A stretch of DNA of 64,000 bases from Guptibacillus hwajinpoensis. GTDB lineage: Bacteria > Bacillota > Bacilli > Bacillales > Guptibacillaceae. The position numbers and the translations under genes are program-made. The first letter of the stretch is position 1, and the number at the start of each line of letters is the position of its first letter. Below are positions 1-64,000 of this stretch, one piece after another. Below the pieces are notes generated by a model that was given only the letters and a program-made list of their open reading frames with translations, was not told where the DNA came from and did not search any database. The stretch covers positions 62,001-126,000 of the forward strand of contig NZ_JAIVAE010000008.1 in the NCBI RefSeq assembly GCF_020171785.1. The letters run 5' to 3'.

Positions 1-188
1 TAATAATGATTTCTAGCTACTCGAAAAAGCCAGCTTGAAACCTTTTCCGCATCAATAGAATCAACATATAAAAACAATTTATAGATCGACTCTTGAGCAA
101 TATCTTCAGCATCCTGGGGTGATGCGCCAAGTTTTATAAGATATTTTCTAATAAATTGAGCTTTCTGTTGTAAAAGCGCTACATCCAC
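1..188 (-). CDS. ECF-type RNA polymerase sigma factor, N-terminal part (runs off the window)
   Basis: Translating the minus strand from a GTG at 188 gives 62 residues beginning VDVALLQQKAQFIRKYL. They contain the sigma-70 region 2 signature DAEDIAQESIYKLF followed by SSWLFRVARNHY, which bind core polymerase and the -10 element. A perfect AGGAGG lies 6 bp before this GTG; an upstream in-frame GTG (194) abuts the AGGAGG and is unlikely. The C-terminal region 4 lies outside the window, so the ECF subgroup and any anti-sigma gene cannot be seen. Family call is confident; the regulon is unknown. Confidence 0.8.
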   Translation of the reverse strand, partial: MDVALLQQKAQFIRKYLIKLGASPQDAEDIAQESIYKLFLYVDSIDAEKVSSWLFRVARNHY

Positions 189-210
189 AGTCACCCTCCT
201 TCCTACTGAT

Positions 211-239
211 ATAACGTAGATACAAACAAAAAGTTTACA
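211..239 (-). promoter_or_regulatory. Possible ECF-type (autoregulatory) promoter
   Basis: On the minus strand TGTAAAC and CGTTAT are separated by 16 bp, about 25 bp upstream of the sigma-factor GTG. This resembles the AAC-N16-CGT layout of B. subtilis SigW/SigX/SigM promoters. ECF factors often transcribe their own genes, so autoregulation is inferred from pattern only. Confidence 0.4.
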
Positions 240-310
240 AATATATGTATAATATTTTTTACATCTTGTGAATTAAACACCGGAAAGTTCTTGAGTTAAT
301 TTCAAAAAAC

Positions 311-350
311 GGGCCGCACCGTAATCTGTAACAGATTACGGTGCGGCTTT
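311..350 (-). terminator. Strong rho-independent terminator
   Basis: A perfect 16-bp stem (313-328 with 332-347) has a 3-nt loop and is followed on the minus strand by a run of six T. It ends the acetyltransferase transcript. Confidence 0.85.
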
Positions 351-453
351 CATGCTTTGCATTTAAGACTAAAAATAGCAGATGGTATAGGCATATTATC
401 TTGAAACTGAGTCTTCCACAATCTCTGCCCGATTACGGAAGACTACCAACCCA

Positions 454-942
454 TCAATATAAATAATACAACCTAGCCATTTTCCCTCCATGCTTTTCTC
501 CACTTCCAATCAGAAATTCCTTACCTTTCTGAAAACCAATTTTCTCAAGTATCCTAGCAGAGCCTTTATTTTCAATAAGACAGCACGTTTCAAAGCTTTT
601 AAATCCCAGCTCATTTCTACCAAAGTCCACAGCTTGTTCAGCAGCCTTAGTTCCAATCCCTTTCTTCCAAAACGGAGGAGCCACCCAATAATCGATTGCG
701 CCGATACGATCTTGTTCACGTCTAACGGAGATGCTTCCCGCGAATTGATCATCAGCTATGATAGCGAAGGGGTAGTGATTCCCTTCATGGAATTCTTCCA
801 TAACGATCTCAAACCAATCACTCGCTCCATTTGTTGGATATGGTTCTGGTATATTGGTCATTCTCGAAACACCATCTTTGGATAGATATTGCTGTATCAG
901 TGGCAGATCCCCTTTTTTGATTAGCCGAAGAATGACATTCAT
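454..942 (-). CDS. GNAT family N-acetyltransferase (RimJ/RimL-like)
   Basis: 162 residues. It carries the RimJ/RimL layout: an N-terminal RLIKKGD strand-helix, a central IDYWVAPPFWKKGIGTKAAEQAV segment holding the acetyl-CoA pyrophosphate loop (residues about 87-105), and the late LIENKGSARILEKIGF motif typical of this family. It should transfer acetyl from acetyl-CoA to an amine; the substrate cannot be read from sequence. The ATG at 942 follows GGAGGAG at good spacing. It appears monocistronic, with hairpins on both sides. Confidence 0.85.
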   Translation of the reverse strand: MNVILRLIKKGDLPLIQQYLSKDGVSRMTNIPEPYPTNGASDWFEIVMEEFHEGNHYPFAIIADDQFAGSISVRREQDRIGAIDYWVAPPFWKKGIGTKAAEQAVDFGRNELGFKSFETCCLIENKGSARILEKIGFQKGKEFLIGSGEKHGGKMARLYYLY

Positions 943-1053
943 TCACTCATCTCCTCCTTCTAATATACTATCCCTTCATCAGTTTCTATTTCCATTTTTT
1001 CACTTTCCACTATTTTTGTCATCCAATTTCGAGAAATATTCTCCGATTTGCAC

Positions 1054-1091
1054 AAAAGCCGTTGAAGATGAGAGCATCTTCAACGGCTTTT
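1054..1091. terminator. Bidirectional hairpin terminator
   Basis: A 17-bp stem (1054-1070 with 1075-1091) has a 4-nt loop and A/T flanks on both sides. It lies 3' of the small membrane-protein gene on the minus strand. Confidence 0.8.
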
Positions 1092-1118
1092 TCGAGAATG
1101 ACGTATGTGGTTATAGGA

Positions 1119-1313
1119 TCATAGGTATTCATAAAACGTCCCTTTCACTAATAGGACGATGTCTCCTAGTGCACCTATACAAAAGAAAATAAAATAATAG
1201 CTTGCCTTGGTGATCGTTTTATTAAAGAGCTCTTGAAACGCTTGAATAAATAGCTGCTCAAACTTAAACCAGCTTAAGATCCACCCAATAAGTAAGAAGC
1301 TAACGATTGTCAT
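1119..1313 (-). CDS. Small membrane protein of unknown function
   Basis: 64 residues with two hydrophobic segments (about residues 2-17 and 39-56) separated by an amphipathic, Phe-rich stretch, so it probably spans the membrane twice. The start follows a purine-rich GGGGGAAGG at workable spacing, and hairpins flank the gene on both sides, which supports an independent small gene. I do not recognise a family. It could be a spurious ORF, but placement between two terminators argues against that. Confidence 0.5.
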   Translation of the reverse strand: MTIVSFLLIGWILSWFKFEQLFIQAFQELFNKTITKASYYFIFFCIGALGDIVLLVKGTFYEYL

Positions 1314-1390
1314 TTCTACCTTCCCCCTACTTATTTCAATACATTTATTCTTCTCATTCTATCATACGTCATAAGGATTTATTCTCTACA

Positions 1391-1424
1391 AAAAAGCCGT
1401 TTAGTTCACGACTAAACGACTTTC
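1391..1424 (-). terminator. Terminator of the pxp/acc operon
   Basis: An 11-bp stem with one mismatch (1395-1405 with 1411-1421) is followed by a T run on the minus strand. It lies directly after the ycsI stop codon and marks the operon's end. Confidence 0.7.
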
Positions 1425-1429
1425 ACACT

Positions 1430-2185
1430 CTATTCTTCTTGATCCGTAATCAACATATGCCCCGGCGCATGTGTAATCATCATTTCAGGCTTTACGTTTA
1501 AGCCAACATACTGAGGTGTCACGCCGCACGCCCAGAACACAGGGATGCGTTCTTCTTCATCAAAAGGAGGAAATTCTCCGTAGTCTGGTTTTTCAATGTC
1601 CTGAATGCCAATCTCAGATGGGTGCCCAACGTGGATCGGAGCACCGTGCGCGTGTGGGAACTTTGATGTAATGGCAATGGTCTGATCAAGCTCTTCTTTC
1701 CGAATCGCTCTCATGCTGACGACCATATTCCCGTTAAACTGACCCGCTTCTTCGCACGGAATATTTGTTTGATACATTGGCACAACGAGATCCATTTCCT
1801 GGTGAAGTAGACTAATGCCGCGTTCCACAAGCGCTTTTTCAAAAGTAAAACTACATCCTAATAGAAACGTGACATAGTCCTCTTGCCAGACGTCCTTAAG
1901 GTCAAGCGTCTCCTTCTCTAACTCCCCGTTTTTGTAAATGCGGTATTTCGGAAGATCTGTTCGAATGTCTGCATCCGCAATGCGAGGGTTAACCTGACCT
2001 GCTTCAAGGACATCAACGATCGGACACGGCTTCGGATTTCGCTGACAAAATAGGAGAAACTCGAAAGCGTATTTTGAGGGAAGGGTAATCATATTCGCCT
2101 GCAAGTAGCCATCACATACGCCTGATGTTGTCCCGGTCTCAAGATTATCGCGATACTTTCGTCGCTGAGTTTGAGGGGTTACCAT
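1430..2185 (-). CDS. ycsI: DUF1445 / D-glutamate cyclase-like hydro-lyase (YcsI)
   Basis: 251 residues, close to the usual length of the YcsI/DUF1445 family, with the conserved CDGYLQANMITLPSKYAFEFLLFCQRNPKPCP region near the N terminus (about residues 23-54) and GCSFTFEKAL near residue 110. Vertebrate members act as D-glutamate cyclases producing 5-oxo-D-proline, and B. subtilis ycsI also lies in the kip operon, so a role in 5-oxoproline metabolism fits. Its ATG overlaps the accC stop by one base (TAATG), implying translational coupling. It is the last gene of the operon. The exact reaction is inferred. Confidence 0.85.
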   Translation of the reverse strand: MVTPQTQRRKYRDNLETGTTSGVCDGYLQANMITLPSKYAFEFLLFCQRNPKPCPIVDVLEAGQVNPRIADADIRTDLPKYRIYKNGELEKETLDLKDVWQEDYVTFLLGCSFTFEKALVERGISLLHQEMDLVVPMYQTNIPCEEAGQFNGNMVVSMRAIRKEELDQTIAITSKFPHAHGAPIHVGHPSEIGIQDIEKPDYGEFPPFDEEERIPVFWACGVTPQYVGLNVKPEMMITHAPGHMLITDQEE

Positions 2186-3540
2186 TACACCATCTCCTTC
2201 AGTTCATAGATTTCTAGAAACTTTGTATTAAAATCGCCTTCTACAAACTTCTCGTGATGAAATAATCTTTGATGGAATGGAATGGTTGTTTTCACGCCTT
2301 CAATTTTAAATTCACTGAGCGCTCGCTTCATCCGCTGCATGGCTTCTGTTCGAGTTGCGCCGTATGTAATCAGCTTCGCTACCATCGAGTCATAAAATGG
2401 CGGGATGACATAACCAGGATAAACGGCCGAATCCACTCGAACGCCAAAGCCACCTGGAGGGAGATACGTTTCGACTGTTCCAGGTGAAGGCATAAAGCCG
2501 TTATCCGGATCTTCTGCGTTAATGCGACACTCAATCGCCCAACCGCTCATCTCCACTTCCTCTTGCGTAAGGGATAGCCGTTCGCCGTCAGCTATTTTAA
2601 TCTGTTCTTTAATTAAATCAACACCCGTGACCATTTCAGTGACAGGATGCTCTACCTGAATGCGGGTATTCATTTCCATAAAATAATAGTTTCCATCCTG
2701 GTCATAGATAAATTCGACTGTTCCAGCGCCGGCATAATGAACGGCCTTCGCTGCTCGAACAGCGGCTTCTCCCATTTCCGATCGAATCGATTTTGTTAGG
2801 GCAGGAGATGGGGTTTCCTCGACAAGCTTCTGCATCCGTCTTTGAATCGAGCAGTCGCGTTCTCCAAGATGAATCACATTTCCATAAAGGTCCGCTAGAA
2901 CTTGAATTTCAATATGACGAAACTCTTCGATAAACTTTTCTATATATACCCCGGGATTTCCGAATGCCTTTTCCGCTTCCTGCTGGGTCATGTTAATCGC
3001 TTTAATTAGTTCCTCTTCTTCTCTTACAACGCGGATTCCCTTACCGCCACCGCCTGCTGTTGCTTTAATAATGACAGGGAATCCAATTTCGTTCGCAAGC
3101 TCAAGCGCTTCTTCTTTACTTGAAATAATACCTTTCGAACCTGGAACGACCGGGACATTCGCATCCTGCATCGTCTTTCTTGCGACATCCTTGATTCCCA
3201 TTTGACGAATCGATTCTTTGCTTGGACCGATAAACGCAATATTACAATCCTCACACATCTCAGCGAAATCAGCATTTTCAGCAAGAAACCCATAGCCAGG
3301 ATGAATGGCATCAACACCACTATTCGTAGCAACCGTCATGATATTCCCTACGTTTAAATAGCTATCACTAGACGAAGTAGGACCGATACAATAACGTTCA
3401 TCCGCTAATTGCACATGCAAGGCATCACGATCCGCTTCAGAATAAACGGCGACAGCGGTTAAATCCAGCTCATGACAGGCGCGAATAATACGTACAGCAA
3501 TTTCACCGCGATTTGCGATTAGTACTTTTTTGATTCCCAT
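2185..3540 (-). CDS. accC: Biotin carboxylase subunit (AccC family)
   Basis: 451 residues, full AccC length. It has the N-terminal Rossmann start [19 protein letters not shown], the ATP-grasp glycine loop [10 protein letters not shown] (about residue 162), and the catalytic [13 protein letters not shown] block (about residue 290). The enzyme carboxylates the biotin of a carrier protein using ATP and bicarbonate. It sits 11 bp after accB within a 5-oxoproline operon and no acetyl-CoA carboxyltransferase gene is nearby. It is therefore probably a paralogue dedicated to this pathway; see the finding on the urea-carboxylase-like set. The ATG follows AGGAGGGAATGAG. Confidence 0.93.
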
Positions 3541-3551
3541 CTCATTCCCTC

Positions 3552-4019
3552 CTATGCTGGTTTTACAGTAAAGAGCGGCTGGCCAAATTCAACAAGATCT
3601 CCGTTTTCCACTAAAATTTCAGTGATTTCACCGTTCACATCTGCGTGCACATCATTAAACATTTTCATTGCTTCAAGACAACAAACGACCGTTTCTTCCT
3701 TCACCGCATCTCCTACTTGAATAAAGGCTGGATCATCCGGAGAAGGAGATGAATAGAACATACCAACCATAGGGGCTTTTACCGTGTATGATTCTTGCGT
3801 TTCCTGTGCGTCATCCGCCTCAGAAATCAGATCCTCCTGTCCTCGCTCTGCAACAGCGGTTGGAACCTGCGCTTTCGCTTCCTGAGGTTCGCTTTTCTCA
3901 CTCTCCGGATTTTGATTTTTCACCTTAACGACAAAGCTATCATGCTCGTAATGGACTTCATCAACTGTTGACCCATCGACATATTTAATAATCTCAATGA
4001 TTTCTTTTGAACTTAACAT
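3552..4019 (-). CDS. accB: Biotin carboxyl carrier protein (AccB family)
   Basis: 155 residues, typical for BCCP. An N-terminal helical segment (1-35) is followed by an acidic, Gln/Glu/Ala-rich linker (about 36-78). The biotinyl domain follows, with the biotinylation motif EAMKM, Lys119 being the biotin-accepting residue. It would shuttle carboxybiotin between the neighbouring AccC and a carboxyltransferase. The start follows GGGAGG. The gene lies 14 bp after pxpC, which fits partnership with the KipA/KipI-type proteins. The window also contains BirA-controlled bioB. Confidence 0.93.
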
Positions 4020-4033
4020 GCTGTGTCCTCCCT

Positions 4034-4984
4034 TTATCTCACAGATACTTTTTCTAACGTTCGAAGAAAACGATCATTCGTTTCAAACACTTCCTGTGCT
4101 TGTTCCACGGTTACTTCACGAAAGTGGATCGTACAGCCTGGCATCGCTTGCGCTAAGTATGGAATATCGCTTGAAATCACCGTGGCAATGCGCGTATAAC
4201 CGCCTGTTGTTTGCCGGTCTGACATCAAAATAATCGGATCGCCATTCGCCGGAACCTGAATCCCGCCAAGCGGAATCGCTTCTGAAATAATATCAGCAGA
4301 CGTTGCGTGCTCCACCTTCTCCCCTTTTAAGCGAAAGCCCATTCGATCGGACTGAGGCGTTACCTCATATGGAGTTGAAAGGAATGTTTGAATCCCCTCC
4401 TCCGTAAATGCATGCTCGTGTGGTCCAAGTACGACACGGATCGTTAATTCTTTTTCATAGACTGGTATTTCGTCTGGATGCAGGGCTCGCCCACTGATTC
4501 CGTCTATTTTTCCTGACGTATGAAGCACATCGCCTTTTTCAAGCGCTCGTCCTTCGACCCCACCAATTCCTGCTTTCAAATACGTCGACTTACTTCCCAT
4601 CACAAGGGGTACATCATAACCACCCGCTAGACTAATATACGAACGAGCACCAGAGAGAGGCTGACCAAACTCTAGTCGATCGCCTTTCTTTAGAGTGAAA
4701 CTTTTCCACATCGGTGCTTTTTCTCCGTTCACTTTTGGTGAAAGATTGCCACCGCAAATGGCAATGACAGCATCATCAAGAACCTTGAAGGCTGGCCCCA
4801 TAACAGTTATTTCAAGTACGGCTTCATTTCCTTTGTTACCTACGAGGAAATTCGCCACATTCATTGAAAAAGGATCCATTGCACCTGATACGACAATTCC
4901 GTATTGTTGGTACCCTTTTCTTCCACTATCCTGGATTGTCGAAAGCAACCCAGATTTTCGAACTTTAAAAATTGGTTTAGACAT
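4034..4984 (-). CDS. pxpC: 5-oxoprolinase subunit C (KipA / AHS2 family)
   Basis: 316 residues, the normal KipA length. It shows the family opening IFKVRKSGLLSTIQDSGRKGYQQYGI (residues 4-29) and the ILMSDRQTTGGYTRIATVISSD block near residue 255. PxpB and PxpC together with PxpA catalyse ATP-dependent opening of 5-oxoproline to glutamate in bacteria. The same fold pair (AHS1 and AHS2) forms the carboxyltransferase region of urea carboxylase. In B. subtilis KipA also counteracts the kinase inhibitor KipI. Its ATG overlaps the end of pxpA by 8 bp. Confidence 0.92.
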   Translation of the reverse strand: MSKPIFKVRKSGLLSTIQDSGRKGYQQYGIVVSGAMDPFSMNVANFLVGNKGNEAVLEITVMGPAFKVLDDAVIAICGGNLSPKVNGEKAPMWKSFTLKKGDRLEFGQPLSGARSYISLAGGYDVPLVMGSKSTYLKAGIGGVEGRALEKGDVLHTSGKIDGISGRALHPDEIPVYEKELTIRVVLGPHEHAFTEEGIQTFLSTPYEVTPQSDRMGFRLKGEKVEHATSADIISEAIPLGGIQVPANGDPIILMSDRQTTGGYTRIATVISSDIPYLAQAMPGCTIHFREVTVEQAQEVFETNDRFLRTLEKVSVR

Positions 4985-5750
4985 TGGCGTTCACTCCAAC
5001 CCGTTGAATACGAATACCCTCATTCATAAGGCGCTCCCTTAACTGTTGGACAAACTTCAGGGCTTCAGGCTCATCTCCATGTACGCAAATCGTATCGGCT
5101 TGAATGGCAACGTCTTCTCCATTTACGGTTTTTACCTGCTGCTCATTGATCATGCGAATGACACGATCAACCGCTTGATCGGCATTGTGAATCATGGCGT
5201 TCGGTTCTGAGCGTGGGGTTAGGGTACCGTCAGGCTGATATGTGCGATCTGCGAAAACTTCCTGTGCAACCGTTAGTCCACGCTCTCGTCCTGCCTTAAT
5301 CAATTCACTCCCTGCTAAACCATATAAAATTAACTCTGAATCCACCGCGTAGACAGCGTTTGCAATCGCTTTTGCAATGGCTGGATCTTTTGCTGCCAGA
5401 TTATAAAGAGCTCCGTGCGGTTTCACGTGATGAACTTTTGTTTGGTGAACATTCGCAATACCTTGGATCGCTCCAATCTGATAAGCAACAAGGTTGAACA
5501 CCTCATTAGAAGATAGCTTCATCTCACGCCTGCCGAATCCTCCGAGGTCAGGAAATCCCGGATGTGCACCAATGCTAACGCCAAGCTCTTTCGCTAGTGC
5601 CACTGTCTTCATCATGACATTGTGGTCGCCTGCATGATAACCGCAGGCAATGTTCGCTGATGAAATAAACTCGAGTACATTCTCATCATTTCCAATCTTG
5701 TAAGCTCCAAAGCTTTCTCCTAAGTCGCTATTTAAATCAACCGACTTCAT
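4977..5750 (-). CDS. pxpA: 5-oxoprolinase subunit A (LamB/YcsF family)
   Basis: 257 residues from the ATG at 5750. This start is preferred over the GTG at 5756 because AAGGTGA lies 6 bp before the ATG and would overlap the GTG. Family motifs are the N-terminal VDLNSDLGESFGAYKIGND, NIACGYHAGDH, IGAHPGFPDLGGFGRR and VKPHGALYN. PxpA is the TIM-barrel-like subunit required, with PxpB and PxpC, for ATP-dependent hydrolysis of 5-oxoproline to L-glutamate. The gene overlaps both neighbours, indicating coupled translation. Confidence 0.93.
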   Translation of the reverse strand: MKSVDLNSDLGESFGAYKIGNDENVLEFISSANIACGYHAGDHNVMMKTVALAKELGVSIGAHPGFPDLGGFGRREMKLSSNEVFNLVAYQIGAIQGIANVHQTKVHHVKPHGALYNLAAKDPAIAKAIANAVYAVDSELILYGLAGSELIKAGRERGLTVAQEVFADRTYQPDGTLTPRSEPNAMIHNADQAVDRVIRMINEQQVKTVNGEDVAIQADTICVHGDEPEALKFVQQLRERLMNEGIRIQRVGVNANV

Positions 5751-6483
5751 GAACACTCACCTTCTTTTCTTCGGTTTCGACTTTATACTCTCCACGTTTG
5801 ATTGATTCTTTTATGTTTAAAAACTCTTCTTTACTAATCGGAACAAACCGCAAATAATGACCTGACTCGAGCAAAATCGGTCGCTCTCCTGTTGGGTCAT
5901 ATAGTTTCACAGGGGTTTGCCCAATAAGCTGCCAGCCACCTGGTGATTCTAACGGATAAACCCCCGTTTGAGCTCCAGCAATACCAACAGATCCAGGCTC
6001 TATCTCAGCACGTGGATTTTCACGTCTTGGCGTTGCGATTTCTTCTGACATCCCTCCTAAATAAGGAAACCCGGGAACAAAGCCCATCATGTAAATGAGG
6101 TAATCTTTATTTGCGTGAATTGAGATCACTTCTTCTTTACTCAATCCATTATGCTCCGCTACAAACTCTAAATCGGATCCTACTTCATCCCCATAATAGG
6201 TTGGGATGATATAAACAAGAGAAGCAGATTCTGCTTCTCTTCCATGTTGTTGTTCGTCTAACTCTTCTAGCTTTTGTTTTAATGCGTTGAAAGAAATTTT
6301 ATTCGGAAGATAATAAATGGTTAACGTGGTATACGCTGGTACCCATTCCACAACACCGTCAATCGGATGTTGCGCTAACTCATCGGCAAACATTCTAATT
6401 CTTCGATTCGTTTCTTCTGAAATCTCGGTCCCAAATACAAGCTGAATACCTGTATCCCCAAGAGGGTAATAATCAAGTTTCAC
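5737..6483 (-). CDS. pxpB: 5-oxoprolinase subunit B (KipI / AHS1 family)
   Basis: About 248 residues from a GTG at 6483. AGGAGG stands 7 bp upstream of this GTG, while an earlier in-frame TTG (6501) would include the ribosome site in the coding sequence. KipI hallmarks are DYYPLGDTGIQLVFG at the start and the MGFVPGFPYLGGM and RENPRAEIEPGSVGIAGAQTGVYPLESPGGW blocks. With PxpC it forms the ATP-binding complex of 5-oxoprolinase. In B. subtilis KipI also inhibits the sporulation kinase KinA, so a second signalling role is possible. It lies 18 bp after the transporter gene. Confidence 0.92.
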   Translation of the reverse strand: MKLDYYPLGDTGIQLVFGTEISEETNRRIRMFADELAQHPIDGVVEWVPAYTTLTIYYLPNKISFNALKQKLEELDEQQHGREAESASLVYIIPTYYGDEVGSDLEFVAEHNGLSKEEVISIHANKDYLIYMMGFVPGFPYLGGMSEEIATPRRENPRAEIEPGSVGIAGAQTGVYPLESPGGWQLIGQTPVKLYDPTGERPILLESGHYLRFVPISKEEFLNIKESIKRGEYKVETEEKKVSVHEVG

Positions 6484-6501
6484 ACATGTTCCTCCTAACA
6501 A

Positions 6502-7731
6502 TTAAGAAAAAAGCTGTGGCACTTTATCAATTAGCGTCACGATGGCTAGATAGGCAGTAATAAGGAAGACAAACCCGCCAAAGATCGTGAGCCATAGTGG
6601 GTGTTTGTAGTCTCCGACAATGGATTTCTTATACGCCGCTACAAGAAGCGTTCCAAGAGCAACGGGCAAAATCAATCCATTAAAAGCTCCGGCAAGGATC
6701 AGTAACAGAACCGGTTTACCGATAAACGCGAAAATGATGGTTGATACGGCTATAAAACCGATCGTTACACCTGAGTGATGACGATCCACTTTTTTGGATA
6801 ACGTTCTTAGGAACGAAACAGATGTATATGCCGCGCCAACGACTGACGTAATCCCTGCTGCCCAAAGAACAACACCAAACATTTTATAGCCGACAGCTCC
6901 AGCTGCTTGTTGGAAAACAGATGCTGGTGGGTTGGCTGGGTCTAGTTTAAACCCTGTGGCGACAACACCTAATACCGCTAGGAATAAAAACACGCGCATG
7001 ATCGACGCAATGAGAATGCCGGAAACCGAGCTTTTCGTTACCTGATGTAAATTTTCTTTCCCCGAAATACCCGCATCAAGTAAGCGGTGCCCACCAGCAA
7101 ATGTAATATAGCCACCTACTGTTCCACCTACTAGAGTAATGATTGCAAAGACATCGATTTTATCTGGTGCGAATGTATGAACAATCGCATCTCCAACTGG
7201 TGGATTACTTTGAAAAGCAACGTACAATGTAAGAAGAATCATGATCCCACCAAGGATTCGTGCGATTTTATCCATCGCTACTCCGGCTTCTTTTGAAAGG
7301 AAAATCCCAATTGTAATAACGCCCGTAATCACTGCACCTATCCGTGGATCAATGCCGAAGAGCACGTTCATACCAAGCCCAGCCCCACCGACATTCCCAA
7401 TGTTAAAAGCTAGTCCGCCAAGTGCTATTGCGAACGCGAGAAAGTATCCAAGACCAGGGACAACCATGTTCGCGATGTCCTGTCCTTTTCGCTTAGAGAC
7501 GGCAATAATACGCCAGATATTCGCTTGTACCCCAATATCTAAAATAATTGACATTAAAATAACAAATCCGAAGCTTGCGAGTAGCTGTTCAGTAAAGACA
7601 GCCGTTTGTGTTAAAAAGCCTGGTCCGATAGCGGATGAGCCCATTAAGAAAGCTGCACCGAGGATAACGCCCCACTTGCTTTTCGTTGGGCCGCCTTCTA
7701 ACTCTGTTGGCTTTTGTTTTTCAATACCCAT
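6502..7731 (-). CDS. ycsG: NRAMP-related transporter (YcsG-like)
   Basis: About 409 residues with roughly eleven hydrophobic segments and the overall NRAMP/APC layout, first gene of the pxp operon. The ATG at 7731 follows AGGGGG; the TTG at 7734 is less well spaced. The metal-binding DPGN motif of true NRAMP helix 1 is replaced by GPGF (in SSAIGPGFLTQ), and no MPH motif is visible in helix 6, where FAGGHRLL occurs instead. It is therefore unlikely to carry divalent metals by the usual mechanism. Uptake of 5-oxoproline or a related organic acid is an inference from the operon. Confidence 0.8.
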   Translation of the reverse strand: MGIEKQKPTELEGGPTKSKWGVILGAAFLMGSSAIGPGFLTQTAVFTEQLLASFGFVILMSIILDIGVQANIWRIIAVSKRKGQDIANMVVPGLGYFLAFAIALGGLAFNIGNVGGAGLGMNVLFGIDPRIGAVITGVITIGIFLSKEAGVAMDKIARILGGIMILLTLYVAFQSNPPVGDAIVHTFAPDKIDVFAIITLVGGTVGGYITFAGGHRLLDAGISGKENLHQVTKSSVSGILIASIMRVFLFLAVLGVVATGFKLDPANPPASVFQQAAGAVGYKMFGVVLWAAGITSVVGAAYTSVSFLRTLSKKVDRHHSGVTIGFIAVSTIIFAFIGKPVLLLILAGAFNGLILPVALGTLLVAAYKKSIVGDYKHPLWLTIFGGFVFLITAYLAIVTLIDKVPQLFS

Positions 7732-7837
7732 CAAATTCCCCCTTTTTCTATATGATTCATTCTTTGCTTGAATCGATGCGTTTTTCTCTTACCTCTACGA
7801 TATCACGTAATTTTCAGATAATTTTATAAGATTCCGC

Positions 7838-7866
7838 ACAAAAAAACCGCCCATTTCGGGCGATTT
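7838..7866 (-). terminator. Terminator of the symporter/two-component operon
   Basis: A short GC-rich stem (7848-7852 with 7858-7862) is followed by seven T on the minus strand, immediately after the response-regulator stop codon. Confidence 0.65.
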
Positions 7867-7869
7867 CGC

Positions 7870-9246
7870 TCATGTAATATCATATTTATCAATTCTGCGC
7901 TGAAGGGCATAGCGGCTTATCCCTAATAACTTACTCGCCTGCGTGATATTCCACCTCGCATCTTGAATGGCTTTCTCGATATATTTCTTTTCGATCGCTT
8001 CAATATGGTCCTCTAATGAAAAGCGATCATCAAAGACGACGTCGTCAACTGATTTAGAACCCTCTACATATCCTTCAACCGGGTTTAGAAAATCAAAGTG
8101 ATAGGCCGCAAGCTCTTTCTCCTGGTGAAGAATCGCGATTCGTTCAATTGTATTTTTCAGTTCCCTGACATTACCAGGCCAATCGTAGCTCACCAAACGC
8201 TTTTTTGCATCACCTCGTAATACCGGTTTTTCCTTTCTCATTTGCTGACAAAACTCATAGAGAAAATGTTCCGTTAGCATCACAATATCATCGCCTCGCT
8301 CGCGCAAAGGCGTTAACTTTACTGGGACGACGTTCAAACGATAGTAGAGATCGGATCGAAACGTCTTCTCTTGAATCATTTCCTCGAGCGATCGATTTGT
8401 GGCGGCAATAACCCGTACATCAATATCAATATCATGAACGCTGCCAATTCGCTTAATTTTTTTATCTTCAAGAAAACGAAGAAGCTTCACTTGGATGTCG
8501 AGTGAAAGGTCTCCAATTTCATCAAGAAACAACGTCCCTCCATCGGCCCACTCCATTAAGCCAACTTTCGGATTCACTTGTTCTGTCACGCTATTTTTTT
8601 CTCGACCGAAAAGCTCAATTTCAATTAAGTCCGCTGGAATGCTGGCACAATTCACCGCAACAAACGGCCCTTCATGACGCTTACTTTGCTGATGGATGCT
8701 TCTTGCAACAAGCTCTTTCCCGGTACCTGTCTCCCCTCGAACTAAAACCGTCGTATCATTACTTTCAGAGATTAAGGAAATTTTATCTTTTAACTCGTGC
8801 ATTTGCTTACTTTCACCGATCATTTGAACAAGTTTCGTTCGTCGCTCTTCCTCTCGATAGCGTTCGACTTCCTTCTCGAGATGGTGCTGTTTAATCCATT
8901 TCTGAAGCGTGATTTTCAGCTCTTCTAACTCAAAAGGCTTTGTTAAATAATCAAAGGCACCTTCTTTAATCGAGCGCACGGCTGTTTTTGCATCACCATA
9001 CGCCGTTAACATCATCACAGCCATTTCTGGATAGCGTTCTCTAAATTCATGTAGCGAGTCTAGCCCGTTTCCATCAGGTAAGCGAATATCTAATAAAAGC
9101 ACGTGGGGACTAAATTCATCGAGCATGCGCCACCCTTCTTCAAGCGTTGCTGCTGCCCTCACATCGTATCCTTCATCTTCTAGAAACATTTGTAGCGTGA
9201 GACGAAGCGTTGTTTCATCATCAATAATGCCTACTTTGACAGCCAC
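7870..9246 (-). CDS. NtrC-type response regulator lacking the GAFTGA motif
   Basis: 458 residues. The receiver domain (1-about 120) has the acidic pocket IIDDE, phosphoacceptor Asp53 in LLLDIRLPDG and Lys103 in YLTKPF. An AAA+ domain follows with Walker A GETGTGKE and Walker B GGTLFLDEIGDL. A Fis-type helix-turn-helix NITQASKLLGISRYALQRRI ends the protein. The loop that normally reads GAFTGA and touches sigma-54 is NSVTEQ here (218-223, within ELFGREKNSVTEQ), so activation through sigma-54 is doubtful. The start is GTG behind GGAGGAG. It follows the kinase gene by zero bases and is its likely partner. Confidence 0.93.
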   Translation of the reverse strand: MAVKVGIIDDETTLRLTLQMFLEDEGYDVRAAATLEEGWRMLDEFSPHVLLLDIRLPDGNGLDSLHEFRERYPEMAVMMLTAYGDAKTAVRSIKEGAFDYLTKPFELEELKITLQKWIKQHHLEKEVERYREEERRTKLVQMIGESKQMHELKDKISLISESNDTTVLVRGETGTGKELVARSIHQQSKRHEGPFVAVNCASIPADLIEIELFGREKNSVTEQVNPKVGLMEWADGGTLFLDEIGDLSLDIQVKLLRFLEDKKIKRIGSVHDIDIDVRVIAATNRSLEEMIQEKTFRSDLYYRLNVVPVKLTPLRERGDDIVMLTEHFLYEFCQQMRKEKPVLRGDAKKRLVSYDWPGNVRELKNTIERIAILHQEKELAAYHFDFLNPVEGYVEGSKSVDDVVFDDRFSLEDHIEAIEKKYIEKAIQDARWNITQASKLLGISRYALQRRIDKYDIT

Positions 9247-10932
9247 TTATTTCTCCTCCCTTCCTGTTGGAAATGTGATCGAAAACTCCGTCCCTTTTCC
9301 AAGGATACTCTTTACATCAATTTCCCCATTGTTTTGAACGACTAACTGATGAACGATTGATAGCCCAAGGCCCGTTCCTTCTGCACGCGTTGTATAAAAC
9401 GGATCAAAAATTTTCTCCATGACCGTATCCTCCATTCCAACACCCGTGTCAGCTATCATAATCGTTACGTCACTTTCTCGTTGAAAACTTGACAGAATCA
9501 GTTCTCCGCCCTCTGGCATCGCGTTTATCCCATTTAGGATAAGATTTAATAGAATCTGCCGGAGGTGATCACGATCCACGTAAACTTCTGTATCGTTTTC
9601 GAAATGATGAAGGACCACATTTTTTTCATTCGCGATCGTTTTCATGAGCAAGACAAGTGAGTTTAGAGTATCGTCAACTTTTAACAAAGAAGGATTTGTT
9701 TCCATTGGCCTTGAAAACTGTAGAATATTGGTGATGATCTTATTCACACGATCAATGTCCAGCAGCATATTTTCTGTTAATGTAAGCTGATCCTTTGTTA
9801 GCTCAAGCCTGCGTGTTAATAATTCCGTCGTTGTTTTAATTCCTGCGAGTGGGTTTCTAATTTCATGGGCAATACCTGAAGCCATCTCACCTAATGAGGC
9901 CAGACGCGACATTCTTTCCACGCGCTGCTCTAATTTTCGTCGATGCGTGATATCTTCAAAAGTAATAATGGAACGCTGCTTTTCTGACGTTCCGAGTACT
10001 TTATAGCTCACCGCATAAAAAACTTTCTCTTCCTTCCGCTTATGATCCCAAATTTCCTCACTTCTTCTTTTCGTTTCATGAATCGTTAGCTTACCAAGTC
10101 GTTCCTTTAATAGCGGATCTTCGTTCATCATCGTCTGAGCCGCTTCATTATAAACAGAATCAGCGCCTTCAATCACAAGCACCATGCCAACATGAACGCT
10201 ATTTAAAATTGTTTCATTCAACTTCTTAATTTTATCGATTTGAGCGTTCCGTTCATCAAGCGTTTCAACCATATCCTTCAACGACGATGACAAAACCCCG
10301 ATCTCATCTTTTCGGTTATCGTTCATCTCCATGCCTTTTGTTCTCTCGCCTAGCGCGATTCGCTTACAGAAAGCAGCTAAATTCTTAATTGGCTTTGAAA
10401 GATGATAAGCAAGAATAATCGTAATTTGAACGGCAATTACACCAGTAAAAATGCTGATGAGAAGGGTGTATTTTTGAATATTAGGAAGTGAACCTGAATA
10501 AAAGGAAAAGGACATTGGCTGGTAAAGCGTCCAATTCCACTGCTCGATTTGTTCTGTGAGTACTGTGTTTTCGGTAAAAAAGCTCGTTTTCGCTTCGCCA
10601 TTGTACCAATCAAGTTCACTTGATTGAACAACTTCTCCTTCAGATGAAAGAGTGCCATCTGCTTCTTCCACGTACAAACCGTTCGTTTCATCGATCATGA
10701 TCTTGATCAGCGATTTGGCTTCTTCTTCGACCATATCTCCACTTTTCACACGATCATCAAGCTTCGCCGCATACCGACCAAGACTCGTTAAGTGTTCTTG
10801 AGCCGTCGCCTGCTTTAACTGCTTTTCTGACTGATAACTTGACCACATGGAAACGGCACCTATAATAAAAATCGGCACGAGTACAATAATTAAGAAAGGC
10901 ACTAATATTTTTCGTTCAATGGAGTGACGCAT
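9247..10932 (-). CDS. Membrane sensor histidine kinase (HAMP-PAS-HisKA-HATPase)
   Basis: About 561 residues from the ATG at 10932, which follows AAGGGGG; the upstream ATG at 10950 contains that ribosome site. A transmembrane helix at the N terminus and a second near residue 165 enclose an extracytoplasmic sensor region. HAMP and PAS-like segments follow, then HisKA with the phosphoacceptor in SGIAHEIRNPL and the ATPase motifs DTGVGM and TGLGLSIV. It overlaps the symporter gene by 17 bp and abuts the regulator gene, so symporter, kinase and regulator are probably co-expressed. The ligand is unknown. Confidence 0.92.
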   Translation of the reverse strand: MRHSIERKILVPFLIIVLVPIFIIGAVSMWSSYQSEKQLKQATAQEHLTSLGRYAAKLDDRVKSGDMVEEEAKSLIKIMIDETNGLYVEEADGTLSSEGEVVQSSELDWYNGEAKTSFFTENTVLTEQIEQWNWTLYQPMSFSFYSGSLPNIQKYTLLISIFTGVIAVQITIILAYHLSKPIKNLAAFCKRIALGERTKGMEMNDNRKDEIGVLSSSLKDMVETLDERNAQIDKIKKLNETILNSVHVGMVLVIEGADSVYNEAAQTMMNEDPLLKERLGKLTIHETKRRSEEIWDHKRKEEKVFYAVSYKVLGTSEKQRSIITFEDITHRRKLEQRVERMSRLASLGEMASGIAHEIRNPLAGIKTTTELLTRRLELTKDQLTLTENMLLDIDRVNKIITNILQFSRPMETNPSLLKVDDTLNSLVLLMKTIANEKNVVLHHFENDTEVYVDRDHLRQILLNLILNGINAMPEGGELILSSFQRESDVTIMIADTGVGMEDTVMEKIFDPFYTTRAEGTGLGLSIVHQLVVQNNGEIDVKSILGKGTEFSITFPTGREEK

Positions 10933-12340
10933 CTGATCGCCCCCTTCCATTTAGAAAGAAAAGAATGCCTGCTACCAGAAGCGAAGGGAGAACGGGGTGA
11001 AAAACTGGCTGCAGCTCATTCGGAATAAGAAGAAAAGCCAGTACATACGTGATCACTCCTCCAAAAGTAGAAAGAAGTGCATGACGATGACGGACGTTCG
11101 TATAAAGTCCTCCATATAGCGGAAAGAACAAGGACACCGCAATAATCCCCCATATGTGGCCACTAAATTGGACTATTCCCTGCGGTGGTGTAAAAGCAAT
11201 GACAAGAGAAAAGGTCGCAAAGATAAAAATCATCCATCGCGTCCAGGAAATCACTTTGAGATCAACGGCATCCTTTTTCTGTATAGGGAGCGTGATATCA
11301 TAGACAAAGCTCGTCGCCATGATCAACAGCTGTGAATTTGCTGTTGAAATGGCAGCTGCGACTACGCTAATTAACAGCACGCCTTTTAACGGTGTTTCGA
11401 GTAGGTAAGCAATAATGAACGGATAGATTTCATCCGTACTCCTGAATGGAACGCTAGGGTCAAGCACACGTGACCCAATTCCAATCACAAAAATAGAAAA
11501 ATAGATGAGGACAAGAAAAACAGTACTGGTGCCAACCATTTTTAGCGCAACCTGTTTCGAGCGCGCGGAAAGAATACGAACCGCGTATTGCGGGTTCGCC
11601 GCAACGCCAAGTCCGAGCGAAAAGAATGCACTTAACAACGCCCAAAAAGATAAGCCACCTTCAGGAAACAGCGCCAAATAAGATGTGGATCCATTTCGGT
11701 CTAAAGCTGAAAGACCACTCGTGATTTCTCCAAACCCGCCAATTTCTCCAACAATAAAAACGGCACCTAGAATAGTTCCAAAGAAAATTAAGCAAAAGTG
11801 AAAAATATCGGTTCGTGCTACAGAGTGAAGACCACCAAACGTCGTATAGAGAACGAAAAGATAAATTAAAAACACACTAACCGTATAAGGAATTTCAAGC
11901 ATCTGGCTAACAACAATCCCGAACCCTCGAATTTGAATCACAACATAGAGAAGGTAGCTCACACTCAGAATGATGCCGACCCAAATTTGAAGAAGCTTTG
12001 AATCATAGCGCACGAGAAAAAATTCCGGAACGGTGACCACGTTATATGTATAAAGTTTAGAAGCAAGAAAAAACAAACCTATAAGTCCAAGTAACCAGGC
12101 AATGGCCGTCGTCCAAATAACGGAGACCCCACCCTCATAAATTAATCCCGGCAATCCAAGTAAAGAGGCTGCACTAAACCAGGTTGCACAGAAAGAAGCC
12201 ACACTTGGAAACAAAGGAAGATTTCTTCCTGCTAGAAAATATCCCTTCAATTCATCCGTTTTATCAAAACCATGCTTTCCTAGAATAAGAATGGCAATGG
12301 TGTAAATGAGGAAAACGCTTAAATATAGTAGTTCATCCAA
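10916..12340 (-). CDS. Sodium:solute symporter family (SSS/SLC5) transporter
   Basis: 474 residues with about 13 predicted transmembrane segments. The SSS opening is recognisable: helix 1, then GYFLAGRNLPLFPSVASFCATWFSAASLLGLPG, which includes Na2-site residues. GLGVAANPQYAVRILSARS and AAISTANSQLLIMATSFVYD are further family blocks. It should import an organic solute with sodium. The start is probably TTG at 12340, with GGAGGGGA 6 bp upstream and no in-frame ATG nearby. Overlap with the kinase gene suggests a transporter-coupled sensor, as in CbrA, where an SLC5 domain is fused to a kinase. Confidence 0.9.
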   Translation of the reverse strand: MDELLYLSVFLIYTIAILILGKHGFDKTDELKGYFLAGRNLPLFPSVASFCATWFSAASLLGLPGLIYEGGVSVIWTTAIAWLLGLIGLFFLASKLYTYNVVTVPEFFLVRYDSKLLQIWVGIILSVSYLLYVVIQIRGFGIVVSQMLEIPYTVSVFLIYLFVLYTTFGGLHSVARTDIFHFCLIFFGTILGAVFIVGEIGGFGEITSGLSALDRNGSTSYLALFPEGGLSFWALLSAFFSLGLGVAANPQYAVRILSARSKQVALKMVGTSTVFLVLIYFSIFVIGIGSRVLDPSVPFRSTDEIYPFIIAYLLETPLKGVLLISVVAAAISTANSQLLIMATSFVYDITLPIQKKDAVDLKVISWTRWMIFIFATFSLVIAFTPPQGIVQFSGHIWGIIAVSLFFPLYGGLYTNVRHRHALLSTFGGVITYVLAFLLIPNELQPVFHPVLPSLLVAGILFFLNGRGRSDASLH

Positions 12341-12461
12341 TTCGTCTCCCCTCCCATTTTCCTGTAAGTCACGAAATCATTTCTCGTATCAGGTTTCATT
12401 ATATACAAAATCACGCATCTGAACCAGAATCGCCTATATAGCCACGTTTCTACCATAACAT

Positions 12462-12500
12462 AATAAAGTCGCTCCCCTTAGATCGGGGAGCGACTTTATT
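12462..12500 (-). terminator. Strong hairpin terminator
   Basis: A 16-bp stem (12462-12477 with 12485-12500) has a 7-nt loop, next to the stop codon of a small minus-strand ORF. It separates that gene from the symporter operon. Confidence 0.8.
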
Positions 12501-12502
12501 CT

Positions 12503-12643
12503 TTAGTTCATTCGTTTCAAAAAGCGTCGGAACGCCTTTTGTCCCGCTTCATCTCGTTTAAATACGCCTGCGTGTTCTAAAACCGTCGAGAATCTTAACG
12601 CAATTTCATCTCTCAGTACGGTTTGTATCTGTTCTTTCTCCAT
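12503..12643 (-). CDS. Small hypothetical protein (46 residues)
   Basis: A 46-residue reading frame beginning MEKEQIQTVLRDEIALRFST and ending FRRFLKRMN. It is charged, probably helical, and has a basic C terminus. Support comes from its position: it ends three bases before a strong terminator that would otherwise serve no gene, and another terminator closes the gene upstream. The ribosome site is weak (AGGAT about 10 bp away). I do not recognise a family and cannot assign a function. Confidence 0.5.
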   Translation of the reverse strand: MEKEQIQTVLRDEIALRFSTVLEHAGVFKRDEAGQKAFRRFLKRMN

Positions 12644-12758
12644 TCTACAAGTGATCCTGCCGTACGAGAAGGAATTATGACTGCAGAGCTATTTCCTTAC
12701 AGCGTTGCCCTGTATAACGATACTTTCTCAACACGTTAGCTTCTGGATTGATCAATCA

Positions 12759-12789
12759 AAAAGCAGACGCCTCGTAGACGTCTGCTTTT
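12759..12789 (-). terminator. Hairpin terminator after a GNAT gene
   Basis: An 11-bp stem (12759-12769 with 12779-12789) with T-rich minus-strand flank lies directly after the stop of the acetyltransferase at 12792. Confidence 0.75.
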
Positions 12790-12791
12790 GA

Positions 12792-13289
12792 TTAGAAATA
12801 TTGAACCATATGCTCTTCGTTCAGAAACCGTCCTTGAACATAAAGGGCCTTCTCTTCAATATAGACGGTTTTAAACCCATAGCTCTTGTACAGGTGCTTC
12901 GCACGTTCATTCGTTGATACGACAGATACACTTAATTTAAGCAGCGCATCCTGGTTCTTTGCATATTCAATAACGCGTGATAACAGCGCTCTGCCTGCTC
13001 CTTTGCCACGATATCCCGGTGTAACGTAGACAGCAAACAAATCCGCTTTATGCCGCACTTTAATCCCAGACCCTCTCACAAATGTCATCACACCAATTAA
13101 CGTCTCGTTATCAAAAGCGCCGAAAGTAGCGCCAGATTCCATGTTTCTCGCTGTGCTTTTAATCGGGTCATCCTTTAGAATCGCCTCTTCGTAACTTGAC
13201 GCGAACGCCTCCGGATTTTTCTTTAATGCCTCTAACCGAAGCTCCCAATAAGCATCTGCATCATTTGCTGTTAGCTGTCTTACTTCCAT
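12792..13289 (-). CDS. GNAT family N-acetyltransferase
   Basis: 165 residues with the classical GNAT core: strand 4 with LFAVYVTPGYRGKGAGRALLSRVIEYA, including the Q/RxxGxG/A acetyl-CoA loop as RGKGAG (about residues 94-99), and the late VVSTNERAKHLYKSYGFK motif. It transfers acetyl from acetyl-CoA to an unidentified amine. The ATG follows AGGAGG. It lies 11 bp downstream of the carboxylesterase gene on the same strand and may share its transcript. Confidence 0.87.
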   Translation of the reverse strand: MEVRQLTANDADAYWELRLEALKKNPEAFASSYEEAILKDDPIKSTARNMESGATFGAFDNETLIGVMTFVRGSGIKVRHKADLFAVYVTPGYRGKGAGRALLSRVIEYAKNQDALLKLSVSVVSTNERAKHLYKSYGFKTVYIEEKALYVQGRFLNEEHMVQYF

Positions 13290-13300
13290 GTCAAAACCTC

Positions 13301-14047
13301 CTAAACTTTCAACAACTCTTTCATAAATGCTTTACACTTTTCTGCAATGAATGCTTTATCATGATCAAGCGTTGCCACGTGATAGCTGTCATCCAACTCA
13401 ATCACTTCTTTATTCGTTGAAGCAATTTCTTCATAAATAGTAGTTGAATTTTCTGGCGGTACAACGTGATCCTCGATTGATTTAAAGATTAACGCTGGCA
13501 TCTTAATATTTGAAAGATCCTTTCTTGTTATCTCTACTAACTTCAAAATCTCTTGAATCGACTTCGTTGGCGTTTTCTCATAAGCCAGCTCTTCAACGCC
13601 TTCCGCTTTAATATCTGAACCAATGGCATCAAGGAAGCGCGGCTCTGTTTTTCCTCTCATTTGTTCGAGGTCAGGTAAATCAATTGCTGCATTAATCGGC
13701 ATAATCCCTTTTACTTCTGGGTGTTTGCTAGCTAAATAAAGCGTTAGCGTACCGCCCATTGATAACCCAGTGATGAAAAGCGTATCACACCGTTCATTCA
13801 ACCATTGGTAGCCCTCTTCAACGGACTCGATCCACTCTTCATATGTACTCTGTTCCATATCCTCATAATGTGTGCCGTGCCCTTTTAATCTTGGGCCACA
13901 TACCGTGTAACCTTCCGAAGCTAGTTGCTCTCCTAGATAACGCATGCTTTGCGTTGAACCTGTAAAACCATGAAGAACCAAAACGCCTATTTTGTTTCCT
14001 TTAAAATAAAATGGTTCTGCTCCTTGTTGAATCTCGTAATTCCCCAT
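13301..14047 (-). CDS. est: Carboxylesterase, alpha/beta hydrolase (Est30/YvaK type)
   Basis: 248 residues, the same length as Geobacillus Est30 and B. subtilis YvaK. The oxyanion region GVLVLHGFTGSTQSMRYLG (about 18-36) precedes the nucleophile elbow GLSMGG. Asp in IFKSIEDHVVPPENS and His in DDSYHVATLDHD complete the triad. Such cytoplasmic esterases hydrolyse short-chain carboxyl esters; the natural substrate is generally unclear. A strong AGGAGGG site sits before the ATG. A Fur-box-like sequence lies just upstream, between this gene and fbpA. Confidence 0.92.
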   Translation of the reverse strand: MGNYEIQQGAEPFYFKGNKIGVLVLHGFTGSTQSMRYLGEQLASEGYTVCGPRLKGHGTHYEDMEQSTYEEWIESVEEGYQWLNERCDTLFITGLSMGGTLTLYLASKHPEVKGIMPINAAIDLPDLEQMRGKTEPRFLDAIGSDIKAEGVEELAYEKTPTKSIQEILKLVEITRKDLSNIKMPALIFKSIEDHVVPPENSTTIYEEIASTNKEVIELDDSYHVATLDHDKAFIAEKCKAFMKELLKV

Positions 14048-14057
14048 CTAAATCCCT

Positions 14058-14076
14058 CCTAATGGTTATCGTTATT
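14058..14076. promoter_or_regulatory. Possible Fur box between the esterase gene and fbpA
   Basis: The minus strand reads ATAACGATAACCATTA, matching 14 of 16 central positions of the GATAATGATAATCATTATC consensus. It lies upstream of both divergent genes, one of which encodes an FbpA-like protein, a known Fur target in B. subtilis. It is about 50 bp from the best fbpA promoter and only 11 bp from the esterase start, so which gene it serves is uncertain. Confidence 0.4.
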
Positions 14077-14123
14077 CGTCACGAAAGCGCTTCATTCCTT
14101 TTAAGAAATGTGCGAATTAAGGT

Positions 14124-14152
14124 TTGAACTGGACCATACAGTGGAACATATT
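14124..14152 (+). promoter_or_regulatory. Possible SigA promoter for fbpA
   Basis: TTGAAC and CATATT are separated by 17 bp, ending about 32 bp before the GTG start codon of the small fbpA-like gene. Confidence 0.4.
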
Positions 14153-14183
14153 ACCTGGATATACTTAACAGGAGGAATGAAAC

Positions 14184-14339
14184 GTGTCACATTTAATGAA
14201 ACAACATGATCCCCAACAAAAACAGTCATTCATTCAACGTTTACTCGATCGCGGTGTATATAAATTAAAGGACAAACAGCTTTATGAATGCACAATGGAA
14301 GAATTAGAACGACTCGTTCATATGGTCGAGCTACCATAA
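14184..14339 (+). CDS. fbpA: FbpA-family (Fur-regulated basic protein) small protein
   Basis: 51 residues from a GTG 7-8 bp after AGGAGGA. The segment FIQRLLDRGVYKLKDKQLYECTMEELERL (about residues 16-44) matches the FbpA pattern of a short helix, an [IV]YK.[KND]D[KR]QLYE core and a TL.ELE helix. In B. subtilis FbpA is a Fur-controlled helper of the iron-sparing response. It stands divergent from the esterase gene, with a Fur-box-like site in the shared gap and its own terminator. The name rests on recognising a short motif by eye. Confidence 0.65.
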   Translation: MSHLMKQHDPQQKQSFIQRLLDRGVYKLKDKQLYECTMEELERLVHMVELP

Positions 14340-14372
14340 CATCTCCAGAGGATGCCGCTGGAGATGTTTTTT
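14338..14372. terminator. Convergent bidirectional terminator
   Basis: An 11-bp stem (14338-14348 with 14358-14368) is followed by six T. It serves fbpA on the plus strand and may also serve the convergent acetyltransferase gene. Confidence 0.8.
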
Positions 14373-14378
14373 GTGCAC

Positions 14379-14936
14379 CTAGCTATCCTTTTCCAACCAA
14401 TCACTCGCCAGCATACTGTAGACAACGTGATCATAGAATTCTCCGTTTACAATTTCCACCTGTCTAAGCACACCTTCTTTCGTAAAACCAAGTCGTTCAG
14501 GAATGGCACGGCTTTTCTTATTGGCAGACGCCGCACGGATCTCTATTCGATTTAACCCCATTTCCTTAAATCCTAAATGAATCATTCCCCGGCACGCCTC
14601 AGTGACAATCCCCTTCCGCTGAAATTTCTCACTTAGCCAGTAGCCAATCGTAGCGTATTGATGGGTTTGATTCACTTCATTAAATCCCACGGTTCCTGCA
14701 AGCTCACCTTTATAAAACATGCCAAGCGTTTTCGGATATCCTCCTGTTTCACTAACACCTTTTAACGTACGTTGGATAAAATCCCGTGAAGCCTCAACAT
14801 CCGTATTGTAATCGACCCATGCGAGCCACTTTTTTAAGTGATCTCTTGATTCATCGATCAAGTGATAAAGCGCTTCTGCATCGTTAATTGTATACATACG
14901 TAAATAAAGATCCTCGTTAAGTTGATAGGTAAACAT
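14379..14936 (-). CDS. RimJ/RimL-type GNAT acetyltransferase
   Basis: About 185 residues from the ATG at 14936, chosen because GAGGAGA lies 8 bp upstream; the ORF extends further to 14978. Motifs of ribosomal-protein-Ser/Ala acetyltransferases are present: LRMYTINDAEALYHLIDESRDHLKKWLAWVD at the start, IGYWLSEKFQRKGIVTEACRGMI around the acetyl-CoA loop, and ASANKKSRAIPERLGFTKEGVLR. The usual NxxS reads NKKSRAI here. It resembles B. subtilis YdaF-type proteins; the target protein is unknown. Confidence 0.87.
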   Translation of the reverse strand: MFTYQLNEDLYLRMYTINDAEALYHLIDESRDHLKKWLAWVDYNTDVEASRDFIQRTLKGVSETGGYPKTLGMFYKGELAGTVGFNEVNQTHQYATIGYWLSEKFQRKGIVTEACRGMIHLGFKEMGLNRIEIRAASANKKSRAIPERLGFTKEGVLRQVEIVNGEFYDHVVYSMLASDWLEKDS

Positions 14937-15016
14937 GTTTCTATTCTCCTCTTTTTTCACCTTAAGACTTTGTCTCATCTTGTCATCCGTTTTCCGTTAT
15001 GTACCTTGTTTTTTCT

Positions 15017-15544
15017 CTAAATCGTTAGTCTTCTTTTTATCATAAGGATTTGGCCACGATGGCTAATTTCATCCTCCATAACATGGAACCATTTGAAATA
15101 ATGATTCGCCTTTTCATCCCAGCCAAAAGGCGTTACTTTTTCTAGCCAAGTGTCGTCTTTTTCTCTTAATTCTTCAAGCGTTTTCGCACGAACAAGACTA
15201 AGCTCACTCCAATAATAATCAAGGTCACGCCCTTGAATTACTGTCCTCGCTTTATCCCCAAGCTCAATGCCTGTTTCAAGTTCCTCCCATTCCGCATCAT
15301 TTAATTCCCGCTCTTGAAACGTCATGATTTGAAAGGCTCTTTCGATTGAAGACATATGATGAAGGAGCATCCCAATGGAATTACTCTTGTCATCCATGTG
15401 AAAATCGAGTTGATCAACCGCTAACCCTCTGATTGCCTCTTCTGTAGTGTGTCTGGCATAATCCATCATCGACACTAACCTACCAACCTCAGGCGTAAAG
15501 CCTTTCTTACGATCAATCATACAAAGGTCATGATATGGCATCAT
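15017..15544 (-). CDS. DinB/DUF664-like four-helix protein
   Basis: 175 residues. It has the DinB-like pattern of His residues that bind a metal: SIGMLLHHMSSIERAF (about residue 59), YFKWFHVMEDEISHRGQILMIKRRL near the C terminus, and an N-terminal YARHTTEEAIRGL helix. Family members are thiol-dependent or metal-binding enzymes of varied function, some induced by damage; no specific reaction can be given. The double ATG start follows AGGAGG. The 20-bp repeat array and a terminator lie upstream. Confidence 0.75.
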   Translation of the reverse strand: MMPYHDLCMIDRKKGFTPEVGRLVSMMDYARHTTEEAIRGLAVDQLDFHMDDKSNSIGMLLHHMSSIERAFQIMTFQERELNDAEWEELETGIELGDKARTVIQGRDLDYYWSELSLVRAKTLEELREKDDTWLEKVTPFGWDEKANHYFKWFHVMEDEISHRGQILMIKRRLTI

Positions 15545-15635
15545 TCGACATCCTCCTTTTGATCAAATCTAGCTTATTCTTACTACTTTCCATAGGAGAG
15601 TCTTAAATCCCTCTTTAGTTCCTTACTTTTCCAGA

Positions 15636-15672
15636 AAAAGCCCTCGATTCTATGCTAAAATCGAGGGCTTTT
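15636..15672. terminator. Hairpin terminator downstream of pbpC
   Basis: A 14-bp stem (15636-15649 with 15659-15672) has a 9-nt loop. It lies between the repeat array and the DinB-like gene. Confidence 0.75.
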
Positions 15673-15677
15673 GTATG

Positions 15678-15777
15678 TTTGGCCAATAAAATCTGCTTTT
15701 GGACAATATAATTGAATGTTGGACAATAAAAACGCAGTTTGGCCAATATATCCGAAATTTGGACAATAAACGTCGAA
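15678..15777. repeat. 20-bp-period tandem array, TTTGGMCAATAWA core (5 units)
   Basis: Five units start exactly every 20 bp at 15678, 15698, 15718, 15738 and 15758. Each has a 13-bp core, TTTGGMCAATAWA (GTT in unit 3), and a 7-bp unconserved spacer. The period is not a multiple of three and stop codons occur, so it is not coding. It sits between the pbpC stop and its terminator, so it would be transcribed in the 3' untranslated region. The fixed spacing places all cores on the same helix face. Confidence 0.85.
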
Positions 15778-15812
15778 CAGCCGTCCTCCCGCCACCACAG
15801 CAGCCAAAGAAA

Positions 15813-17813
15813 TTACTGCACTTCCACGAAAACGTCTTTCACTTTGCCTGTAATATCGTGACTTGAGGCGCCTTCAACCATCATTGCGATCAATAAGTCC
15901 TTCTTATCCGTGTTATATGCGACAAAAAGTCCATTTTCTGGGCCTTCTTCTTCGCCTGCCGCCTTTAACTCGGCCGTTCCTGTCTTACCAGCAAGCGAAA
16001 TGCCTTTTACCACTGGCTCATAAGCGGTACCCTCAGGATCCGATACTACCTTCCTAAGATCATCGCTCACAATTGAGGCAATTTCAGGTGAGATCACTTC
16101 ATACTCCTCGGCTGACTGTTCCTCTCCCACACGAAGCGTCGGCTTTAACATCACGCCATCGTTCGCAAAGGTTGTATACGTCATAGCAAGCTGATAAGGG
16201 GAAATCTGTAGCTCTCCCTGTCCATAGGCAGAGTCAGCTAAAAGAATGTCATTATCACCGAGCCCATCGTTTGAGATCGACGAGTCTTCGGTTGGAAAAG
16301 GAAACTTGACTTCCTGACCAATCTGGAACGATTCCAATCCTTTTTTGAACTTATCTGCACCAAGCTCTAGGGCTTTTCGTGCAAAATAAATATTGTCCGA
16401 ATGCATGAGCGCTTCTGCAAGGTTTACTTCCGGATCAGCCGGCTTCACGCGCGTCACTTTATATCCACCCCAGCTTGAGTCTGGCCGCCACGTCAAACCA
16501 TCAATTTTCTCAACGGCATTCGGATCTAAATCACCATCCCGAAGCGCGATTGAAGCAGTAAGTGGCTTAATCGTCGATCCTGGAGAATACGTTTTATTGA
16601 ACTTCGCTGAGAATGGACGGTTTTCATTATCAGCCAACTTCGCATATTCCCCTTCGTCAAACCCAAGCGTAAAATCATTTGGATTATAGGCAGGGGAGCT
16701 TGTTAATGCAAGCGTCTCACCTGTTGTTGGATGGAGCGCTACTGCAGTTCCCGGATCTTTTCCAAGCTCTTCAAACAACTTCTGTTGGACAGTGCCATCG
16801 ATCGTAACTTGAATGTTCTCGCCATCAACCTTTTCCTTACTGGCAATCACTTTCTCAGGATCTGCGCCCTTTACTTCAATGGACCAGCCTGTTACACCAT
16901 GAAGCTCGTCTTCATACACTTGCTCAAGGCCAGCTTTTCCAATGCTCTCATAGCTGGAATACCCTTTTCCTGCATACTTCTCAAGGTCTTCTTTCTGCAT
17001 TTGTCGAATATAACCCGTCAAGTGAGCGGCACTTTCACCAAAAGGATAAATCCTTTCTTTCGTATTATTAATCTGAACGCCGGTAATTTCACCTGCATCA
17101 GCAATAAGCCCTTCCTCTGTTTCCATGACGCTTTTTAGCGGAACGAACTGTGTGGGATCAGACTGCACCCAACCTTGATTAAGCTCTTTTTCTATATCCT
17201 CTACGCTTATTTTCAAAGCGTCACTAAGTTCATTCACAATCTTTTCTCGATCGGATTCAATAGCTTGCGGCACCACTCCAATTTGCTTCACCGTACCATT
17301 AACGGCTAACCCCTCACCATTTCGATCGGTAATTTCACCCCGAACAGGAACAGAAGAACGAATCGCAACCTGATCACCTTCTTCTAATTCTTTAAAAATA
17401 AACGAAGGGTCCCAATTCACCCCATAAGAATCAGCATCTTCTCCTTCAGTTAAAGTAAGCGTTGCTTCGTTATCAAACGAAACTTCCCCTGCTAGTGTCT
17501 GCATCGACACTGAAAACGGAAACGTCACTTCTCCATTATCATTTGGCTCTGGCTCTTCTTCAGGTTTCTTAAAAGTAACGCTTAAATCCTCAACTTCCAC
17601 ATCGCCATAGATTGACTGATACCGCTCAACAAATTCATCTTCTGAAATCGATTTTTTTGTTGCTGGAGATAATTGCTTATACATGCTACTAAACTCCTGC
17701 TTGTTCCAGTCCTTTACGTATGTATCGAACGCATCAACCGCTGATGGTTGATCCGAACATCCCGCTAAAAATAGTAAAAATAGCCCCATTGCGATAAATG
17801 ATTTTAGTTTCAC
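15813..17813 (-). CDS. pbpC: Class B penicillin-binding protein, PBP3/MecA type lipoprotein
   Basis: 666 residues. The N-terminal lipoprotein signal has the lipobox FLAGC (Cys19). It is followed by a MecA N-terminal NTF2-like domain (about 25-135), a dimerisation domain, and the transpeptidase domain with SxxK at Ser413-Lys416 (STIK), SDN at 472-474 and KTG at 610-612. It cross-links peptidoglycan outside the membrane. The architecture matches B. subtilis PbpC (PBP3) and staphylococcal PBP2a, which have low beta-lactam affinity. That alone does not show resistance here. Confidence 0.93.
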   Translation of the reverse strand: MKLKSFIAMGLFLLFLAGCSDQPSAVDAFDTYVKDWNKQEFSSMYKQLSPATKKSISEDEFVERYQSIYGDVEVEDLSVTFKKPEEEPEPNDNGEVTFPFSVSMQTLAGEVSFDNEATLTLTEGEDADSYGVNWDPSFIFKELEEGDQVAIRSSVPVRGEITDRNGEGLAVNGTVKQIGVVPQAIESDREKIVNELSDALKISVEDIEKELNQGWVQSDPTQFVPLKSVMETEEGLIADAGEITGVQINNTKERIYPFGESAAHLTGYIRQMQKEDLEKYAGKGYSSYESIGKAGLEQVYEDELHGVTGWSIEVKGADPEKVIASKEKVDGENIQVTIDGTVQQKLFEELGKDPGTAVALHPTTGETLALTSSPAYNPNDFTLGFDEGEYAKLADNENRPFSAKFNKTYSPGSTIKPLTASIALRDGDLDPNAVEKIDGLTWRPDSSWGGYKVTRVKPADPEVNLAEALMHSDNIYFARKALELGADKFKKGLESFQIGQEVKFPFPTEDSSISNDGLGDNDILLADSAYGQGELQISPYQLAMTYTTFANDGVMLKPTLRVGEEQSAEEYEVISPEIASIVSDDLRKVVSDPEGTAYEPVVKGISLAGKTGTAELKAAGEEEGPENGLFVAYNTDKKDLLIAMMVEGASSHDITGKVKDVFVEVQ

Positions 17814-17885
17814 ACTCTGCCCCTCTTTTTCTATTATTTTCCTCTAATTATAAAAGACTTTAAGACAGGAAGGAAGGGAAAAAGG

Positions 17886-18758
17886 TTATCCTTTGAATGC
17901 GTAAGTGCGACTTCCTTTTACATTTGTTTTCACACGAAACACTCCGCCGGCATACGGGAACTGCTTCAGTTCATCTTCACTCGTATTTGTTCGCGCTGTG
18001 GTGATGTAGAGCTCATTTCGCTCTTTTCCGCCAAAGACGCATGAGGTCACATTCAAGGCTGGTACGCTAACTTCTAGCAGTCTTTCACCAGTATCTGGGT
18101 TCCATCTTGTTACCTTAGAACCTCCCCAGTGAGCGATCCATAGATTTCCTTCTTCATCACTCGTCATACCATCTGGCATACCCTCGCCATCAGGAATCGT
18201 AATCACTTCAACAGGATTTCGGATATCACCTGTAGACAAATCATAGTCATAGCGAACGACTTTTTTCGTCGGCGTGTCAATAAAATACAAATAGCGCGTA
18301 TCTGGTGACCAGGCGAGTCCATTGGACGTACTCACATGATCGATTTTTTTTGTCACTTCAAGGTTTTCATCAAGACAATAAAGCGCGCCTTCCCCTTTTA
18401 ACCCTTCCATGTGCATTGTTCCTGCCCAAAACCGCCCAGCTGGATCGCATTTTCCATCATTAAAGCGATTATCAGGCAAATGACTCTCTGGATCGGTAAT
18501 CGCCTCTACGTTCTCAGTTGAAAGATTCATAGCGTAAAATCCCCCAGCCATCGCCATCACAAGACCACCTGATTTACGTGGTGCAATCGTTCCAACCATT
18601 TGCTCCTGCTTCATCTCAATATTACCTGCCGTCATCGGGTTGTAGGCATGAACCTTCTTTCCTTCAATATCAACCCAATAAAGAAGCTGACTCTGATCAT
18701 CCCAGCAAGGTCCCTCCCCGAGTATTGCGCGTGCATCAATGACTAGTTTTGCTTCCAT
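17886..18758 (-). CDS. SMP-30/gluconolactonase/regucalcin-like protein
   Basis: 290 residues forming a predicted six-bladed beta-propeller. Motifs include the opening LGEGPCWDDQSQLLYWVDIEGKKVHAYNP with the metal-binding Glu, RFNDGKCDPAGRFWAGTMH, STSNGLAWSPDTRYLYFIDT and GMPDGMTSDEEGNLWIAHWGG. The Glu, Asn and Asp metal ligands are in place. Members hydrolyse sugar lactones such as gluconolactone or arabinonolactone with a divalent metal. The gene stands alone behind AGGAGG, so its sugar substrate cannot be inferred from neighbours. Confidence 0.9.
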   Translation of the reverse strand: MEAKLVIDARAILGEGPCWDDQSQLLYWVDIEGKKVHAYNPMTAGNIEMKQEQMVGTIAPRKSGGLVMAMAGGFYAMNLSTENVEAITDPESHLPDNRFNDGKCDPAGRFWAGTMHMEGLKGEGALYCLDENLEVTKKIDHVSTSNGLAWSPDTRYLYFIDTPTKKVVRYDYDLSTGDIRNPVEVITIPDGEGMPDGMTSDEEGNLWIAHWGGSKVTRWNPDTGERLLEVSVPALNVTSCVFGGKERNELYITTARTNTSEDELKQFPYAGGVFRVKTNVKGSRTYAFKG

Positions 18759-18860
18759 AAACTGTACCTCCTGATTAGTGAATCTTCTATTCTCTCTACT
18801 TTAACCCTTAATAAGAAAAGGGTCCACCTTCTATAGTATAAGAAGGGAACCCATGCCTTT

Positions 18861-20852
18861 TTAAATTAAAAATGGATTAGCTAAATCGGTCCACTGGTAT
18901 TTTTGTCCCCAGCTTTCTTTTGCGAGCGTCGTTACCCGATCAATGATCTCCTGAGGAACCGTTTCGACGGCTCCCATTTCATTCGGGTTATAATGATAGG
19001 CATACACACGTGATAAAAACTGATCAAATGGAAGAGAGGCTTCTCCTTCCTCTTCCCCATGATTTCGGACCGTTGACTTAATGCCCTGGCCCCAATCCTG
19101 TCCGCTATCATTATTCGGATTATAAAAGTAAACTCTCGTTTCTCCAGATGGATCAGCATCAATACGCTGGATGCTAATCGCATGAAGACCGAGTAAATCG
19201 GCGTTCGCGGTAGTGACGAAGATCCCGACCGGATTTGGATAAATCAACTGATGACCTTCGTTGTAATCCGGATGATGCGTTGCATAAAAGAGTCGTGCAA
19301 ACTGTTCATAGTTTGTTACGGCTCCGGTTACCGGATTAATAACGGATGAAAACTCCTTAGAAATCCACTGACCATAAAATTCCGGATTCACAAATTTATG
19401 ACCATCTTCACCTCGTAGAGCGCTTCGCTTCATCATTTCATCGTATACGCGATCAAGATGCGGAACGAGAATAAGCGAAACAGCATCAAGCTCTTTATGA
19501 AGATCCGGGGCAAGGCCTCCTGCGATAAGCGACGAATTAATTTCAGCCCCTTCAAACGAGATATCAATTTCCCCATCTCGACACGCTCTTGCGATAAGCT
19601 CTAGCAAAAATCCTGGATCGTGCTGTGACCAGAGGCTGATGCCTCGGGCTGATTGACAGGTTGGGTTCATTCCCTGTCCAATACCAAGCGGTTGCCCCAA
19701 TACGCTTAAAAGTCCTGATAATAGAATACCTACCGGTGTGATGTCCTCTGGATTATCCCGTGATGCGAGTAAATCCTTTTCGACTTCAGGGAGCATCTCA
19801 ATTTCAACTATACGCTCCAGTCCTGGAATAACAGGCGGAGAGGATAATACGCCGCGCTCAAGCATGCGCGCAAGTCCGTAAAGCGACTGAGCAGTGACAG
19901 GATAGATCGCTAATGAAACCAACTCTTTCACTAAGGAAAAATGCTCATTTAAGTTCGCTTCCCCTTTTTCAGTCAACCCAAGTGTTAAGACGAGTAAATG
20001 AGACGCGTCCTCTTCAGCAAGAGTACGTGCAAGATTGGCATGAACCGGTGAGACGAGGCCCGTATCACGCATCACGTCTGCAAATCGCTCCGCTTCTAAT
20101 TCTTTTTCCATCTCAGATAACGCATTGAATTGATTATGGTAGTCAGCAAAGTTAGGGTATTTCTTGCTCAGTTCTGTTGGGGCGTGCACGCTATCAAGGT
20201 AGCGCTGAATGCTTTCGCGTCCTTCTACGCTTAAGTCCTCTGAAGATAAGAGATTTTCAGCATAACCGATCATCTCTTTAATTCGCTTCACCATAATCGG
20301 GCGCTGCGCAGTCAATCGGTCGATTTCATCAACAAACGTAGCTGATAGCGATCCGAGCGACATTTTTTCAGCTAGAAATTGAAAGAGGAGGATGCCTCTC
20401 TTTTGTTCTTCCCCTTGATTAATTCTTGCTTCCTCCGTTTCAGCTGGAAAAATCAGTTGGAGATTCAGCGCCATCACTTTGTTTAGAAAAGTGCGGGCTT
20501 GCTCGCGTGAAACATCTGGATGTGTATAGTCCTTTTTCGCAATGGCAAGCATACGAAGCTCACTTAGCACTTCAAAGATTGAGTAGTTGCCGTCTATTTT
20601 AAACGATCCACCTACAAGAGGCGGTTGTAATTTACGAGGTTCTTCCCATGGTCCACCTTCAAAAATACCTGCCTTATCATAGTCACCAGCAAGTTGATAA
20701 AGGGATTCGAGCTTATTCTGGTCAATGAGAACGGCAGCGTCTGATAACAATTCTTCTAACACAACTGGATTCTGGCGGTTTTCCTTGAATGACTGAAGAG
20801 TCCTGACAAACTTTTGCTGTTCTGAATTTGAAAATGATGTTTCCATTTCCAT
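18861..20852 (-). CDS. Large protein of unknown family with papain-like Cys/His/Asn signature
   Basis: 663 residues, no signal peptide, and I do not recognise the family. The N-terminal half is helical and acidic. The C-terminal half contains QGMNPTCQSARGISLW, where Gln393 and Cys399 have the six-residue Gln-to-Cys spacing of papain. It is followed by LLGLHAISIQRID (His557) and VYFYNPNNDSGQDWGQG (Asn578), in the order Q-C-H-N of papain-like peptidases. A cysteine peptidase or transglutaminase-like activity is inferred, not shown. A second in-frame ATG at 20846 has better ribosome-site spacing. It is monocistronic, next to the second repeat array. Confidence 0.6.
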   Translation of the reverse strand: MEMETSFSNSEQQKFVRTLQSFKENRQNPVVLEELLSDAAVLIDQNKLESLYQLAGDYDKAGIFEGGPWEEPRKLQPPLVGGSFKIDGNYSIFEVLSELRMLAIAKKDYTHPDVSREQARTFLNKVMALNLQLIFPAETEEARINQGEEQKRGILLFQFLAEKMSLGSLSATFVDEIDRLTAQRPIMVKRIKEMIGYAENLLSSEDLSVEGRESIQRYLDSVHAPTELSKKYPNFADYHNQFNALSEMEKELEAERFADVMRDTGLVSPVHANLARTLAEEDASHLLVLTLGLTEKGEANLNEHFSLVKELVSLAIYPVTAQSLYGLARMLERGVLSSPPVIPGLERIVEIEMLPEVEKDLLASRDNPEDITPVGILLSGLLSVLGQPLGIGQGMNPTCQSARGISLWSQHDPGFLLELIARACRDGEIDISFEGAEINSSLIAGGLAPDLHKELDAVSLILVPHLDRVYDEMMKRSALRGEDGHKFVNPEFYGQWISKEFSSVINPVTGAVTNYEQFARLFYATHHPDYNEGHQLIYPNPVGIFVTTANADLLGLHAISIQRIDADPSGETRVYFYNPNNDSGQDWGQGIKSTVRNHGEEEGEASLPFDQFLSRVYAYHYNPNEMGAVETVPQEIIDRVTTLAKESWGQKYQWTDLANPFLI

Positions 20853-20930
20853 ACATCCCCCATTATTTACAAGATAGCTATTTGTACCCCAATCCAGGAA
20901 AAGGAAACCACATCTAAGGACCTATTTATT

Positions 20931-21046
20931 TTCGATTATCGAGCATTTCGCGGAATTATTGAGAATATCGCGGAATTATCATGATTTTCGCGGAATAAAA
21001 ATAAATATCGCGGATATATTCCGAAATTCGCGGAAATATCAAGATC
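20931..21046. repeat. 20-bp-period tandem array, WTCGCGGAATWAT core (5 units plus one shortened unit)
   Basis: Units begin at 20947, 20967, 20987, 21007 and 21027, an exact 20-bp period, with core WTCGCGGAWWWAW and a variable 6-8 bp spacer. A further unit at 20931-20946 reads TTCGATTATCGAGCAT, which equals a normal unit lacking the four bases CGGA. The array lies after the GH32 gene's terminator and about 80 bp upstream of the 663-residue protein's start. It does not encode protein. Confidence 0.85.
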
Positions 21047-21076
21047 CTCTCTCAATAAAAGTTCTTCTAAAAGAAA

Positions 21077-21107
21077 GAGCGGTCATCTTCATTGCAGATG
21101 ACCGCTC
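21077..21107 (-). terminator. Terminator of the fructan gene cluster
   Basis: A 12-bp perfect stem (21077-21088 with 21096-21107) has a 7-nt loop directly after the GH32 stop codon. Confidence 0.8.
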
Positions 21108-21120
21108 TCAACATAAATTC

Positions 21121-22695
21121 TTACTCTTTTTCACTCGTTTTCCAAGATGAATCAAGCTCATACACTTCTAGAGATTCAAGCGTCACCTTTCCATTCATCG
21201 CATAAATCTCAAAACCATCACTATCCTCTGATGGGAAGATTCGATTGGTCATGACACGTTTTCCATCATTCGCAAACAGCTCAACAGAAGAGCGGTCAAC
21301 AAAAAGATGAAGCTTTACTTTGCCATCTTCCGTTGGTTCTAGCGGAGCTCGATACACACCAGGAAACTGTTCATGAAAACTTGTATCACCACTATTCTGT
21401 CGATCAATAAATGCAAGATTATTTTTTGAATCATATCCTACAATCGTTTCCTCTTCGTCTCCCTTTCGAACGCGGAAGCCGAATTCACCTGACGTAGCTA
21501 ACTTGAATTCGGCAACGACTTCATACATATCTGCCTTGAAATCATCAAGCGGTATTCGACCTTCCACTTCTTTATCCGATAAATCCACTAACTTCTGAGA
21601 ACGATTCGACTCAATCTCACCCGCAGGCTCTTGGATAAGACGCGTTTCTCCGTTTACTTCTTTCAAAGAAACCTCACGTGGTAAAGACATGGCACCTTTC
21701 CATGGATCTGTCGGTAAATCAGACGCATACATCCAGTTACTCATCCAGGCAAGCCAAATGGGATTGCCTTCATGGTTGCTGAAAGCTTGTGCCGCATAAA
21801 AATCGGTGCCGTAATCAACCCAGTTAATGTCATCTTTTGCCCCTTCTCTCGTGAACGCCTTTCCATCGAAATCACCGATAAAATATTGTCCACCCGATCC
21901 GCCAGCAATACTTCCTGGATTCATATCCACCTGCAACACCCATTTCTGATTAGAAGGATCGCCATCTAAAGGTAATTGAAATAGCTCAGGCGTTTCCCAT
22001 ACGCCACCCTGAGCACCCTGATCAACACCGAATTCACTTAACTGCTCCCAGTCAATTAAATTATCGGAACCATAGAAAATGACTTTATTTCCTGCAGCAA
22101 GAAGCATGATCCATTTCTCAGATTCTTCATGCCAGATTACTTTAGGATCACGAAAATCTTTGATCCCCGGATTCGGAAGTATCGGATTCCCGCGATACTT
22201 TTTCCACGTTTCTCCCCCATCTTCACTATACGCAAGACCCTGCGTCTGTTCTTCACCTGCTATCGTATAAAACGCAACAAGCCCAGATTTCCCTTCTCCA
22301 AATAAACCACTCGTATTATGCTCATCATATACCGCGCCACCAGAGAAGATCATTCCCTGATCATCCGCTTCTAGCGCCATCGGTTTTTCTTCCCAGTGAT
22401 AAAGGTCTTCACTAACCGCATGGCCCCAACCCATGTTTCCAAATTCATTTCCTGATGGGTTATGCTGATAAAACAAATGGTACTTCCCTTCAAAGTACAC
22501 CATTCCGTTAGGATCATTCATCCAATTTTCTTCTGGCGTATAGTGAAACTGGGGACGTAGCGACTGATTGTATTCTTTTGGTATCTCAAGCTCTTTTTCT
22601 TTTTGTTCCGACGTTTCATTTTTGTCATAAAAGGTCACCAAGATAAGAATGCCGATCACGACAATAGCGCCTAAAGTTAGCAACCATTTTCTCAT
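21121..22695 (-). CDS. GH32 fructan hydrolase (levanase/inulinase/sucrase type), membrane-anchored or secreted
   Basis: 524 residues. A hydrophobic helix at residues 4-22 without a clear cleavage site suggests an N-terminal anchor or signal. The five-bladed GH32 domain has the nucleophile Asp61 in WMNDPNG, transition-state Asp183 in FRDP and acid/base Glu234 in WETPELF, where most relatives have ECP. The C-terminal beta-sandwich contains DRSSVELFANDG. It should cleave beta-fructosyl bonds of levan, inulin or sucrose outside the cell. It lies 89 bp after two levansucrase genes, so synthesis and breakdown of levan are coded together. Confidence 0.9.
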   Translation of the reverse strand: MRKWLLTLGAIVVIGILILVTFYDKNETSEQKEKELEIPKEYNQSLRPQFHYTPEENWMNDPNGMVYFEGKYHLFYQHNPSGNEFGNMGWGHAVSEDLYHWEEKPMALEADDQGMIFSGGAVYDEHNTSGLFGEGKSGLVAFYTIAGEEQTQGLAYSEDGGETWKKYRGNPILPNPGIKDFRDPKVIWHEESEKWIMLLAAGNKVIFYGSDNLIDWEQLSEFGVDQGAQGGVWETPELFQLPLDGDPSNQKWVLQVDMNPGSIAGGSGGQYFIGDFDGKAFTREGAKDDINWVDYGTDFYAAQAFSNHEGNPIWLAWMSNWMYASDLPTDPWKGAMSLPREVSLKEVNGETRLIQEPAGEIESNRSQKLVDLSDKEVEGRIPLDDFKADMYEVVAEFKLATSGEFGFRVRKGDEEETIVGYDSKNNLAFIDRQNSGDTSFHEQFPGVYRAPLEPTEDGKVKLHLFVDRSSVELFANDGKRVMTNRIFPSEDSDGFEIYAMNGKVTLESLEVYELDSSWKTSEKE

Positions 22696-22784
22696 TGTAT
22701 GCAGCTCTCCTGTCTATCAAACGATTCATGCCTCTAAATAGAAAAGTAACTGTCGAAGCTTATCTCCGACAGTTACCATCACAC

Positions 22785-24113
22785 TTATTTAAATACGCCA
22801 GCATCCATTTCTTTTAAAATCTTCGTTTCATCATTGTGAATCGAAAGTTTAAGAGATGGAGCTAATGTGCCGCCAAAGTGATCAAATTGATATTGCTCTG
22901 ACTGCGCGCCAAGTTCATTGATTGTTAAACCGTTTAGGTCATAGAAGTTAGCAAAGCTAATCACTGTACCATTCGGCATAACCATCCATGAATAGGTTTG
23001 ATAAGGCTCATTCTCTGGATTTGCAACAACAAGACCACTTCCGTTAAGAGGCTCATAGTCGGATGTGAGAGAATCCGATACAAAGCCATAAAGACCATCT
23101 GGACCAGTTATTCCTGGAGCAAACTTGTTTTTGTGCGTATCAGTGAAAAGATAGTACTTATTTCCCTTTGTTACGATATGCGGACGTTCAAGCTCCTGAT
23201 TAAGGCTGTTCGCTTCCATCAGTGGAGGCATGATGTCAAACTCTGTGTAATCATCGTTTTCCGCTTTTGCGATTCCGATATTACCGTTAAAGAGTTTTGA
23301 TTCTTCAGGTACTTCATCTACTGTAGCGAAGTCTTCAGAACCGATGTGCTCTTGTTCAACAGAGCGTTCTGCAGGTGTACCGCCAGAGTTCCCTTCAAAC
23401 AAGATGTAATCTTCGCCTGTTTTAGGATCTTCAAAGAACCACGGATCACGGAATGCATAAGCAATGTCTCCCTGCTTACTTTGTTCCATTGTCTGGTAGT
23501 ATTCGCCATCTGGCTCAAGAATCACTTCATGATCAGACCAGTTGTTGAATTCGATTCCCTTATTTGAAGCATCAACATCAGCAGAAGCCTTTACGAGACG
23601 CTGCTCATAAGTTAGCTGTTCTTCGCCTTTACGACCTGTTGCCGTATAGAAGAAATTAATCTCGCCGTCTTCAATCATGGCTGAACCTGCCCATTGACGT
23701 GAACCTAGTGCCTGCTCTTCATTAAAAACAGTACCGCCAAGCTTCCAATCTTTCCCGTTCTTTGAAACGAAGTAGCGAATTTCAGCGATATCATGACGCT
23801 TACCAGGTAATACATCACTTGGAGCTGTTAGCGAGAAAATCACTTTATAACCGTTTAACGTTGCGATCGAACCATCTTTGTTACGTAGTGGCCACGTATC
23901 CCAGATATGGTACTCTGGTGCAATTTGTTCAAGGTCTTTTGTGTTAATTTCTGGAGCTGTATTATCTTTGTTTTGAACAATTTTAGAAGCATCTTCTCTT
24001 GTCCAGTTCGACGTTTCACTCTCTGCTGCAAAGCTTGTTGCAGGGGCAAAACTTGAAAACAGGGTAGCGAATCCGAGTACGGAAGTCGCTACTGTTTTTG
24101 AAAACTTATTCAT
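22785..24113 (-). CDS. sacB: GH68 levansucrase, copy 1
   Basis: 442 residues with a Sec signal peptide (about 1-30, cleavage after SFAA). Catalytic residues are all visible: nucleophile Asp72 in WDTWPLRN, transition-state Asp223 in FRDPWFFED, and acid/base Glu309 in QELERPHIV. GSRQWAGSAM and FYTATGRKGEEQLTYEQRL are further family blocks. The enzyme splits sucrose and polymerises fructose into levan outside the cell. It is paralogous to the upstream gene, 34 bp away. Block wording resembles Gram-negative-type levansucrases more than B. subtilis SacB. Confidence 0.92.
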   Translation of the reverse strand: MNKFSKTVATSVLGFATLFSSFAPATSFAAESETSNWTREDASKIVQNKDNTAPEINTKDLEQIAPEYHIWDTWPLRNKDGSIATLNGYKVIFSLTAPSDVLPGKRHDIAEIRYFVSKNGKDWKLGGTVFNEEQALGSRQWAGSAMIEDGEINFFYTATGRKGEEQLTYEQRLVKASADVDASNKGIEFNNWSDHEVILEPDGEYYQTMEQSKQGDIAYAFRDPWFFEDPKTGEDYILFEGNSGGTPAERSVEQEHIGSEDFATVDEVPEESKLFNGNIGIAKAENDDYTEFDIMPPLMEANSLNQELERPHIVTKGNKYYLFTDTHKNKFAPGITGPDGLYGFVSDSLTSDYEPLNGSGLVVANPENEPYQTYSWMVMPNGTVISFANFYDLNGLTINELGAQSEQYQFDHFGGTLAPSLKLSIHNDETKILKEMDAGVFK

Positions 24114-24147
24114 ATGGGTAAGTCTCCTTTAGTCTGGTTTCCCAGTT

Positions 24148-25455
24148 TTAGTGTGAAGGCATAATTTGACCTGGCTTAAGTGCACCAGTTACTTTTGTTT
24201 CATCACCATGGATCGAAAGCTTAAGTGTTGGAGCAAACGTACCGCCAAATTGAAGTTCACCGTTCTCATCACGATACTCGTTCACAAAGCTGATCACTGT
24301 ACCATTCGGCATAACTGCGTGAGAGTATGTCATAAATGGATCGTCTTCAGGGTTTGCGACAACAAGACCATTGCCGTTTAGTGGCTCGTAATCACCGCGA
24401 AGGGAATCATTCGTGAAGCCATAAAGGCCATCAGGACCTGTTAATCCAGGAGCAAACGTAAATTTATGTGTGATTGTGAAGAGGTAGTAATCTCCACCTT
24501 TAACAAGGATGTGTGGACGCTCAAGCTGTTGATTCACTCCGTTTGCTTCAAGTAGTGGTGGAAGCAATTCGAAGTCTGTTAGATCTTCATTCTGTGCTTC
24601 AGCAATACCAACGTTACCGTTGTAATCTTCAGCGCCAGCTGGTACGTTGTGAGTTTCACGGAAATCAGCATCACCAATGTTTTCTGGGTCTAGTGACTTG
24701 TCGTCTCCTGCTGTATTTCCTTCAAAGATTAAGTATTCTTTTCCTGTTTTAGGATCCTGGAAGAACCATGGGTCACGGAATGAATAAATAATATTTCCTG
24801 TTTTTTGTTCTTGCGTTTCATAGTACTCACCGTCAGCTTCAGCAAGGATTTCATGCTCACCAAAGTTACTTAGCTCAATAGATTTCGATTTCTTATCTGC
24901 TTCGATATCAAACGTTGTTTTCGCAAGACGTTGTTCAAAAGTTGTTTGTTCTTCACCTTTACGTCCAGTTGCTGTATAGAAAAGGTGAACCTTATCATCT
25001 TCATCCATCATTGCTGAACCTGCCCATTGGCGAGCGCCTAGTGCATCTTCTGATTCATAAGCGAGTCCGCCCATTTTCCAGTCTTTTCCGTTCTTCGAGT
25101 AGAAGTAGCGAATTTGAGCTTCGTCGTGACGACCGCTCCATGTATATTCTTTAGAAGCTGTAAGAGCAAAGACAACCTGGTAACCATTTACCTGTGCAAT
25201 TGATCCGTCACGATTACGTAGTGGCCATGTGTCCCACACCCAATAATCTGGAGCCACTTCATCCACGTTGTCGATGTTAGGTGCAGTGTTGTCTTTCGAT
25301 AAATCATAACCCTGCGCGTCTTGACGAGACCAAACTGCTGTCTCAGTTTCCTCAGCCGCATTCGTAGATAACGGCATACCTGCAAATCCACTCACAAGCA
25401 TAATTGTCGATAGTGCAATCCCCTTAAAAACAGAAGACTTTTTCACGTTCCCCAT
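24148..25455 (-). CDS. sacB: GH68 levansucrase, copy 2 (tandem paralogue)
   Basis: About 435 residues from the ATG at 25455, which follows GAGGAG by about 8 bp; an in-frame GTG at 25464 overlaps the ribosome site. It has a Sec signal peptide ending near TNAAEE, nucleophile Asp in WDTWPLRN (about 75), FRDPWFFQDP, and acid/base Glu in QQLERPHIL, where copy 1 has QELER. It is the first gene of the three-gene fructan cluster. Divergence between the copies may reflect different polymer length or salt tolerance; this is inference. No RAT antiterminator site was found upstream. Confidence 0.92.
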   Translation of the reverse strand: MGNVKKSSVFKGIALSTIMLVSGFAGMPLSTNAAEETETAVWSRQDAQGYDLSKDNTAPNIDNVDEVAPDYWVWDTWPLRNRDGSIAQVNGYQVVFALTASKEYTWSGRHDEAQIRYFYSKNGKDWKMGGLAYESEDALGARQWAGSAMMDEDDKVHLFYTATGRKGEEQTTFEQRLAKTTFDIEADKKSKSIELSNFGEHEILAEADGEYYETQEQKTGNIIYSFRDPWFFQDPKTGKEYLIFEGNTAGDDKSLDPENIGDADFRETHNVPAGAEDYNGNVGIAEAQNEDLTDFELLPPLLEANGVNQQLERPHILVKGGDYYLFTITHKFTFAPGLTGPDGLYGFTNDSLRGDYEPLNGNGLVVANPEDDPFMTYSHAVMPNGTVISFVNEYRDENGELQFGGTFAPTLKLSIHGDETKVTGALKPGQIMPSH

Positions 25456-25852
25456 CTGCCACACTCCTCAAAATTTAGTAAAATGTTTCGTTCGCCATAA
25501 CTGTATGGAAAATATGTGAACCCGTCAATACGCTCGAAAAAGCAACGAGTAACCAGGTCTTTAGATAGGAAAACCTTATTCAGCCAATTAAGAAAGCGGT
25601 TATCAAACGTTTTTCGCAAAGGCTTTCATCGTGAAAATAAATGGTGCTTTAGTATCAGGAATCGATTCCACATAGAGGCATTTAGACCCACCTTATATGA
25701 CAACCACTTAACTGCAATGTCATAATTTTAATATAAAAGTTAATGCCCTGTTATCAAATTCCCTTGATTTTCCACTACAAACAGCTCGATTCATGTGCAA
25801 ATTCACGTCACTGGATTATAATAAAGACAACCTAACTAAGGAGGTTATACTT
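25456..25852. other. Divergent intergenic region, levansucrase cluster and dipeptidase
   Basis: 397 bp without a supported gene. It must hold the promoters of the levansucrase cluster (minus) and the dipeptidase (plus). A TATAAT at 25817-25822 lies 30 bp before the dipeptidase start. I see no ribonucleic antiterminator sequence and no convincing cre site. Confidence 0.5.
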
Positions 25853-27202
25853 ATGAAAAACACCATCGAATTACATAAAGATTCTTACCTGAAAGAACTA
25901 GAAGAATTCTTAAAAATCCAAAGCATTTCAGCCTTACCCGCCCATAAATCAGATGTTCAAAAAGGCGCTAAATGGGTCGCCAACTCTTTGGAAAAGGCTG
26001 GTATGGAAAACATTGAAGTGATCGAAACAGACGGTCATCCGATCGTCTACGCTGATTGGCTTCATGCAGAAGAGAAGCCGACGATTCTGATCTATGGCCA
26101 TTATGATGTGCAGCCCGCTGATCCACTCGATCTATGGGAAACGCCACCTTTTGAGCCTGTTATTCGTGATAACAAGATCTTTGCTCGTGGTGCGACGGAT
26201 GATAAAGGTCAACTGTTTATTCATATCAAGGCGATGGAACTTTTGATGCAAGAAGATGGCAAGCTCCCCGTTAATGTGAAGTTCTGTATTGAAGGGGAAG
26301 AAGAAATCGCCAGCCCACACCTTGGACCTTTTATTGAAGAAAATACTGAGATACTTTCTGCTGACGCGGTTGTCATTTCCGATACGTCCTTTATTAAAGA
26401 AGGCTTACCTGCGATTTGTACATCATTACGTGGTGCCCTTGCGATGGAAGTGAAGGTGAAAACAGCGAATACTGATCTCCATTCTGGCGTATACGGCGGT
26501 GGGGTTCCAAACGCAGTTCATTCCCTTGTTCATCTACTCGATAGTCTTCACAGCGAAGATGGCGCCATTGCCGTGGATGGATTTTACGAAGGTGTGCCAG
26601 AACTGACTAAGGAATTGAAAGAAGAAATCGCTCAGATTCCGTCCGACGATGAAGGAATGAAGCAAGAGCTCGGATTAACTTCTTTATTTGGAGAAAAAGG
26701 ATTCACTTTCAAGGAACAGACGGGTATTCGACCAACGCTCGAATTGAACGGGATTTCAGGTGGGTATGAGGGTGATGGGATTAAGACGATTGTCCCTTCA
26801 GAAGCCACTGGGAAAATTAGCTGTCGTCTCGTGGGAGAACAGGATCCACAGCACGTCTACGAATTAATTGAAAAACACCTTCTCGACCATCAACCAGTCG
26901 GGACAACGATGACCGTCAATCAATTTATTCAGGCGCGTCCTGTCTCGCTTGATTCAAACGATCCAATGATTCAAAAAGCGGCCGATGCTTATGAAAAGGT
27001 GTATGGCGTACGTGCTCTCTTTCCTAAAGAAGGCGGGTCGATTCCAATCGTTGAAGTATTCGCACGCGTTCTAGAAGCACCTGTTGTGCTCATGGGCTTC
27101 GGACTCCCGTCAGAAAATTTACATGCACCTAATGAACATTTTCATCTTGATAATTTCACTAAAGGGATTGAAACGGTTTGTGCGTATTTCAAGTCACTTT
27201 AG
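25853..27202 (+). CDS. M20 family dipeptidase/peptidase
   Basis: About 449 residues from the ATG at 25853, preceded by AAGGAGG; the ORF opens earlier at 25793 but has no ribosome site there. M20 metal-site motifs are present: ILIYGHYDVQPADPLDLWETPPFEP, ARGATDDKGQL, EGEEEIASPHLGPF and, near the end, GGSIPIVEVF and NLHAPNEHFHLDNF. It is a cytoplasmic two-zinc exopeptidase of the CNDP-like dipeptidase group. It probably cleaves dipeptides; the exact specificity is unknown. Confidence 0.92.
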   Translation: MKNTIELHKDSYLKELEEFLKIQSISALPAHKSDVQKGAKWVANSLEKAGMENIEVIETDGHPIVYADWLHAEEKPTILIYGHYDVQPADPLDLWETPPFEPVIRDNKIFARGATDDKGQLFIHIKAMELLMQEDGKLPVNVKFCIEGEEEIASPHLGPFIEENTEILSADAVVISDTSFIKEGLPAICTSLRGALAMEVKVKTANTDLHSGVYGGGVPNAVHSLVHLLDSLHSEDGAIAVDGFYEGVPELTKELKEEIAQIPSDDEGMKQELGLTSLFGEKGFTFKEQTGIRPTLELNGISGGYEGDGIKTIVPSEATGKISCRLVGEQDPQHVYELIEKHLLDHQPVGTTMTVNQFIQARPVSLDSNDPMIQKAADAYEKVYGVRALFPKEGGSIPIVEVFARVLEAPVVLMGFGLPSENLHAPNEHFHLDNFTKGIETVCAYFKSL

Positions 27203-27219
27203 CTCAACCTCTTCTCTCA

Positions 27220-27251
27220 GATGCCTATCTGTCAAATGACAGATAGGCATC
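27220..27251 (+). terminator. Hairpin after the dipeptidase gene
   Basis: A 14-bp perfect stem (27220-27233 with 27238-27251) has a 4-nt loop. The following T content is modest, so termination is likely rather than certain. Confidence 0.6.
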
Positions 27252-27394
27252 ATGATTTAGAAAATGAAAATGATCAGTATGACCCACTTTTTAAAAAAAT
27301 TAGCTGCATTTCACAACTCCATGATAAGCTATAAAGAATCTAGTCTATCTTTCTTTTCTGCATGCGAACACCATTTGAAACTGAAAGGAGACCC

Positions 27395-27565
27395 ATGATC
27401 ATGTTTAAAAAAATATTAAAACGAGTCGAAAAACAAATCAAAAAGTCGAGTGGGAGTAGCCACAAAAGAAAACATTATCATAGAAGCAGCTCAAGCGGGC
27501 GGAAGCATTCGCCTTATGGCGGGAGTCATCGCTATAAACGAAAAGGCTCAAGTAGTAGTAGCTAA
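27395..27565 (+). CDS. Small basic Lys/Ser/His-rich protein
   Basis: About 56 residues from ATG 27395 (or ATG 27401) behind AAAGGAG. The sequence starts MIMFKKILKRVEKQIKK and continues as a low-complexity Ser/Lys/Arg/His/Gly/Tyr tail ending in five Ser. It is strongly basic and has no hydrophobic segment. It may bind nucleic acid or be a structural small protein, but I recognise no family. The good ribosome site and its own terminator support expression. Confidence 0.55.
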   Translation: MIMFKKILKRVEKQIKKSSGSSHKRKHYHRSSSSGRKHSPYGGSHRYKRKGSSSSS

Positions 27566-27569
27566 TTAT

Positions 27570-27601
27570 AAAACCAGCACCTGATCAGGTGCTGGTTTTA
27601 T
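27570..27601. terminator. Bidirectional terminator overlapping a kinase stop codon
   Basis: A palindromic stem (27570-27583 with 27584-27598) is flanked by A and T runs. It separates two convergent genes and covers the last codons of the minus-strand kinase gene. Confidence 0.8.
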
Positions 27602-28385
27602 GATTAGGAATAGTACTTATTGTTTTATTAAGGTAATCTCGTACCTGGTAGATGCTCTTAAATCCAGTCTCAATCTGCAGCAGTCGCTTTATGAAATGTT
27701 CCGTAGCTGGATGGATGCTTAGTTCTTCTGTCCATGGACGGTCTTTTCTACTGGTGGGATCGTAAGAAGAGTAAAGCAAGAAGAGTAGAAAATCACCTAG
27801 ATCATATAAATCCTTTTGAATGAGCTCAAGCGTCTCCTGATCTGACTTATTTTTCAGTGAGACCGCTAATCCAAAATCAATAACATAAAGCTGAGCGTTT
27901 TTTACCATCACATTTGGTATTCGGAGATCACCATGACTGATCTCGTGCATATGTAAATAAGCTACAATATCGATCAAACCTTTAAGAAACTCGAGAGATT
28001 CCAATTCATTGAATCGATTGTATTGATCAAACAGAAGGTCTTCGAGGTTCACACCCTCAATGTAGTCCATTACTAAAAACTGATTCCTATTAAAAAGAAA
28101 AGCATCATGGAGCTTAGGAATACTACCGTGGTCTAAAGAAGCCAGTATCTCTGCCTCCATTTGATAGAAAGAAGTGTTACTGTTTTTCAGTTTACTTGGA
28201 CGTATTTGCTTTACGACACATCGCTCTCTCGTTTTTTTATTTTTAGAGAGATAAGTTATTCCGTAACTTCCCATCCCAATAACACGCTTTACCTCATATT
28301 GGTTAGCAATAAGAAATTGCGGCTTGTAGGGTCGATCGACAAAAAATCGATAAAGGTGTTTCATTCGCCTTCTCCAGTTATTCAT
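27585..28385 (-). CDS. Hanks-type Ser/Thr protein kinase (YrzF/YbdM-like)
   Basis: 266 residues, a single kinase domain with no transmembrane or PASTA segments. The glycine loop IGMGSYGITYL (about 37-47), Lys in CVVKQI, catalytic HGDLRIPNV (HGD in place of HRD) and metal-binding IDFGLA are all present, so it is probably active. It resembles the small soluble B. subtilis kinases YrzF and YbdM, whose targets are poorly known. Its last codons lie inside the terminator hairpin shared with the convergent small gene. Confidence 0.85.
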   Translation of the reverse strand: MNNWRRRMKHLYRFFVDRPYKPQFLIANQYEVKRVIGMGSYGITYLSKNKKTRERCVVKQIRPSKLKNSNTSFYQMEAEILASLDHGSIPKLHDAFLFNRNQFLVMDYIEGVNLEDLLFDQYNRFNELESLEFLKGLIDIVAYLHMHEISHGDLRIPNVMVKNAQLYVIDFGLAVSLKNKSDQETLELIQKDLYDLGDFLLFLLYSSYDPTSRKDRPWTEELSIHPATEHFIKRLLQIETGFKSIYQVRDYLNKTISTIPNHKTST

Positions 28386-28399
28386 ACCTTACCCCATTA

Positions 28400-28432
28400 A
28401 AAGAAGCAGCCATTGATGTCAGCTGCTCTTGT
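28400..28432 (-). terminator. Hairpin terminator after the CorC-type gene
   Basis: An inverted repeat (AGCAGC with GCTGCT) is followed by a T-rich minus-strand tail, 21-53 bp after the CorC-type stop codon. Confidence 0.55.
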
Positions 28433-28452
28433 TGGTTTTTATTCAGAAAATT

Positions 28453-29736
28453 TTAGGCTCTTACCATCATATCTTCGTACGTTTGATCTTTCGGAAGCAC
28501 TTCTACGAGTATTTTTCTTACGCGACGCTCTTCAACTTGTTCGACGACAATTTTAAGATTTTCATAATAGAAGGAATCCCCGTTACTAGGAACTGTTCCA
28601 AGATTCTCAATGACCCATCCACCTATCGTGTGATAAGAACTTTCAGGTGGAGCCGCCTCCATTAAATCGAAGAAATCATCTAGCTGAAATTGAGCATCAA
28701 AGCGATAGTTGCGATCAGAAATTCGCTGCATTGTACTGAATTTCTCATCTTGCTCATCCCAAATTTCTCCTACAATCTCTTCTAGTACGTCTTCTAATGT
28801 CACGATTCCTGACGTACCACCAAATTCATCTAGCACAATGGCCATGTGTACCTTTTCCTTTTGCAATTTCGGTAACAGAGTGGAAATTTTCATTGATTCT
28901 ACCACAAACAGCGGTTCTCGAATTAATTCTTTAATATCAACAGTTTGATACTTAATCAAGTGAGTAAAAAATTCTTTCTCCGTTAAAATCCCAATAATAT
29001 TATCAATACTATCTTGGTAGACAGGTATTCTTGAAAACCTTTCTTCAAAGAAGATTTCTTTCATTTCTTCTACGGATTGATCAATATTAATGGCCACGAT
29101 GTCAATTCGCGGTGTTAAAACCTCACCTGCAAGCGTATCATCAAAATCCATCGATCGATGAATAAGGTCTCTTTCCTCTTTATCGATGACACCCTCTTCT
29201 TCACTAATATCTAACATTACTTTTAACTCTTCTTCTGTAACAGATGGCATTGTGCTATTTTTCGCAAAAAGACTTGATACCCACACTTTCAATTTAACAA
29301 AAAAGAAATTAATAGGTGCAAGCAGCTTAATGAGAACATATAACACCGTTGCGATCATTAATGAATAAGATTCTGCATGTTCCTTTGCTAACGATTTAGG
29401 AAGTATTTCACCAAAGATCAAGACTAAAATAGTCATGAACACTGTACTAATGACGAGGCCAGCATTCCCACCAAATATTTCAGTTGCTACAGCAGCTGAA
29501 ATACTAGCAGCAGCAATATTGACTATATTGTTTCCGATAAGAATCGTTGATAAAGCTTTATCAAAGTTTTCAGCAATGGCTAAAGCTCTTTTACTTCCAC
29601 GCCTACCTTCATCTGCGAAATTTCTTAACCTAATCTTGTTAACACTTGAATAGGCTGTTTCAGCTGATGAGAAAAAAGCAGATAGCAGTAATAAGGAACC
29701 TAATAAAAGAATCGAATCCAGTGGTATGTCATTCAA
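28453..29736 (-). CDS. HlyC/CorC family (CNNM-like) membrane protein
   Basis: 427 residues. The N-terminal DUF21 membrane domain has about four hydrophobic segments and the [17 protein letters not shown] motif. A CBS pair follows (about 200-330, with [18 protein letters not shown] and [29 protein letters not shown]). A C-terminal CorC/transporter-associated domain ends the protein. Homologues export magnesium or confer magnesium or cobalt tolerance, with CBS domains sensing nucleotides. The start is TTG behind AGGAGAG. It appears monocistronic. Confidence 0.9.
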
Positions 29737-29805
29737 AAAATTTCACTCTCCTGAGTTGTTGTTTATCCTAACTTTTTTTAAATTGCATTTCTACTTATTA
29801 CCCGG

Positions 29806-30219
29806 TCAAGTTGAGTAAAGAAGCAATGATTGAATAAGTGCAACAGTTTGAGGCGAAAGATTTTTCTTAATCTTCGTTTGAGTTTCTTCATCTAATTTCT
29901 CAACACTTTCGTGAATATCCTTTAATTCCGCACCTAAATATTCCATTTTATCAATTACTTGTTTTACCTGACTATGAATCATTTCTGAATCAACTTGACT
30001 AGCCTTTTTTACCGTTAGACGTTGTTGGATTTGGCTTAACGTCATTTGCATTTCCTTGCATTGTTCGATGAACTTAATATCATCGATCGCATCTTCCCCA
30101 TAGAAGCGATAATTCGTTTCGGAGCGCTCACACTGCAGTAATCCCATTTTTGTATAATAGTCAACTGTCCGTTTCGAAACATGGCAAACTTCAGCTAACT
30201 CCCCTATTTTTAACAACAC
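29806..30219 (-). CDS. MerR family transcriptional regulator
   Basis: About 137 residues from GTG 30219, which gives the usual MerR start LLKIGELAEVCHVSKRTVDYYTKMGLL; an in-frame GTG at 30234 lies inside the AGGTGATC ribosome site. The winged-helix DNA-binding domain (1-70) includes RSETNYRFYGEDAIDDIKFIEQCKEMQMTLSQIQ. A coiled dimerisation helix and a short C-terminal tail follow. No Cys-rich metal site is visible, so the effector is unknown. A perfect ACTGTACAGT palindrome lies upstream. Confidence 0.85.
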   Translation of the reverse strand: MLLKIGELAEVCHVSKRTVDYYTKMGLLQCERSETNYRFYGEDAIDDIKFIEQCKEMQMTLSQIQQRLTVKKASQVDSEMIHSQVKQVIDKMEYLGAELKDIHESVEKLDEETQTKIKKNLSPQTVALIQSLLLYST

Positions 30220-30264
30220 CCCAAGATCGATCACCTCACAATCATTTTAAGTTAAAATGCGTGA

Positions 30265-30274
30265 ACTGTACAGT
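30265..30274. promoter_or_regulatory. Palindrome upstream of the merR-type gene
   Basis: ACTGTACAGT is a perfect 10-bp palindrome about 45 bp before the MerR start codon. MerR proteins bind short palindromes between -35 and -10, so autoregulation is possible; the promoter elements are not clear. Confidence 0.3.
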
Positions 30275-30364
30275 AGAACGTTATACTTCCTCTTTGTTTT
30301 TTTATCCGTTCACTGTGTTATAAAGGTATTGAGATGAAAAACGGCGCGATTGTGAACTTAAAAA

Positions 30365-30393
30365 AGCTGCGAATTCACCAATGATTCGCAGCT
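30365..30393 (-). terminator. Terminator after the HTH-like gene
   Basis: A 10-bp stem (30365-30374 with 30384-30393) is followed by six T on the minus strand, 5 bp after the stop codon of the gene at 30398. Confidence 0.75.
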
Positions 30394-30397
30394 CTTT

Positions 30398-30739
30398 TCA
30401 CTTAAACACTAGATATCCTTTTTTCACTCTTTTTCCGTGAGAAGGATGCTCCAACCACTTAATATGCTGAAGTTTCTCTTCCAATTTCGCGGCAATTTTC
30501 CATTCAATTCGATGCATCATTGTTCTCGCCTTATATGGAGAGATATCAAATTGATTCGCTGCTTCATGATAAGGAGAATATTTTTTTAGAAGGTTCAGGT
30601 ATTGATCAGGTGTTGCAGCCGCTTCAATCAACCTTACTTCTAATTCATCAATGAACTGATAGAGGGCTTTCTCCTTCTCCGGGAGTTTTGCCACGATATC
30701 ACGAACGAGCATCTTCAATAAATATTCATTGCACTCCAT
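30398..30739 (-). CDS. Hypothetical protein with sigma-region-4-like helix-turn-helix
   Basis: 113 residues, helical and charged. The C-terminal half reads YSPYHEAANQFDISPYKARTMMHRIEWKIAAKL, which looks like a helix-turn-helix of the sigma region 4 or phage ArpU kind; the rest has no recognisable motif. No membrane segment or signal is seen. The ATG follows AGGGGAAGATGA. It follows rpsN by 18 bp on the same strand and could be co-transcribed under zinc control. The family is not identified. Confidence 0.6.
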   Translation of the reverse strand: MECNEYLLKMLVRDIVAKLPEKEKALYQFIDELEVRLIEAAATPDQYLNLLKKYSPYHEAANQFDISPYKARTMMHRIEWKIAAKLEEKLQHIKWLEHPSHGKRVKKGYLVFK

Positions 30740-30757
30740 TCATCTTCCCCTACCCTT

Positions 30758-31027
30758 TTACCAGCTTGACTTCTTCACCCCAGGGATCTGCCCCTTATGA
30801 GCATATTCACGAAACGCAATTCTAGACATTTTAAATTTTCGTAAGTAACCCTTCGGACGACCAGTCACTTCACAGCGATTATTTAACCGAGTTGGTGAAG
30901 AATCACGCGGCAATTTACGCAAAGCTTCATAATCACCTTTCGCTTTCAAATCCTGACGAAGCTCAGCATACTTCATGACAAGCTCCTGACGCTTTTGTTC
31001 TTTTACTACTTTCGACTTCTTAGCCAA
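30758..31027 (-). CDS. rpsN: Ribosomal protein S14, zinc-independent paralogue
   Basis: 89 residues, the length of the zinc-free (C-minus) S14 form. The zinc-ribbon CxxC pairs of the 61-residue form are absent. Conserved S14 blocks include [28 protein letters not shown] and [11 protein letters not shown]. It replaces the zinc-binding S14 in the 30S subunit when zinc is scarce. The start is TTG behind AAAGGA. A near-perfect Zur operator lies about 90 bp upstream, matching the control of B. subtilis rpsNB (yhzA). Confidence 0.95.
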
Positions 31028-31113
31028 AAAAATGCATTCCTTTCTCTATTTTAATCGTTGCGATTTGAGCACTAAGCAGTTATCCACAATTTATAACGAT
31101 CAATCACTTTTAC

Positions 31114-31134
31114 AAATCGTAATAATTACGTTTT
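31114..31134. promoter_or_regulatory. Zur box upstream of rpsN
   Basis: The sequence AAATCGTAATAATTACGTTT (31114-31133) matches the Bacillus Zur consensus AAATCGTAATNATTACGATTT at nearly every position. It lies 87 bp upstream of the zinc-independent S14 gene, so repression by zinc-loaded Zur is expected. Confidence 0.85.
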
Positions 31135-31186
31135 GTATTATAAGCCTCTATTCGTTATAACGCAAGCAAGAGAACTTCGGAAGAGC

Positions 31187-31552
31187 TTAACTTTTGTTTA
31201 AGCCCTTCCTTTCACGTTCATCTTGTTTTCTTGATTTATTTCTTCCCATATGTAATGCAAGCTTATTAATGAACCCTAAAATAAGGCCAATTCCAGTAAA
31301 CAAATATACGATAGTAAAAATCTTACCAAAATCGGTTTGTGGACTAAAATCACCAAAGCCTACGGTCGTTAGCGTGACAACACTAAAATACAGAGAATCT
31401 AATACAGACCAACTCTCTACCGTGTGATAGAAAATCGTTCCTGAAATAAGGGTGATCGTTGTTAAAAAGAATAGCACCTGGAATTCTTTATCTTTAATAG
31501 CCCACCATAATGCGGATAACATTCTCTTTAACGTGAGTAGAAAGGAAATCAT
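31187..31552 (-). CDS. Two-transmembrane potassium channel
   Basis: 121 residues: a short cytoplasmic start, transmembrane helix 1 (about 26-45), pore helix and selectivity filter TTVGFGDFSP (about 62-71), transmembrane helix 2 (about 77-97), then a basic tail. It is a KcsA/MthK-like pore without an RCK or cyclic-nucleotide domain, related to the pore part of B. subtilis YugO. It should form a potassium-selective tetramer. The start follows AGGAGG. The filter has GFG instead of the common GYG, an accepted variant. Confidence 0.9.
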   Translation of the reverse strand: MISFLLTLKRMLSALWWAIKDKEFQVLFFLTTITLISGTIFYHTVESWSVLDSLYFSVVTLTTVGFGDFSPQTDFGKIFTIVYLFTGIGLILGFINKLALHMGRNKSRKQDERERKGLNKS

Positions 31553-31737
31553 AGAAACCTCCTATTTGGATGAAGGTCTATCACAGACAGCGATAGCCTA
31601 AAACTGATTTTAGCATATCACTACTTATAAACGAGACTACCGATTTATTATTTTTCGGCTCTTTCCCTGAAATTTTCTAAGCTGAAAGGGAATGATGATA
31701 GATATGTCTAATTACTGTTTAGATAGGAGATGGTGAA

Positions 31738-32208
31738 ATGACAGAGAAAGATTGGCTCACACATGCCATTCAGTTAGCATCAAAGAGTGTTACAGATTAT
31801 CGTGGTGGTCCATTTGGGGCTATCGTTGTAAAAGATGGCGTTGTGATTGGGGAAGGGTTCAATCAAGTGACAAGCGACCACGATCCAACTGCTCATGCAG
31901 AAGTTGTCGCTATTCGAAACGCCTGCCAAAAACTTGGAACGCATCAGCTTGACGGCTGTGTCATTTACGCAAGCTGTGAACCGTGTCCAATGTGCCTTGG
32001 CGCCATTTACTGGTCACGGCCTGATCGCGTTTACTTCGCAGCTTCAAGACACGAAGCTGCCGATGCCGGATTTGATGATGCTGTCATCTATGATGAAATC
32101 GAGAAAAAACCTGAACAAAGAACCATCCCGTTCCATCATATTGAGATGAAAGAAAAGAACGAGCCTTTTCAAAACTGGCAAAAACATGGCGAACGAGTAG
32201 AATACTAA
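31738..32208 (+). CDS. guaD: Guanine deaminase
   Basis: 156 residues, the length of Bacillus GuaD. It carries the cytidine-deaminase-fold zinc motif HAEVVAIRNAC (His and catalytic Glu) and PCPMCLGAIYWSRPDRVYFAASRHEAADAGFDDAVIYDEI, which is characteristic of guanine deaminases. It converts guanine to xanthine and ammonia for purine salvage and nitrogen release. The ATG follows AGGAGATGGTG. It has its own terminator and no purine genes next to it. Confidence 0.93.
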   Translation: MTEKDWLTHAIQLASKSVTDYRGGPFGAIVVKDGVVIGEGFNQVTSDHDPTAHAEVVAIRNACQKLGTHQLDGCVIYASCEPCPMCLGAIYWSRPDRVYFAASRHEAADAGFDDAVIYDEIEKKPEQRTIPFHHIEMKEKNEPFQNWQKHGERVEY

Positions 32209-32240
32209 AGAAGGATGTGCGTTGGCACATCCTTCTTTTC
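32207..32240. terminator. Convergent terminator after guaD
   Basis: A 14-bp stem (32207-32220 with 32225-32238) has a 4-nt loop and A/T flanks on both sides, between the convergent guaD and cyanophycinase genes. Confidence 0.85.
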
Positions 32241-32252
32241 ATAAACGAACTT

Positions 32253-33581
32253 CTAAAATTTTTCCATTTTCTTTTCGTTTACTTTATCGATTTTTAACTT
32301 CACTTCCATTGGTGTTACATCAAGGGAAACGTTAATGGCAGCATAAGATTCTTCCCCATTTATCTTCCCCCAGTACCCTTTCGTTTGATCCGTTTCTGAG
32401 AAAACAAGCTTAAACCCTTCCCCTTTTTTGTCACCAGTCAGTTCATAAGCGAGACCGATTGCTTCATTGGAGCCGCTATCAACGAGATCATACGTAAGAA
32501 CTCGTTTTAGTGCATCTTCACCAAAAATCCCTGTATTCGTAGTGCTTTCTGGATAATAAGGTTGTTCAATAAGAGGTTTATCTTCTGTGATCTGATACGT
32601 TTTTGATTCCCAGAAGTAACGATCTCCTTTTTCAATGTAGCTGATGTTCACATCTTTCATTGCCGTCGGAAAATCTGTTGTTTTCTTAGCATTTGAAAGA
32701 TCAACGATGACAAGTCCACTCTCTCCCACCACTTCAATTGATTGATCGTCATTATGAACAACCATTGCACTGTTTTCGTCAATACCGTAGCCCATTTCAT
32801 TACCAGCATCCCATGCCCCAACGATTAGTCGCCCAAAGCGGCCACGCTTCACAAAGTGCTGATCAACCGTACCACCCTCAAAGAAACCAAGTCCTTGTGT
32901 AAGGAAAACGCGATTGTCATCAGCATCATCATAGTTATCTTCATAGGTGACCCCTTCATTTAGCGCACCAGAGCTTGTACCTGCGCCAATCATCGGATCA
33001 CTCATAATCGCTGCACCAGCACTGGAACCACCTAGAACGGCTCCATCTTGATAGATCTGCCTGATTGAAGCTAATACAGGAGTGTCCTCCCCATTATTAA
33101 TAAGAGTATTCGTATAATCTAACTGATTCCCCCCTACAAACCAGATCGCATCATACTGCTTCACTTTGTCAGCAAGATCTTGATTGTATGCACCATCATT
33201 CCACTTCGATTCATCTTCTTCTGTAGAAGGATCATCACTTACGGCAATAGGAAGAATATCAATATTCTCCTCACTAACACCATAGCGTACGAAGTCATCT
33301 TTGTAAGAAGATGCACTATCAATTGGCGTCGCACTGGCAGTTGGTAGAATGCCAATTTTCAATTTATCTTTTGTCTTGTTTCGGTAATCCATCCCTAATG
33401 ACAGAAACGAATTGTAAACTTCTTCATTATCGGGACTTAAAGCCCCTCCTACAATCACCAGTGATCCTTTTGTTTCATTTGCGCCAGTGGCATTCGTTTC
33501 CAACTGCCTCCCTAGGATGACTAACACCATACAAACTGCGAGCATTGCTGTAACAGCGATAACATGCTTCCATTTCCCCAA
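32253..33581 (-). CDS. Cyanophycinase (S51 family), membrane-anchored or secreted
   Basis: About 442 residues from a probable TTG at 33581 (GGGAGTG 6 bp upstream); an ATG at 33602 contains that ribosome site. A transmembrane or signal helix follows the start. The S51 domain has SLVIVGGALSPDNEEVY, FVGGNQLDYTNTL and the nucleophile elbow GGSSAGAAIMSD. About 100 extra C-terminal residues form a probable beta domain. Cyanophycinases cleave multi-Arg poly-Asp to beta-Asp-Arg dipeptides. The location suggests use of polymer from other organisms. An isoaspartyl dipeptidase is coded 5 kb away. Confidence 0.88.
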   Translation of the reverse strand: MGKWKHVIAVTAMLAVCMVLVILGRQLETNATGANETKGSLVIVGGALSPDNEEVYNSFLSLGMDYRNKTKDKLKIGILPTASATPIDSASSYKDDFVRYGVSEENIDILPIAVSDDPSTEEDESKWNDGAYNQDLADKVKQYDAIWFVGGNQLDYTNTLINNGEDTPVLASIRQIYQDGAVLGGSSAGAAIMSDPMIGAGTSSGALNEGVTYEDNYDDADDNRVFLTQGLGFFEGGTVDQHFVKRGRFGRLIVGAWDAGNEMGYGIDENSAMVVHNDDQSIEVVGESGLVIVDLSNAKKTTDFPTAMKDVNISYIEKGDRYFWESKTYQITEDKPLIEQPYYPESTTNTGIFGEDALKRVLTYDLVDSGSNEAIGLAYELTGDKKGEGFKLVFSETDQTKGYWGKINGEESYAAINVSLDVTPMEVKLKIDKVNEKKMEKF

Positions 33582-33721
33582 CTTCCACACTCCCTTTTTC
33601 ATTGTTATCAAACTATTATGCAAGTTTTATTCCAACTCTCGAACCCTATAGTGTAGAGGTCAGTTTCTTTTGATCACGTTTATCTGGTTGTTTAACCCAC
33701 CCAAAAACAACCTAAAAAAAA

Positions 33722-33748
33722 GAGCAAATTCCTTATAGGAAAATGCTC
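33722..33748 (-). terminator. Hairpin terminator after the DUF2254 gene
   Basis: An interrupted stem (33722-33731 with 33736-33748) is followed by a run of seven or more T on the minus strand. Confidence 0.7.
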
Positions 33749-33788
33749 ATCATATATGTTACCGCCATATTGCAAAAATAGCGTATCG

Positions 33789-35195
33789 TTATTCCTTAGT
33801 AGGATCATTTAGCACCTTAGAGGCACTCTTTGAACTAACTCGCTGAAGCATATATTCAAGCAAGAAAAGATAATCCTCCTGATTGCCTGTGTTTTTAGCA
33901 AGATCAGAAAGCTGCTCTAAAATATACAAACAATCATTTTCATACAGACTATAATTATCAAATCCTAAAATCGTCTGGCGGGCAAATTCCCACAGATCTT
34001 CGTGTACTTCCTCATCCAACGTTTTACTTAGAAGGGAGATCATCGTTAAAAGCTCCGTCATTACTGTAGAATTTTGATTTGCATACTCACGAATAGATGC
34101 GAATCCCTTATGAAGGTAATAAGGAAAATTCTTTTGATTTAAGATAATGCGAAGCTCCTCTTCCTGATCGAAAAGATAGGGAGAAAAGTTCGTAGACTGG
34201 CTAATGCTTTTCAACAAATCAGCAATCTGATGAATCGTATTCGTAACCGTAAGTGGGTCATTATGGCCTAAAGCTTTGATCGCTACTTCGGCAAGCTTCA
34301 TTAATCCATACTCCAAATCTTGAATTTCTGTACGTTTTACTCCAATCTCAATAGACTTGATGTAGCGTTCAGGATTAATGCTTTGTCCATATTCCCAATA
34401 AGTAAGTAGTGGTGTTCCTTCTACTACAAATTCGCCAATTCTAACATCAAACCTTAGAAGACAGTTGTCTTTATTCGCTTGTTTAATAAGTTTCGCAAAG
34501 TCAGCGACTTGAAAATAACCAGATTGACTTGTTTTCATTACCTTTCCATCAGACTCAAGAGGAAGAGATTCACTCTCGACTTCTTTCTCAAGATGGTAAG
34601 AGTATAATTCTTTTTCTAGGGAAGCCTGCACGGATTTCGACTTAACATTCATATTAAAACTGATGTTATGAACTTGCATCCAGGTTGCTGTGTGGTTAAT
34701 AAAATAAATAAAGGTTACCGCAGCTGTAATAGCTGTCAGAATGGATAATACCGGTGTCGCAACAACGTATTCCTCTTCCCCATGTGTCACATATAAGAAG
34801 TTTAAGAGTACATAAATAAAACTCCCATTAAAAATACCAAGTACGTGTTGGGTTGCCCGGTCACTGACGAAGTTTACTAGCATTTTGGAAGAGAACTGAC
34901 CGCTAAACGTCGTGAGTGCGACGAGCAAAGAGTTAAGTGTAAAGGCACTTAACGTTAGCACCCCTCCAACGAGTGCACTTAGAAGCACCTGCAGTGTCTG
35001 CCCACTGAAACCGATCCCGATCGGTAAATATAAGCTAACATCCACCACATAATCGAGATAATAGGTAAAAGCAGAAAGAGCGATCGCTCCAACAATATAC
35101 CAAAACGGCATAAACCAAATGGTTGAGTTCAATTCACTTTTCCGCTGTCGCCTCGACATTTTTAAATATTTCTTTATATAGTAAATGAACCCCAT
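33789..35195 (-). CDS. DUF2254 membrane protein
   Basis: About 468 residues. Four hydrophobic segments in the first 160 residues include the DUF2254 block LLSALVGGVLTLSAFTLNSLLVALTTFSGQFSSKMLVNF. A roughly 300-residue soluble C-terminal part is helical and lacks known catalytic motifs. The function of this family is unknown. The ATG at 35195 is preferred; a GTG at 35204 lies too close to GAGGAAC. It stands alone between an Lrp-type regulator and its terminator. Confidence 0.85.
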   Translation of the reverse strand: MGFIYYIKKYLKMSRRQRKSELNSTIWFMPFWYIVGAIALSAFTYYLDYVVDVSLYLPIGIGFSGQTLQVLLSALVGGVLTLSAFTLNSLLVALTTFSGQFSSKMLVNFVSDRATQHVLGIFNGSFIYVLLNFLYVTHGEEEYVVATPVLSILTAITAAVTFIYFINHTATWMQVHNISFNMNVKSKSVQASLEKELYSYHLEKEVESESLPLESDGKVMKTSQSGYFQVADFAKLIKQANKDNCLLRFDVRIGEFVVEGTPLLTYWEYGQSINPERYIKSIEIGVKRTEIQDLEYGLMKLAEVAIKALGHNDPLTVTNTIHQIADLLKSISQSTNFSPYLFDQEEELRIILNQKNFPYYLHKGFASIREYANQNSTVMTELLTMISLLSKTLDEEVHEDLWEFARQTILGFDNYSLYENDCLYILEQLSDLAKNTGNQEDYLFLLEYMLQRVSSKSASKVLNDPTKE

Positions 35196-35279
35196 AGTAG
35201 TCACCGTTCCTCAAAGTTTTAAATACTTCTTCTTACTACCCTGCAAAGAAGTAAACAAACCTATTTTTTAATGTTTCCA

Positions 35280-35720
35280 TTAAATTTGAGGATTATCAAA
35301 ACTAGCGGCTGCTTCGTTAATGACAATCGACAGTTTATAGTTCACATGCTCATTTAATTGAACAAGAAATTCATCAAGTTCTTTATTGGAAGGAAAACGA
35401 CATTCTATCAAATAGCAACCATCACCGCTTATTTTATAGTTATTGAGCACATGTTCTTCTTTTGTCTTAATAAAAGAAAGGTATGGGGTATGATGAATAT
35501 TTAGGGTATAGATCGTCAGAAAACAATGTACAGCATATCCCATTTTCGACTTATTTACTTGAACCGAATATCCTTCTATAATCCCCTCTTCTTCTAATCT
35601 CAACACTCGAGTTGAAGCCGCCTGACCCGTTAAATGAACTTTTTCTCCAAGCTCTTTCATTGTGATGCGACCGTTCTTTGTTAGTTCCTTAATAATCTGT
35701 AGGTCCGTTTGATCGATCAT
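35280..35720 (-). CDS. Lrp/AsnC family transcriptional regulator
   Basis: About 146 residues from ATG 35720, 7-8 bp after AAAGGAG. The N-terminal winged helix reads MIDQTDLQIIKELTKNGRITMKELGEKVHLTGQAASTRVLRLEEEGIIEGY, and a C-terminal RAM ligand-binding domain follows. Such proteins sense amino acids as octamers and regulate transport or metabolism. It is divergent from the UlaG-like hydrolase gene at 35840, which may be its target. The ligand is unknown. Confidence 0.9.
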   Translation of the reverse strand: MIDQTDLQIIKELTKNGRITMKELGEKVHLTGQAASTRVLRLEEEGIIEGYSVQVNKSKMGYAVHCFLTIYTLNIHHTPYLSFIKTKEEHVLNNYKISGDGCYLIECRFPSNKELDEFLVQLNEHVNYKLSIVINEAAASFDNPQI

Positions 35721-35839
35721 TCCATCAACTCCTTTCACAATTCAAGTTTTTTATCTTAAAGACTTGAATTCATCTATGTATTCCTTGTCCACATCTATAT
35801 TATCCTATAAGAGAACCAGATCAAAAGGAGGAAGATACA

Positions 35840-36598
35840 ATGAAAATTCAATTTGTTCGTAACGCAACAATCGTTCTTCATTATGCTGATAAAAAATTTC
35901 TAATTGATCCATTCCTATCTGATAAAGGAGCAATGCCGCCTTTCCCAAACACGGCAAACCAGCACCTCGCGAACCCTACTGTCGATTTATCAACATCTAT
36001 TAATGAAATCATTGATGTTGATGCAGTTATTGTTACTCATCTACATCCAGATCACTTCGATGACAAGGCAAAAGAGGTACTTCCGAAAGAGATCGGTATC
36101 TTCGCACAGAACAAGGAAGATGTTGAAGTAATTAAAGGAGAAGGTTTTCAAAACGTCTTTTCACTTGAAGAGGAGTCTTCTTTTGAAAATGTTACGTTAT
36201 CTCGCACGGATGGAAAGCACGGAGCAGGCGAAATCTTAAAACAAACTGGGAAAGTATCCGGCATTGCATTTTCTCATCCAAATGAAAAAACGCTTTATGT
36301 CGCTGGAGATACTCTTTTCAACGAAGATGTACAAGAAGCAATCCAAAAACATAAACCAGATATCATTGTAGTAAATGCTGGTGCTGCTCAATTTCTTGAA
36401 GGTGGGCCAATTACAATGACGAAAGAAAATGTGGTTGAAACTTATCAAGAAGCACCAGATGCAACGATCATTGCCGTGCATATGGAGTCACTCAATCACT
36501 GTCTGTTAACACGGAACGAATTAAAGCAATTCATCAAAGAAAAAGATCTTCTTAATAAAGTTCTCATTCCTGACGACGGTCAAACCCTGTCATTTTAA
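35840..36598 (+). CDS. Metallo-beta-lactamase-fold hydrolase (UlaG-like)
   Basis: 252 residues. The start MKIQFVRNATIVLHYADKKFLIDPFLSDKG and the metal motif VTHLHPDHFDD (HxHxDH) mark the UlaG/MBL family. A second His occurs in TDGKHGAG, Asp in YVAGDTLF and His in IIAVHMESLNHC. It is probably a cytoplasmic metal-dependent hydrolase; the substrate is unknown. A strong AAAGGAGG precedes the ATG. It is divergent from an Lrp-type regulator and has its own terminator. Confidence 0.9.
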   Translation: MKIQFVRNATIVLHYADKKFLIDPFLSDKGAMPPFPNTANQHLANPTVDLSTSINEIIDVDAVIVTHLHPDHFDDKAKEVLPKEIGIFAQNKEDVEVIKGEGFQNVFSLEEESSFENVTLSRTDGKHGAGEILKQTGKVSGIAFSHPNEKTLYVAGDTLFNEDVQEAIQKHKPDIIVVNAGAAQFLEGGPITMTKENVVETYQEAPDATIIAVHMESLNHCLLTRNELKQFIKEKDLLNKVLIPDDGQTLSF

Positions 36599-36601
36599 AG
36601 C

Positions 36602-36629
36602 ATAAACCCGCAGCATGTTGCGGGTTTAT
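36602..36629 (+). terminator. Terminator after the UlaG-like gene
   Basis: An 11-bp GC-rich stem (36602-36612 with 36618-36628) is followed by T-rich sequence, just after the stop codon. Confidence 0.8.
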
Positions 36630-36738
36630 TTCTTTTCTTTGCTCCTAAATGACTCCTATCTGAAAAATCCATTACATATTCGAACATTCCATTTCATAAG
36701 CATAGAGATGTATTAAATTCACCTAGGAGGGGATTGCG

Positions 36739-37020
36739 ATGTCTGAAAAAAATTCAGCGAAGGATGAAAATATCGTAAAGAAGACATCTAAAGCCGCAAG
36801 TGATCTTGTGAATAAATCCGCTGACACAGCGAACGATATTGTAAAGTCTGTTAGCGGAGAAGGCGGCCTTGTTGGGAAAGCCGCTGATGCATCAACAGAC
36901 TTTGTCAAAAATGTAAGTAAAACAGGGAATAAAGTGGTTGGGAAATCTGTGGACACAGCTTCAAACGTGTTGAAAGGCGCTTCTAAAAAAGTTTTTGGAA
37001 AGAAAAAAGAGAAAGAGTAG
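36739..37020 (+). CDS. LEA-like repeat protein of unknown function
   Basis: 93 residues, rich in Lys, Ser, Ala, Asp, Val. Three similar segments occur: SADTANDIVKSV (about 27-38), AADASTDFVKNV (48-59) and SVDTASNVLKGA (70-81), a spacing of 21-22 residues. This 11-mer-like amphipathic pattern resembles LEA and apolipoprotein-like stress proteins that protect membranes or proteins on drying. No signal or membrane segment is seen. AGGAGGGG precedes the ATG and a terminator follows. The stress role is inferred from composition only. Confidence 0.65.
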   Translation: MSEKNSAKDENIVKKTSKAASDLVNKSADTANDIVKSVSGEGGLVGKAADASTDFVKNVSKTGNKVVGKSVDTASNVLKGASKKVFGKKKEKE

Positions 37021-37029
37021 GTATCAATA

Positions 37030-37061
37030 CGAAAAGGACTCCGAAATTGGAGTCCTTTTCG
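37030..37061. terminator. Convergent bidirectional terminator
   Basis: A 13-bp stem (37030-37042 with 37049-37061) has a 6-nt loop between the convergent LEA-like and DJ-1/PfpI genes. Confidence 0.8.
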
Positions 37062-37085
37062 CTTATCTCGCTACTCGTAAGTGAG

Positions 37086-37751
37086 TTAGCTTAATTTTTC
37101 TACAACTTCTTTCGCCACGATTGTTGTGGATTGAGGATTTTGACCTGTAATCAAATTTCCATCCACTTGCATATGCTCTGCCCAGTTCTCTTTCGTCACA
37201 ACATTAGCACCTAGTTCTCGAAGTCGTGATTCAAGCAAGAAAGGCATATATTGATCAAGAGTTGTCTCTCTTTCTTCGTCGTCTGTAAACGCCGTAATGG
37301 TTTTCCCTGAAACTAATGGCGTACCATCTGAAAGGGTAGCACCAACAAGTCCAGCAGGACCATGGCAGACAGAAGCAACAATTTTGTTTGATTCATAAAA
37401 CTCACGAATTAAGTGCTGAAGCTTATCGTTTTCTGGTAAATCAAACATTGTGCCATGTCCTCCAGGCATAAAGATCGCATCAAACGTAGATGCCCCAACA
37501 ATTTTTTCAAGCTTTTCTGTATCTTCAAGGTGTTTCGCCGTATCGAGGATTTCTTGAGGTGTTTCTCCACCTTCAAGACTGCGTTCATCCACTGGCGCTT
37601 TTCCACCTAGAGGACTTGCCACTGTGATTTGATAACCACGCTTTTCAAATTCGATATACGCTTCCCCAAACTCCGATAACCATAAACCTGTTTTATGTCC
37701 TTCATTCATTGTATCTGCGGTTGTAACAACCATTAATATACGTTTGCTCAT
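37086..37751 (-). CDS. DJ-1/PfpI family protein (Hsp31-like class I amidotransferase fold)
   Basis: About 221 residues from ATG 37751, which has AGGAGG 7 bp upstream; the ORF opens at 37796 without a ribosome site. It shows RILMVVTTADTMNEGHKTGLWLSEFGEAY, FMPGGHGTMFDLP and the nucleophile elbow VASVCHGPAGL, with Cys and a conserved Glu. Members act as chaperones, glyoxalases or deglycases protecting against reactive carbonyls. The precise role is not evident from the sequence. Confidence 0.9.
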   Translation of the reverse strand: MSKRILMVVTTADTMNEGHKTGLWLSEFGEAYIEFEKRGYQITVASPLGGKAPVDERSLEGGETPQEILDTAKHLEDTEKLEKIVGASTFDAIFMPGGHGTMFDLPENDKLQHLIREFYESNKIVASVCHGPAGLVGATLSDGTPLVSGKTITAFTDDEERETTLDQYMPFLLESRLRELGANVVTKENWAEHMQVDGNLITGQNPQSTTIVAKEVVEKLS

Positions 37752-37903
37752 GACATTTCCTCCTACTGTAATTATGAACTTTACAGTTAAAATCATAAGC
37801 TGTTCTTAAAGGGAAATCAAACAAAATGACTTCGACTGATAAACATTACATAAAACTCCCCCTTTATAGGAAGGTTAATCAACAAAAAGGTAAGGTGAGG
37901 AAC

Positions 37904-38422
37904 GTGAAAAAAATAGCGATTGTTGCGATCATCAGCTTTATTTTCTTCAACTTCAATCTTCTTGAAGCGAATGCAGAAGCACCTCCAGAAGACTACGGTG
38001 CAAAAGGAGCATTACAAGACTCTTCTATTACGCTTGAAGAAGCATTAACGTATGCATTGGAAGATGAATACCTTGCTCAGGCACGATATGATGCCATTAT
38101 GAAAGAATTCGGCGAGATTAAACCCTTTACACAAATAAAAGTAGCAGAACAAAGGCACATCACTGCGCTTCTTCCCTTATTTACAAGGTATAACATTAAC
38201 GTTCCAGAAAATAAGGCTAGTCAGTATACAACGACTCCAAAAACGCTAAAAGAAGCGTTCGAAGCTGGTGTACAAGGAGAAATCGATAACATCGCCATGT
38301 ATGAGAAATTAGCCGATCTACCTGACCTCCCACAAGATGTACGAAGTGTAATGACCAGGCTAGGAGACGCATCCAAAAACCACCTTGCTGCATTTAAGAA
38401 AGGGTTAACTCAGTACCAATGA
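37904..38422 (+). CDS. DUF2202 ferritin-like exported protein
   Basis: About 172 residues from GTG 37904, after AGGTGAGG; the ORF opens at 37826. A signal peptide (about residues 1-24, ending near EANAEA) is followed by a four-helix domain: LEEALTYALEDEYLAQARYDAIMKEFG, KVAEQRHITALLPLF, EAGVQGEIDNIAMYEKL and SKNHLAAFKKGL. Paired Glu and ExxH positions resemble ferritin-like di-iron sites. It is probably exported; the function of DUF2202 proteins is unknown. Confidence 0.85.
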   Translation: MKKIAIVAIISFIFFNFNLLEANAEAPPEDYGAKGALQDSSITLEEALTYALEDEYLAQARYDAIMKEFGEIKPFTQIKVAEQRHITALLPLFTRYNINVPENKASQYTTTPKTLKEAFEAGVQGEIDNIAMYEKLADLPDLPQDVRSVMTRLGDASKNHLAAFKKGLTQYQ

Positions 38423-38424
38423 AG

Positions 38425-38458
38425 ACAAGACCCCCACCGTTTAGGTAGGGGTCTTGTT
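38425..38458. terminator. Convergent terminator before iadA
   Basis: A 14-bp stem with one mismatch (38425-38438 with 38444-38457) lies between the convergent DUF2202 and iadA genes. Confidence 0.75.
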
Positions 38459-39625
38459 CTATTCAAATGTACCTTTTACAAGACACTCTTGTCCTTCAAC
38501 CATCTTACAACCTCTCGCAAAAACAGTATCAATCTGAAAATCCGAGTCTACGATCACAAGGTCCGCATCTTTCTCCACCGCAATCTCACCTTTTTGACTT
38601 AACTTCAATAGCGATGCCGGATTTTTCGTTATCACTTTAATCGCATCCGAAATCGGTACGCCATCTTCAACAATGGCATCTCGCACTTCTTTATAAAGTG
38701 AAGCCACCGAACCGATTTGTAGCCCTTCAAACTCTCCCGAAGCATTAAAAGCAGGTAAACTTGCTTGTCCGTCTGATGTAAACGTAATCCGCTCAACCGG
38801 AACACCAGCCTCAAGAGCACGCTTCAATCCCGTACTGCATTTCACTTCGCCTTCTTCAAGAAATTGTGGAATGGTGCTTGTCGTGAAATCAATGTTCCCG
38901 CCTTTTTTCCCATAAGCGACCCCGGCTTCGAAAAGTTCTTCTGTCCGATTAATATGCGTTGGGTGAAACGTCTTAATCGGGATATCCGTCGTCTCCACGA
39001 CTTGCTCGAGTAGCGATAGTTTAGACGGACTGTCCCCGAGATGAATATTGACGATACCAGCCTTTCCCGAAAGCATTCCCCCGATTCTTGCAGCGGAAGC
39101 AATCTTCGCCATTTCCTCTACTGTTGGCTGAGAAGAACGATGATCACTAATCGCAATTTCCCCCGCTCCGATCACGCGATCTATCAAGATAATGTCATCC
39201 TCAATTTTTCCAGTTAACGTTTTTACCGGTACTTGATAACTTCCTGTATGCACATAGCACGTAATACCTTCTTCTTCTAGTCCTCGCGCTTTTGCAATGA
39301 GGTCAGGCATTGTACGCGTTGTGCCATCTGTTCCAATCACGCCAACAATTGTCGTTACCCCAGCACTCGTCGCCTTCGATAACGTTAATTCCGGTGTTCT
39401 TGTTCGATAGCTCCCTTCACCCCCACCACCTGTAATGTGAACGTGAGAGTCAATGAATCCCGGAAAGATGATCTTTCCATTCGCATCAATTACCTCATGC
39501 GGAATCTGATCAGGTAGTTTAATTTCATCCTCAATCATCGCGATTTTCTCAAACGCGATTAGTATATCTTTCTTACCGATATGATCCGGCGCATAAATCT
39601 CGGCATTTCTTATGACTGTAAACAT
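38459..39625 (-). CDS. iadA: Isoaspartyl dipeptidase (beta-aspartyl peptidase)
   Basis: 388 residues, amidohydrolase fold. The metal motif GFIDSHVHITGGGGEGSYRTRTPELTLSKATSAGVTTIVG (HxH plus the typical IadA extension), the HLGD and TFHPTHINR His residues and Asp in ITFTSDGQ are visible. IadA hydrolyses beta-aspartyl dipeptides. It follows the yfcC-type permease gene by 21 bp and is expected to share its sigma-54 promoter. With the cyanophycinase coded at 32-33 kb, a route for beta-Asp-Arg use is plausible. Confidence 0.9.
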   Translation of the reverse strand: MFTVIRNAEIYAPDHIGKKDILIAFEKIAMIEDEIKLPDQIPHEVIDANGKIIFPGFIDSHVHITGGGGEGSYRTRTPELTLSKATSAGVTTIVGVIGTDGTTRTMPDLIAKARGLEEEGITCYVHTGSYQVPVKTLTGKIEDDIILIDRVIGAGEIAISDHRSSQPTVEEMAKIASAARIGGMLSGKAGIVNIHLGDSPSKLSLLEQVVETTDIPIKTFHPTHINRTEELFEAGVAYGKKGGNIDFTTSTIPQFLEEGEVKCSTGLKRALEAGVPVERITFTSDGQASLPAFNASGEFEGLQIGSVASLYKEVRDAIVEDGVPISDAIKVITKNPASLLKLSQKGEIAVEKDADLVIVDSDFQIDTVFARGCKMVEGQECLVKGTFE

Positions 39626-39646
39626 TGTCTTTCCTCCAAACGGTTG

Positions 39647-41158
39647 TTACTGGAAGTTCATGAGCGAAGCTGTAATCACAAAGACAGACGCGAGAACAAA
39701 CAGCACGATTTGAAACTTAATAATAAATTTAAACCACGTACCCCAGTCCATTCTAGCTGCACCAAGTGTACCCATTAGCGCTGCAGATGTAGGAACAATA
39801 ATGTTTGTCAGCCCATCCCCTAGCTGGAAAGCTAGAACAGCAACTTGGCGCGTAACCCCAGCAATATCAGAGAGCGGGGCCATGAGAGGCATTGTGAGTG
39901 CCGCTTGGCCACTTCCAGATACAACAAAGAAATTAAAGACAGACTGGAAGACAAACATAAACCACGCTGATAGCGCAGCTGGAAAATCATCAACTAAATT
40001 TCCTGCACTATATAACATTGTATTTAACACAGAAGGTTCACCAGCAGCATCGCCACCAAGAATAATGACAATTCCTTTGGCCATTCCAACGATTAACGCA
40101 GCCGGCAGCAAATCTTTTGCACCGTCTGTAAAACCCTCTGCAATATCATTTACTGTCATGCCATTTAACTTAAAGATCACAGCAATTACACCAGCGACAA
40201 TTCCTATTGTAAAGAACTGAGTCGCAATCTCCGGGATGTAATAAGCATGTTCAATAACACCCCATATAATCCAGCCAATACCTGCTACAAGGGTGAGGAC
40301 AACAAGTCCATGGCCAAGCGTAAATTTGCTAGCTAGGTCTTGATTCTGATTGTACTCCCTAAAGTAGCGATTCGCATCTGTACTAAGCGATTTCCTTGGA
40401 TCCTTACGAACACCATTCGCATACCACATTGTGTACGCAATCCCTATAATCGTAAAAACTCCCCACATTACCATTCGGAATGGTGAGCCTGACAAAACTG
40501 GAATGCCGGATACTCCTTGAGCAATCGCCACGCTAAATGGGTTCATCCACGAAGTTGCAAATCCAATTTGTGTTGCAACATACGTAATCATTATCCCTGT
40601 AATAGCGTCATACCCGAGAGCTACGACAAGTGGTATGAGTATCATCGCAAAGGCAATCGCCTCTTCCCCCATGCCAAAAACTGCTCCACCAAGCGAAAAT
40701 AAAAAGAACATAAGCGGAATAATAAGCACTTCTCGACCCTTTGTTCGATCAATTATGGAGAGAATTCCTTGATCAATCGCCTTTGTGCGCATGATGATCC
40801 CAAATGCACCACCAATAATTAAGATAAAAGCGACAACACCTACAGCAGATCCCCATTTATCTCCTGATACTAGCCCTTCGAACACATAATTAAGAAAACC
40901 CGCTCCACCATAAGGCTCAAATAGTGAAACCCCTTCTCGGACCGCATCTCCACCATCGTCCGTTACATACTTGAAACTGTCCGGGACAAGAACTGTTTTC
41001 GTTTGCTCCTCTCCCTGCTGGATATACGTTACATCCTCCGTTTCAAACGTTCCTTTTGGAATAAAGTACGTTAAAGCAGCAGCAGCAAGTACGACAAAAA
41101 ATACAATCACAAACGTATGAGGCATCTTCATTTCTTTTTTTCTCTTTTCTTGTTCCAT
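39647..41158 (-). CDS. yfcC: YfcC family transporter
   Basis: About 503 residues from ATG 41158 behind AAGGGGAAG; the ORF opens at 41188. About 12-13 hydrophobic segments are predicted. YfcC/DcuC-superfamily blocks include PHTFVIVFFVVLAAAALTYFIPKGTFE, IIGGAFGIIMRTKAIDQGI, GMGEEAIAFAMILIPLVVALGYDAITG and GSGQAALTMPLMAPLSDIAGVTRQ. Relatives carry dicarboxylates, amino acids or peptides. Co-transcription with iadA suggests uptake of beta-aspartyl dipeptides, which is inference. Expression is expected from the sigma-54 promoter at 41206-41222. Confidence 0.88.
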   Translation of the reverse strand: MEQEKRKKEMKMPHTFVIVFFVVLAAAALTYFIPKGTFETEDVTYIQQGEEQTKTVLVPDSFKYVTDDGGDAVREGVSLFEPYGGAGFLNYVFEGLVSGDKWGSAVGVVAFILIIGGAFGIIMRTKAIDQGILSIIDRTKGREVLIIPLMFFLFSLGGAVFGMGEEAIAFAMILIPLVVALGYDAITGIMITYVATQIGFATSWMNPFSVAIAQGVSGIPVLSGSPFRMVMWGVFTIIGIAYTMWYANGVRKDPRKSLSTDANRYFREYNQNQDLASKFTLGHGLVVLTLVAGIGWIIWGVIEHAYYIPEIATQFFTIGIVAGVIAVIFKLNGMTVNDIAEGFTDGAKDLLPAALIVGMAKGIVIILGGDAAGEPSVLNTMLYSAGNLVDDFPAALSAWFMFVFQSVFNFFVVSGSGQAALTMPLMAPLSDIAGVTRQVAVLAFQLGDGLTNIIVPTSAALMGTLGAARMDWGTWFKFIIKFQIVLFVLASVFVITASLMNFQ

Positions 41159-41205
41159 ACTTCCCCTTCTTTCCGTTTTAATCATCATTACCTACTCTAT
41201 AAAGA

Positions 41206-41222
41206 AGCAAGTTTCATGCCAA
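41206..41222 (-). promoter_or_regulatory. Sigma-54 (SigL) promoter of yfcC-iadA
   Basis: The minus strand reads TTGGCATGAAACTTGCTTC, matching TGGCAC-N5-TTGC with GG and GC separated by exactly 10 bp. It lies about 50 bp upstream of the yfcC ATG. A divergent enhancer-binding protein gene with an intact sigma-54 contact loop starts 106 bp away. Confidence 0.85.
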
Positions 41223-41327
41223 CTTGATGAAGACTTGAATTGTCCGAAAAATCATTAAATAAAGATCGTAATTGGTTCTTTTAAGTTCTTATCGGTGTTA
41301 CAATAAAACCAAAACATTAGAAAAGAT

Positions 41328-43370
41328 GTGAACCACTTGGAGCGACCTACCTTAACGCTAATTACTGGAAGTACCCAAACGAAAAAAATACTCTATGATC
41401 AATTGCATCAGTTGGCCGGCGATTACATCGTCGTAAGAGCTTTTGCGATTGACGAATCGTTACCACATCAACTTGAAGATCACGTTATCTTGTATTCTTC
41501 GGAAGCAACTAAAACGGAAGCTGCTACGATAAGTAACATCTCAGGAAAAGAATCCTTTGTAGGCAAACGAACCATTCGTCATGACTATATTGATCGTCTC
41601 CTTACGATTCCACATGGCGAAAGAGTCTTAATGGTGAATGATGACGATCCGTCCACGGTTGATGTTATTGAATCACTCTACCAACTTGGCATTAACCACG
41701 TGACGTTTCTTCCATTTAAACGAGGACAAATGTTTTACGACAATGTTCACATAGCCGTTTCTCCTGGCGAAACGCACTTATGCCCCTCTTATATCCCTCA
41801 AATCATTGATATCGGAGTAAGACCTTTTGATATGGCGACGATTATTAAAGTAATGGATTATTTTCAACTGGACGATTCCGTTTCTTCCAAAATTTCCGAG
41901 CGCTACATTCGAAGTATGATCGTCTTACACCGCAAGATTCTTGGTGCTGAAAAAGAGGCGCTTCAAACAACAGAACATTACCAAAACGTCGTTAATACCG
42001 TCGATGATGGCATTCTTGCCATCAATAAAGAAAGAGAGATTACCTTGTTTAACCACCGACTTGAGGCACTGTTCCAGATGCCAGCCAAAGATGTCATTGG
42101 TCGTGATCTTTCATATGTAGTAGATACCGATCTTCAAGATTTCATCATTAATGGATTAGAGGAAAATAAATTCGTTTCGATGAACGGAGTAGATGTTGTC
42201 GCCTTTCGTCAATCAATTCCAGAGGAACATACGACAGTTGTTACTTTCAAGAGCGTTAATCAGGCATTTGAAATTGAAAAAACGGCACAGCGAGAGCAGC
42301 ATAAGAAGGGATTCGCTGCAAAATATGACTTCGAAGATATTCTCGGTGAACACCCCCGCCTTCTTGAACGCGTACGTATCGCAAAAAAACTCGCCATTGC
42401 AGAGCACCCTGTTTTGATTAACGGAGAAACAGGCGTTGGTAAAGAACTTTTCGCACATGCGATGCACCGTAACTCTCTTCGAAAAAACGGACCGTTTATT
42501 GCGATTAATTGTAGCGCTTTGACGGAAAGTCTTTTAGAGAGTGAATTATTTGGTTATGAAGAAGGCACTTTTACAGGAGCTCAGCGCGGAGGAAAGCAAG
42601 GACTATTTGAGCTCGCAGATAACGGAACGATTTTCCTCGATGAGATTGGTGATATTAGTCCAACAGTCCAAGCCCACTTACTGCGCGTTCTTCAAGAAAA
42701 AGAAATTAGAAGGATTGGTGGTAGAAAAATTACGCCGATTAATGTAAGAGTCATTGCTGCTACAAATAAAAACCTTGAACAAAAAATTACAGAAGGTACG
42801 TTTCGCTCGGATTTATTTTACCGATTAAATGTCCTTCAACTTGCGATCCCTCCACTTCGTGAACGTTTGAGCGACATTCAATCACTCACAAACTATTTTG
42901 TTACAAAAAGCGGCACGTGGATGAAAGTGGACCCGCAAGTGATTGAAGCGTTTATGGCCCATCATTGGCCAGGAAATATTCGCGAGCTGAAAAGCATGAT
43001 TGATTATGCGCTTGTGGTCGCAGGCGGCTCTACGATTACACTTGACGACCTCCCCCATCATCGCCTTGAACCAAAAAGCGAGAAGCAAACGAATCTCCCA
43101 GTAAGCACCATCGATGCAAAGGATCATTTCGTCATCTTGCAAACGATGAAGAATCGAAATGACGAAGGCAAAACCGTCAGCCGAGATTTTCTTTCAAAGA
43201 AAAGCGCAACTTTATCACACCCACTCTCTCCTCAGCAAATCCGCTTACGCTTAAACGATCTTGAAAGCAAGGGATATGTAGTAAAAGGCCGCGGCCGAGC
43301 AGGAACCCAAATCACCTTAGAAGGCGAGCGATATTTAGCTCAGTTAAAAGCTTACGAAAAAAGCCGTTAG
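41328..43370 (+). CDS. Sigma-54-dependent enhancer-binding activator with PAS and winged-helix C terminus
   Basis: 680 residues. The N-terminal ~200 residues are a PrpR_N-like sensor, not a receiver domain. A PAS segment follows (about 215-320, VVNTVDDGILAINKEREITLFNHRLEALF). The AAA+ domain has GETGVGKELFAHAMH, the sigma-54 contact loop GTFTGA, and GTIFLDEIGDISPTVQ. Instead of a Fis helix-turn-helix, the end looks like a winged helix (LSPQQIRLRLNDLESKGYVVKGRGRAGTQITLEGERYL). The start is GTG with a weak ribosome site. It is divergent from the sigma-54-driven yfcC-iadA operon, its likely target. Confidence 0.92.
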   Translation: MNHLERPTLTLITGSTQTKKILYDQLHQLAGDYIVVRAFAIDESLPHQLEDHVILYSSEATKTEAATISNISGKESFVGKRTIRHDYIDRLLTIPHGERVLMVNDDDPSTVDVIESLYQLGINHVTFLPFKRGQMFYDNVHIAVSPGETHLCPSYIPQIIDIGVRPFDMATIIKVMDYFQLDDSVSSKISERYIRSMIVLHRKILGAEKEALQTTEHYQNVVNTVDDGILAINKEREITLFNHRLEALFQMPAKDVIGRDLSYVVDTDLQDFIINGLEENKFVSMNGVDVVAFRQSIPEEHTTVVTFKSVNQAFEIEKTAQREQHKKGFAAKYDFEDILGEHPRLLERVRIAKKLAIAEHPVLINGETGVGKELFAHAMHRNSLRKNGPFIAINCSALTESLLESELFGYEEGTFTGAQRGGKQGLFELADNGTIFLDEIGDISPTVQAHLLRVLQEKEIRRIGGRKITPINVRVIAATNKNLEQKITEGTFRSDLFYRLNVLQLAIPPLRERLSDIQSLTNYFVTKSGTWMKVDPQVIEAFMAHHWPGNIRELKSMIDYALVVAGGSTITLDDLPHHRLEPKSEKQTNLPVSTIDAKDHFVILQTMKNRNDEGKTVSRDFLSKKSATLSHPLSPQQIRLRLNDLESKGYVVKGRGRAGTQITLEGERYLAQLKAYEKSR

Positions 43371-43392
43371 GGAATTTCCCTAACGGCTTTCG
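43359..43392. terminator. Terminator overlapping the activator stop codon
   Basis: A 13-bp or longer stem (43360-43373 with 43377-43390) contains the stop codon of the activator gene; it is followed by T-rich sequence and faces the LLM pseudogene. Confidence 0.8.
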
Positions 43393-43871
43393 CTTTATCG
43401 AGCTGGAAAATGTGGCACAACTTCTTCTCCAAGCTCTTGAATGACTTCATCTGCAGGACGATTACTGTCAAAGAGCGCAAAGAAGAGATGATTCACCCCA
43501 GCTTCTTTATAGATGTTAAGAAGCTTGATCAACACGTTCCGTCCAATCCGAAAACCGAGACGAATCGGTGTTGGCTGCTCATTCGGATCTTCTGCCAAAT
43601 CAAGGTGCATCGGCTGGCTGAATGGTTTAAACACACCAGGATGATATTTCTCTGAAAGCTCTCGCCAAGCCGCAATCGCTTCCCTTTGTTGCACCGGGCC
43701 TCGAGGATAGTACATCCACCCATCGCCGTGTTCCGCAAACCATTCCATCGACTGCTGTGCAAAACCTGTAATAAATGTAGGGACTCTTTTCATAGGTTTT
43801 GGTACAAGGTTGGCTCCATGAATCGTGCCCTGTTCAGAGTGAATCGATGGGAACTCCTGGTATAAAGCTTC

Positions 43872-44030
43872 ATGTGAACTACTCCCACCACTTACCACCC
43901 TTACGAGTTGCTTGAAGTGGGGGCTTCTTGGGTAATCGCCACTTTTATCAGCTGACGAAATTGACCAAGCTAACCCTCTTGTTCCAAAAGTTTATATTTT
44001 CATCAGGCACTTGCTAATAAGCGAATGCCT
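43872..44030 (-). ncRNA. Predicted TnpB guide (omega/reRNA) scaffold region
   Basis: In IS200/IS605 elements the 3' end of tnpB and the right end are transcribed as a guide RNA whose spacer is the flanking DNA. Here the tnpB stop is at 44003, followed by about 130 bp of structured right-end sequence with CCACTT/AAGTGG pairing. The guide would begin at 43871 with GAAGCTTTATACCAGG from the LLM gene. Position and structure are suggestive; no transcript evidence exists. Confidence 0.5.
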
Positions 44031-45115
44031 TCTTTTTTGATATTAAGTGCTGAATTGTAATCTCTATCGATATTTAGACCACACGTGCACTGATAAGTTC
44101 GCTCTGATAGTTTGATTTCTTTTACCGAACCACATTTCGAGCAAGTTTTTGTGGATGGGAACCATTTGTCTATTTTGATAAGTTGTTTCCCTTGTTCGTT
44201 TAGTTTGTATTGTAAGAAAGAGGTAAACATTCCCCAACCATTATCGGCAACACTTTTTCCAAACTTTAATGCTTGCGACATCCCTTTCATATCCAAATCT
44301 TCCATCACAACAGCATCAAAATGAGTCACTAATTTTTTGGATGTATGGTGAAGAAAGTTTTTACGTTGATTGGCGACTTTCTCTTGGATTTTGGCAACTC
44401 TGATACGTTGCTTATTCCAATTCGAAGAGCCTTTCTTTTTTCGAGAAAGTTTCCGCTGTTCTTTTGCTAATTTATCACGCATTTGGCGATAAAATTTAGG
44501 GTAATTGGCTTTCTCACCCTCACTATCAACAAACAACCCATCCATCGCAAAATCTAACCCAATTACTTCTTTGATTTCTTTGGCTTCGATTTCCTTCTCA
44601 TACTCTGTCAGAATAGAAAGATAGTATTTTCCTGATGCCGTGATCGATAGGGTGCAAGATTTGATTTTGTGCACGAAAGGTATTTCTCGATGTTGTTTGA
44701 TTTTGACCTTTTTTAGTTTAGGTAACTTGATATGACCATCCAACAACTCGATATTACTGTTTACGACATTTGTTGTGTAGCTTTGTCTGTGTCGCTTGCT
44801 TTTGAATTTCGGAAACTTGGCATTCCCTTTGAAGAAGGCTTTATATGCCTTATCTAAATTTAATTGTGCGTTTGCCAACGCTAGTGAGTCTACTTCCTTT
44901 AGCCATTCATACTCTTTTTTGTACTTGGCAGGGGTAGGGTGTTTTACGGATTTCAATGCTTCTTTATCATCTTTTAGGTTTTCATAGGCTTCTTTTCGTT
45001 CAGCTAACATTTTGTTGTAAACAAAGCGAACACAACCAAAGGTTTTACCGATCATCAAAGACTGTTCATCAGTTGGGTATATTCTGAATTTGTATGCTTT
45101 ATTCAGTTTGGCCAT
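44003..45115 (-). CDS. tnpB: TnpB RNA-guided nuclease of the IS200/IS605 element
   Basis: About 370 residues from ATG 45115 (AGGTGAT 5 bp upstream; a TTG at 45121 is less likely). The N-terminal MAKLNKAYKFRIYPTDEQ and FGCVRFVYNKML blocks are typical OrfB. RuvC-like catalytic residues appear intact: Asp in GLDFAMDGLF, Glu in VVMEDLDMKGM and Asp in IDRDYNSALNI. A zinc ribbon CSKCG...CTCG lies between the last two. TnpB proteins are guide-RNA-dependent DNA endonucleases related to Cas12. It looks functional. Confidence 0.95.
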   Translation of the reverse strand: MAKLNKAYKFRIYPTDEQSLMIGKTFGCVRFVYNKMLAERKEAYENLKDDKEALKSVKHPTPAKYKKEYEWLKEVDSLALANAQLNLDKAYKAFFKGNAKFPKFKSKRHRQSYTTNVVNSNIELLDGHIKLPKLKKVKIKQHREIPFVHKIKSCTLSITASGKYYLSILTEYEKEIEAKEIKEVIGLDFAMDGLFVDSEGEKANYPKFYRQMRDKLAKEQRKLSRKKKGSSNWNKQRIRVAKIQEKVANQRKNFLHHTSKKLVTHFDAVVMEDLDMKGMSQALKFGKSVADNGWGMFTSFLQYKLNEQGKQLIKIDKWFPSTKTCSKCGSVKEIKLSERTYQCTCGLNIDRDYNSALNIKKEGIRLLASA

Positions 45116-45126
45116 ATCCAATCACC

Positions 45127-45543
45127 TCACTTTACCCCTTGATTTTCGATGTATTTTTTAACCACCTCAATAGGCGAACCACCAGTGGTCAACAAACAAA
45201 AACTTCTTGACCAAAACATTTCTTTCCATAGTTTCTTTCGCACAAAAGGAAATTCTTTTTTGATCAGTCTTGAGCTGGCACTTTTATAGGCATTGATAAA
45301 CTTTGATAGTTCGGTATTAGGATGGGCTTTGAACAGAATATGAACGTGGTCAAAATCGTGGTTCCATTCGACCAGAGTGATGTTGTATTTCTCACCCAAG
45401 GATAGGAACTTTTCTTTCGAATAATCTGAAATGGTGTCATCAATGACTTTCCTTCTATATTTCACAACCAATACCAAATGGTAATACATCAAGAACACTG
45501 AATGGTTATTACTATCTAAATTCACTTTTATATCAGTCCTCAT
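45127..45543 (-). CDS. tnpA: IS200/IS605 Y1 transposase TnpA
   Basis: 138 residues, normal for a Y1 transposase. The HUH motif appears as DHVHILF (about residue 66), and the catalytic Tyr is in EVVKKYIENQG near the C terminus. YYHLVLVVKYRRKVI is the usual first strand. It moves single-stranded circular element DNA by a peel-and-paste mechanism, and no frameshift is seen, so the element could be active. Confidence 0.93.
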   Translation of the reverse strand: MRTDIKVNLDSNNHSVFLMYYHLVLVVKYRRKVIDDTISDYSKEKFLSLGEKYNITLVEWNHDFDHVHILFKAHPNTELSKFINAYKSASSRLIKKEFPFVRKKLWKEMFWSRSFCLLTTGGSPIEVVKKYIENQGVK

Positions 45544-46170
45544 ACGTAATAAGACTGATTATACCATATGGAGTCAAGAAGGCAGAAACTTGTGAGCTGT
45601 CCCCTAACCGAAATTCATCTCCCCCTTACCGTTGGGCTACGCCCTTCACACGCTTGAAGAGGGAGACTTCTTTCGGAAGTTTGTTAAATAGCGAAACGCC
45701 TCTACAAAATCATGACCTCGGTTTGCATGGGATGCATTTAATCCACGGAAATCAGATTGTCTGTCACCTGATGAAACACCGAGAAACAGTCTTTCAGGGA
45801 AAAGCTGATCAATCGTTGCTACTTCCTTCGCTACTCTTAAAGGGTGGCGAAGCGGCAAAACAGCCGCTGCCGTCCCAAGCCCAATTCTCGTCGTTTTCGA
45901 AGCAAGATACGTTAAATAAATCATCATATCGTAAATTTGACCGGTGGCAGGATCACCAAATTGCGGATCTTTTAAAAGAACATCCCGCAACCATAGCGCT
46001 GTAAAACCATATTGTTCGGCTCCTTGAGCCAGCTCCACCTGTTTTTCCATCGTCGGTGTACTGAACTGATAATTCTCAAGTGGAATATGAAGACCAAGCG
46101 TTAGCTCACCTTCCTGATACGTTCTTTTATAGGCTTGATGTTTTTCAAATAAATTCATGATTAGAACCTC

Positions 46171-47376
46171 CTACGCTTTTCTTTCCATCGCACGAAGCCA
46201 ACCTGTAAGAGCGACCGCTCCTACAACCATAATGCCGCCAATCCACGGCGTGTGAATTAACCCAATTGAATCAACTATGACCCCACCGACAAACGACCCA
46301 ATCGCAATACCAACGTTAAATGCTGCGATATTAAGTGCGGATGCTACGTTTACCGCTGAAGGAACATACTTTTCAGCAAGGTTAACAACAAGTACTTGCA
46401 ACCCAGGAACATTCATAAAGGCAAATAATCCCATGAAGAATATCGTAATAATGCCAGCTACTTTGAACGGGAGTGCAAATGTCATCACGAAAAGAATGAT
46501 CGCTTGCAGGACAAACATCCAGAACAATGCTTTTAATGGGTTTTTATCCGACGCTTTACCGCCAATCATATTTCCAATTGCAACTGCCACACCATACACG
46601 AGTAAAATGACACTAACAAATTTCGCACTAAACCCTGTGACATCTTCAAGAAGCGGAGCTAAATACGTAAAAGCAACAAATGTACCACCGTAACCTAACG
46701 CTGTAATCGCAAAAGCTAATAGTAATTTTCCATTCGTTAAGATCTTTAACTGTTCACTAAATTTCGCTGGCGGAGCTTCTTTCAAATCTTTTGGAACGAG
46801 AATGGCACTCGCGATAATTCCAATGACACCTAGTAAGGCAACACCAAGAAATGTCGCTCTCCAACCAAATGCTTGTCCAATAAATGTACCTAGTGGAACA
46901 CCAGTTACTGTAGCAACCGTTAATCCTGTAAACATAAAGGCAATCGCACTCGCCCGTTTATTTTCTGGAACGAGGTCTGCTGCAATCGTTGAACCGATTG
47001 AAAAGAAAATTCCGTGTGAAAAAGCGGTAATAAACCTGGCGACGAGTAATAAACCGAACGATGTAGAAATTCCCGCTACAAGGTTACCAATGATAAAGAC
47101 GACCATTAAGGACATCAGGAGCGTTTTCCGATTCATTTTTCCAGTTAAAGCAGTTAGAACGGGAGCACCAATTGCTACTCCTATGGCGTAACCTGAAATC
47201 AATAAGCCAGCAAGTGTAATCGAAATCGATAAGTCATCTGCTATAGAAGACAGAAGGCCAACAGGAACAAATTCAGTTGTTCCAATTCCAAATGCACTAA
47301 TCGCGAGCGCTAGAAGGGCAAGAGTACCACTGGATTTTTCTTTCGAATGTGACATTGTATGTGTTTGAGAACTCAT
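46171..47376 (-). CDS. MFS transporter of the drug/sugar-efflux (AraJ/YdhP-like, DHA1) group
   Basis: 401 residues with twelve hydrophobic segments. It has the DHA1 patterns SAFGIGTTEFVPVGLLSSIADDLSISITLAGLLISGYAIGVAIGAP, GKMNRKTLLM between helices 2 and 3, and FMFTGLTVATVTGVPLGTFIGQAFGWRATF in helix 5 (motif C). It probably exports a small molecule by proton antiport; the substrate is unknown. AAGGAGG precedes the ATG. It lies 12 bp from the interrupted LLM gene downstream, and its promoter region is full of GTAC-containing repeats. Confidence 0.9.
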   Translation of the reverse strand: MSSQTHTMSHSKEKSSGTLALLALAISAFGIGTTEFVPVGLLSSIADDLSISITLAGLLISGYAIGVAIGAPVLTALTGKMNRKTLLMSLMVVFIIGNLVAGISTSFGLLLVARFITAFSHGIFFSIGSTIAADLVPENKRASAIAFMFTGLTVATVTGVPLGTFIGQAFGWRATFLGVALLGVIGIIASAILVPKDLKEAPPAKFSEQLKILTNGKLLLAFAITALGYGGTFVAFTYLAPLLEDVTGFSAKFVSVILLVYGVAVAIGNMIGGKASDKNPLKALFWMFVLQAIILFVMTFALPFKVAGIITIFFMGLFAFMNVPGLQVLVVNLAEKYVPSAVNVASALNIAAFNVGIAIGSFVGGVIVDSIGLIHTPWIGGIMVVGAVALTGWLRAMERKA

Positions 47377-47730
47377 AAAGCGAATTCCTCCTTGAATTTT
47401 TTTAGTGCCGAAACGACAGGGAGGCGCCTCCCTTTTCGGCGGTACACCTGATTATGCAACCTTCTAGACAATAATAGAAGTACGCACTTTTTTGTACCGC
47501 AGTACCCAAAAAGTACGATAGGAACTTTAAAGTACCCACCCTACTCATCCCCCTTGCGAAAAAGAAGCAACAAGAACAAGCTGACTCTGATTATGCGCTC
47601 GTTTCTTCACTCTGAAAAGTACGCACTTTGCTGTAATATAGGCACCTATAAGTTCCTATTGGCTCAAATCAAGAGCTGCACACCAAAAAACCTCCCACTA
47701 AAATTTAGTGGGAGGTTCTGATTTCTTGTT
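47377..47730. repeat. Intergenic region with repeated AAGTACGCACTTT and GTAC motifs
   Basis: 354 bp with no gene. AAGTACGCACTTT occurs at 47478-47490 and again near 47616-47629. Between 47494 and 47537 four more GTAC sites occur. ATAGGAACTT near 47518 has an inverted partner AAGTTCCTAT near 47650. This is the upstream region of the MFS gene. Such palindromic GTAC sites resemble operators of HxlR/MarR-type regulators; an HxlR gene lies 2.3 kb away. The link is inferred. Confidence 0.45.
47689..47717. terminator. Hairpin terminator after the NTF2-like gene
   Basis: A 12-bp perfect stem (47689-47700 with 47706-47717) is followed on the minus strand by six T, 14 bp after the stop codon at 47731. 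Confidence 0.8.
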
Positions 47731-48153
47731 CTATTCTTCTTTTAAATCAAACGCGTTTACATAGTCACCTGGAATTCCGGCTTCAATGTAACTTCTAACA
47801 AGCTTCCAATTTCCTTGGACTTCTTTACGAAAAGTATTAAAAAAGACATTTCCTGTTTCACTTTGTTTGCCACCTACTTCAATAGAAGCGAAAATAATCG
47901 CAAGCATTTCATTTCTTCGAAGCGGCGTAACGGCTAGCTTCTTTAAAATCCATGTCGATCCATCATTCTTAAAAGCTTTAAATGCTTGCTCCCAACCTTC
48001 AATCGATTCCTCATAGCCAAAATCGTATAATTCAGATTGACTGGAGATCTCCCTTGCTTGATAAGAATCACTTATTTTAACTTTTATTTCATCTAACGAG
48101 GAGTGCTGCCAGCTCGCTAGAAATTCTTCTAAAAATTCTTGAAATCCACTCAT
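47731..48153 (-). CDS. NTF2-like hypothetical protein
   Basis: 140 residues. The pattern of an N-terminal helix (FQEFLEEFLASWQHSSLDEIKVKISDSYQARE), a middle helix (GWEQAFKAFKNDGSTWILKKLAVTPL) and paired strands (LAIIFASIEVGGK, NVFFNTFRKEVQGNWKLVRSYIEAG) resembles the SnoaL/DUF4440 NTF2 cone fold. No catalytic residues can be named. The ATG follows AAAGGAGAG. It is monocistronic and divergent from prfC. Confidence 0.6.
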   Translation of the reverse strand: MSGFQEFLEEFLASWQHSSLDEIKVKISDSYQAREISSQSELYDFGYEESIEGWEQAFKAFKNDGSTWILKKLAVTPLRRNEMLAIIFASIEVGGKQSETGNVFFNTFRKEVQGNWKLVRSYIEAGIPGDYVNAFDLKEE

Positions 48154-48298
48154 AGCAATCGCTCTCCTTTCTCTTTCATTTTCGAGCTCCGATCATCGAA
48201 TTCCTTCTCTCTCTTTTCGCCTCCTTTACGCAATAGGAACAACCGTCAGAATATGTTATATTACATAAGAAGTGATATTGAAAGGACTAAATGACATA

Positions 48299-49873
48299 AT
48301 GAGTAACCATAAAGAATTACAAGAAGAAATAAAGAAGAGACGAACCTTTGCGATTATCTCTCACCCCGATGCTGGTAAAACAACATTGACTGAGAAACTG
48401 TTGTTTTTAGGTGGTCAGATTCGCTCAACTGGAACCGTTAAATCTCGAAAATCATCTAAGTATGCCACATCTGACTGGATGGAAATTGAGAAACAGCGTG
48501 GTATTTCCGTTACGTCGAGTGTAATGAACTTTAACTACAAAGGTCATACCATTAATATTCTCGATACACCAGGACACGAAGATTTTAGTGAAGATACGTA
48601 CCGTACCCTCCTTGCTGTTGACAGTGTTGTCATGATTATCGATGCTGCTAAAGGGGTCGAGTCACAAACAAAGAAGCTCTTTAAAGTTGTTAGTGAGCAC
48701 GGCATTCCGATTTTCACCTTCATTAATAAAATGGATCGCCAGGGTCGCGAACCGCTTGAACTTCTTGAAGAAATTGAAGATGTTCTAGGCATTGAATCCT
48801 ATCCAATGAACTGGCCAATCGGGATCGGTCAATCGTTCCAGGGTGTTTACGACCGTCACCAAAAAGCAGTTGAATTCTATGATACAGAAGGCGACAACAA
48901 ACAGGCGATCCAAATTTCAGATCTGGATGACCCTGTTCTGAAAGAAAAAGCCGGTGAAGATCTTGTGAATCAGCTACAAGAAGACGTGATGCTACTTGAC
49001 GAAGCTGGTGCAACATATAGCGAAGAAGCCCTTCAATCTGGTAAGCAAACGCCTGTGTTCTTCGGAAGTGCCATTTCAAGCTTTGGTGTGCCTACCTTCT
49101 TAAACCACTTTCTTGATCTAGCTCCTTCTCCCGCACCTCGCGAGAGTTCTGAAGGAGAAGTAAATCCAGATGACGAAACGTTCTCAGGGTTTATCTTTAA
49201 AATTCAAGCAAACATGAATCCGGCTCACCGTGACCGCGTGGCATTCTTACGTATCGTGTCAGGCACATTCGAAAAAGGAATGGAAGCTTGGCTTGAGCGT
49301 ACTGGAAAAAGCTTAAAACTATCTCAAGGGCAACTTTTCTTCGCCTCTTCTCGAGGCAATGTAGAAAAAGCATACCCTGGTGATATTGTTGGTCTCTATG
49401 ATTCAGGAACGTATCAAATTGGTGACACGCTTGTTGGTTCAAAAAATGTCTATTCCTTCGGTGCCTTACCAACATTCCCACCTGAACATTTTGCGAAAGT
49501 TCGTGCTCAAAAAGCGATGAAACAGAAGCACTTCTATAAAGGGGTACAACAACTTTCCGAAGAAGGTGCGATTCAAGTTTATCGTACCGCACACTGGGAT
49601 GAAATTGTCATCGGCGTCGTTGGACGTCTTCAGTTTGAAATCTTTGAATATCGCATGAAAGGTGAATACAACGTCGATATTCAATTTGATACAATGCCGC
49701 ATCAGCATGCAAGGTGGATTGAAACGGATAATCCAGAAGAGAAAGTAGACAGTGTTCGCAATATGCTTGTTTACGATCAGCTTAAGCGCCCTGTTCTTCT
49801 GTTCCAAAACGACTTTGCGCTTAGATGGTTCCAGGATAAAAATCCAGATATTCCACTAAGAGAATCAAGATAA
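48299..49873 (+). CDS. prfC: Peptide chain release factor 3
   Basis: About 524 residues from ATG 48299 (a GTG-initiated extension to 48272 is unlikely, given the family's start). GTPase motifs are complete: G1 [11 protein letters not shown]2 region [14 protein letters not shown]3 DTPGHEDF, G4 NKMDRQGR. The RF3-specific C-terminal block [33 protein letters not shown] distinguishes it from EF-G. RF3 releases RF1 and RF2 from the ribosome after termination. It has its own terminator. Confidence 0.94.
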
Positions 49874-49881
49874 ACCTAAAC

Positions 49882-49911
49882 AAAAGGAACGTGCATCTGC
49901 ACGTTCCTTTT
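49882..49911. terminator. Convergent terminator after prfC
   Basis: A 14-bp perfect stem (49882-49895 with 49898-49911) lies between prfC and the hxlR-type gene; it overlaps the latter's stop codon. Confidence 0.85.
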
Positions 49912-50239
49912 AGTTTGCAATCGTTTCTTCAGAACGAGAGCGGTGAACTCTTCCCCATCTTTCCATTTCTTGAAGCAATGGTTCAAGAGCATAACCATAT
50001 GAAGTTAAAGAATACTCGACTTTGGGCGGTACATCATCCGATTCTACTCGGTTAATTAACCCATCTTGTTCAAGTTCTTTGAGATGTTTAATTAACGTTT
50101 GATGAGGAATGCGTGGTATCGCCTTTTTTATCTCGCTAAATCGAAGAGGCTCCTCCACTAATTCTAGCAGCAAAACGGCTTTCCACTTCCCACAGACTAC
50201 ATCAAGCGTCGTTTTCATATCCTCCACGGATTTGTTCAA
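49910..50239 (-). CDS. HxlR family (DUF24) transcriptional regulator
   Basis: 109 residues. The winged-helix block VVCGKWKAVLLLELVEEPLRFSEIKKAIPRIPHQTLIKHLKELEQDGLINR and the wing PPKVEYSLTSYG are typical. The Cys in DVVCGKW is at the position used for redox or electrophile sensing in YodB/HypR-like members. The start is probably TTG at 50239, after AGGGGG. A 16-bp inverted repeat upstream (50260-50275) is a plausible autoregulatory operator. Regulated genes are unknown; the MFS at 46 kb is one candidate. Confidence 0.88.
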   Translation of the reverse strand: MNKSVEDMKTTLDVVCGKWKAVLLLELVEEPLRFSEIKKAIPRIPHQTLIKHLKELEQDGLINRVESDDVPPKVEYSLTSYGYALEPLLQEMERWGRVHRSRSEETIAN

Positions 50240-50259
50240 ATTCCCCCTGCACCTCCAGG

Positions 50260-50275
50260 TATATAGTAATATACT
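50260..50275. promoter_or_regulatory. Inverted repeat operator upstream of the hxlR-type gene
   Basis: GTATAT-AGTA-ATATAC is a perfect 6-bp inverted repeat with a 4-bp centre, 21 bp before the regulator's start codon. HxlR-type proteins typically bind such AT-rich TA(G)TA palindromes near their own promoters. Confidence 0.5.
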
Positions 50276-50363
50276 TCTTCACAAAAACGTGCATTGTAGT
50301 AAGATAAGCATATATTAACCTTATTTTATCATAAGTTAACTACAAAGTTAGAGGGGAGTTTCT

Positions 50364-51188
50364 ATGTCCGAAAACATTTCACACACTGTCCAATCTATAG
50401 GGCAATCCATCCTAAATAACATCGCTCACATCACAGCAAACGCGCGGCATCAAATTGAAATTTCCGTCAAAGAACAGGGTCTTCCAAACATTGTCCCTTA
50501 CACATTTACCGACCAGATCATCGTCTCATTAGGTGAATCGATCGAAGCTGAAGAAGTTTCTTATCCAACAGAGCAGGTTTCAAGTTTTAAAGAAATGGAT
50601 GCTAGCCCAGCTTATTTGGATACGGTGTTAATGAGCATTTCAGTCGTTAAACAATCGCTTCTTAGTTATATAGAAGAGAATCAGCAAACTTTCTCACTTA
50701 CGGTTTCAGACATCATTACCATTACAAAAATCGTCGATCCGTTGATTGATTATTTTATTCATCATTTTACCGAAAGCTATTTAACACAAAAAACAAATAG
50801 CCTTCGATCAGAATACTATCAAGATGATGCATTATCTGTACCCATTATTAAACTATCTTCTCGTGTAGCGATTTGCCCAATCATCGGGGAAATTGATGAA
50901 AAACGCGCAAATCTTATTCTTGAACGAACATTAATGGAATCCAGCGCAAAAAAGATTCGCTCTCTTATTCTTGATCTATCCGGTGTCGCAACACTTGATA
51001 CAATGATGACCCAACACCTCTTCAAAATCGTTGATTCACTAGAAGTAATGGGCGTGGATATCATTGTAACTGGGGTTAGTTCTGAAGTTGCCATCGGCGT
51101 TGTCTCATTAGGACTCGATTTGCAATCCCTTACAATTAAACAGAATTTAGAAGGAGCTCTAAAATCTCTCGGAATGGTAGAAAGGTAG
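50364..51188 (+). CDS. RsbR-type STAS domain protein
   Basis: 274 residues. An N-terminal non-haem-globin-like helical domain (about 1-150) is followed by a STAS domain (about 160-270: VPIIKLSSRVAICPIIGEIDEKRANLILERTL, LILDLSGVATLDTMMTQHLFKIV). The first stressosome phosphosite region (LDT) is kept. The second, which reads AQT in RsbRA, is AIG here (SEVAIGVVSLG). It is probably a stressosome component acting on SigB or a related output. No rsbS, rsbT or rsbX gene is beside it. Confidence 0.87.
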   Translation: MSENISHTVQSIGQSILNNIAHITANARHQIEISVKEQGLPNIVPYTFTDQIIVSLGESIEAEEVSYPTEQVSSFKEMDASPAYLDTVLMSISVVKQSLLSYIEENQQTFSLTVSDIITITKIVDPLIDYFIHHFTESYLTQKTNSLRSEYYQDDALSVPIIKLSSRVAICPIIGEIDEKRANLILERTLMESSAKKIRSLILDLSGVATLDTMMTQHLFKIVDSLEVMGVDIIVTGVSSEVAIGVVSLGLDLQSLTIKQNLEGALKSLGMVER

Positions 51189-51227
51189 TTCGTCTATTCC
51201 ATTGATATGAGATACTGCACTCAAATG

Positions 51228-51256
51228 AAAACTACACTTCGGTGTGGTTTTTATTT
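51228..51256 (+). terminator. Terminator after the RsbR-type gene
   Basis: A 10-bp stem (51228-51237 with 51242-51251) closed by a TTCG tetraloop is followed by a T-rich tail. Confidence 0.8.
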
Positions 51257-51286
51257 TGCGTAAAAAAAGGTGTTTTCTTTGCTTTA

Positions 51287-52369
51287 TCATTGAGGAAATT
51301 GCTCAAGCTGTTTTAGGAAATGAACGAACCGCTCTTCAATTTGCGCTTTCGTACCATAACGAATCACCTGTTCACGACTTAATGATTTTTCATTTATTAA
51401 CTGATAATGAGTATAGGTCATCGTAACAAGCTTTAAGAAAACTTCAATGTGCAGGTTATCCCCTTTCGAACAGACTGTATAGGCTTCTTTAAACCCTTCA
51501 GCGTTAGCTCTTAATTGCGGAAGAGATTGAAGATAATTTCCTTTCCGGTATCTAAGTGTGTTATGAAAAGAAGGAAAGAGATAATGGTAATTGAAAACGT
51601 GATTCGCAGCTAGCGAAACACCTGGAGAAAGAAGCGGATACGGATCAAGCATCTTAAGGCCACCTTCTGAAAAGATCAGGTTCTCAGGAGACGTATCTTG
51701 ATTCGTAAACGTTATTTTTTCAACGCTTACGGAACGAGCAGAGATCAGTTCTCTTCCAACGGCTTCAACTCTTTGCTTATCAAAATCATAGTCGCTTGCA
51801 AGCAAAAAATTTAACTCCTCCACATACTCCCTCGTCTCTTCCATAACGAACTCTTTTTGATCTATATCTAGCTCACCTTTTAACTTACCATTCTGATCAC
51901 ACTTCAAGTACCCAATCCCATTATAGGGAGATTCCATCGATTCTAGAGCGAGAAAAAAGTCTCCTATTTCTCTTCCATATTGACGTGATTGGTTTATTGT
52001 CAAATCACCAAGTATATCAGATTTTCCCAAGTACGATTCTAACGTATACGTTAACTCTGGTTGTACAAAAAATGTAAAGAACTCAGGACATACCCCTTCT
52101 TTTGCTCGATTAGCATGTTGATAAAAAGCTTTTGTTGCAGCATACTCTGCTGTTAACTCTTTTTGTTGGAAATGAACCTCTTTCTCATAGGCCACTTTCT
52201 TAGGAATCCGGAGAACGACCTGTTCCTTCTCCAGTAAAAAGGCAAAGTGCCAGGCACCTTCTCCCAAGAGATGGATTTCGCGATCCGATAAGGGACGTAA
52301 CCCTTCATTAGCTAAAGCTTGATTCATCAGAGCAACTTCTGAAACGTTTTGTGTCGTAAGGAACTCCAT
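51287..52369 (-). CDS. Aminoglycoside-phosphotransferase-like kinase fold protein
   Basis: 360 residues. The APH/ChoK pattern is present: a nucleotide-binding start LLGEGAWHFAFLLEKEQVVLRIPKK, a catalytic-loop block FTNQDTSPENLIF in place of HGDxxxxN, and metal Asp in GGLKMLDPYPLLSPG. The Asp of the catalytic loop is kept but His is replaced by Asn. It may phosphorylate a small metabolite; the substrate is unknown and resistance should not be assumed. The start codon lies 2 bp after the peptidase E gene, so the pair forms an operon. Confidence 0.75.
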   Translation of the reverse strand: MEFLTTQNVSEVALMNQALANEGLRPLSDREIHLLGEGAWHFAFLLEKEQVVLRIPKKVAYEKEVHFQQKELTAEYAATKAFYQHANRAKEGVCPEFFTFFVQPELTYTLESYLGKSDILGDLTINQSRQYGREIGDFFLALESMESPYNGIGYLKCDQNGKLKGELDIDQKEFVMEETREYVEELNFLLASDYDFDKQRVEAVGRELISARSVSVEKITFTNQDTSPENLIFSEGGLKMLDPYPLLSPGVSLAANHVFNYHYLFPSFHNTLRYRKGNYLQSLPQLRANAEGFKEAYTVCSKGDNLHIEVFLKLVTMTYTHYQLINEKSLSREQVIRYGTKAQIEERFVHFLKQLEQFPQ

Positions 52370-52371
52370 CT

Positions 52372-53079
52372 TTATGTATTCTCCTTTTCATTTCCGAGAT
52401 AAATCGTCGCCAACCGCTCTTCATCTACCTGCAGTCTCTCAACTTTATAGGCATACGCTTCTTTGCGTGAACTTACGACCACCTTCATCGAATCGTCCAC
52501 ATAGTGTACAGCTGCTCCATCATCGAGCGCTACTCCTGGTTGCATGTGACCTGAATCAATCAAAGCATGATAGGCAGATCGTCGCTTATCTTCTCCATCA
52601 AAGTGAGGACAGCTACTCCCTGGTAGAAAGCCAAGACAATCCAGCGCGTGAAGCTCATCCCCAAATGAATCGGTAACCCCTTCTTCAAACCAGCAGATCG
52701 CCCCTGCGCTTATGCCGGCTAATACGATACCTTTCTCCCAGGCTTGCCTCATTATGTGATCAAGTCCCCATTCTTTCCAGAGGACGAGAAGATTTTTTGT
52801 GTTTCCTCCCCCTACATACAGAATATCCTGACTTAACAAGAAGGCTTCGATATCTTTCACATGTGGTTTGAACAAAGACAAATGAGATGGCACGCATAAC
52901 TGTTTTTCAAAAAATGCATAGAATCTTGCTATGTATCCATCTGCATCACCGCTAGCAGTCGGGATAAAACAGATTTTTGGGTGCTTGCTGATAGCTTGCT
53001 TTAAGATATAGCGATCCAATAGCGGGTTGTCGGGTTCCATTGAAAAACCTCCGCCACCCATCGCGATAATTTGTTTCAA
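52372..53079 (-). CDS. Peptidase E-like S51 serine peptidase
   Basis: About 235 residues from a probable TTG at 53079, giving the usual start KQIIAMGGGGFSMEPDNPLLDRYIL with AAGGA about 9 bp upstream; the ORF opens at 53103. The nucleophile elbow LAGISAGAICWFEEG and the SCPHFDGEDKR His are S51 features. Peptidase E cleaves dipeptides with N-terminal Asp. This type lies near many Gram-positive kinase-fold genes of unknown role. It is co-transcribed with the APH-like gene. Confidence 0.88.
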   Translation of the reverse strand: MKQIIAMGGGGFSMEPDNPLLDRYILKQAISKHPKICFIPTASGDADGYIARFYAFFEKQLCVPSHLSLFKPHVKDIEAFLLSQDILYVGGGNTKNLLVLWKEWGLDHIMRQAWEKGIVLAGISAGAICWFEEGVTDSFGDELHALDCLGFLPGSSCPHFDGEDKRRSAYHALIDSGHMQPGVALDDGAAVHYVDDSMKVVVSSRKEAYAYKVERLQVDEERLATIYLGNEKENT

Positions 53080-53148
53080 CTTCCTCATTCCTTCCATAGT
53101 CACCTTTCATTAAGAAATTCCCGATTTTCTCCTTTTTTCCTGCAAAAA

Positions 53149-53177
53149 AGCTGTGTCCCCCTGGAGGAACACAGCTT
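53149..53177 (-). terminator. Terminator after the BCCT transporter gene
   Basis: A 9-bp stem (53149-53157 with 53169-53177) is followed by six T on the minus strand, 10 bp after the BCCT stop codon. Confidence 0.75.
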
Positions 53178-53187
53178 ATTTATCTTA

Positions 53188-54705
53188 TTACACCGCTTCT
53201 TTTTGTGCTTTTGCTCTTTTTCTTTTCGATAGTACTTCTTTACTCGCCGCCCGATAGAAGGAGTAACCCATCATTAGGACAACGACTGAAAATGGTAAAG
53301 CAGCAAGGATTAGCATATTTTGCAGGCCTTGCGTTCCACCGAAGTAAACGATGATTGCCGCCATGGCAGAAAGGGATAAGCCCCATACGATCTTAATCAC
53401 GGCTGAAGGATTCAATGATCCTGAGGTACTAAGCATTCCTAATACAAATGTTGCCGAATCTGCTGATGTAATAAAGAAAATCGCAATAACAAAAATCGTA
53501 ATAAACGACATTAATGTGCCAAGAGGGTACTCTTGTAAAACAGCAAATGTTGCCGTCTCTATCGAATAATCGGAAATCGTTGCAATTCCACTTTGTTGCA
53601 AGTCGAGAGCTGAAACTCCAAAGACCGCAAAGAAAATGAAACAGACAATTGAAGGAACAAATAATACACCAAGCATAAATTCTTTTATCGTACGTCCCCT
53701 TGAAATTCTCGCAATAAAGATTCCAACGAAAGGGGACCATGAAATCCACCATGCCCAGTAAAAAATCGTCCAACTATCAACCCATGAGCGCTGATCGTTG
53801 TTAATCGGTTCAATGTGAAAACTCATATCGAAAAAGTTCGATATGTAGCCACCTAAAGAGCCAGTAAACATATTCATAATATATAGCGTTGGTCCGACAA
53901 TAAGCAGAAGAATCATAAGAGCAAAACCGAGAATCATATTAATATTACTTAAATATTTAATTCCTCTTTTTAACCCAGACCATGCAGAAGCAATAAATAA
54001 CGCGGTTGAAATTACGAGAATGAGCAGCTGAACTGAGAAGTTCGCTGGAGCATCAAATAAAAACTTCAGTCCTTGATTAATTTGTGCTGATCCGAACCCA
54101 AGCGTTGCCGCAACGCCTATAACTGTCGCAACAACAGCAAGCGTGTCAATCATGTGTCCGAGCGTCCCTTGCATTCGTTTTTCTCCAAACAAAGGGGTTA
54201 GTGTAGCACTAATTAATCCGGGATACCCTTTATGGAATTTAAAATAGGCGAGGACGAGCGCAACAAGGGCATAAACAGCCCAGGCGTGAACACCCCAGTG
54301 AAAAAAGGAATATTGAAGAGATTCAACAATCGCTTTATCCGTTCCTAATTCGCCACTTGGACTATTTTTGAAAGCATGAGAGATTGGCTCAGCGGTTGTC
54401 CAGAAAACCATTCCCATTCCCATTCCTGCACTGAACAGCATCGCAAACCATGTTGGTAAGCTGAACTCTGGCTTGTCATTTTTGCCACCAAGTTTAATAT
54501 CTTTAAATCTTGAAAAAATCAAGTATACACAAAAAACAAGAATCCCCATAATAATGAGGAGGTAATACCATCCAAATCGACTTGATATGAAAGCTGTAGC
54601 TGTGGACGTTACTGACTGTAAATGCTCCGGCCAGATCGCTCCCCATAACACAACTAACGTACAAACAATGAGACTATACCAAAAAACAAGCGTTGCATTT
54701 TTCAT
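53188..54705 (-). CDS. opuD: BCCT family transporter (betaine/carnitine/choline type, OpuD-like)
   Basis: 505 residues with twelve hydrophobic segments. Family signatures are MGMGMVFWTTAEPISHAF (glycine stretch and Trp) in helix 3 and the WAWWISWSPFVGIFIARISRGRTIKEF helix-8/loop block, where conserved Trp residues bind the trimethylammonium group. The short basic C-terminal tail KRKRAKAQKEAV may sense osmotic state. It should import compatible solutes such as glycine betaine with sodium, matching a halotolerant lifestyle. Substrate choice cannot be fixed. Confidence 0.9.
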   Translation of the reverse strand: MKNATLVFWYSLIVCTLVVLWGAIWPEHLQSVTSTATAFISSRFGWYYLLIIMGILVFCVYLIFSRFKDIKLGGKNDKPEFSLPTWFAMLFSAGMGMGMVFWTTAEPISHAFKNSPSGELGTDKAIVESLQYSFFHWGVHAWAVYALVALVLAYFKFHKGYPGLISATLTPLFGEKRMQGTLGHMIDTLAVVATVIGVAATLGFGSAQINQGLKFLFDAPANFSVQLLILVISTALFIASAWSGLKRGIKYLSNINMILGFALMILLLIVGPTLYIMNMFTGSLGGYISNFFDMSFHIEPINNDQRSWVDSWTIFYWAWWISWSPFVGIFIARISRGRTIKEFMLGVLFVPSIVCFIFFAVFGVSALDLQQSGIATISDYSIETATFAVLQEYPLGTLMSFITIFVIAIFFITSADSATFVLGMLSTSGSLNPSAVIKIVWGLSLSAMAAIIVYFGGTQGLQNMLILAALPFSVVVLMMGYSFYRAASKEVLSKRKRAKAQKEAV

Positions 54706-55027
54706 TAACTCACCTCTTAATTAATTAGCTTCTTACGTATAACAAACGATGCCGGATCAATACATCGAGATCTCCTTTCACTTTTGCATCCATTTCGTCT
54801 ACCGTTATGTAGAATTCGTTCAAAATTCTCTTTTCTTCTTTTACCCTAATCATCAACATTTAAGCTATAAATTTAAAAAGAATGAAAATTTATTTCAGTT
54901 GCAATTGTGTTTATCAAAAGTACCATTTTCCATTACTAGTGATTTATTTTTTCATATCTATCTTATTAATGATACGATACTATAGAGACATAAGTGTTAT
55001 AAGGTCTTATGAAGAGAGGTGAATGAA
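54706..55027. other. AT-rich divergent intergenic region
   Basis: 322 bp between the BCCT gene (minus) and the GAF-STAS gene (plus). It is AT-rich and must hold both promoters. I see no RNA motif, repeat or credible small gene in it. Confidence 0.4.
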
Positions 55028-55870
55028 ATGATTGAGTCAAATACTCCTACCTATACTTCGATCGAGGATGCTTCGAGAGATGTACTAGAGGTTATTAGTA
55101 AATTTGTAGGTGTTAATACATTTTTCATAGCAAAAAATGATAAAACCGATGTCGATATCATTTCTTCTTTTAACAGAGATGAAATTATTCTCGAATCAGG
55201 TTTTGAAACCCTATATCGAGATTCTTACTGACAATTCATTGTTAAAGGCGGTCGTGAACCCCTTATCATTGATGATTTAGCTACTCATGATTCAACAAAA
55301 GATATGGAAGTAACGAAAAACCTTGGTGGTGGCTCGTTAATCGGAGTACCAATTTATTACCGAAATGGCGATAATTTCGGAACGCTTTGCGGACTCGATT
55401 TAAAACCCTTTCACTATACCCAGGATCACATCGACTTGTTTAAAGCGATGGCCAACCTGTTAGGTAATGTTCTTGAATTAGAACGAGCAAATACAGAAAT
55501 AGAGTCTCTCTCTGTCCCTGTTGTTCCTATCTCAGAGGAAGTAGCCATTCTTCCAATTATCGGAGACGTAAATGAAATACGAACCGAACGACTAATGGAA
55601 AGAGCGCTTGCTGAGAGTGCAAAAAATCAGCTTGACTACTTGATCTTCGACTTATCGGGGCTAGCGAATATTCATTCTGCAAGTGCAACGAACTTGCTAA
55701 AGATTGGACAATCTCTTAAGTTGATCGGTGTTCAGATGATTGTAACAGGTATTCGTCCAGAACTTGCGATTAAAGCGGTTCAGGCGACGAGTGATTTCGA
55801 TCAAATTGTAGTAAAATCAAACCTTCAACAGGCCTTAAATTGGATTGGATACAAGCTTATTAAGGATTAA
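55028..55870 (+). pseudogene. GAF-STAS (RsbR-like) protein with an in-frame UGA codon
   Basis: One frame encodes residues 1-67 ending RDSY, then TGA at 55229-55231, then continues QFIVKGGREPLIIDDLATHDS into GVPIYY, LCGLDLKPF and a STAS domain (VAILPIIGDVNEIRTERLMERAL, LIFDLSGLANIHSASATNLLKIG). Without the stop it would be 280 residues. The GAF consensus around SYC followed by Q/S suggests the TGA replaces a Cys codon. It may be a broken gene, a readthrough product or a sequencing error. The start ATG 55028 follows AGAGGTGA, and a terminator follows the C-terminal part. Confidence 0.8.
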
Positions 55871-55904
55871 AAAGGACCGCCAGTAAGCAAAGGCAGTCCT
55901 TTTT
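55870..55904. terminator. Convergent terminator after the GAF-STAS gene
   Basis: An interrupted stem (about 55870-55881 with 55893-55904) is followed by a T run; it also precedes the 3' end of bioB. Confidence 0.75.
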
Positions 55905-55906
55905 GT

Positions 55907-56902
55907 CTATGATTCAATTTCAAATCCAAGATCCTCTATCATTTGGTGATCCGCAGTTGCATCCGCACCATTCGTTGTTAAGTAGTCACCAACAAAGATG
56001 GAATTTGCTGCATATAAACCCATTACTTGAAGTGAGCGAAGGTTAACCTCACGTCCCCCAGAAACTCGAATTTCCTTCGTCGGATTCATGAACCGAAAAA
56101 GGGCTAGTACTTTTAGACAGTAGCGTGGATTTAGTTCATCCATCTGTTCAAGCTTCGTCCCTGGTACAGAATAGAGAAAATTAACAGGAATAGAATCGGC
56201 ATCTAGCTGACGAAGTTCATTTGCTATGTCATACACATCCTCAACGGTTTCTCCCATTCCAATAATGCAACCAGAACATGGTGAAATCCCAGACCTTTTC
56301 ACATTTTCTACCGTTTTAACACGATGATCATATGTATGCGTTGAGGTAACCTTCTCATGGTACCCCTTACTTGTATTAACATTATGATTATAGCGATCGA
56401 CCCCTGCCTGTTTTAACCGCTCTGTTTGATCTTCAGAGAGAATACCAAGACACGCACAAATCTTTAGCGGCATTTCTGACTTAATATGCTCGACCGCACT
56501 TATCACTTTATCTAGTTCTCGATTTGTTGCTCCGCGTCCACTCATAACGATACAGTAAGTGCCAGCTTTACGATGCATCGCTTCTTTAGCTCCTTCAACT
56601 AATGTTTCTTGATCAAGTAAAGGATATTTACTGACGCTTGTGTCCGCAAAAGCGGATTGAGCACAGTACCCACAATCTTCCGGACATAGCCCACTTTTTG
56701 CGTTGATAATCATATTTAACTTCACTTTCTTACCATAGTAGTGCTTTCGTACTCTAAAAGCCGCATGTAAAAGAGGTAATAACTCCTCGTCTGGTGATGA
56801 TAAAATTGTTAAAGCTTGTTCTTTTGTTAATGCTTTCCCCTCTAGAGCTAAATCAGCAAAATGCTCCCAGCTCTCCACCGAATGGTTCATTACTATTTGC
56901 AT
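55907..56902 (-). CDS. bioB: Biotin synthase
   Basis: About 331 residues from ATG 56902 (GGGAGG six bp upstream; adjacent ATG 56905 also possible). The radical-SAM cluster motif CPEDCGYCAQS, YNHNVNTS, and the [2Fe-2S]-ligand region with RVSGGREVNLRSLQ are present. BioB inserts sulphur into dethiobiotin. No other bio gene lies here; a BirA operator precedes it. Biotin made here would serve carriers such as the AccB at 3.5 kb. Confidence 0.95.
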   Translation of the reverse strand: MQIVMNHSVESWEHFADLALEGKALTKEQALTILSSPDEELLPLLHAAFRVRKHYYGKKVKLNMIINAKSGLCPEDCGYCAQSAFADTSVSKYPLLDQETLVEGAKEAMHRKAGTYCIVMSGRGATNRELDKVISAVEHIKSEMPLKICACLGILSEDQTERLKQAGVDRYNHNVNTSKGYHEKVTSTHTYDHRVKTVENVKRSGISPCSGCIIGMGETVEDVYDIANELRQLDADSIPVNFLYSVPGTKLEQMDELNPRYCLKVLALFRFMNPTKEIRVSGGREVNLRSLQVMGLYAANSIFVGDYLTTNGADATADHQMIEDLGFEIES

Positions 56903-56921
56903 CATACGCCTCCCTTATATA

Positions 56922-56950
56922 TGTTAACTATAAATAAATACAAGTTAACA
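56922..56950. promoter_or_regulatory. BirA operator of bioB
   Basis: TGTTAAC and GTTAACA half-sites are separated by exactly 15 bp, 20-48 bp upstream of the bioB start, the layout of Firmicute BirA boxes. A further half-site, GGTTAACAA, occurs at 56964-56972. Confidence 0.88.
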
Positions 56951-57008
56951 TTAAATTATCATCAGGTTAACAAACTGTCAATAGAGTCGAAGCGTGGTTC
57001 TTATACAA

Positions 57009-57040
57009 AAAAACCACACTATGAAAACAGTGTGGTTTAC
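57009..57040 (-). terminator. Terminator after the GGDEF-EAL gene
   Basis: A 10-bp stem (57011-57020 with 57029-57038) is followed by seven A on the plus strand (T on the minus), 12 bp after the stop codon. Confidence 0.75.
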
Positions 57041-57051
57041 CATGATTTCTA

Positions 57052-59472
57052 CTAAGCCGGTGCTTGGTCAATCATGAAATAGGTTTCTTCTATTTGGTTC
57101 GATGGAACAGGCTTGCTGTAGTAATAACCCTGTATGCTATCACAGCCTTTTTGAGATAGAAATTCAGCTTGTTCAACCGTTTCAACCCCTTCAGCGATGA
57201 CATGCAATTTCAATTGCTTGCTCATTGCAATAATGGCACTCGTAATTTGATCAGACTTCACATTTTGAGTCAGCTCATCAATAAAGGATTTATCAATTTT
57301 CACCTGATTAATCGAAAAGTCTTTTAAATAACTTAAAGAACTATGACCCGTTCCAAAGTCATCGATTGATATACTCACTCCAAGGTCCCGGAGTGAAGTG
57401 ATCATCCAGGACGAACGAGTTGAATTTTCCATTGTCATACTTTCGGTTACTTCAAGCTCGAGTAACGCTGGATCAAGCTTGTAACGGTCAAGCGTTTCTT
57501 TTACAGTTGTAATGAGTTCATCACTTTGAAATTGTTTAGGCGAAAGATTAACTGAAACGCGAAGGGAATGACCTTGATCGCTCCATTTCTTCGCTTGTTC
57601 ACACGCCATATCGAGCACTTGACTTCCAAGCTCGACAATTAATCCTGTTTCTTCAGCCAGGGAAATAAAATCACCTGGGTACCTGAGTTCTCCCTCATTC
57701 ACCTGCCAGCGCACAAGCGCCTCGACTCCTGAGAGTGCGCCATCCTCACATTTCACCTGTGGTTGGTAATGTAAAATAAATTCCTGATTGAGCAGTGCGG
57801 TTCTTAACGAACTTTCTTCCACTAATCTTGATTCGCTTTTTTGTCCCATTGCTGTTGAATAGAATTGGTATTTCTGACGGTTACGTCCCTTGGCTGAATA
57901 CATCGCGATGTCCGCACGTTTCATTAAGGATTCCACATCTCTCCCATCAGCTGACGTTACTGCAATCCCAATACTTGCTGAAGTCGATAAATCATGTGAA
58001 CCTACGCGAAACGGCTTCTCAAAAGCTTCAATAATTTGGTTCGCAAGGGCATCAGGATAGATGTCTTTAACACCATTAAGTACAATAACAAACTCATCTC
58101 CCCCAAGCCGAGAAAGGAAACCATAGGGGGACACAACAGACGCCAATCTCTCTGCTACTGCACAAAGGAACAGATCTCCTGTATTGTGCCCAAGGGCATC
58201 ATTGATCACTTTAAAGCGATCTAAATCAAGCATCATCACTGCCAGGTCACCCTGTTGATCCCTTTTAAGGTGGCCCTCTAAGTGCTCGACAAATGACCGA
58301 CGATTCGGTAAAGAAGTTAAGGCATCGTAGTAAGCCATCTGATGCGTTTGTCTCTCCGCCTTTTGTTGTCTCGTAATATCCTTAGTCATCGCATAAATCC
58401 GATCTAGTTTCTCATTTAAATAGATTGGAACAAACGTGACATTTAGCTCACTCACCTCTTTATCAAGCGTTATAATACTTGTGTTAAAACTGACCGCCTG
58501 CCTCGTTTTGTGAACTGTGAGAAAGTACTTTCGTACACGTTCAAGTTCCTTTTCTCCAAAGAAATCAACGGGGTCGATACGACTTAGCTGATTCCTTTTC
58601 ACTTGAAACAACGCTTCTCCAGCAGGATTCAGCGAACGAATTCTGCCGTCTACTGTAAGTGTTAAAATTGCATCAATGCTATATGTTAAAAGAGAACGTA
58701 AACGGTAGTCATTTCCCTTTAACTCCGTTTCCTGTTTAATAAATTTACGTTCGGTGACAATACCGAAAATTAAAATAGTTTGTACACAAAGCGTGCCAAT
58801 GGCAATTACAATCGAGAGGGCTGACGTATCTAATCCGTTCATAAGAGGGTTATGGTATTGTGCCATATAAAAGGTAGCAGCCTCTAGCCCAACATAATGC
58901 ATCCCCGCAATCGCCAACCCCATCACACTTGCACTACCTAATTTCAACAAAATGATATGACGAATTTTCTTCGGTCTTGAGAGTGTAAAAGATAGTTTCA
59001 GCGCTCCAAAAGAAGCAACAATCGCGATTAAAGCTGATGTACTTAGTAGCCAGGGATTGTAGGTGATTTCCACCATTTCCATCGCTTCCATGCCAATATA
59101 ATGCATCGCGATAATAGCACCTGACATAAAAACCGTTGCAACAATGAGTCTTCTTATAGAAAGTTGTTTTCCACCAATAGCCACAAGAGCAATCAATGAA
59201 CCTAAGAATGCTGCACTTATAGATAAGAAAACGAGCGGGATGTTGTAAGTCATCGCCATCGGCATCGAAAAAGCCAGCATACCGATAAAATGCATGGACC
59301 AGACTCCAATCCCCATCGTACCCGCTCCGCCAATAACCCATATCCACTTGCGTATCCCTTTTGAATAAGCTACCCGCCCCGCAAGATCTAACGCGCTATA
59401 AGATGCAAAAACAGCTATTATTAAAGACAGTAAAACGATCCACCAATTGTACTGTCCTGATATTTCAATCAT
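57052..59472 (-). CDS. MHYT-PAS-GGDEF-EAL cyclic-di-GMP protein
   Basis: About 806 residues from ATG 59472 (CGGAGG upstream; the ORF opens at 59556). An N-terminal MHYT membrane sensor has seven hydrophobic segments with SMHFIGML, AMHYIGME and AGMHYVGLEA motifs, proposed to bind copper and sense oxygen, CO or NO. A PAS segment, GGDEF (RLGGDEFVIVL) and EAL (SGVEALVRWQ, DDFGTGHSSLSYL) follow. Both catalytic motifs look intact, so it could synthesise or break down cyclic-di-GMP. Such a protein links gas sensing to motility or biofilm, in keeping with the levan genes. Confidence 0.93.
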   Translation of the reverse strand: MIEISGQYNWWIVLLSLIIAVFASYSALDLAGRVAYSKGIRKWIWVIGGAGTMGIGVWSMHFIGMLAFSMPMAMTYNIPLVFLSISAAFLGSLIALVAIGGKQLSIRRLIVATVFMSGAIIAMHYIGMEAMEMVEITYNPWLLSTSALIAIVASFGALKLSFTLSRPKKIRHIILLKLGSASVMGLAIAGMHYVGLEAATFYMAQYHNPLMNGLDTSALSIVIAIGTLCVQTILIFGIVTERKFIKQETELKGNDYRLRSLLTYSIDAILTLTVDGRIRSLNPAGEALFQVKRNQLSRIDPVDFFGEKELERVRKYFLTVHKTRQAVSFNTSIITLDKEVSELNVTFVPIYLNEKLDRIYAMTKDITRQQKAERQTHQMAYYDALTSLPNRRSFVEHLEGHLKRDQQGDLAVMMLDLDRFKVINDALGHNTGDLFLCAVAERLASVVSPYGFLSRLGGDEFVIVLNGVKDIYPDALANQIIEAFEKPFRVGSHDLSTSASIGIAVTSADGRDVESLMKRADIAMYSAKGRNRQKYQFYSTAMGQKSESRLVEESSLRTALLNQEFILHYQPQVKCEDGALSGVEALVRWQVNEGELRYPGDFISLAEETGLIVELGSQVLDMACEQAKKWSDQGHSLRVSVNLSPKQFQSDELITTVKETLDRYKLDPALLELEVTESMTMENSTRSSWMITSLRDLGVSISIDDFGTGHSSLSYLKDFSINQVKIDKSFIDELTQNVKSDQITSAIIAMSKQLKLHVIAEGVETVEQAEFLSQKGCDSIQGYYYSKPVPSNQIEETYFMIDQAPA

Positions 59473-59533
59473 GATTTTGTGCCTCCGATTAAAAATCTGT
59501 TCAGTATCTTTATCGGCATGAATGAAACAGAGG

Positions 59534-60538
59534 TTAAGTGTGCAACCGAATACCAAGCTTCCTTTTCACTTCCTGTAATAACGGTTGCGCTTTTGCTCTT
59601 GCTTTCTTTGCTCCTTCTTCAAGGATGCGGTCAAGTTCATCCTTGTGAGACATATAGTAGCGGAACGTTTCTCGTGGTTCAGTAAGGTAATCATTCATTA
59701 CGAGAAAAAGCTCTTTTTTCGCTTCACCCCATCCAATCCCTTCTTCGAATCTCTTTCTCATGTTAACTGTCTGTTCTTTACTTGCAAACTCCTTATATAG
59801 CGCAAAAACTGTCGAGTCGTTTGGATTTTTTGGTTCCGATGGTCCAGTCGAATCCGTTGTAATGCGATTGATTAACTTCTTCAGCTTAGTTGGCTCTTCA
59901 AACAAAGGAATCGTATTATGATAACTTTTGCTCATCTTTCTACCGTCCAGTCCAGGAAGAACCGATGTATTTTCATCAACTATGTGATTCGGCATTGTAA
60001 ATATGTCACCAAATTGATGGTTAAAAGCCGTTGCCAAATCACGTGCAATCTCTACATGTTGGATTTGGTCTTTTCCTACAGGAACGTATTGGGATTGAAA
60101 CAATAAAATATCGGAAGCCATTAAGATCGGATACGTAAATAACCCCATATTTACCCCATCGTCTTCTTCCCGATCCTCCATCCTATTCTTATCGACAATC
60201 GCTTTATAAGCATGAGCTCGATTCATTAATCCTTTTGGGCTAAAGCAGGCTAGAATCCATGATAGTTCAAAAATTTCTGGTACATCTGACTGTCGATAGA
60301 AAATAACCTTAGCCGGGTCTAGACCGAGCGCAAGCCAAGTGGCCGCAATCCCATATGATAATTCTTGCATCTGTTTCTGATCTCGAATTTTTGTTAATCC
60401 ATGATAATCGGCAACAAAATAGACTGGGTCTAGTGCCTCATTGCTTGCTTGTGCTAACGCAGGTTTAATAGCACCAATATAATTGCCTAAATGCACCCGT
60501 CCTGTTGGTTTGATTCCTGTTAAAATCGTCTTTTTCAT
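59534..60538 (-). CDS. trpS: Tryptophan-tRNA ligase
   Basis: About 334 residues from ATG 60538, after GGAGGAGAACG; the ORF opens at 60565 without a ribosome site. Class I synthetase signatures are the HIGH-like PTGRVHLGNYIGAI and KMSKS in GRKMSKSYHNTI, plus VGKDQIQHVEIARDLA. It charges tRNA-Trp. A complete T-box leader precedes the gene. It is convergent to nothing nearby and ends 62 bp before the GGDEF-EAL start. Confidence 0.95.
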   Translation of the reverse strand: MKKTILTGIKPTGRVHLGNYIGAIKPALAQASNEALDPVYFVADYHGLTKIRDQKQMQELSYGIAATWLALGLDPAKVIFYRQSDVPEIFELSWILACFSPKGLMNRAHAYKAIVDKNRMEDREEDDGVNMGLFTYPILMASDILLFQSQYVPVGKDQIQHVEIARDLATAFNHQFGDIFTMPNHIVDENTSVLPGLDGRKMSKSYHNTIPLFEEPTKLKKLINRITTDSTGPSEPKNPNDSTVFALYKEFASKEQTVNMRKRFEEGIGWGEAKKELFLVMNDYLTEPRETFRYYMSHKDELDRILEEGAKKARAKAQPLLQEVKRKLGIRLHT

Positions 60539-60554
60539 CGTTCTCCTCCATTTC

Positions 60555-60830
60555 AGACAACACAAAAAGGCCCCTCATCCTCTAAAAAAGGACGAGAGAC
60601 CCCGTGGTGCCACCTTTATTCGTTTACAGACGTAAACGCACTTACCCCTACAGAAACCCATTTCGATAAGGTGTCTCTTGTATCGGTAAGACGCTCCGCC
60701 GAATCCTACTAAATCGTTCAGTTCCGGAAGCTCAGAAGCCCATTCATCTGTCGCACACGCTGATTTCCACCAACCATCAGCTCTCTAAAGTGTCACTCAA
60801 GATTACTCTTCTTCCTCATCGCTAAATTAT
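60555..60830 (-). promoter_or_regulatory. Tryptophan-specific T-box riboswitch
   Basis: The minus strand carries stem I (AGAGAGCTGATGG...GGAAATCAGC), a GAATGGGC loop with specifier codon TGG (60740-60742), and the T-box sequence AAAGGTGGCACCACGG (60602-60617). A terminator stem (GGTCTCTCGTCC with GGATGAGGGGCC, then T5) lies near 60557-60596. Uncharged tRNA-Trp would stabilise the antiterminator and allow trpS expression. Confidence 0.93.
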
Positions 60831-60837
60831 TTTCCTT

Positions 60838-60866
60838 ATCTTAAATCTTACTGAAGAAAAAAGCAA
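60838..60866 (-). promoter_or_regulatory. Possible SigA promoter of the trpS leader
   Basis: TTGCTT and TAAGAT are separated by exactly 17 bp, just upstream of the T-box leader. Confidence 0.55.
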
Positions 60867-60892
60867 GGCTTTTTCAACAAATATTGTATGAA

Positions 60893-61615
60893 TTATAGCA
60901 CTTTACTCAAAAAGGCTTTCGTTCTCTCTTCCTTAGGATGCTCAAATAATTCAATTGGCACATTCTCCTCTACGATGTATCCCCCGTCCATAAACAAAAC
61001 GCGATCCCCTACTTCTTTTGCGAATCCCATTTCATGCGTGACAACGACCATTGTCATCCCCTCTTTGGCTAGCTCTTTCATCACTTCAAGCACTTCTCCA
61101 ACCATTTCTGGATCCAAAGCAGAAGTGGGCTCATCAAACAGCATAATTTCAGGCTCCATCGCAAGTGCTCTCGCAATGGCAACGCGCTGCTTTTGGCCTC
61201 CAGATAAAGAGTCAGGATAAACATGTGCCTTTTCATAAAGACCTACCTTACGAAGAAGAGCAAGTCCCTTTTCTTCTGCTTGCTTGCGCTGCCATTTTCT
61301 CACTTTCATGGGAGACATCATGATGTTTTCAAGAACGGTTTTGTGAGGAAATAAATTAAACTGTTGAAAGACCATTCCTACATTCGTCCGCACTTGATTG
61401 ATATTTGTCCCCTTTGCTGTTAAGTCCTGATCTTTAATCATTACTTTGCCACCAGTAATCGATTCTAATAGATTCAAACACCTTAGAAACGTAGACTTCC
61501 CGGATCCAGAAGGACCAATGACAACGACCACTTCCTGAGGTTTAATTTCGACATTGATTTCTTTTAATACTTCTAAATCACCAAAAGATTTCTTCAAACG
61601 TTCGACTTTAATCAT
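60893..61615 (-). CDS. Polar amino-acid ABC transporter, ATP-binding subunit
   Basis: About 240 residues from ATG 61615, which overlaps the permease stop (ATGA). It is a full ABC ATPase: Walker [11 protein letters not shown]-loop [12 protein letters not shown], signature [15 protein letters not shown], Walker [14 protein letters not shown] and H-loop VTHEM. It powers uptake with the permease and solute-binding genes upstream. The GlnQ/TcyN-type sequence suggests a polar amino acid or cystine. Gene order is binding protein, permease, ATPase. Confidence 0.93.
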
Positions 61616-62271
61616 GCCGTATCCAGTCTCCTTTCGATGTAATTCAATAAGTACGTCAACGAAAGGGTAAGGATTAAATAGATAATTGCTACAGTTAAGT
61701 ATGGTTCCCACACGCGATAATATTGCCCTTGAGCGGCTCTCCCCCAGTACATTAATTCTGGTGCGGCGATAATCGCTCCAAGAGAAGAATCCTTTAATAG
61801 CACAATAAATTCATTCCCAAGGGGAGGAATCATTCTCTTAAATGCTTGTGGCAGAATCACATGACGCATCGCCTGGACATGCGTCATTCCTAGCGATCTC
61901 GCTGCTTCCATTTGCCCTCGATCGATTGATTGAATTCCTGCGCGGAATATTTCAGCAATATATGCAGTAGCATTCAAAGATAACGTCACAATAAGAGAAA
62001 CAAGCGGATTAACCGATTCCATTATTAACGGAATTAAGCCGAAGTGAATGAGAAGAATTTGAACAAATAACGGCGTTCCTCTAAAAGCATTGATGTACCA
62101 AATAAATGGATAGCGAATCCACCATGATTTTGAGATTCGTCCAATCCCCATAAACAGTCCCAAAATGCTTCCAATTAGTATCCCAGCTAACGAAGCTCCA
62201 ACCGTAACCATAGCTCCCTTTAGAAAGAAAGGAAGATACTCTCGAACAATTTCAAATGAAAATACGCCCAT
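61612..62271 (-). CDS. Polar amino-acid ABC transporter, permease
   Basis: About 219 residues from ATG 62271, with AAGGAG 7 bp upstream; the ORF opens at 62313. It is a HisM/GlnP-type membrane protein with about five transmembrane segments, the start [31 protein letters not shown], and the EAA loop [35 protein letters not shown]. It forms the membrane channel of the same transporter. A hairpin lies between it and the binding-protein gene. Confidence 0.93.
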
Positions 62272-62304
62272 ATTCGATCTCCTTTGTGATTTTCTGCGAT
62301 GGTT

Positions 62305-62356
62305 AACCGACAAGGAACTACGGCCGGTGTATCACTGAAGCCGTAGTAAGTCGGTT
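62305..62356 (-). terminator. Intercistronic hairpin after the binding-protein gene
   Basis: An interrupted stem (AACCGAC...ACTACGGC with GCCGTAGT...GTCGGTT) lies in the 90-bp gap between the binding-protein and permease genes, with no long T run. It probably lowers permease expression or protects the upstream transcript. Confidence 0.5.
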
Positions 62357-62363
62357 TAGTCGT

Positions 62364-63197
62364 TTATTTTGCTTGCTCAAGCAACGTATCTGTATTGGGC
62401 TCTTTTCCAAACCATTCTTCATAAATCTTAGCGTATTCTCCACTTTCGATTACTTTTTTAATCGCTTCATCAAATTCTGCTTTCAGTTCACTGTCCTTAG
62501 GGAACATCAAGCCATAGAATTCAGATTCAAAGTTTTCTGGATCTTCGATTGTTTGGAAATTATCATCCGGGTTATTCTTCACATATTCATTGACGACCGT
62601 ATTATCCGTTACTACCGCTTCCACATCATTGTTTTTCAGTGCCATAATGGCAACAACGTTGTTTTCAAACTTTTTAATACTAGAGCTCTTATCTCCCATA
62701 ATCTTCTCAGCTGCTGCTTGTCCAGTTGTTCCGTTTTGAACCCCTACTGTCAGCCCTTCAATATCTTTTGCCGTTTGAATATCTGTTCCTTCTTTGAACA
62801 TCACCATGTGCGTTGATTCAAAATATGGATTCGAGAAATCAAATGTTTTTTCTCGGTCTTCATTAATCGTGATTCCTGAGATAGCCATGTCTACTTCTTT
62901 CCCCTGGCGCACAGCTTCAAATAGCGGATCCCAACCGATATTTTTCGGTTCCCATTCATAACCAGCTTCTTTCATCACAGCATCAAGAAAGTCCATATCA
63001 AAGCCAACAATCTCACCTTTATCCATGTATTCGAATGGCGCAAACGCAGCGTCAGTCCCAACAATTAACTTCTCTTTCTTCTCACTATCCCCTTCAGAAG
63101 TGCTTGTCGAACTACTTTCATTCTGACCACATGCCGTCATGATCGCTAACAAGCACGCTAACACCGTAATCAATAACCCTTTCGTGAACATTCTCAT
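62364..63197 (-). CDS. Polar amino-acid ABC transporter, solute-binding lipoprotein
   Basis: About 277 residues from ATG 63197 after GGGGGGAA. The lipoprotein signal has lipobox IMTAC (Cys near residue 23) and a Ser/Thr-rich linker. The SBP family 3 domain reads KLIVGTDAAFAPFEYMDKGEIVGFDMDFLDAVMKEAG...AISGITINEDREKTFDFSNPYF and ends with YEEWFGKEP. It binds an amino acid outside the membrane and delivers it to the permease. The ligand may be glutamine, glutamate or a related polar amino acid. Confidence 0.93.
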   Translation of the reverse strand: MRMFTKGLLITVLACLLAIMTACGQNESSSTSTSEGDSEKKEKLIVGTDAAFAPFEYMDKGEIVGFDMDFLDAVMKEAGYEWEPKNIGWDPLFEAVRQGKEVDMAISGITINEDREKTFDFSNPYFESTHMVMFKEGTDIQTAKDIEGLTVGVQNGTTGQAAAEKIMGDKSSSIKKFENNVVAIMALKNNDVEAVVTDNTVVNEYVKNNPDDNFQTIEDPENFESEFYGLMFPKDSELKAEFDEAIKKVIESGEYAKIYEEWFGKEPNTDTLLEQAK

Positions 63198-63241
63198 CAA
63201 ATTCCCCCCTGAACTATTTTTTTAATATTCTAATATTTTAA

Positions 63242-63269
63242 ATTATACACAACGCTTTTATAATAACAA
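63242..63269 (-). promoter_or_regulatory. Likely SigA promoter of the ABC transporter operon
   Basis: TTGTTA and TATAAT are separated by 16 bp, about 45 bp upstream of the binding-protein start. The rest of the 63198-63523 gap is AT-rich with no further gene or motif seen. Confidence 0.6.
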
Positions 63270-63523
63270 TATTGAAATTTGAGAAAAAGTATGATTTTTC
63301 GATACTATTCTTCTTTAAAATTAGTCATATCACAAAGTTACACCTTCAGAATGGTTAATTCCCTGGTGAAATATCCCACAAATCAATAAAAAAAGGCTAT
63401 TTCAAAATAAATTGGGCATGCTTTATAAATGTAAAAGACATCCATCAGGACGTTAGTTTATCTCACAGGTTTTTTATTCCAAAGAACAACATCACCAATT
63501 CCACAAGTATTAGGAGGATTAAG

Positions 63524-64000
63524 ATGGACGACCTGCATTCATTTAGCTGGTATGCTGCTAAACTTAAAAAGCTTCTTCCACCTGAAGCCTTTAAACCCGT
63601 TCCAACTAGATTATTCGGTGGACTTACATATCTCATCATCACGATTAGTGTTATTTCACTCATTGGTTTGAACGATTTTCATCCACTTGTTTTGCTAATT
63701 TTCTCTATTATCCTTGGTTCCTGTTTTGCCGGCCTAGGTTTTCTTGGTCATGAAATTTTACATGGAACTGTCGTACGAAAAGCGTGGCTTCGAGACCTTT
63801 TGGGGGCAATGGCTTTTTGGCCTCTAAACACCGGACCAACGCTTTGGAGAAAATGGCACAACCTCAATCACCATGTTCATACACAGCATGAAGAAAATGA
63901 TCCTGACGCCTGGCCAACACTCGAGCGTATATCAAAAATGAGAATGTTTAAGTGGATTTATGGTCTTCCGCTGTTTATCCGGTCGTTCTTTGCTTTTGCA
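63524..64000 (+). CDS. Membrane fatty-acid desaturase, N-terminal part (runs off the window)
   Basis: 159 residues, open at the window's end. The ATG follows TAGGAGGA. Hydrophobic segments at about 30-48 and 53-75 precede the first His box HEILHG (HxxxH), then WHNLNHH (HxxHH), the two N-terminal di-iron motifs of acyl-lipid desaturases or related hydroxylases. It probably introduces double bonds into membrane lipids to adjust fluidity. The third His box would lie beyond the window. Confidence 0.85.
   Translation, partial: MDDLHSFSWYAAKLKKLLPPEAFKPVPTRLFGGLTYLIITISVISLIGLNDFHPLVLLIFSIILGSCFAGLGFLGHEILHGTVVRKAWLRDLLGAMAFWPLNTGPTLWRKWHNLNHHVHTQHEENDPDAWPTLERISKMRMFKWIYGLPLFIRSFFAFA

Follow-up and report, generated by a model that had tools for sequence, protein, structure and literature searches.

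A 5-oxoprolinase operon containing biotin carboxylase genes in Guptibacillus hwajinpoensis: a candidate biotin-coupled PxpABC

Why does an operon for 5-oxoproline use in Guptibacillus hwajinpoensis contain genes for a biotin carboxylase and a biotin carrier, when no acetyl-CoA-type carboxyltransferase (CT) was found within it? The seven-gene operon was located on the minus strand, from 7734 to 1430, of the 64,000-nt stretch of DNA that was analysed (the window). Its product is probably a prokaryotic 5-oxoprolinase (PxpABC) coupled to biotin, a reading that is partly supported and not proven. Taken jointly with the mechanism proposed below it is given a probability of about 0.5, based on the gene block and the trees, by which it was assembled repeatedly, on intact motifs and purifying selection, and on the presence of the block in three genomes in which accD was not detected.

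Gene content of the operon and related copies in the genome

The genes are transcribed in the order NRAMP-type transporter, PxpB, PxpA, PxpC, AccB, AccC and YcsI, with overlaps of 20, 8 and 1 nt and gaps of 0, 14 and 11 nt between adjacent genes. The first gene (6502–7734, likely start at 7731) is predicted to encode an NRAMP/YcsG/PxpT-type transporter (PF01566, 83 bits). PxpB (KipI, CT_C_D fold; 5737–6501) scored 216 bits with TIGR00370 (cut-off 146) and 255 bits with PF02682, and PxpA (LamB/YcsF; 4977–5756) scored 382 bits with NF003814 (cut-off 226) and 355 bits with PF03746, which places the former above its equivalog cut-off and the latter above its subfamily cut-off. PxpC (KipA, CT_A_B fold; 4034–4984; PF02626, 327 bits) passed the broader domain model TIGR00724 (312 bits, cut-off 230) and fell below the cut-off of the PxpC equivalog (NF045499, 270 bits vs 500). 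These genes are followed by those for AccB, a biotin carboxyl carrier protein (BCCP) with Lys119 in EAMKM (3552–4019; TIGR00531, 144 bits, cut-off 115), and AccC, a biotin carboxylase (BC; 2185–3540; TIGR00514, 782 bits, cut-off 626), both above cut-offs of acetyl-CoA carboxylase equivalogs, and by YcsI of the D-glutamate cyclase family, a putative hydro-lyase (1430–2185; PF07286, 208 bits; NF003969, 380 bits, cut-off 324). This gene content, described in the initial annotation as an operon with PxpA, PxpB, PxpC, AccC, AccB (Lys119) and YcsI and without an acetyl-CoA carboxyltransferase, was confirmed throughout.

A terminator-like hairpin 3′ of ycsI on the same strand (1395–1413), detected in a consensus scan, is weak on its own, since 9 such sites were found compared to 6.5 expected in shuffles. 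The intergenic stretch 5′ of the operon (7735–7869, minus strand) showed a hairpin with a T run before the transporter gene, read by eye at about 7870–7840, followed by a segment that is conserved across six genomes.

Related copies were found elsewhere in the genome: a further accBC (C3:557848–559682), accD with an adjoining second carboxyltransferase-like gene (C9:85255–86804) and, on C4, a second pxpBAC without accBC that showed only 43–59% identity to the operon copy. The operon AccB and AccC showed 41.6% and 73.8% identity, respectively, to the other copies in the genome.

Linkage of accBC to pxpC in other genomes

A survey of accBC beside pxpABC, which had been suggested initially, yielded 30 loci with full-length AccB beside pxp genes (linked loci). 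PxpC, BCCP and AccC were encoded in this order and on one strand in 30/30, with varying positions of PxpA, the transporter and YcsI. In the AccC tree, AccC of the window lineage nested within Bacillus-type AccC of other loci, AccC of f35/Veillonellales formed a clade of its own and AccC of Staphylococcus-like families formed another. A single clade was rejected both for the 20 linked AccC used (AU test, p = 1.2e-9) and for the window lineage together with L201 and f35/Veillonellales (p = 4e-44), in a tree that contains some long rows (F_L168, F_L164 and others). For PxpC, where the deep forks of the tree are open, a single clade of the 20 linked sequences used was likewise rejected (AU test, p = 9e-65), and the linked state changed at least four times among 66 linked and unlinked rows. 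From these trees, the pxpC-accB-accC block seems to have been recruited or built separately at least three times in related bacteria, which suggests that the pxp and biotin parts work together.

The BC motifs ANRGEIA and GGGGKG, which serve in catalysis, were intact in 20/20 linked AccC, including the catalytic motifs of the window AccC, and the biotinylation motif EAMK was present in 11/11 linked AccB inspected (of 30 linked). Comparison of accB and accC with three relatives gave dN/dS values of 0.02–0.21 (AccC 0.02–0.04, with saturated dS for L144); judging by these ratios, both are under purifying selection. The operon has the complete set of components for a biotin-dependent carboxylase whose CT is of the KipI/KipA type, and the motifs are intact.

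Among seven sampled genomes without accD, AccC over the cut-off was detected in the three with a linked operon and in 0/4 others. In these three (G248, G174 and G543; accD not found at E 1e-20), the linked pair was the only AccB and AccC over the cut-off, and the single PF01039 CT adjoined its own small carrier. These genomes bear on an alternative in which AccB and AccC are a second half of acetyl-CoA carboxylase, only co-regulated with the pxp genes, serving AccA/AccD elsewhere and never touching PxpBC. In its favour, both proteins pass the acetyl-CoA carboxylase cut-offs, AccC shares 74% identity with the genome's other copy and falls among AccC of this kind in the tree, and the genome contains accD. 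In addition, the operon of the close relative A. macyae lacks accBC at the site, the pair having been lost or never acquired. However, this alternative leaves unexplained why separate BC/BCCP pairs came to lie immediately 3′ of pxpC on at least three occasions and why three genomes in which accD was not detected keep only the linked pair; besides, AccB and the genome's other copy share only 42% identity. We consider it unlikely, although a similar view of the linked accBC in S. aureus, as genes of fatty-acid synthesis, was taken in the available part of a published study (PMC11315280). According to the same part, the S. aureus operon comprises six genes under CcpE, including pxpB, pxpC, pxpA, accB and accC. 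The combination of pxp genes with accBC is itself already in print for S. aureus, and the five named genes are shared with the window operon.

In Staphylococcus-like loci the order was PxpB-PxpC-BCCP-AccC-PxpA-NRAMP (L148–L164), or the same followed by YcsI (L165–L167); these loci differ from the window in gene order and AccC lineage. For the other PxpC copy in such genomes, 14 loci were fetched (13 with a second copy, plus L182, which holds the sole PxpC of G414); PxpA was called in none of these and PxpB in 9. The linked set is thus likely the 5-oxoprolinase of Staphylococcus-like genomes.

A strict need for AccBC is weakened by the A. macyae operon and by canonical pxpABC in two genomes where an AccC-like protein was not found at E 1e-100 (G021, one contig and 100% complete; G168, 90% complete). 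The multi-subunit carboxylase of AccC, AccB and PxpB/PxpC proposed initially stands in part: its components, their motifs and selection, the assemblies and the genomes without detected accD argue for it, but G021 and A. macyae argue against AccBC being required. Since canonical PxpABC is found in the absence of a biotin carboxylase, AccBC may be an optional addition by which the activation step is replaced or strengthened, rather than a component that the enzyme always has.

Comparison with urea carboxylase, canonical PxpABC and other enzymes

Urea carboxylase (UC; fungal urea amidolyase and bacterial UC) combines BC, BCCP and CT halves homologous to PxpC and PxpB, as does the operon; UC is a single chain of about 1200 aa, whereas the operon encodes separate proteins, and these scored 548, 203, 58 and 40 bits against the one-chain model TIGR02712 (cut-off 1304). 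Eight positions in PxpB and 37 in PxpC were common to UC, short-carrier (see below), linked and unlinked rows. An equivalence of the CT with that of UC was not supported at the catalytic lysine: Lys1605 (K. lactis numbering), the proposed general base, was present in 4/4 UC rows, whereas the window PxpB has Arg159 in this column, and Arg was found in 30/30 linked and 116/117 unlinked PxpB.

Seventeen short-carrier UC-like loci (L188–L200, L202, L203, L104 and L147) encode PxpB-like, PxpC-like and BCCP proteins in an operon-like run, often with AccC and PxpA as in the window operon; their AccC is from a different clade than that of the window. They had Lys in the 1605 column in 17/17 rows, their PxpC grouped with UC (support 100/99), and the carriers measured 72–119 aa, counted from stop to stop. 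The order PxpB-PxpC-BCCP-AccC was found in 9/14 loci of a distant UC-like family and in L202, which speaks for the biotin-coupled reading of the window operon. By these sequence features, the Lys-bearing short-carrier family is a better split urea carboxylase than the window operon.

With kinship not factored in, two PxpB columns differed between linked and unlinked rows, and Asn118 and Gln191 of PxpB were common to UC, short-carrier and linked rows and present in under half of the unlinked ones. Four PxpC columns separated linked from unlinked rows, none significantly, with only 4 independent pairs. In PxpA, 32 positions were conserved in ≥95% of rows, whether linked, short-carrier or unlinked, and no column separated linked from unlinked. 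Across the PxpB, PxpC and PxpA rows, none of the residue differences between the linked and unlinked sets was demonstrably independent of kinship.

The operon might instead encode a biotin-dependent carboxylase that acts on a different lactam, amide or cyclic compound, with 5-oxoproline handled by the unlinked pxpBAC on C4. The divergence of that second copy (43–59% identity) is compatible with this, and so is YcsI, whose membership of the D-glutamate cyclase family would suggest D-glutamate or 5-oxo-D-proline as the substrate. This reading is rather improbable, given the likely 5-oxoprolinase role of the linked set in Staphylococcus-like genomes, the lack of a clear substrate-like residue change in the PxpB, PxpC and PxpA columns, and a transporter of the PxpT type linked to 5-oxoproline. 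Available sections of the literature describe the YcsG/PxpT family as needed for 5-oxoproline use in C. glutamicum (PMC13274462) and as a Mn importer in B. subtilis (PMC10448178).

Canonical PxpABC (B. subtilis ycsF-kipI-kipA, E. coli ybgJKL and C. glutamicum pxpTABC) shares three subunits with the window operon, as well as the Arg in the Lys1605 column, the transporter family and the conserved PxpA positions. Purified B. subtilis PxpABC, in work by Niehaus from 2017, was reportedly active without AccBC. In the window accB and accC lie directly 3′ of pxpC, whereas the source portions available describe the operons of B. subtilis and C. glutamicum without accBC; for the B. subtilis kip operon this agrees with the initial annotation. 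In a further alternative, PxpBC would phosphorylate 5-oxoproline with ATP, as is assumed for the canonical enzyme, and AccBC would bind it solely as a regulator or bicarbonate sensor. The Arg at the position of the CT general base, which canonical PxpB shares, and the canonical sets in genomes without a detected AccC-like protein are in line with this, and phosphorylation is the assumption stated for the canonical activation step in the accessible part of PMC13274462. Nevertheless, it is the least probable of the readings weighed here, as AccC has retained its BC motifs and AccB its biotin site, which regulation alone would not need.

A further point in favour of biotin coupling is PDB 9yx5, where AccA3, whose BC domain matches AccC, is listed in one entry with Arg-type KipI/KipA-type chains. 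We take the entry to be mycobacterial and AccA3 to have a carrier domain as well. The entry also lists two CT chains of the PCC-beta type (D5a and D4a in the labelling of 9t97), so that the KipI/KipA chains, known from the chain list alone, may be guests of a larger complex; a PxpA chain was not found in 9yx5. For the caprolactamase CapAB, lactam opening requires ATP and bicarbonate, and lactam carboxylation was one of three mechanisms considered by its authors; CapAB belongs to the hydantoinase/oxoprolinase family and is described as unlike PxpABC, and the available part of the paper makes no mention of biotin dependence (PMC8453981).

Proposed mechanism and its meaning

In the biotin-coupled PxpABC, AccC would carboxylate biotin on AccB with ATP and bicarbonate, as known for these families. 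PxpB and PxpC, with their urea-carboxylase CT fold, would take over the activated carboxyl and with it activate the amide group in 5-oxoproline or a similar lactam, and PxpA would open the ring by water attack, the resulting carbamate giving glutamate and CO2. More broadly, and more tentatively, PxpB-PxpC-AccB-AccC-PxpA may be a biotin-dependent lactam hydrolase, in which carboxybiotin N-carboxylates 5-oxoproline, PxpA hydrolyses the product and glutamate is released by decay of the carbamate. On this view, the KipI/KipA fold would represent a general lactam/amide carboxylating module that evolution has connected with ATP as sole partner (canonical PxpABC), with a dedicated AccBC pair (the window operon, at least three assemblies) or with a short carrier that is frequently accompanied by an AccC of its own (the Lys-bearing family sharing a clade with urea carboxylase).

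The activation of 5-oxoproline by canonical PxpABC is only assumed in the literature, as far as the available part of PMC13274462 goes. The Lys-bearing short-carrier operons offer a second, easier test object. If a biotin carboxylase can plug into PxpBC, the activation step would be carboxyl transfer. If true, KipI/KipA, urea carboxylase and 5-oxoprolinase would share one mechanism, the biotin-dependent carboxylases would gain a class, and many genes beside pxp that are named as acetyl-CoA carboxylase genes, including those of S. aureus, would be misnamed.

The pxp operon and its genomic context

On the minus strand of the window (7734 to 1430), a tight unit of seven genes was found, encoding an NRAMP-type transporter, PxpB, PxpA, PxpC, AccB, AccC and YcsI. 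The gene content proposed in the initial annotation was confirmed, since each assignment was backed by both NCBIfam and Pfam models, except that the transporter passed a Pfam model and no other. PxpC passed the domain model TIGR00724 and failed the narrower equivalog NF045499. AccB contains the EAMKM motif with the lysine at position 119, and the motifs of AccC that we take to handle ATP and bicarbonate are intact. Comparison with the related loci L142, L145 and L144 gave dN/dS values of 0.02–0.21 for accB and accC (dS was saturated for L144), which shows purifying selection. Loci with full-length accB and accC directly after pxpC are called linked below (30 loci), and those with pxp genes but neither such a pair nor a short biotin carrier are called unlinked.

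The window genome was shown to contain a separate accBC pair (contig C3), a further biotin carboxylase (BC) with a 75-aa carrier, a pyruvate-carboxylase-sized protein, and one accD with an adjoining carboxyltransferase (CT)-like gene. A second pxpB-pxpA-pxpC set without accBC was found on contig C4 of the same genome (L017, 7446–9855) and showed 43–59% identity to the linked set. Among named relatives, the closest PxpC came from two strains of Pseudalkalibacillus and from Bacillus sp. RAR_GA_16 (94% identity); Alkalihalobacillus macyae (76%) and Bacillus taeanensis (72%) came next.

Directly upstream of the operon (7870–12340), genes for a sodium:solute symporter, a histidine kinase and a sigma-54-type response regulator were found, and these were also upstream in all five relatives (L141–L145), including A. 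macyae, which lacks accBC in its operon. Before the transporter gene, the region 7735–7869 contains TTATCTGAAAATTAYGTGATATYGTAGA, which is near-identical across six genomes and is possibly a promoter or regulator site. A search for a sigma-54 promoter in 7735–7869 gave no match at up to 2 mismatches, and no RNA family reached the gathering threshold in 1000–13000.

Distribution and repeated assembly of the linked arrangement

PxpC-type proteins were present in 91 of 299 genomes of the phylum sample. The 90 neighbourhoods besides the window's own, some of which ended early at contig ends, included two with accB and accC beside pxpC (L062 and L077) and one with a short carrier (L104). In the class sample, 186 of 250 genomes contained PxpC-type proteins, and a biotin carboxyl carrier protein (BCCP) was found directly after a PxpC in 21 of 51 class-sample PxpC genomes; 20 of these 21 belong to families f136 and f161, which we infer, partly from gene order, to be Staphylococcus-like. 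Among 80 further class genomes (of 99 intended for the BCCP search), a full-length BCCP immediately followed PxpC in one, and a short carrier lay within the same gene run in 14, G458 having both. In G419, PxpC and a BCCP lie on opposite strands about 2.3 kb apart; this genome was excluded from the linked count, and fragmentary PxpC matches (e.g., G166, G241, G090, and G297) were left out of the neighbourhood set. No carrier was detected within the 1.5-kb flanks of the 30 best-scoring loci L111–L140 (0/30). Of seven loci from a named collection, L141, L142, L144, L145, and L146 were linked, L143 from A. macyae was unlinked and L147 had a short carrier. The arrangement itself is not new, since a pxp operon with accBC from S. 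aureus is described in the accessible text of a published study (PMC11315280).

The order PxpC-BCCP-AccC on one strand was conserved in all 30 linked loci. PxpA occupied one of three places (ahead of PxpB, between it and PxpC, or following AccC), and the positions of the transporter and YcsI also varied.

An AccC tree was built from 20 of the 30 linked, 16 housekeeping (our own label, uncertain in G458 with its several AccC) and 7 of the 10 short-carrier sequences. The window lineage (L020, i.e., the window locus, with L141, L142, L145, and L144) was nested inside AccC of other bacilli and adjoined the separate AccC of B. taeanensis (L204). Three further clades were seen, one comprising L062, L077, and L146, one the Staphylococcus-like loci and one, far off, the short-carrier AccC. 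A single clade for all 20 linked AccC was rejected (AU p 1.2e-9), as was a single clade of the window lineage, L201 and f35/Veillonellales (p 4e-44). Displacement by the L201 AccBC of a pair shared with family f35 is not claimed, since L201 and f35/Veillonellales as one AccC clade were not rejected (p 0.087). The PxpC tree contained 99 rows, among them 20 of the 30 linked loci and 46 named unlinked ones; most unlinked rows were left out, as were several near-identical ones of the short-carrier and Staphylococcus-like groups. One linked clade was rejected here as well (p 9e-65), and at least four state changes were found among the 66 linked and unlinked rows. Because both trees reject one linked clade and the PxpC tree requires these changes, a BC/BCCP pair appears by our count to have been recruited to the place after pxpC at least three times; this count is drawn from the AccC and PxpC trees, whose weak points are long rows and open deep forks.

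The carboxyltransferase site and the short-carrier operons

The initial annotation regarded the operon as carrying all parts of a split, urea-carboxylase-like enzyme. For urea amidolyase of K. lactis, the accessible text of one study proposes Lys1605 as general base in the CT site and reports a drop of kcat to about a tenth in K1605A (PMC5770610). The corresponding column, located via PDB sequence alignment, contains Lys in 4/4 urea carboxylases, in 17/17 PxpB from loci with urea carboxylase-like PxpB/PxpC and a small biotin carrier (short-carrier loci L188–L200, L202, L203, L104, and L147), and in 10/10 second-pair PxpB of such loci. Arg was found in all 30 linked PxpB, including that of the window (Arg159), and in 116 of 117 unlinked PxpB; the single unlinked PxpB without Arg (L109) is accompanied by a PxpC that groups with the short-carrier family. 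As the window PxpB shares Arg with the unlinked proteins, it is of the canonical type at this position, which speaks against a simple split urea carboxylase.

PxpB Asn118 and Gln191 were common to urea carboxylase, short-carrier and linked rows and were present in less than half of the unlinked rows (raw row counts, kinship included). In PxpA, no column of linked-specific kind was found. The idea that linked PxpC has residues of its own was dropped, since the four columns separating linked from unlinked rows (PxpC of at least 250 aa, shorter rows being left out) involved only four independent pairs, a number too small for any of them to reach significance. A second PxpB/PxpC pair without PxpA was observed in L169–L177 from Staphylococcus-like genomes; its Lys1605 column holds His in 8 and Tyr in 1.

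Whereas urea carboxylase differs from the window operon, with its Arg, it resembles the short-carrier operons both in Lys at the 1605 column and in PxpC, which forms one clade with urea carboxylase (support 100/99). The PxpB of L189 is also urea carboxylase-like (TIGR02712 124 bits vs. TIGR00370 69 bits). The short-carrier operons are better candidates for a split urea carboxylase than the window operon. The 80 further class genomes gave 14 short-carrier loci, of which 11 have the order PxpB-PxpC-BCCP, with AccC next in 9 of the 11, and the additional locus L202 has PxpB-PxpC-BCCP-AccC. In L188, L195, and L196, the carrier is separated from PxpC by PxpA, and AccC was not called. Among L188–L200, L202, and L203, AccC was present in 10 of 15 loci, PxpA was often present, and a second urea carboxylase-like pair was found some kb away in 10 of 15; a PrdR-like sigma-54 regulator lies between the two pairs in L189 and L193. 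These operons are spread over several families of the class, with carriers of 82–119 aa (stop-to-stop count). The L189 operon (3463–9897) adjoins Mo-hydroxylase genes of the CO/xanthine dehydrogenase type. L104 (G280, 99% complete) contains urea carboxylase-like PxpB/PxpC, PxpA and a 74-aa carrier, and no AccC-like protein was detected in it at E 1e-100.

Possible role of AccBC in the operon

Canonical sets were found in G021 (one contig, 100% complete; locus L023), with transporter, PxpB, PxpC, PxpA, and YcsI, and in G168 (L021), with transporter, PxpB, PxpC, and a PxpA gene cut by the contig end. Neither genome contained an AccC-like protein at E 1e-100, so dependence of all PxpABC on a shared biotin carboxylase was rejected for canonical sets. 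In A. macyae, the operon was retained, with PxpB, PxpA, PxpC, and YcsI 76–81% identical to those of the window. No accBC remnants were detected in this operon; the gap contains an interspersed repeat (L143, 8061–8170), which recurs three times at 13123–13761 of this locus and once in L261 of the same genome (G540). The position of L143 between linked L144 and the window in the PxpC tree is the sole pointer on loss versus absence of accBC. One BCCP over the cut-off was found elsewhere in the A. macyae genome, where another pair of the genome could replace the operon AccBC. These canonical sets and the A. macyae operon without accBC show that AccBC is an add-on.

According to the main rival explanation, AccBC of the operon is a plain second half of acetyl-CoA carboxylase. 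In a small, hand-chosen sample, accD was detected at E 1e-20 in 13 of 20 genomes. Three of the seven others (G248, G174, and G543) have a linked operon, and the linked pair is their only AccC and BCCP over the cut-offs, each genome having a further match below cut-off. The other four (G280, G168, G021, and G544) had no AccC over the cut-off, and G544 contained a pyruvate-carboxylase-sized match; the BCCP search covered G248, G174, G543, G280, and G544, and the absences in G543 and G544 refer to assemblies without completeness estimate. All seven genomes encode a single PF01039 protein (515–539 aa) adjoining a small carrier of 133–150 aa, an arrangement like that of a sodium-pump decarboxylase, and this CT may pair with the linked AccBC. 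In the accessible part of a study on S. aureus bicarbonate depletion, one AccC row showed 1.2 and 2-fold changes, which could refer to either AccC copy (PMC11394868).

PDB entry 9yx5 contains chains named allophanate hydrolase subunits 1 and 2, i.e., KipI/KipA homologues with Arg at the Lys1605 column (alignment), together with AccA3 and two PCC-beta-type chains; by sequence, no chain is PxpA. A search with the codes of five 9yx5-series entries gave no relevant match. As a list of chains, contacts aside, the entry fits KipI/KipA-type proteins meeting biotin carboxylase in a cell.

Among the best literature matches, from a collection mostly outside subscription journals, no paper was found on a biotin-dependent 5-oxoprolinase or tying accBC to ring opening, nor, in the text accessible, any statement that fungal lamA is a known biotin enzyme. 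Phosphorylation by PxpBC is stated as an assumption in the accessible text of PMC13274462. Bicarbonate dependence is known for a lactamase of another family, and the authors describing it considered lactam carboxylation in the part available (PMC8453981). We estimate at about one in two the probability that AccBC would supply carboxybiotin to PxpBC, which would use it to activate a lactam that PxpA would then open. Such chemistry would copy the order known from urea carboxylase, where the amide nitrogen is carboxylated before hydrolysis.
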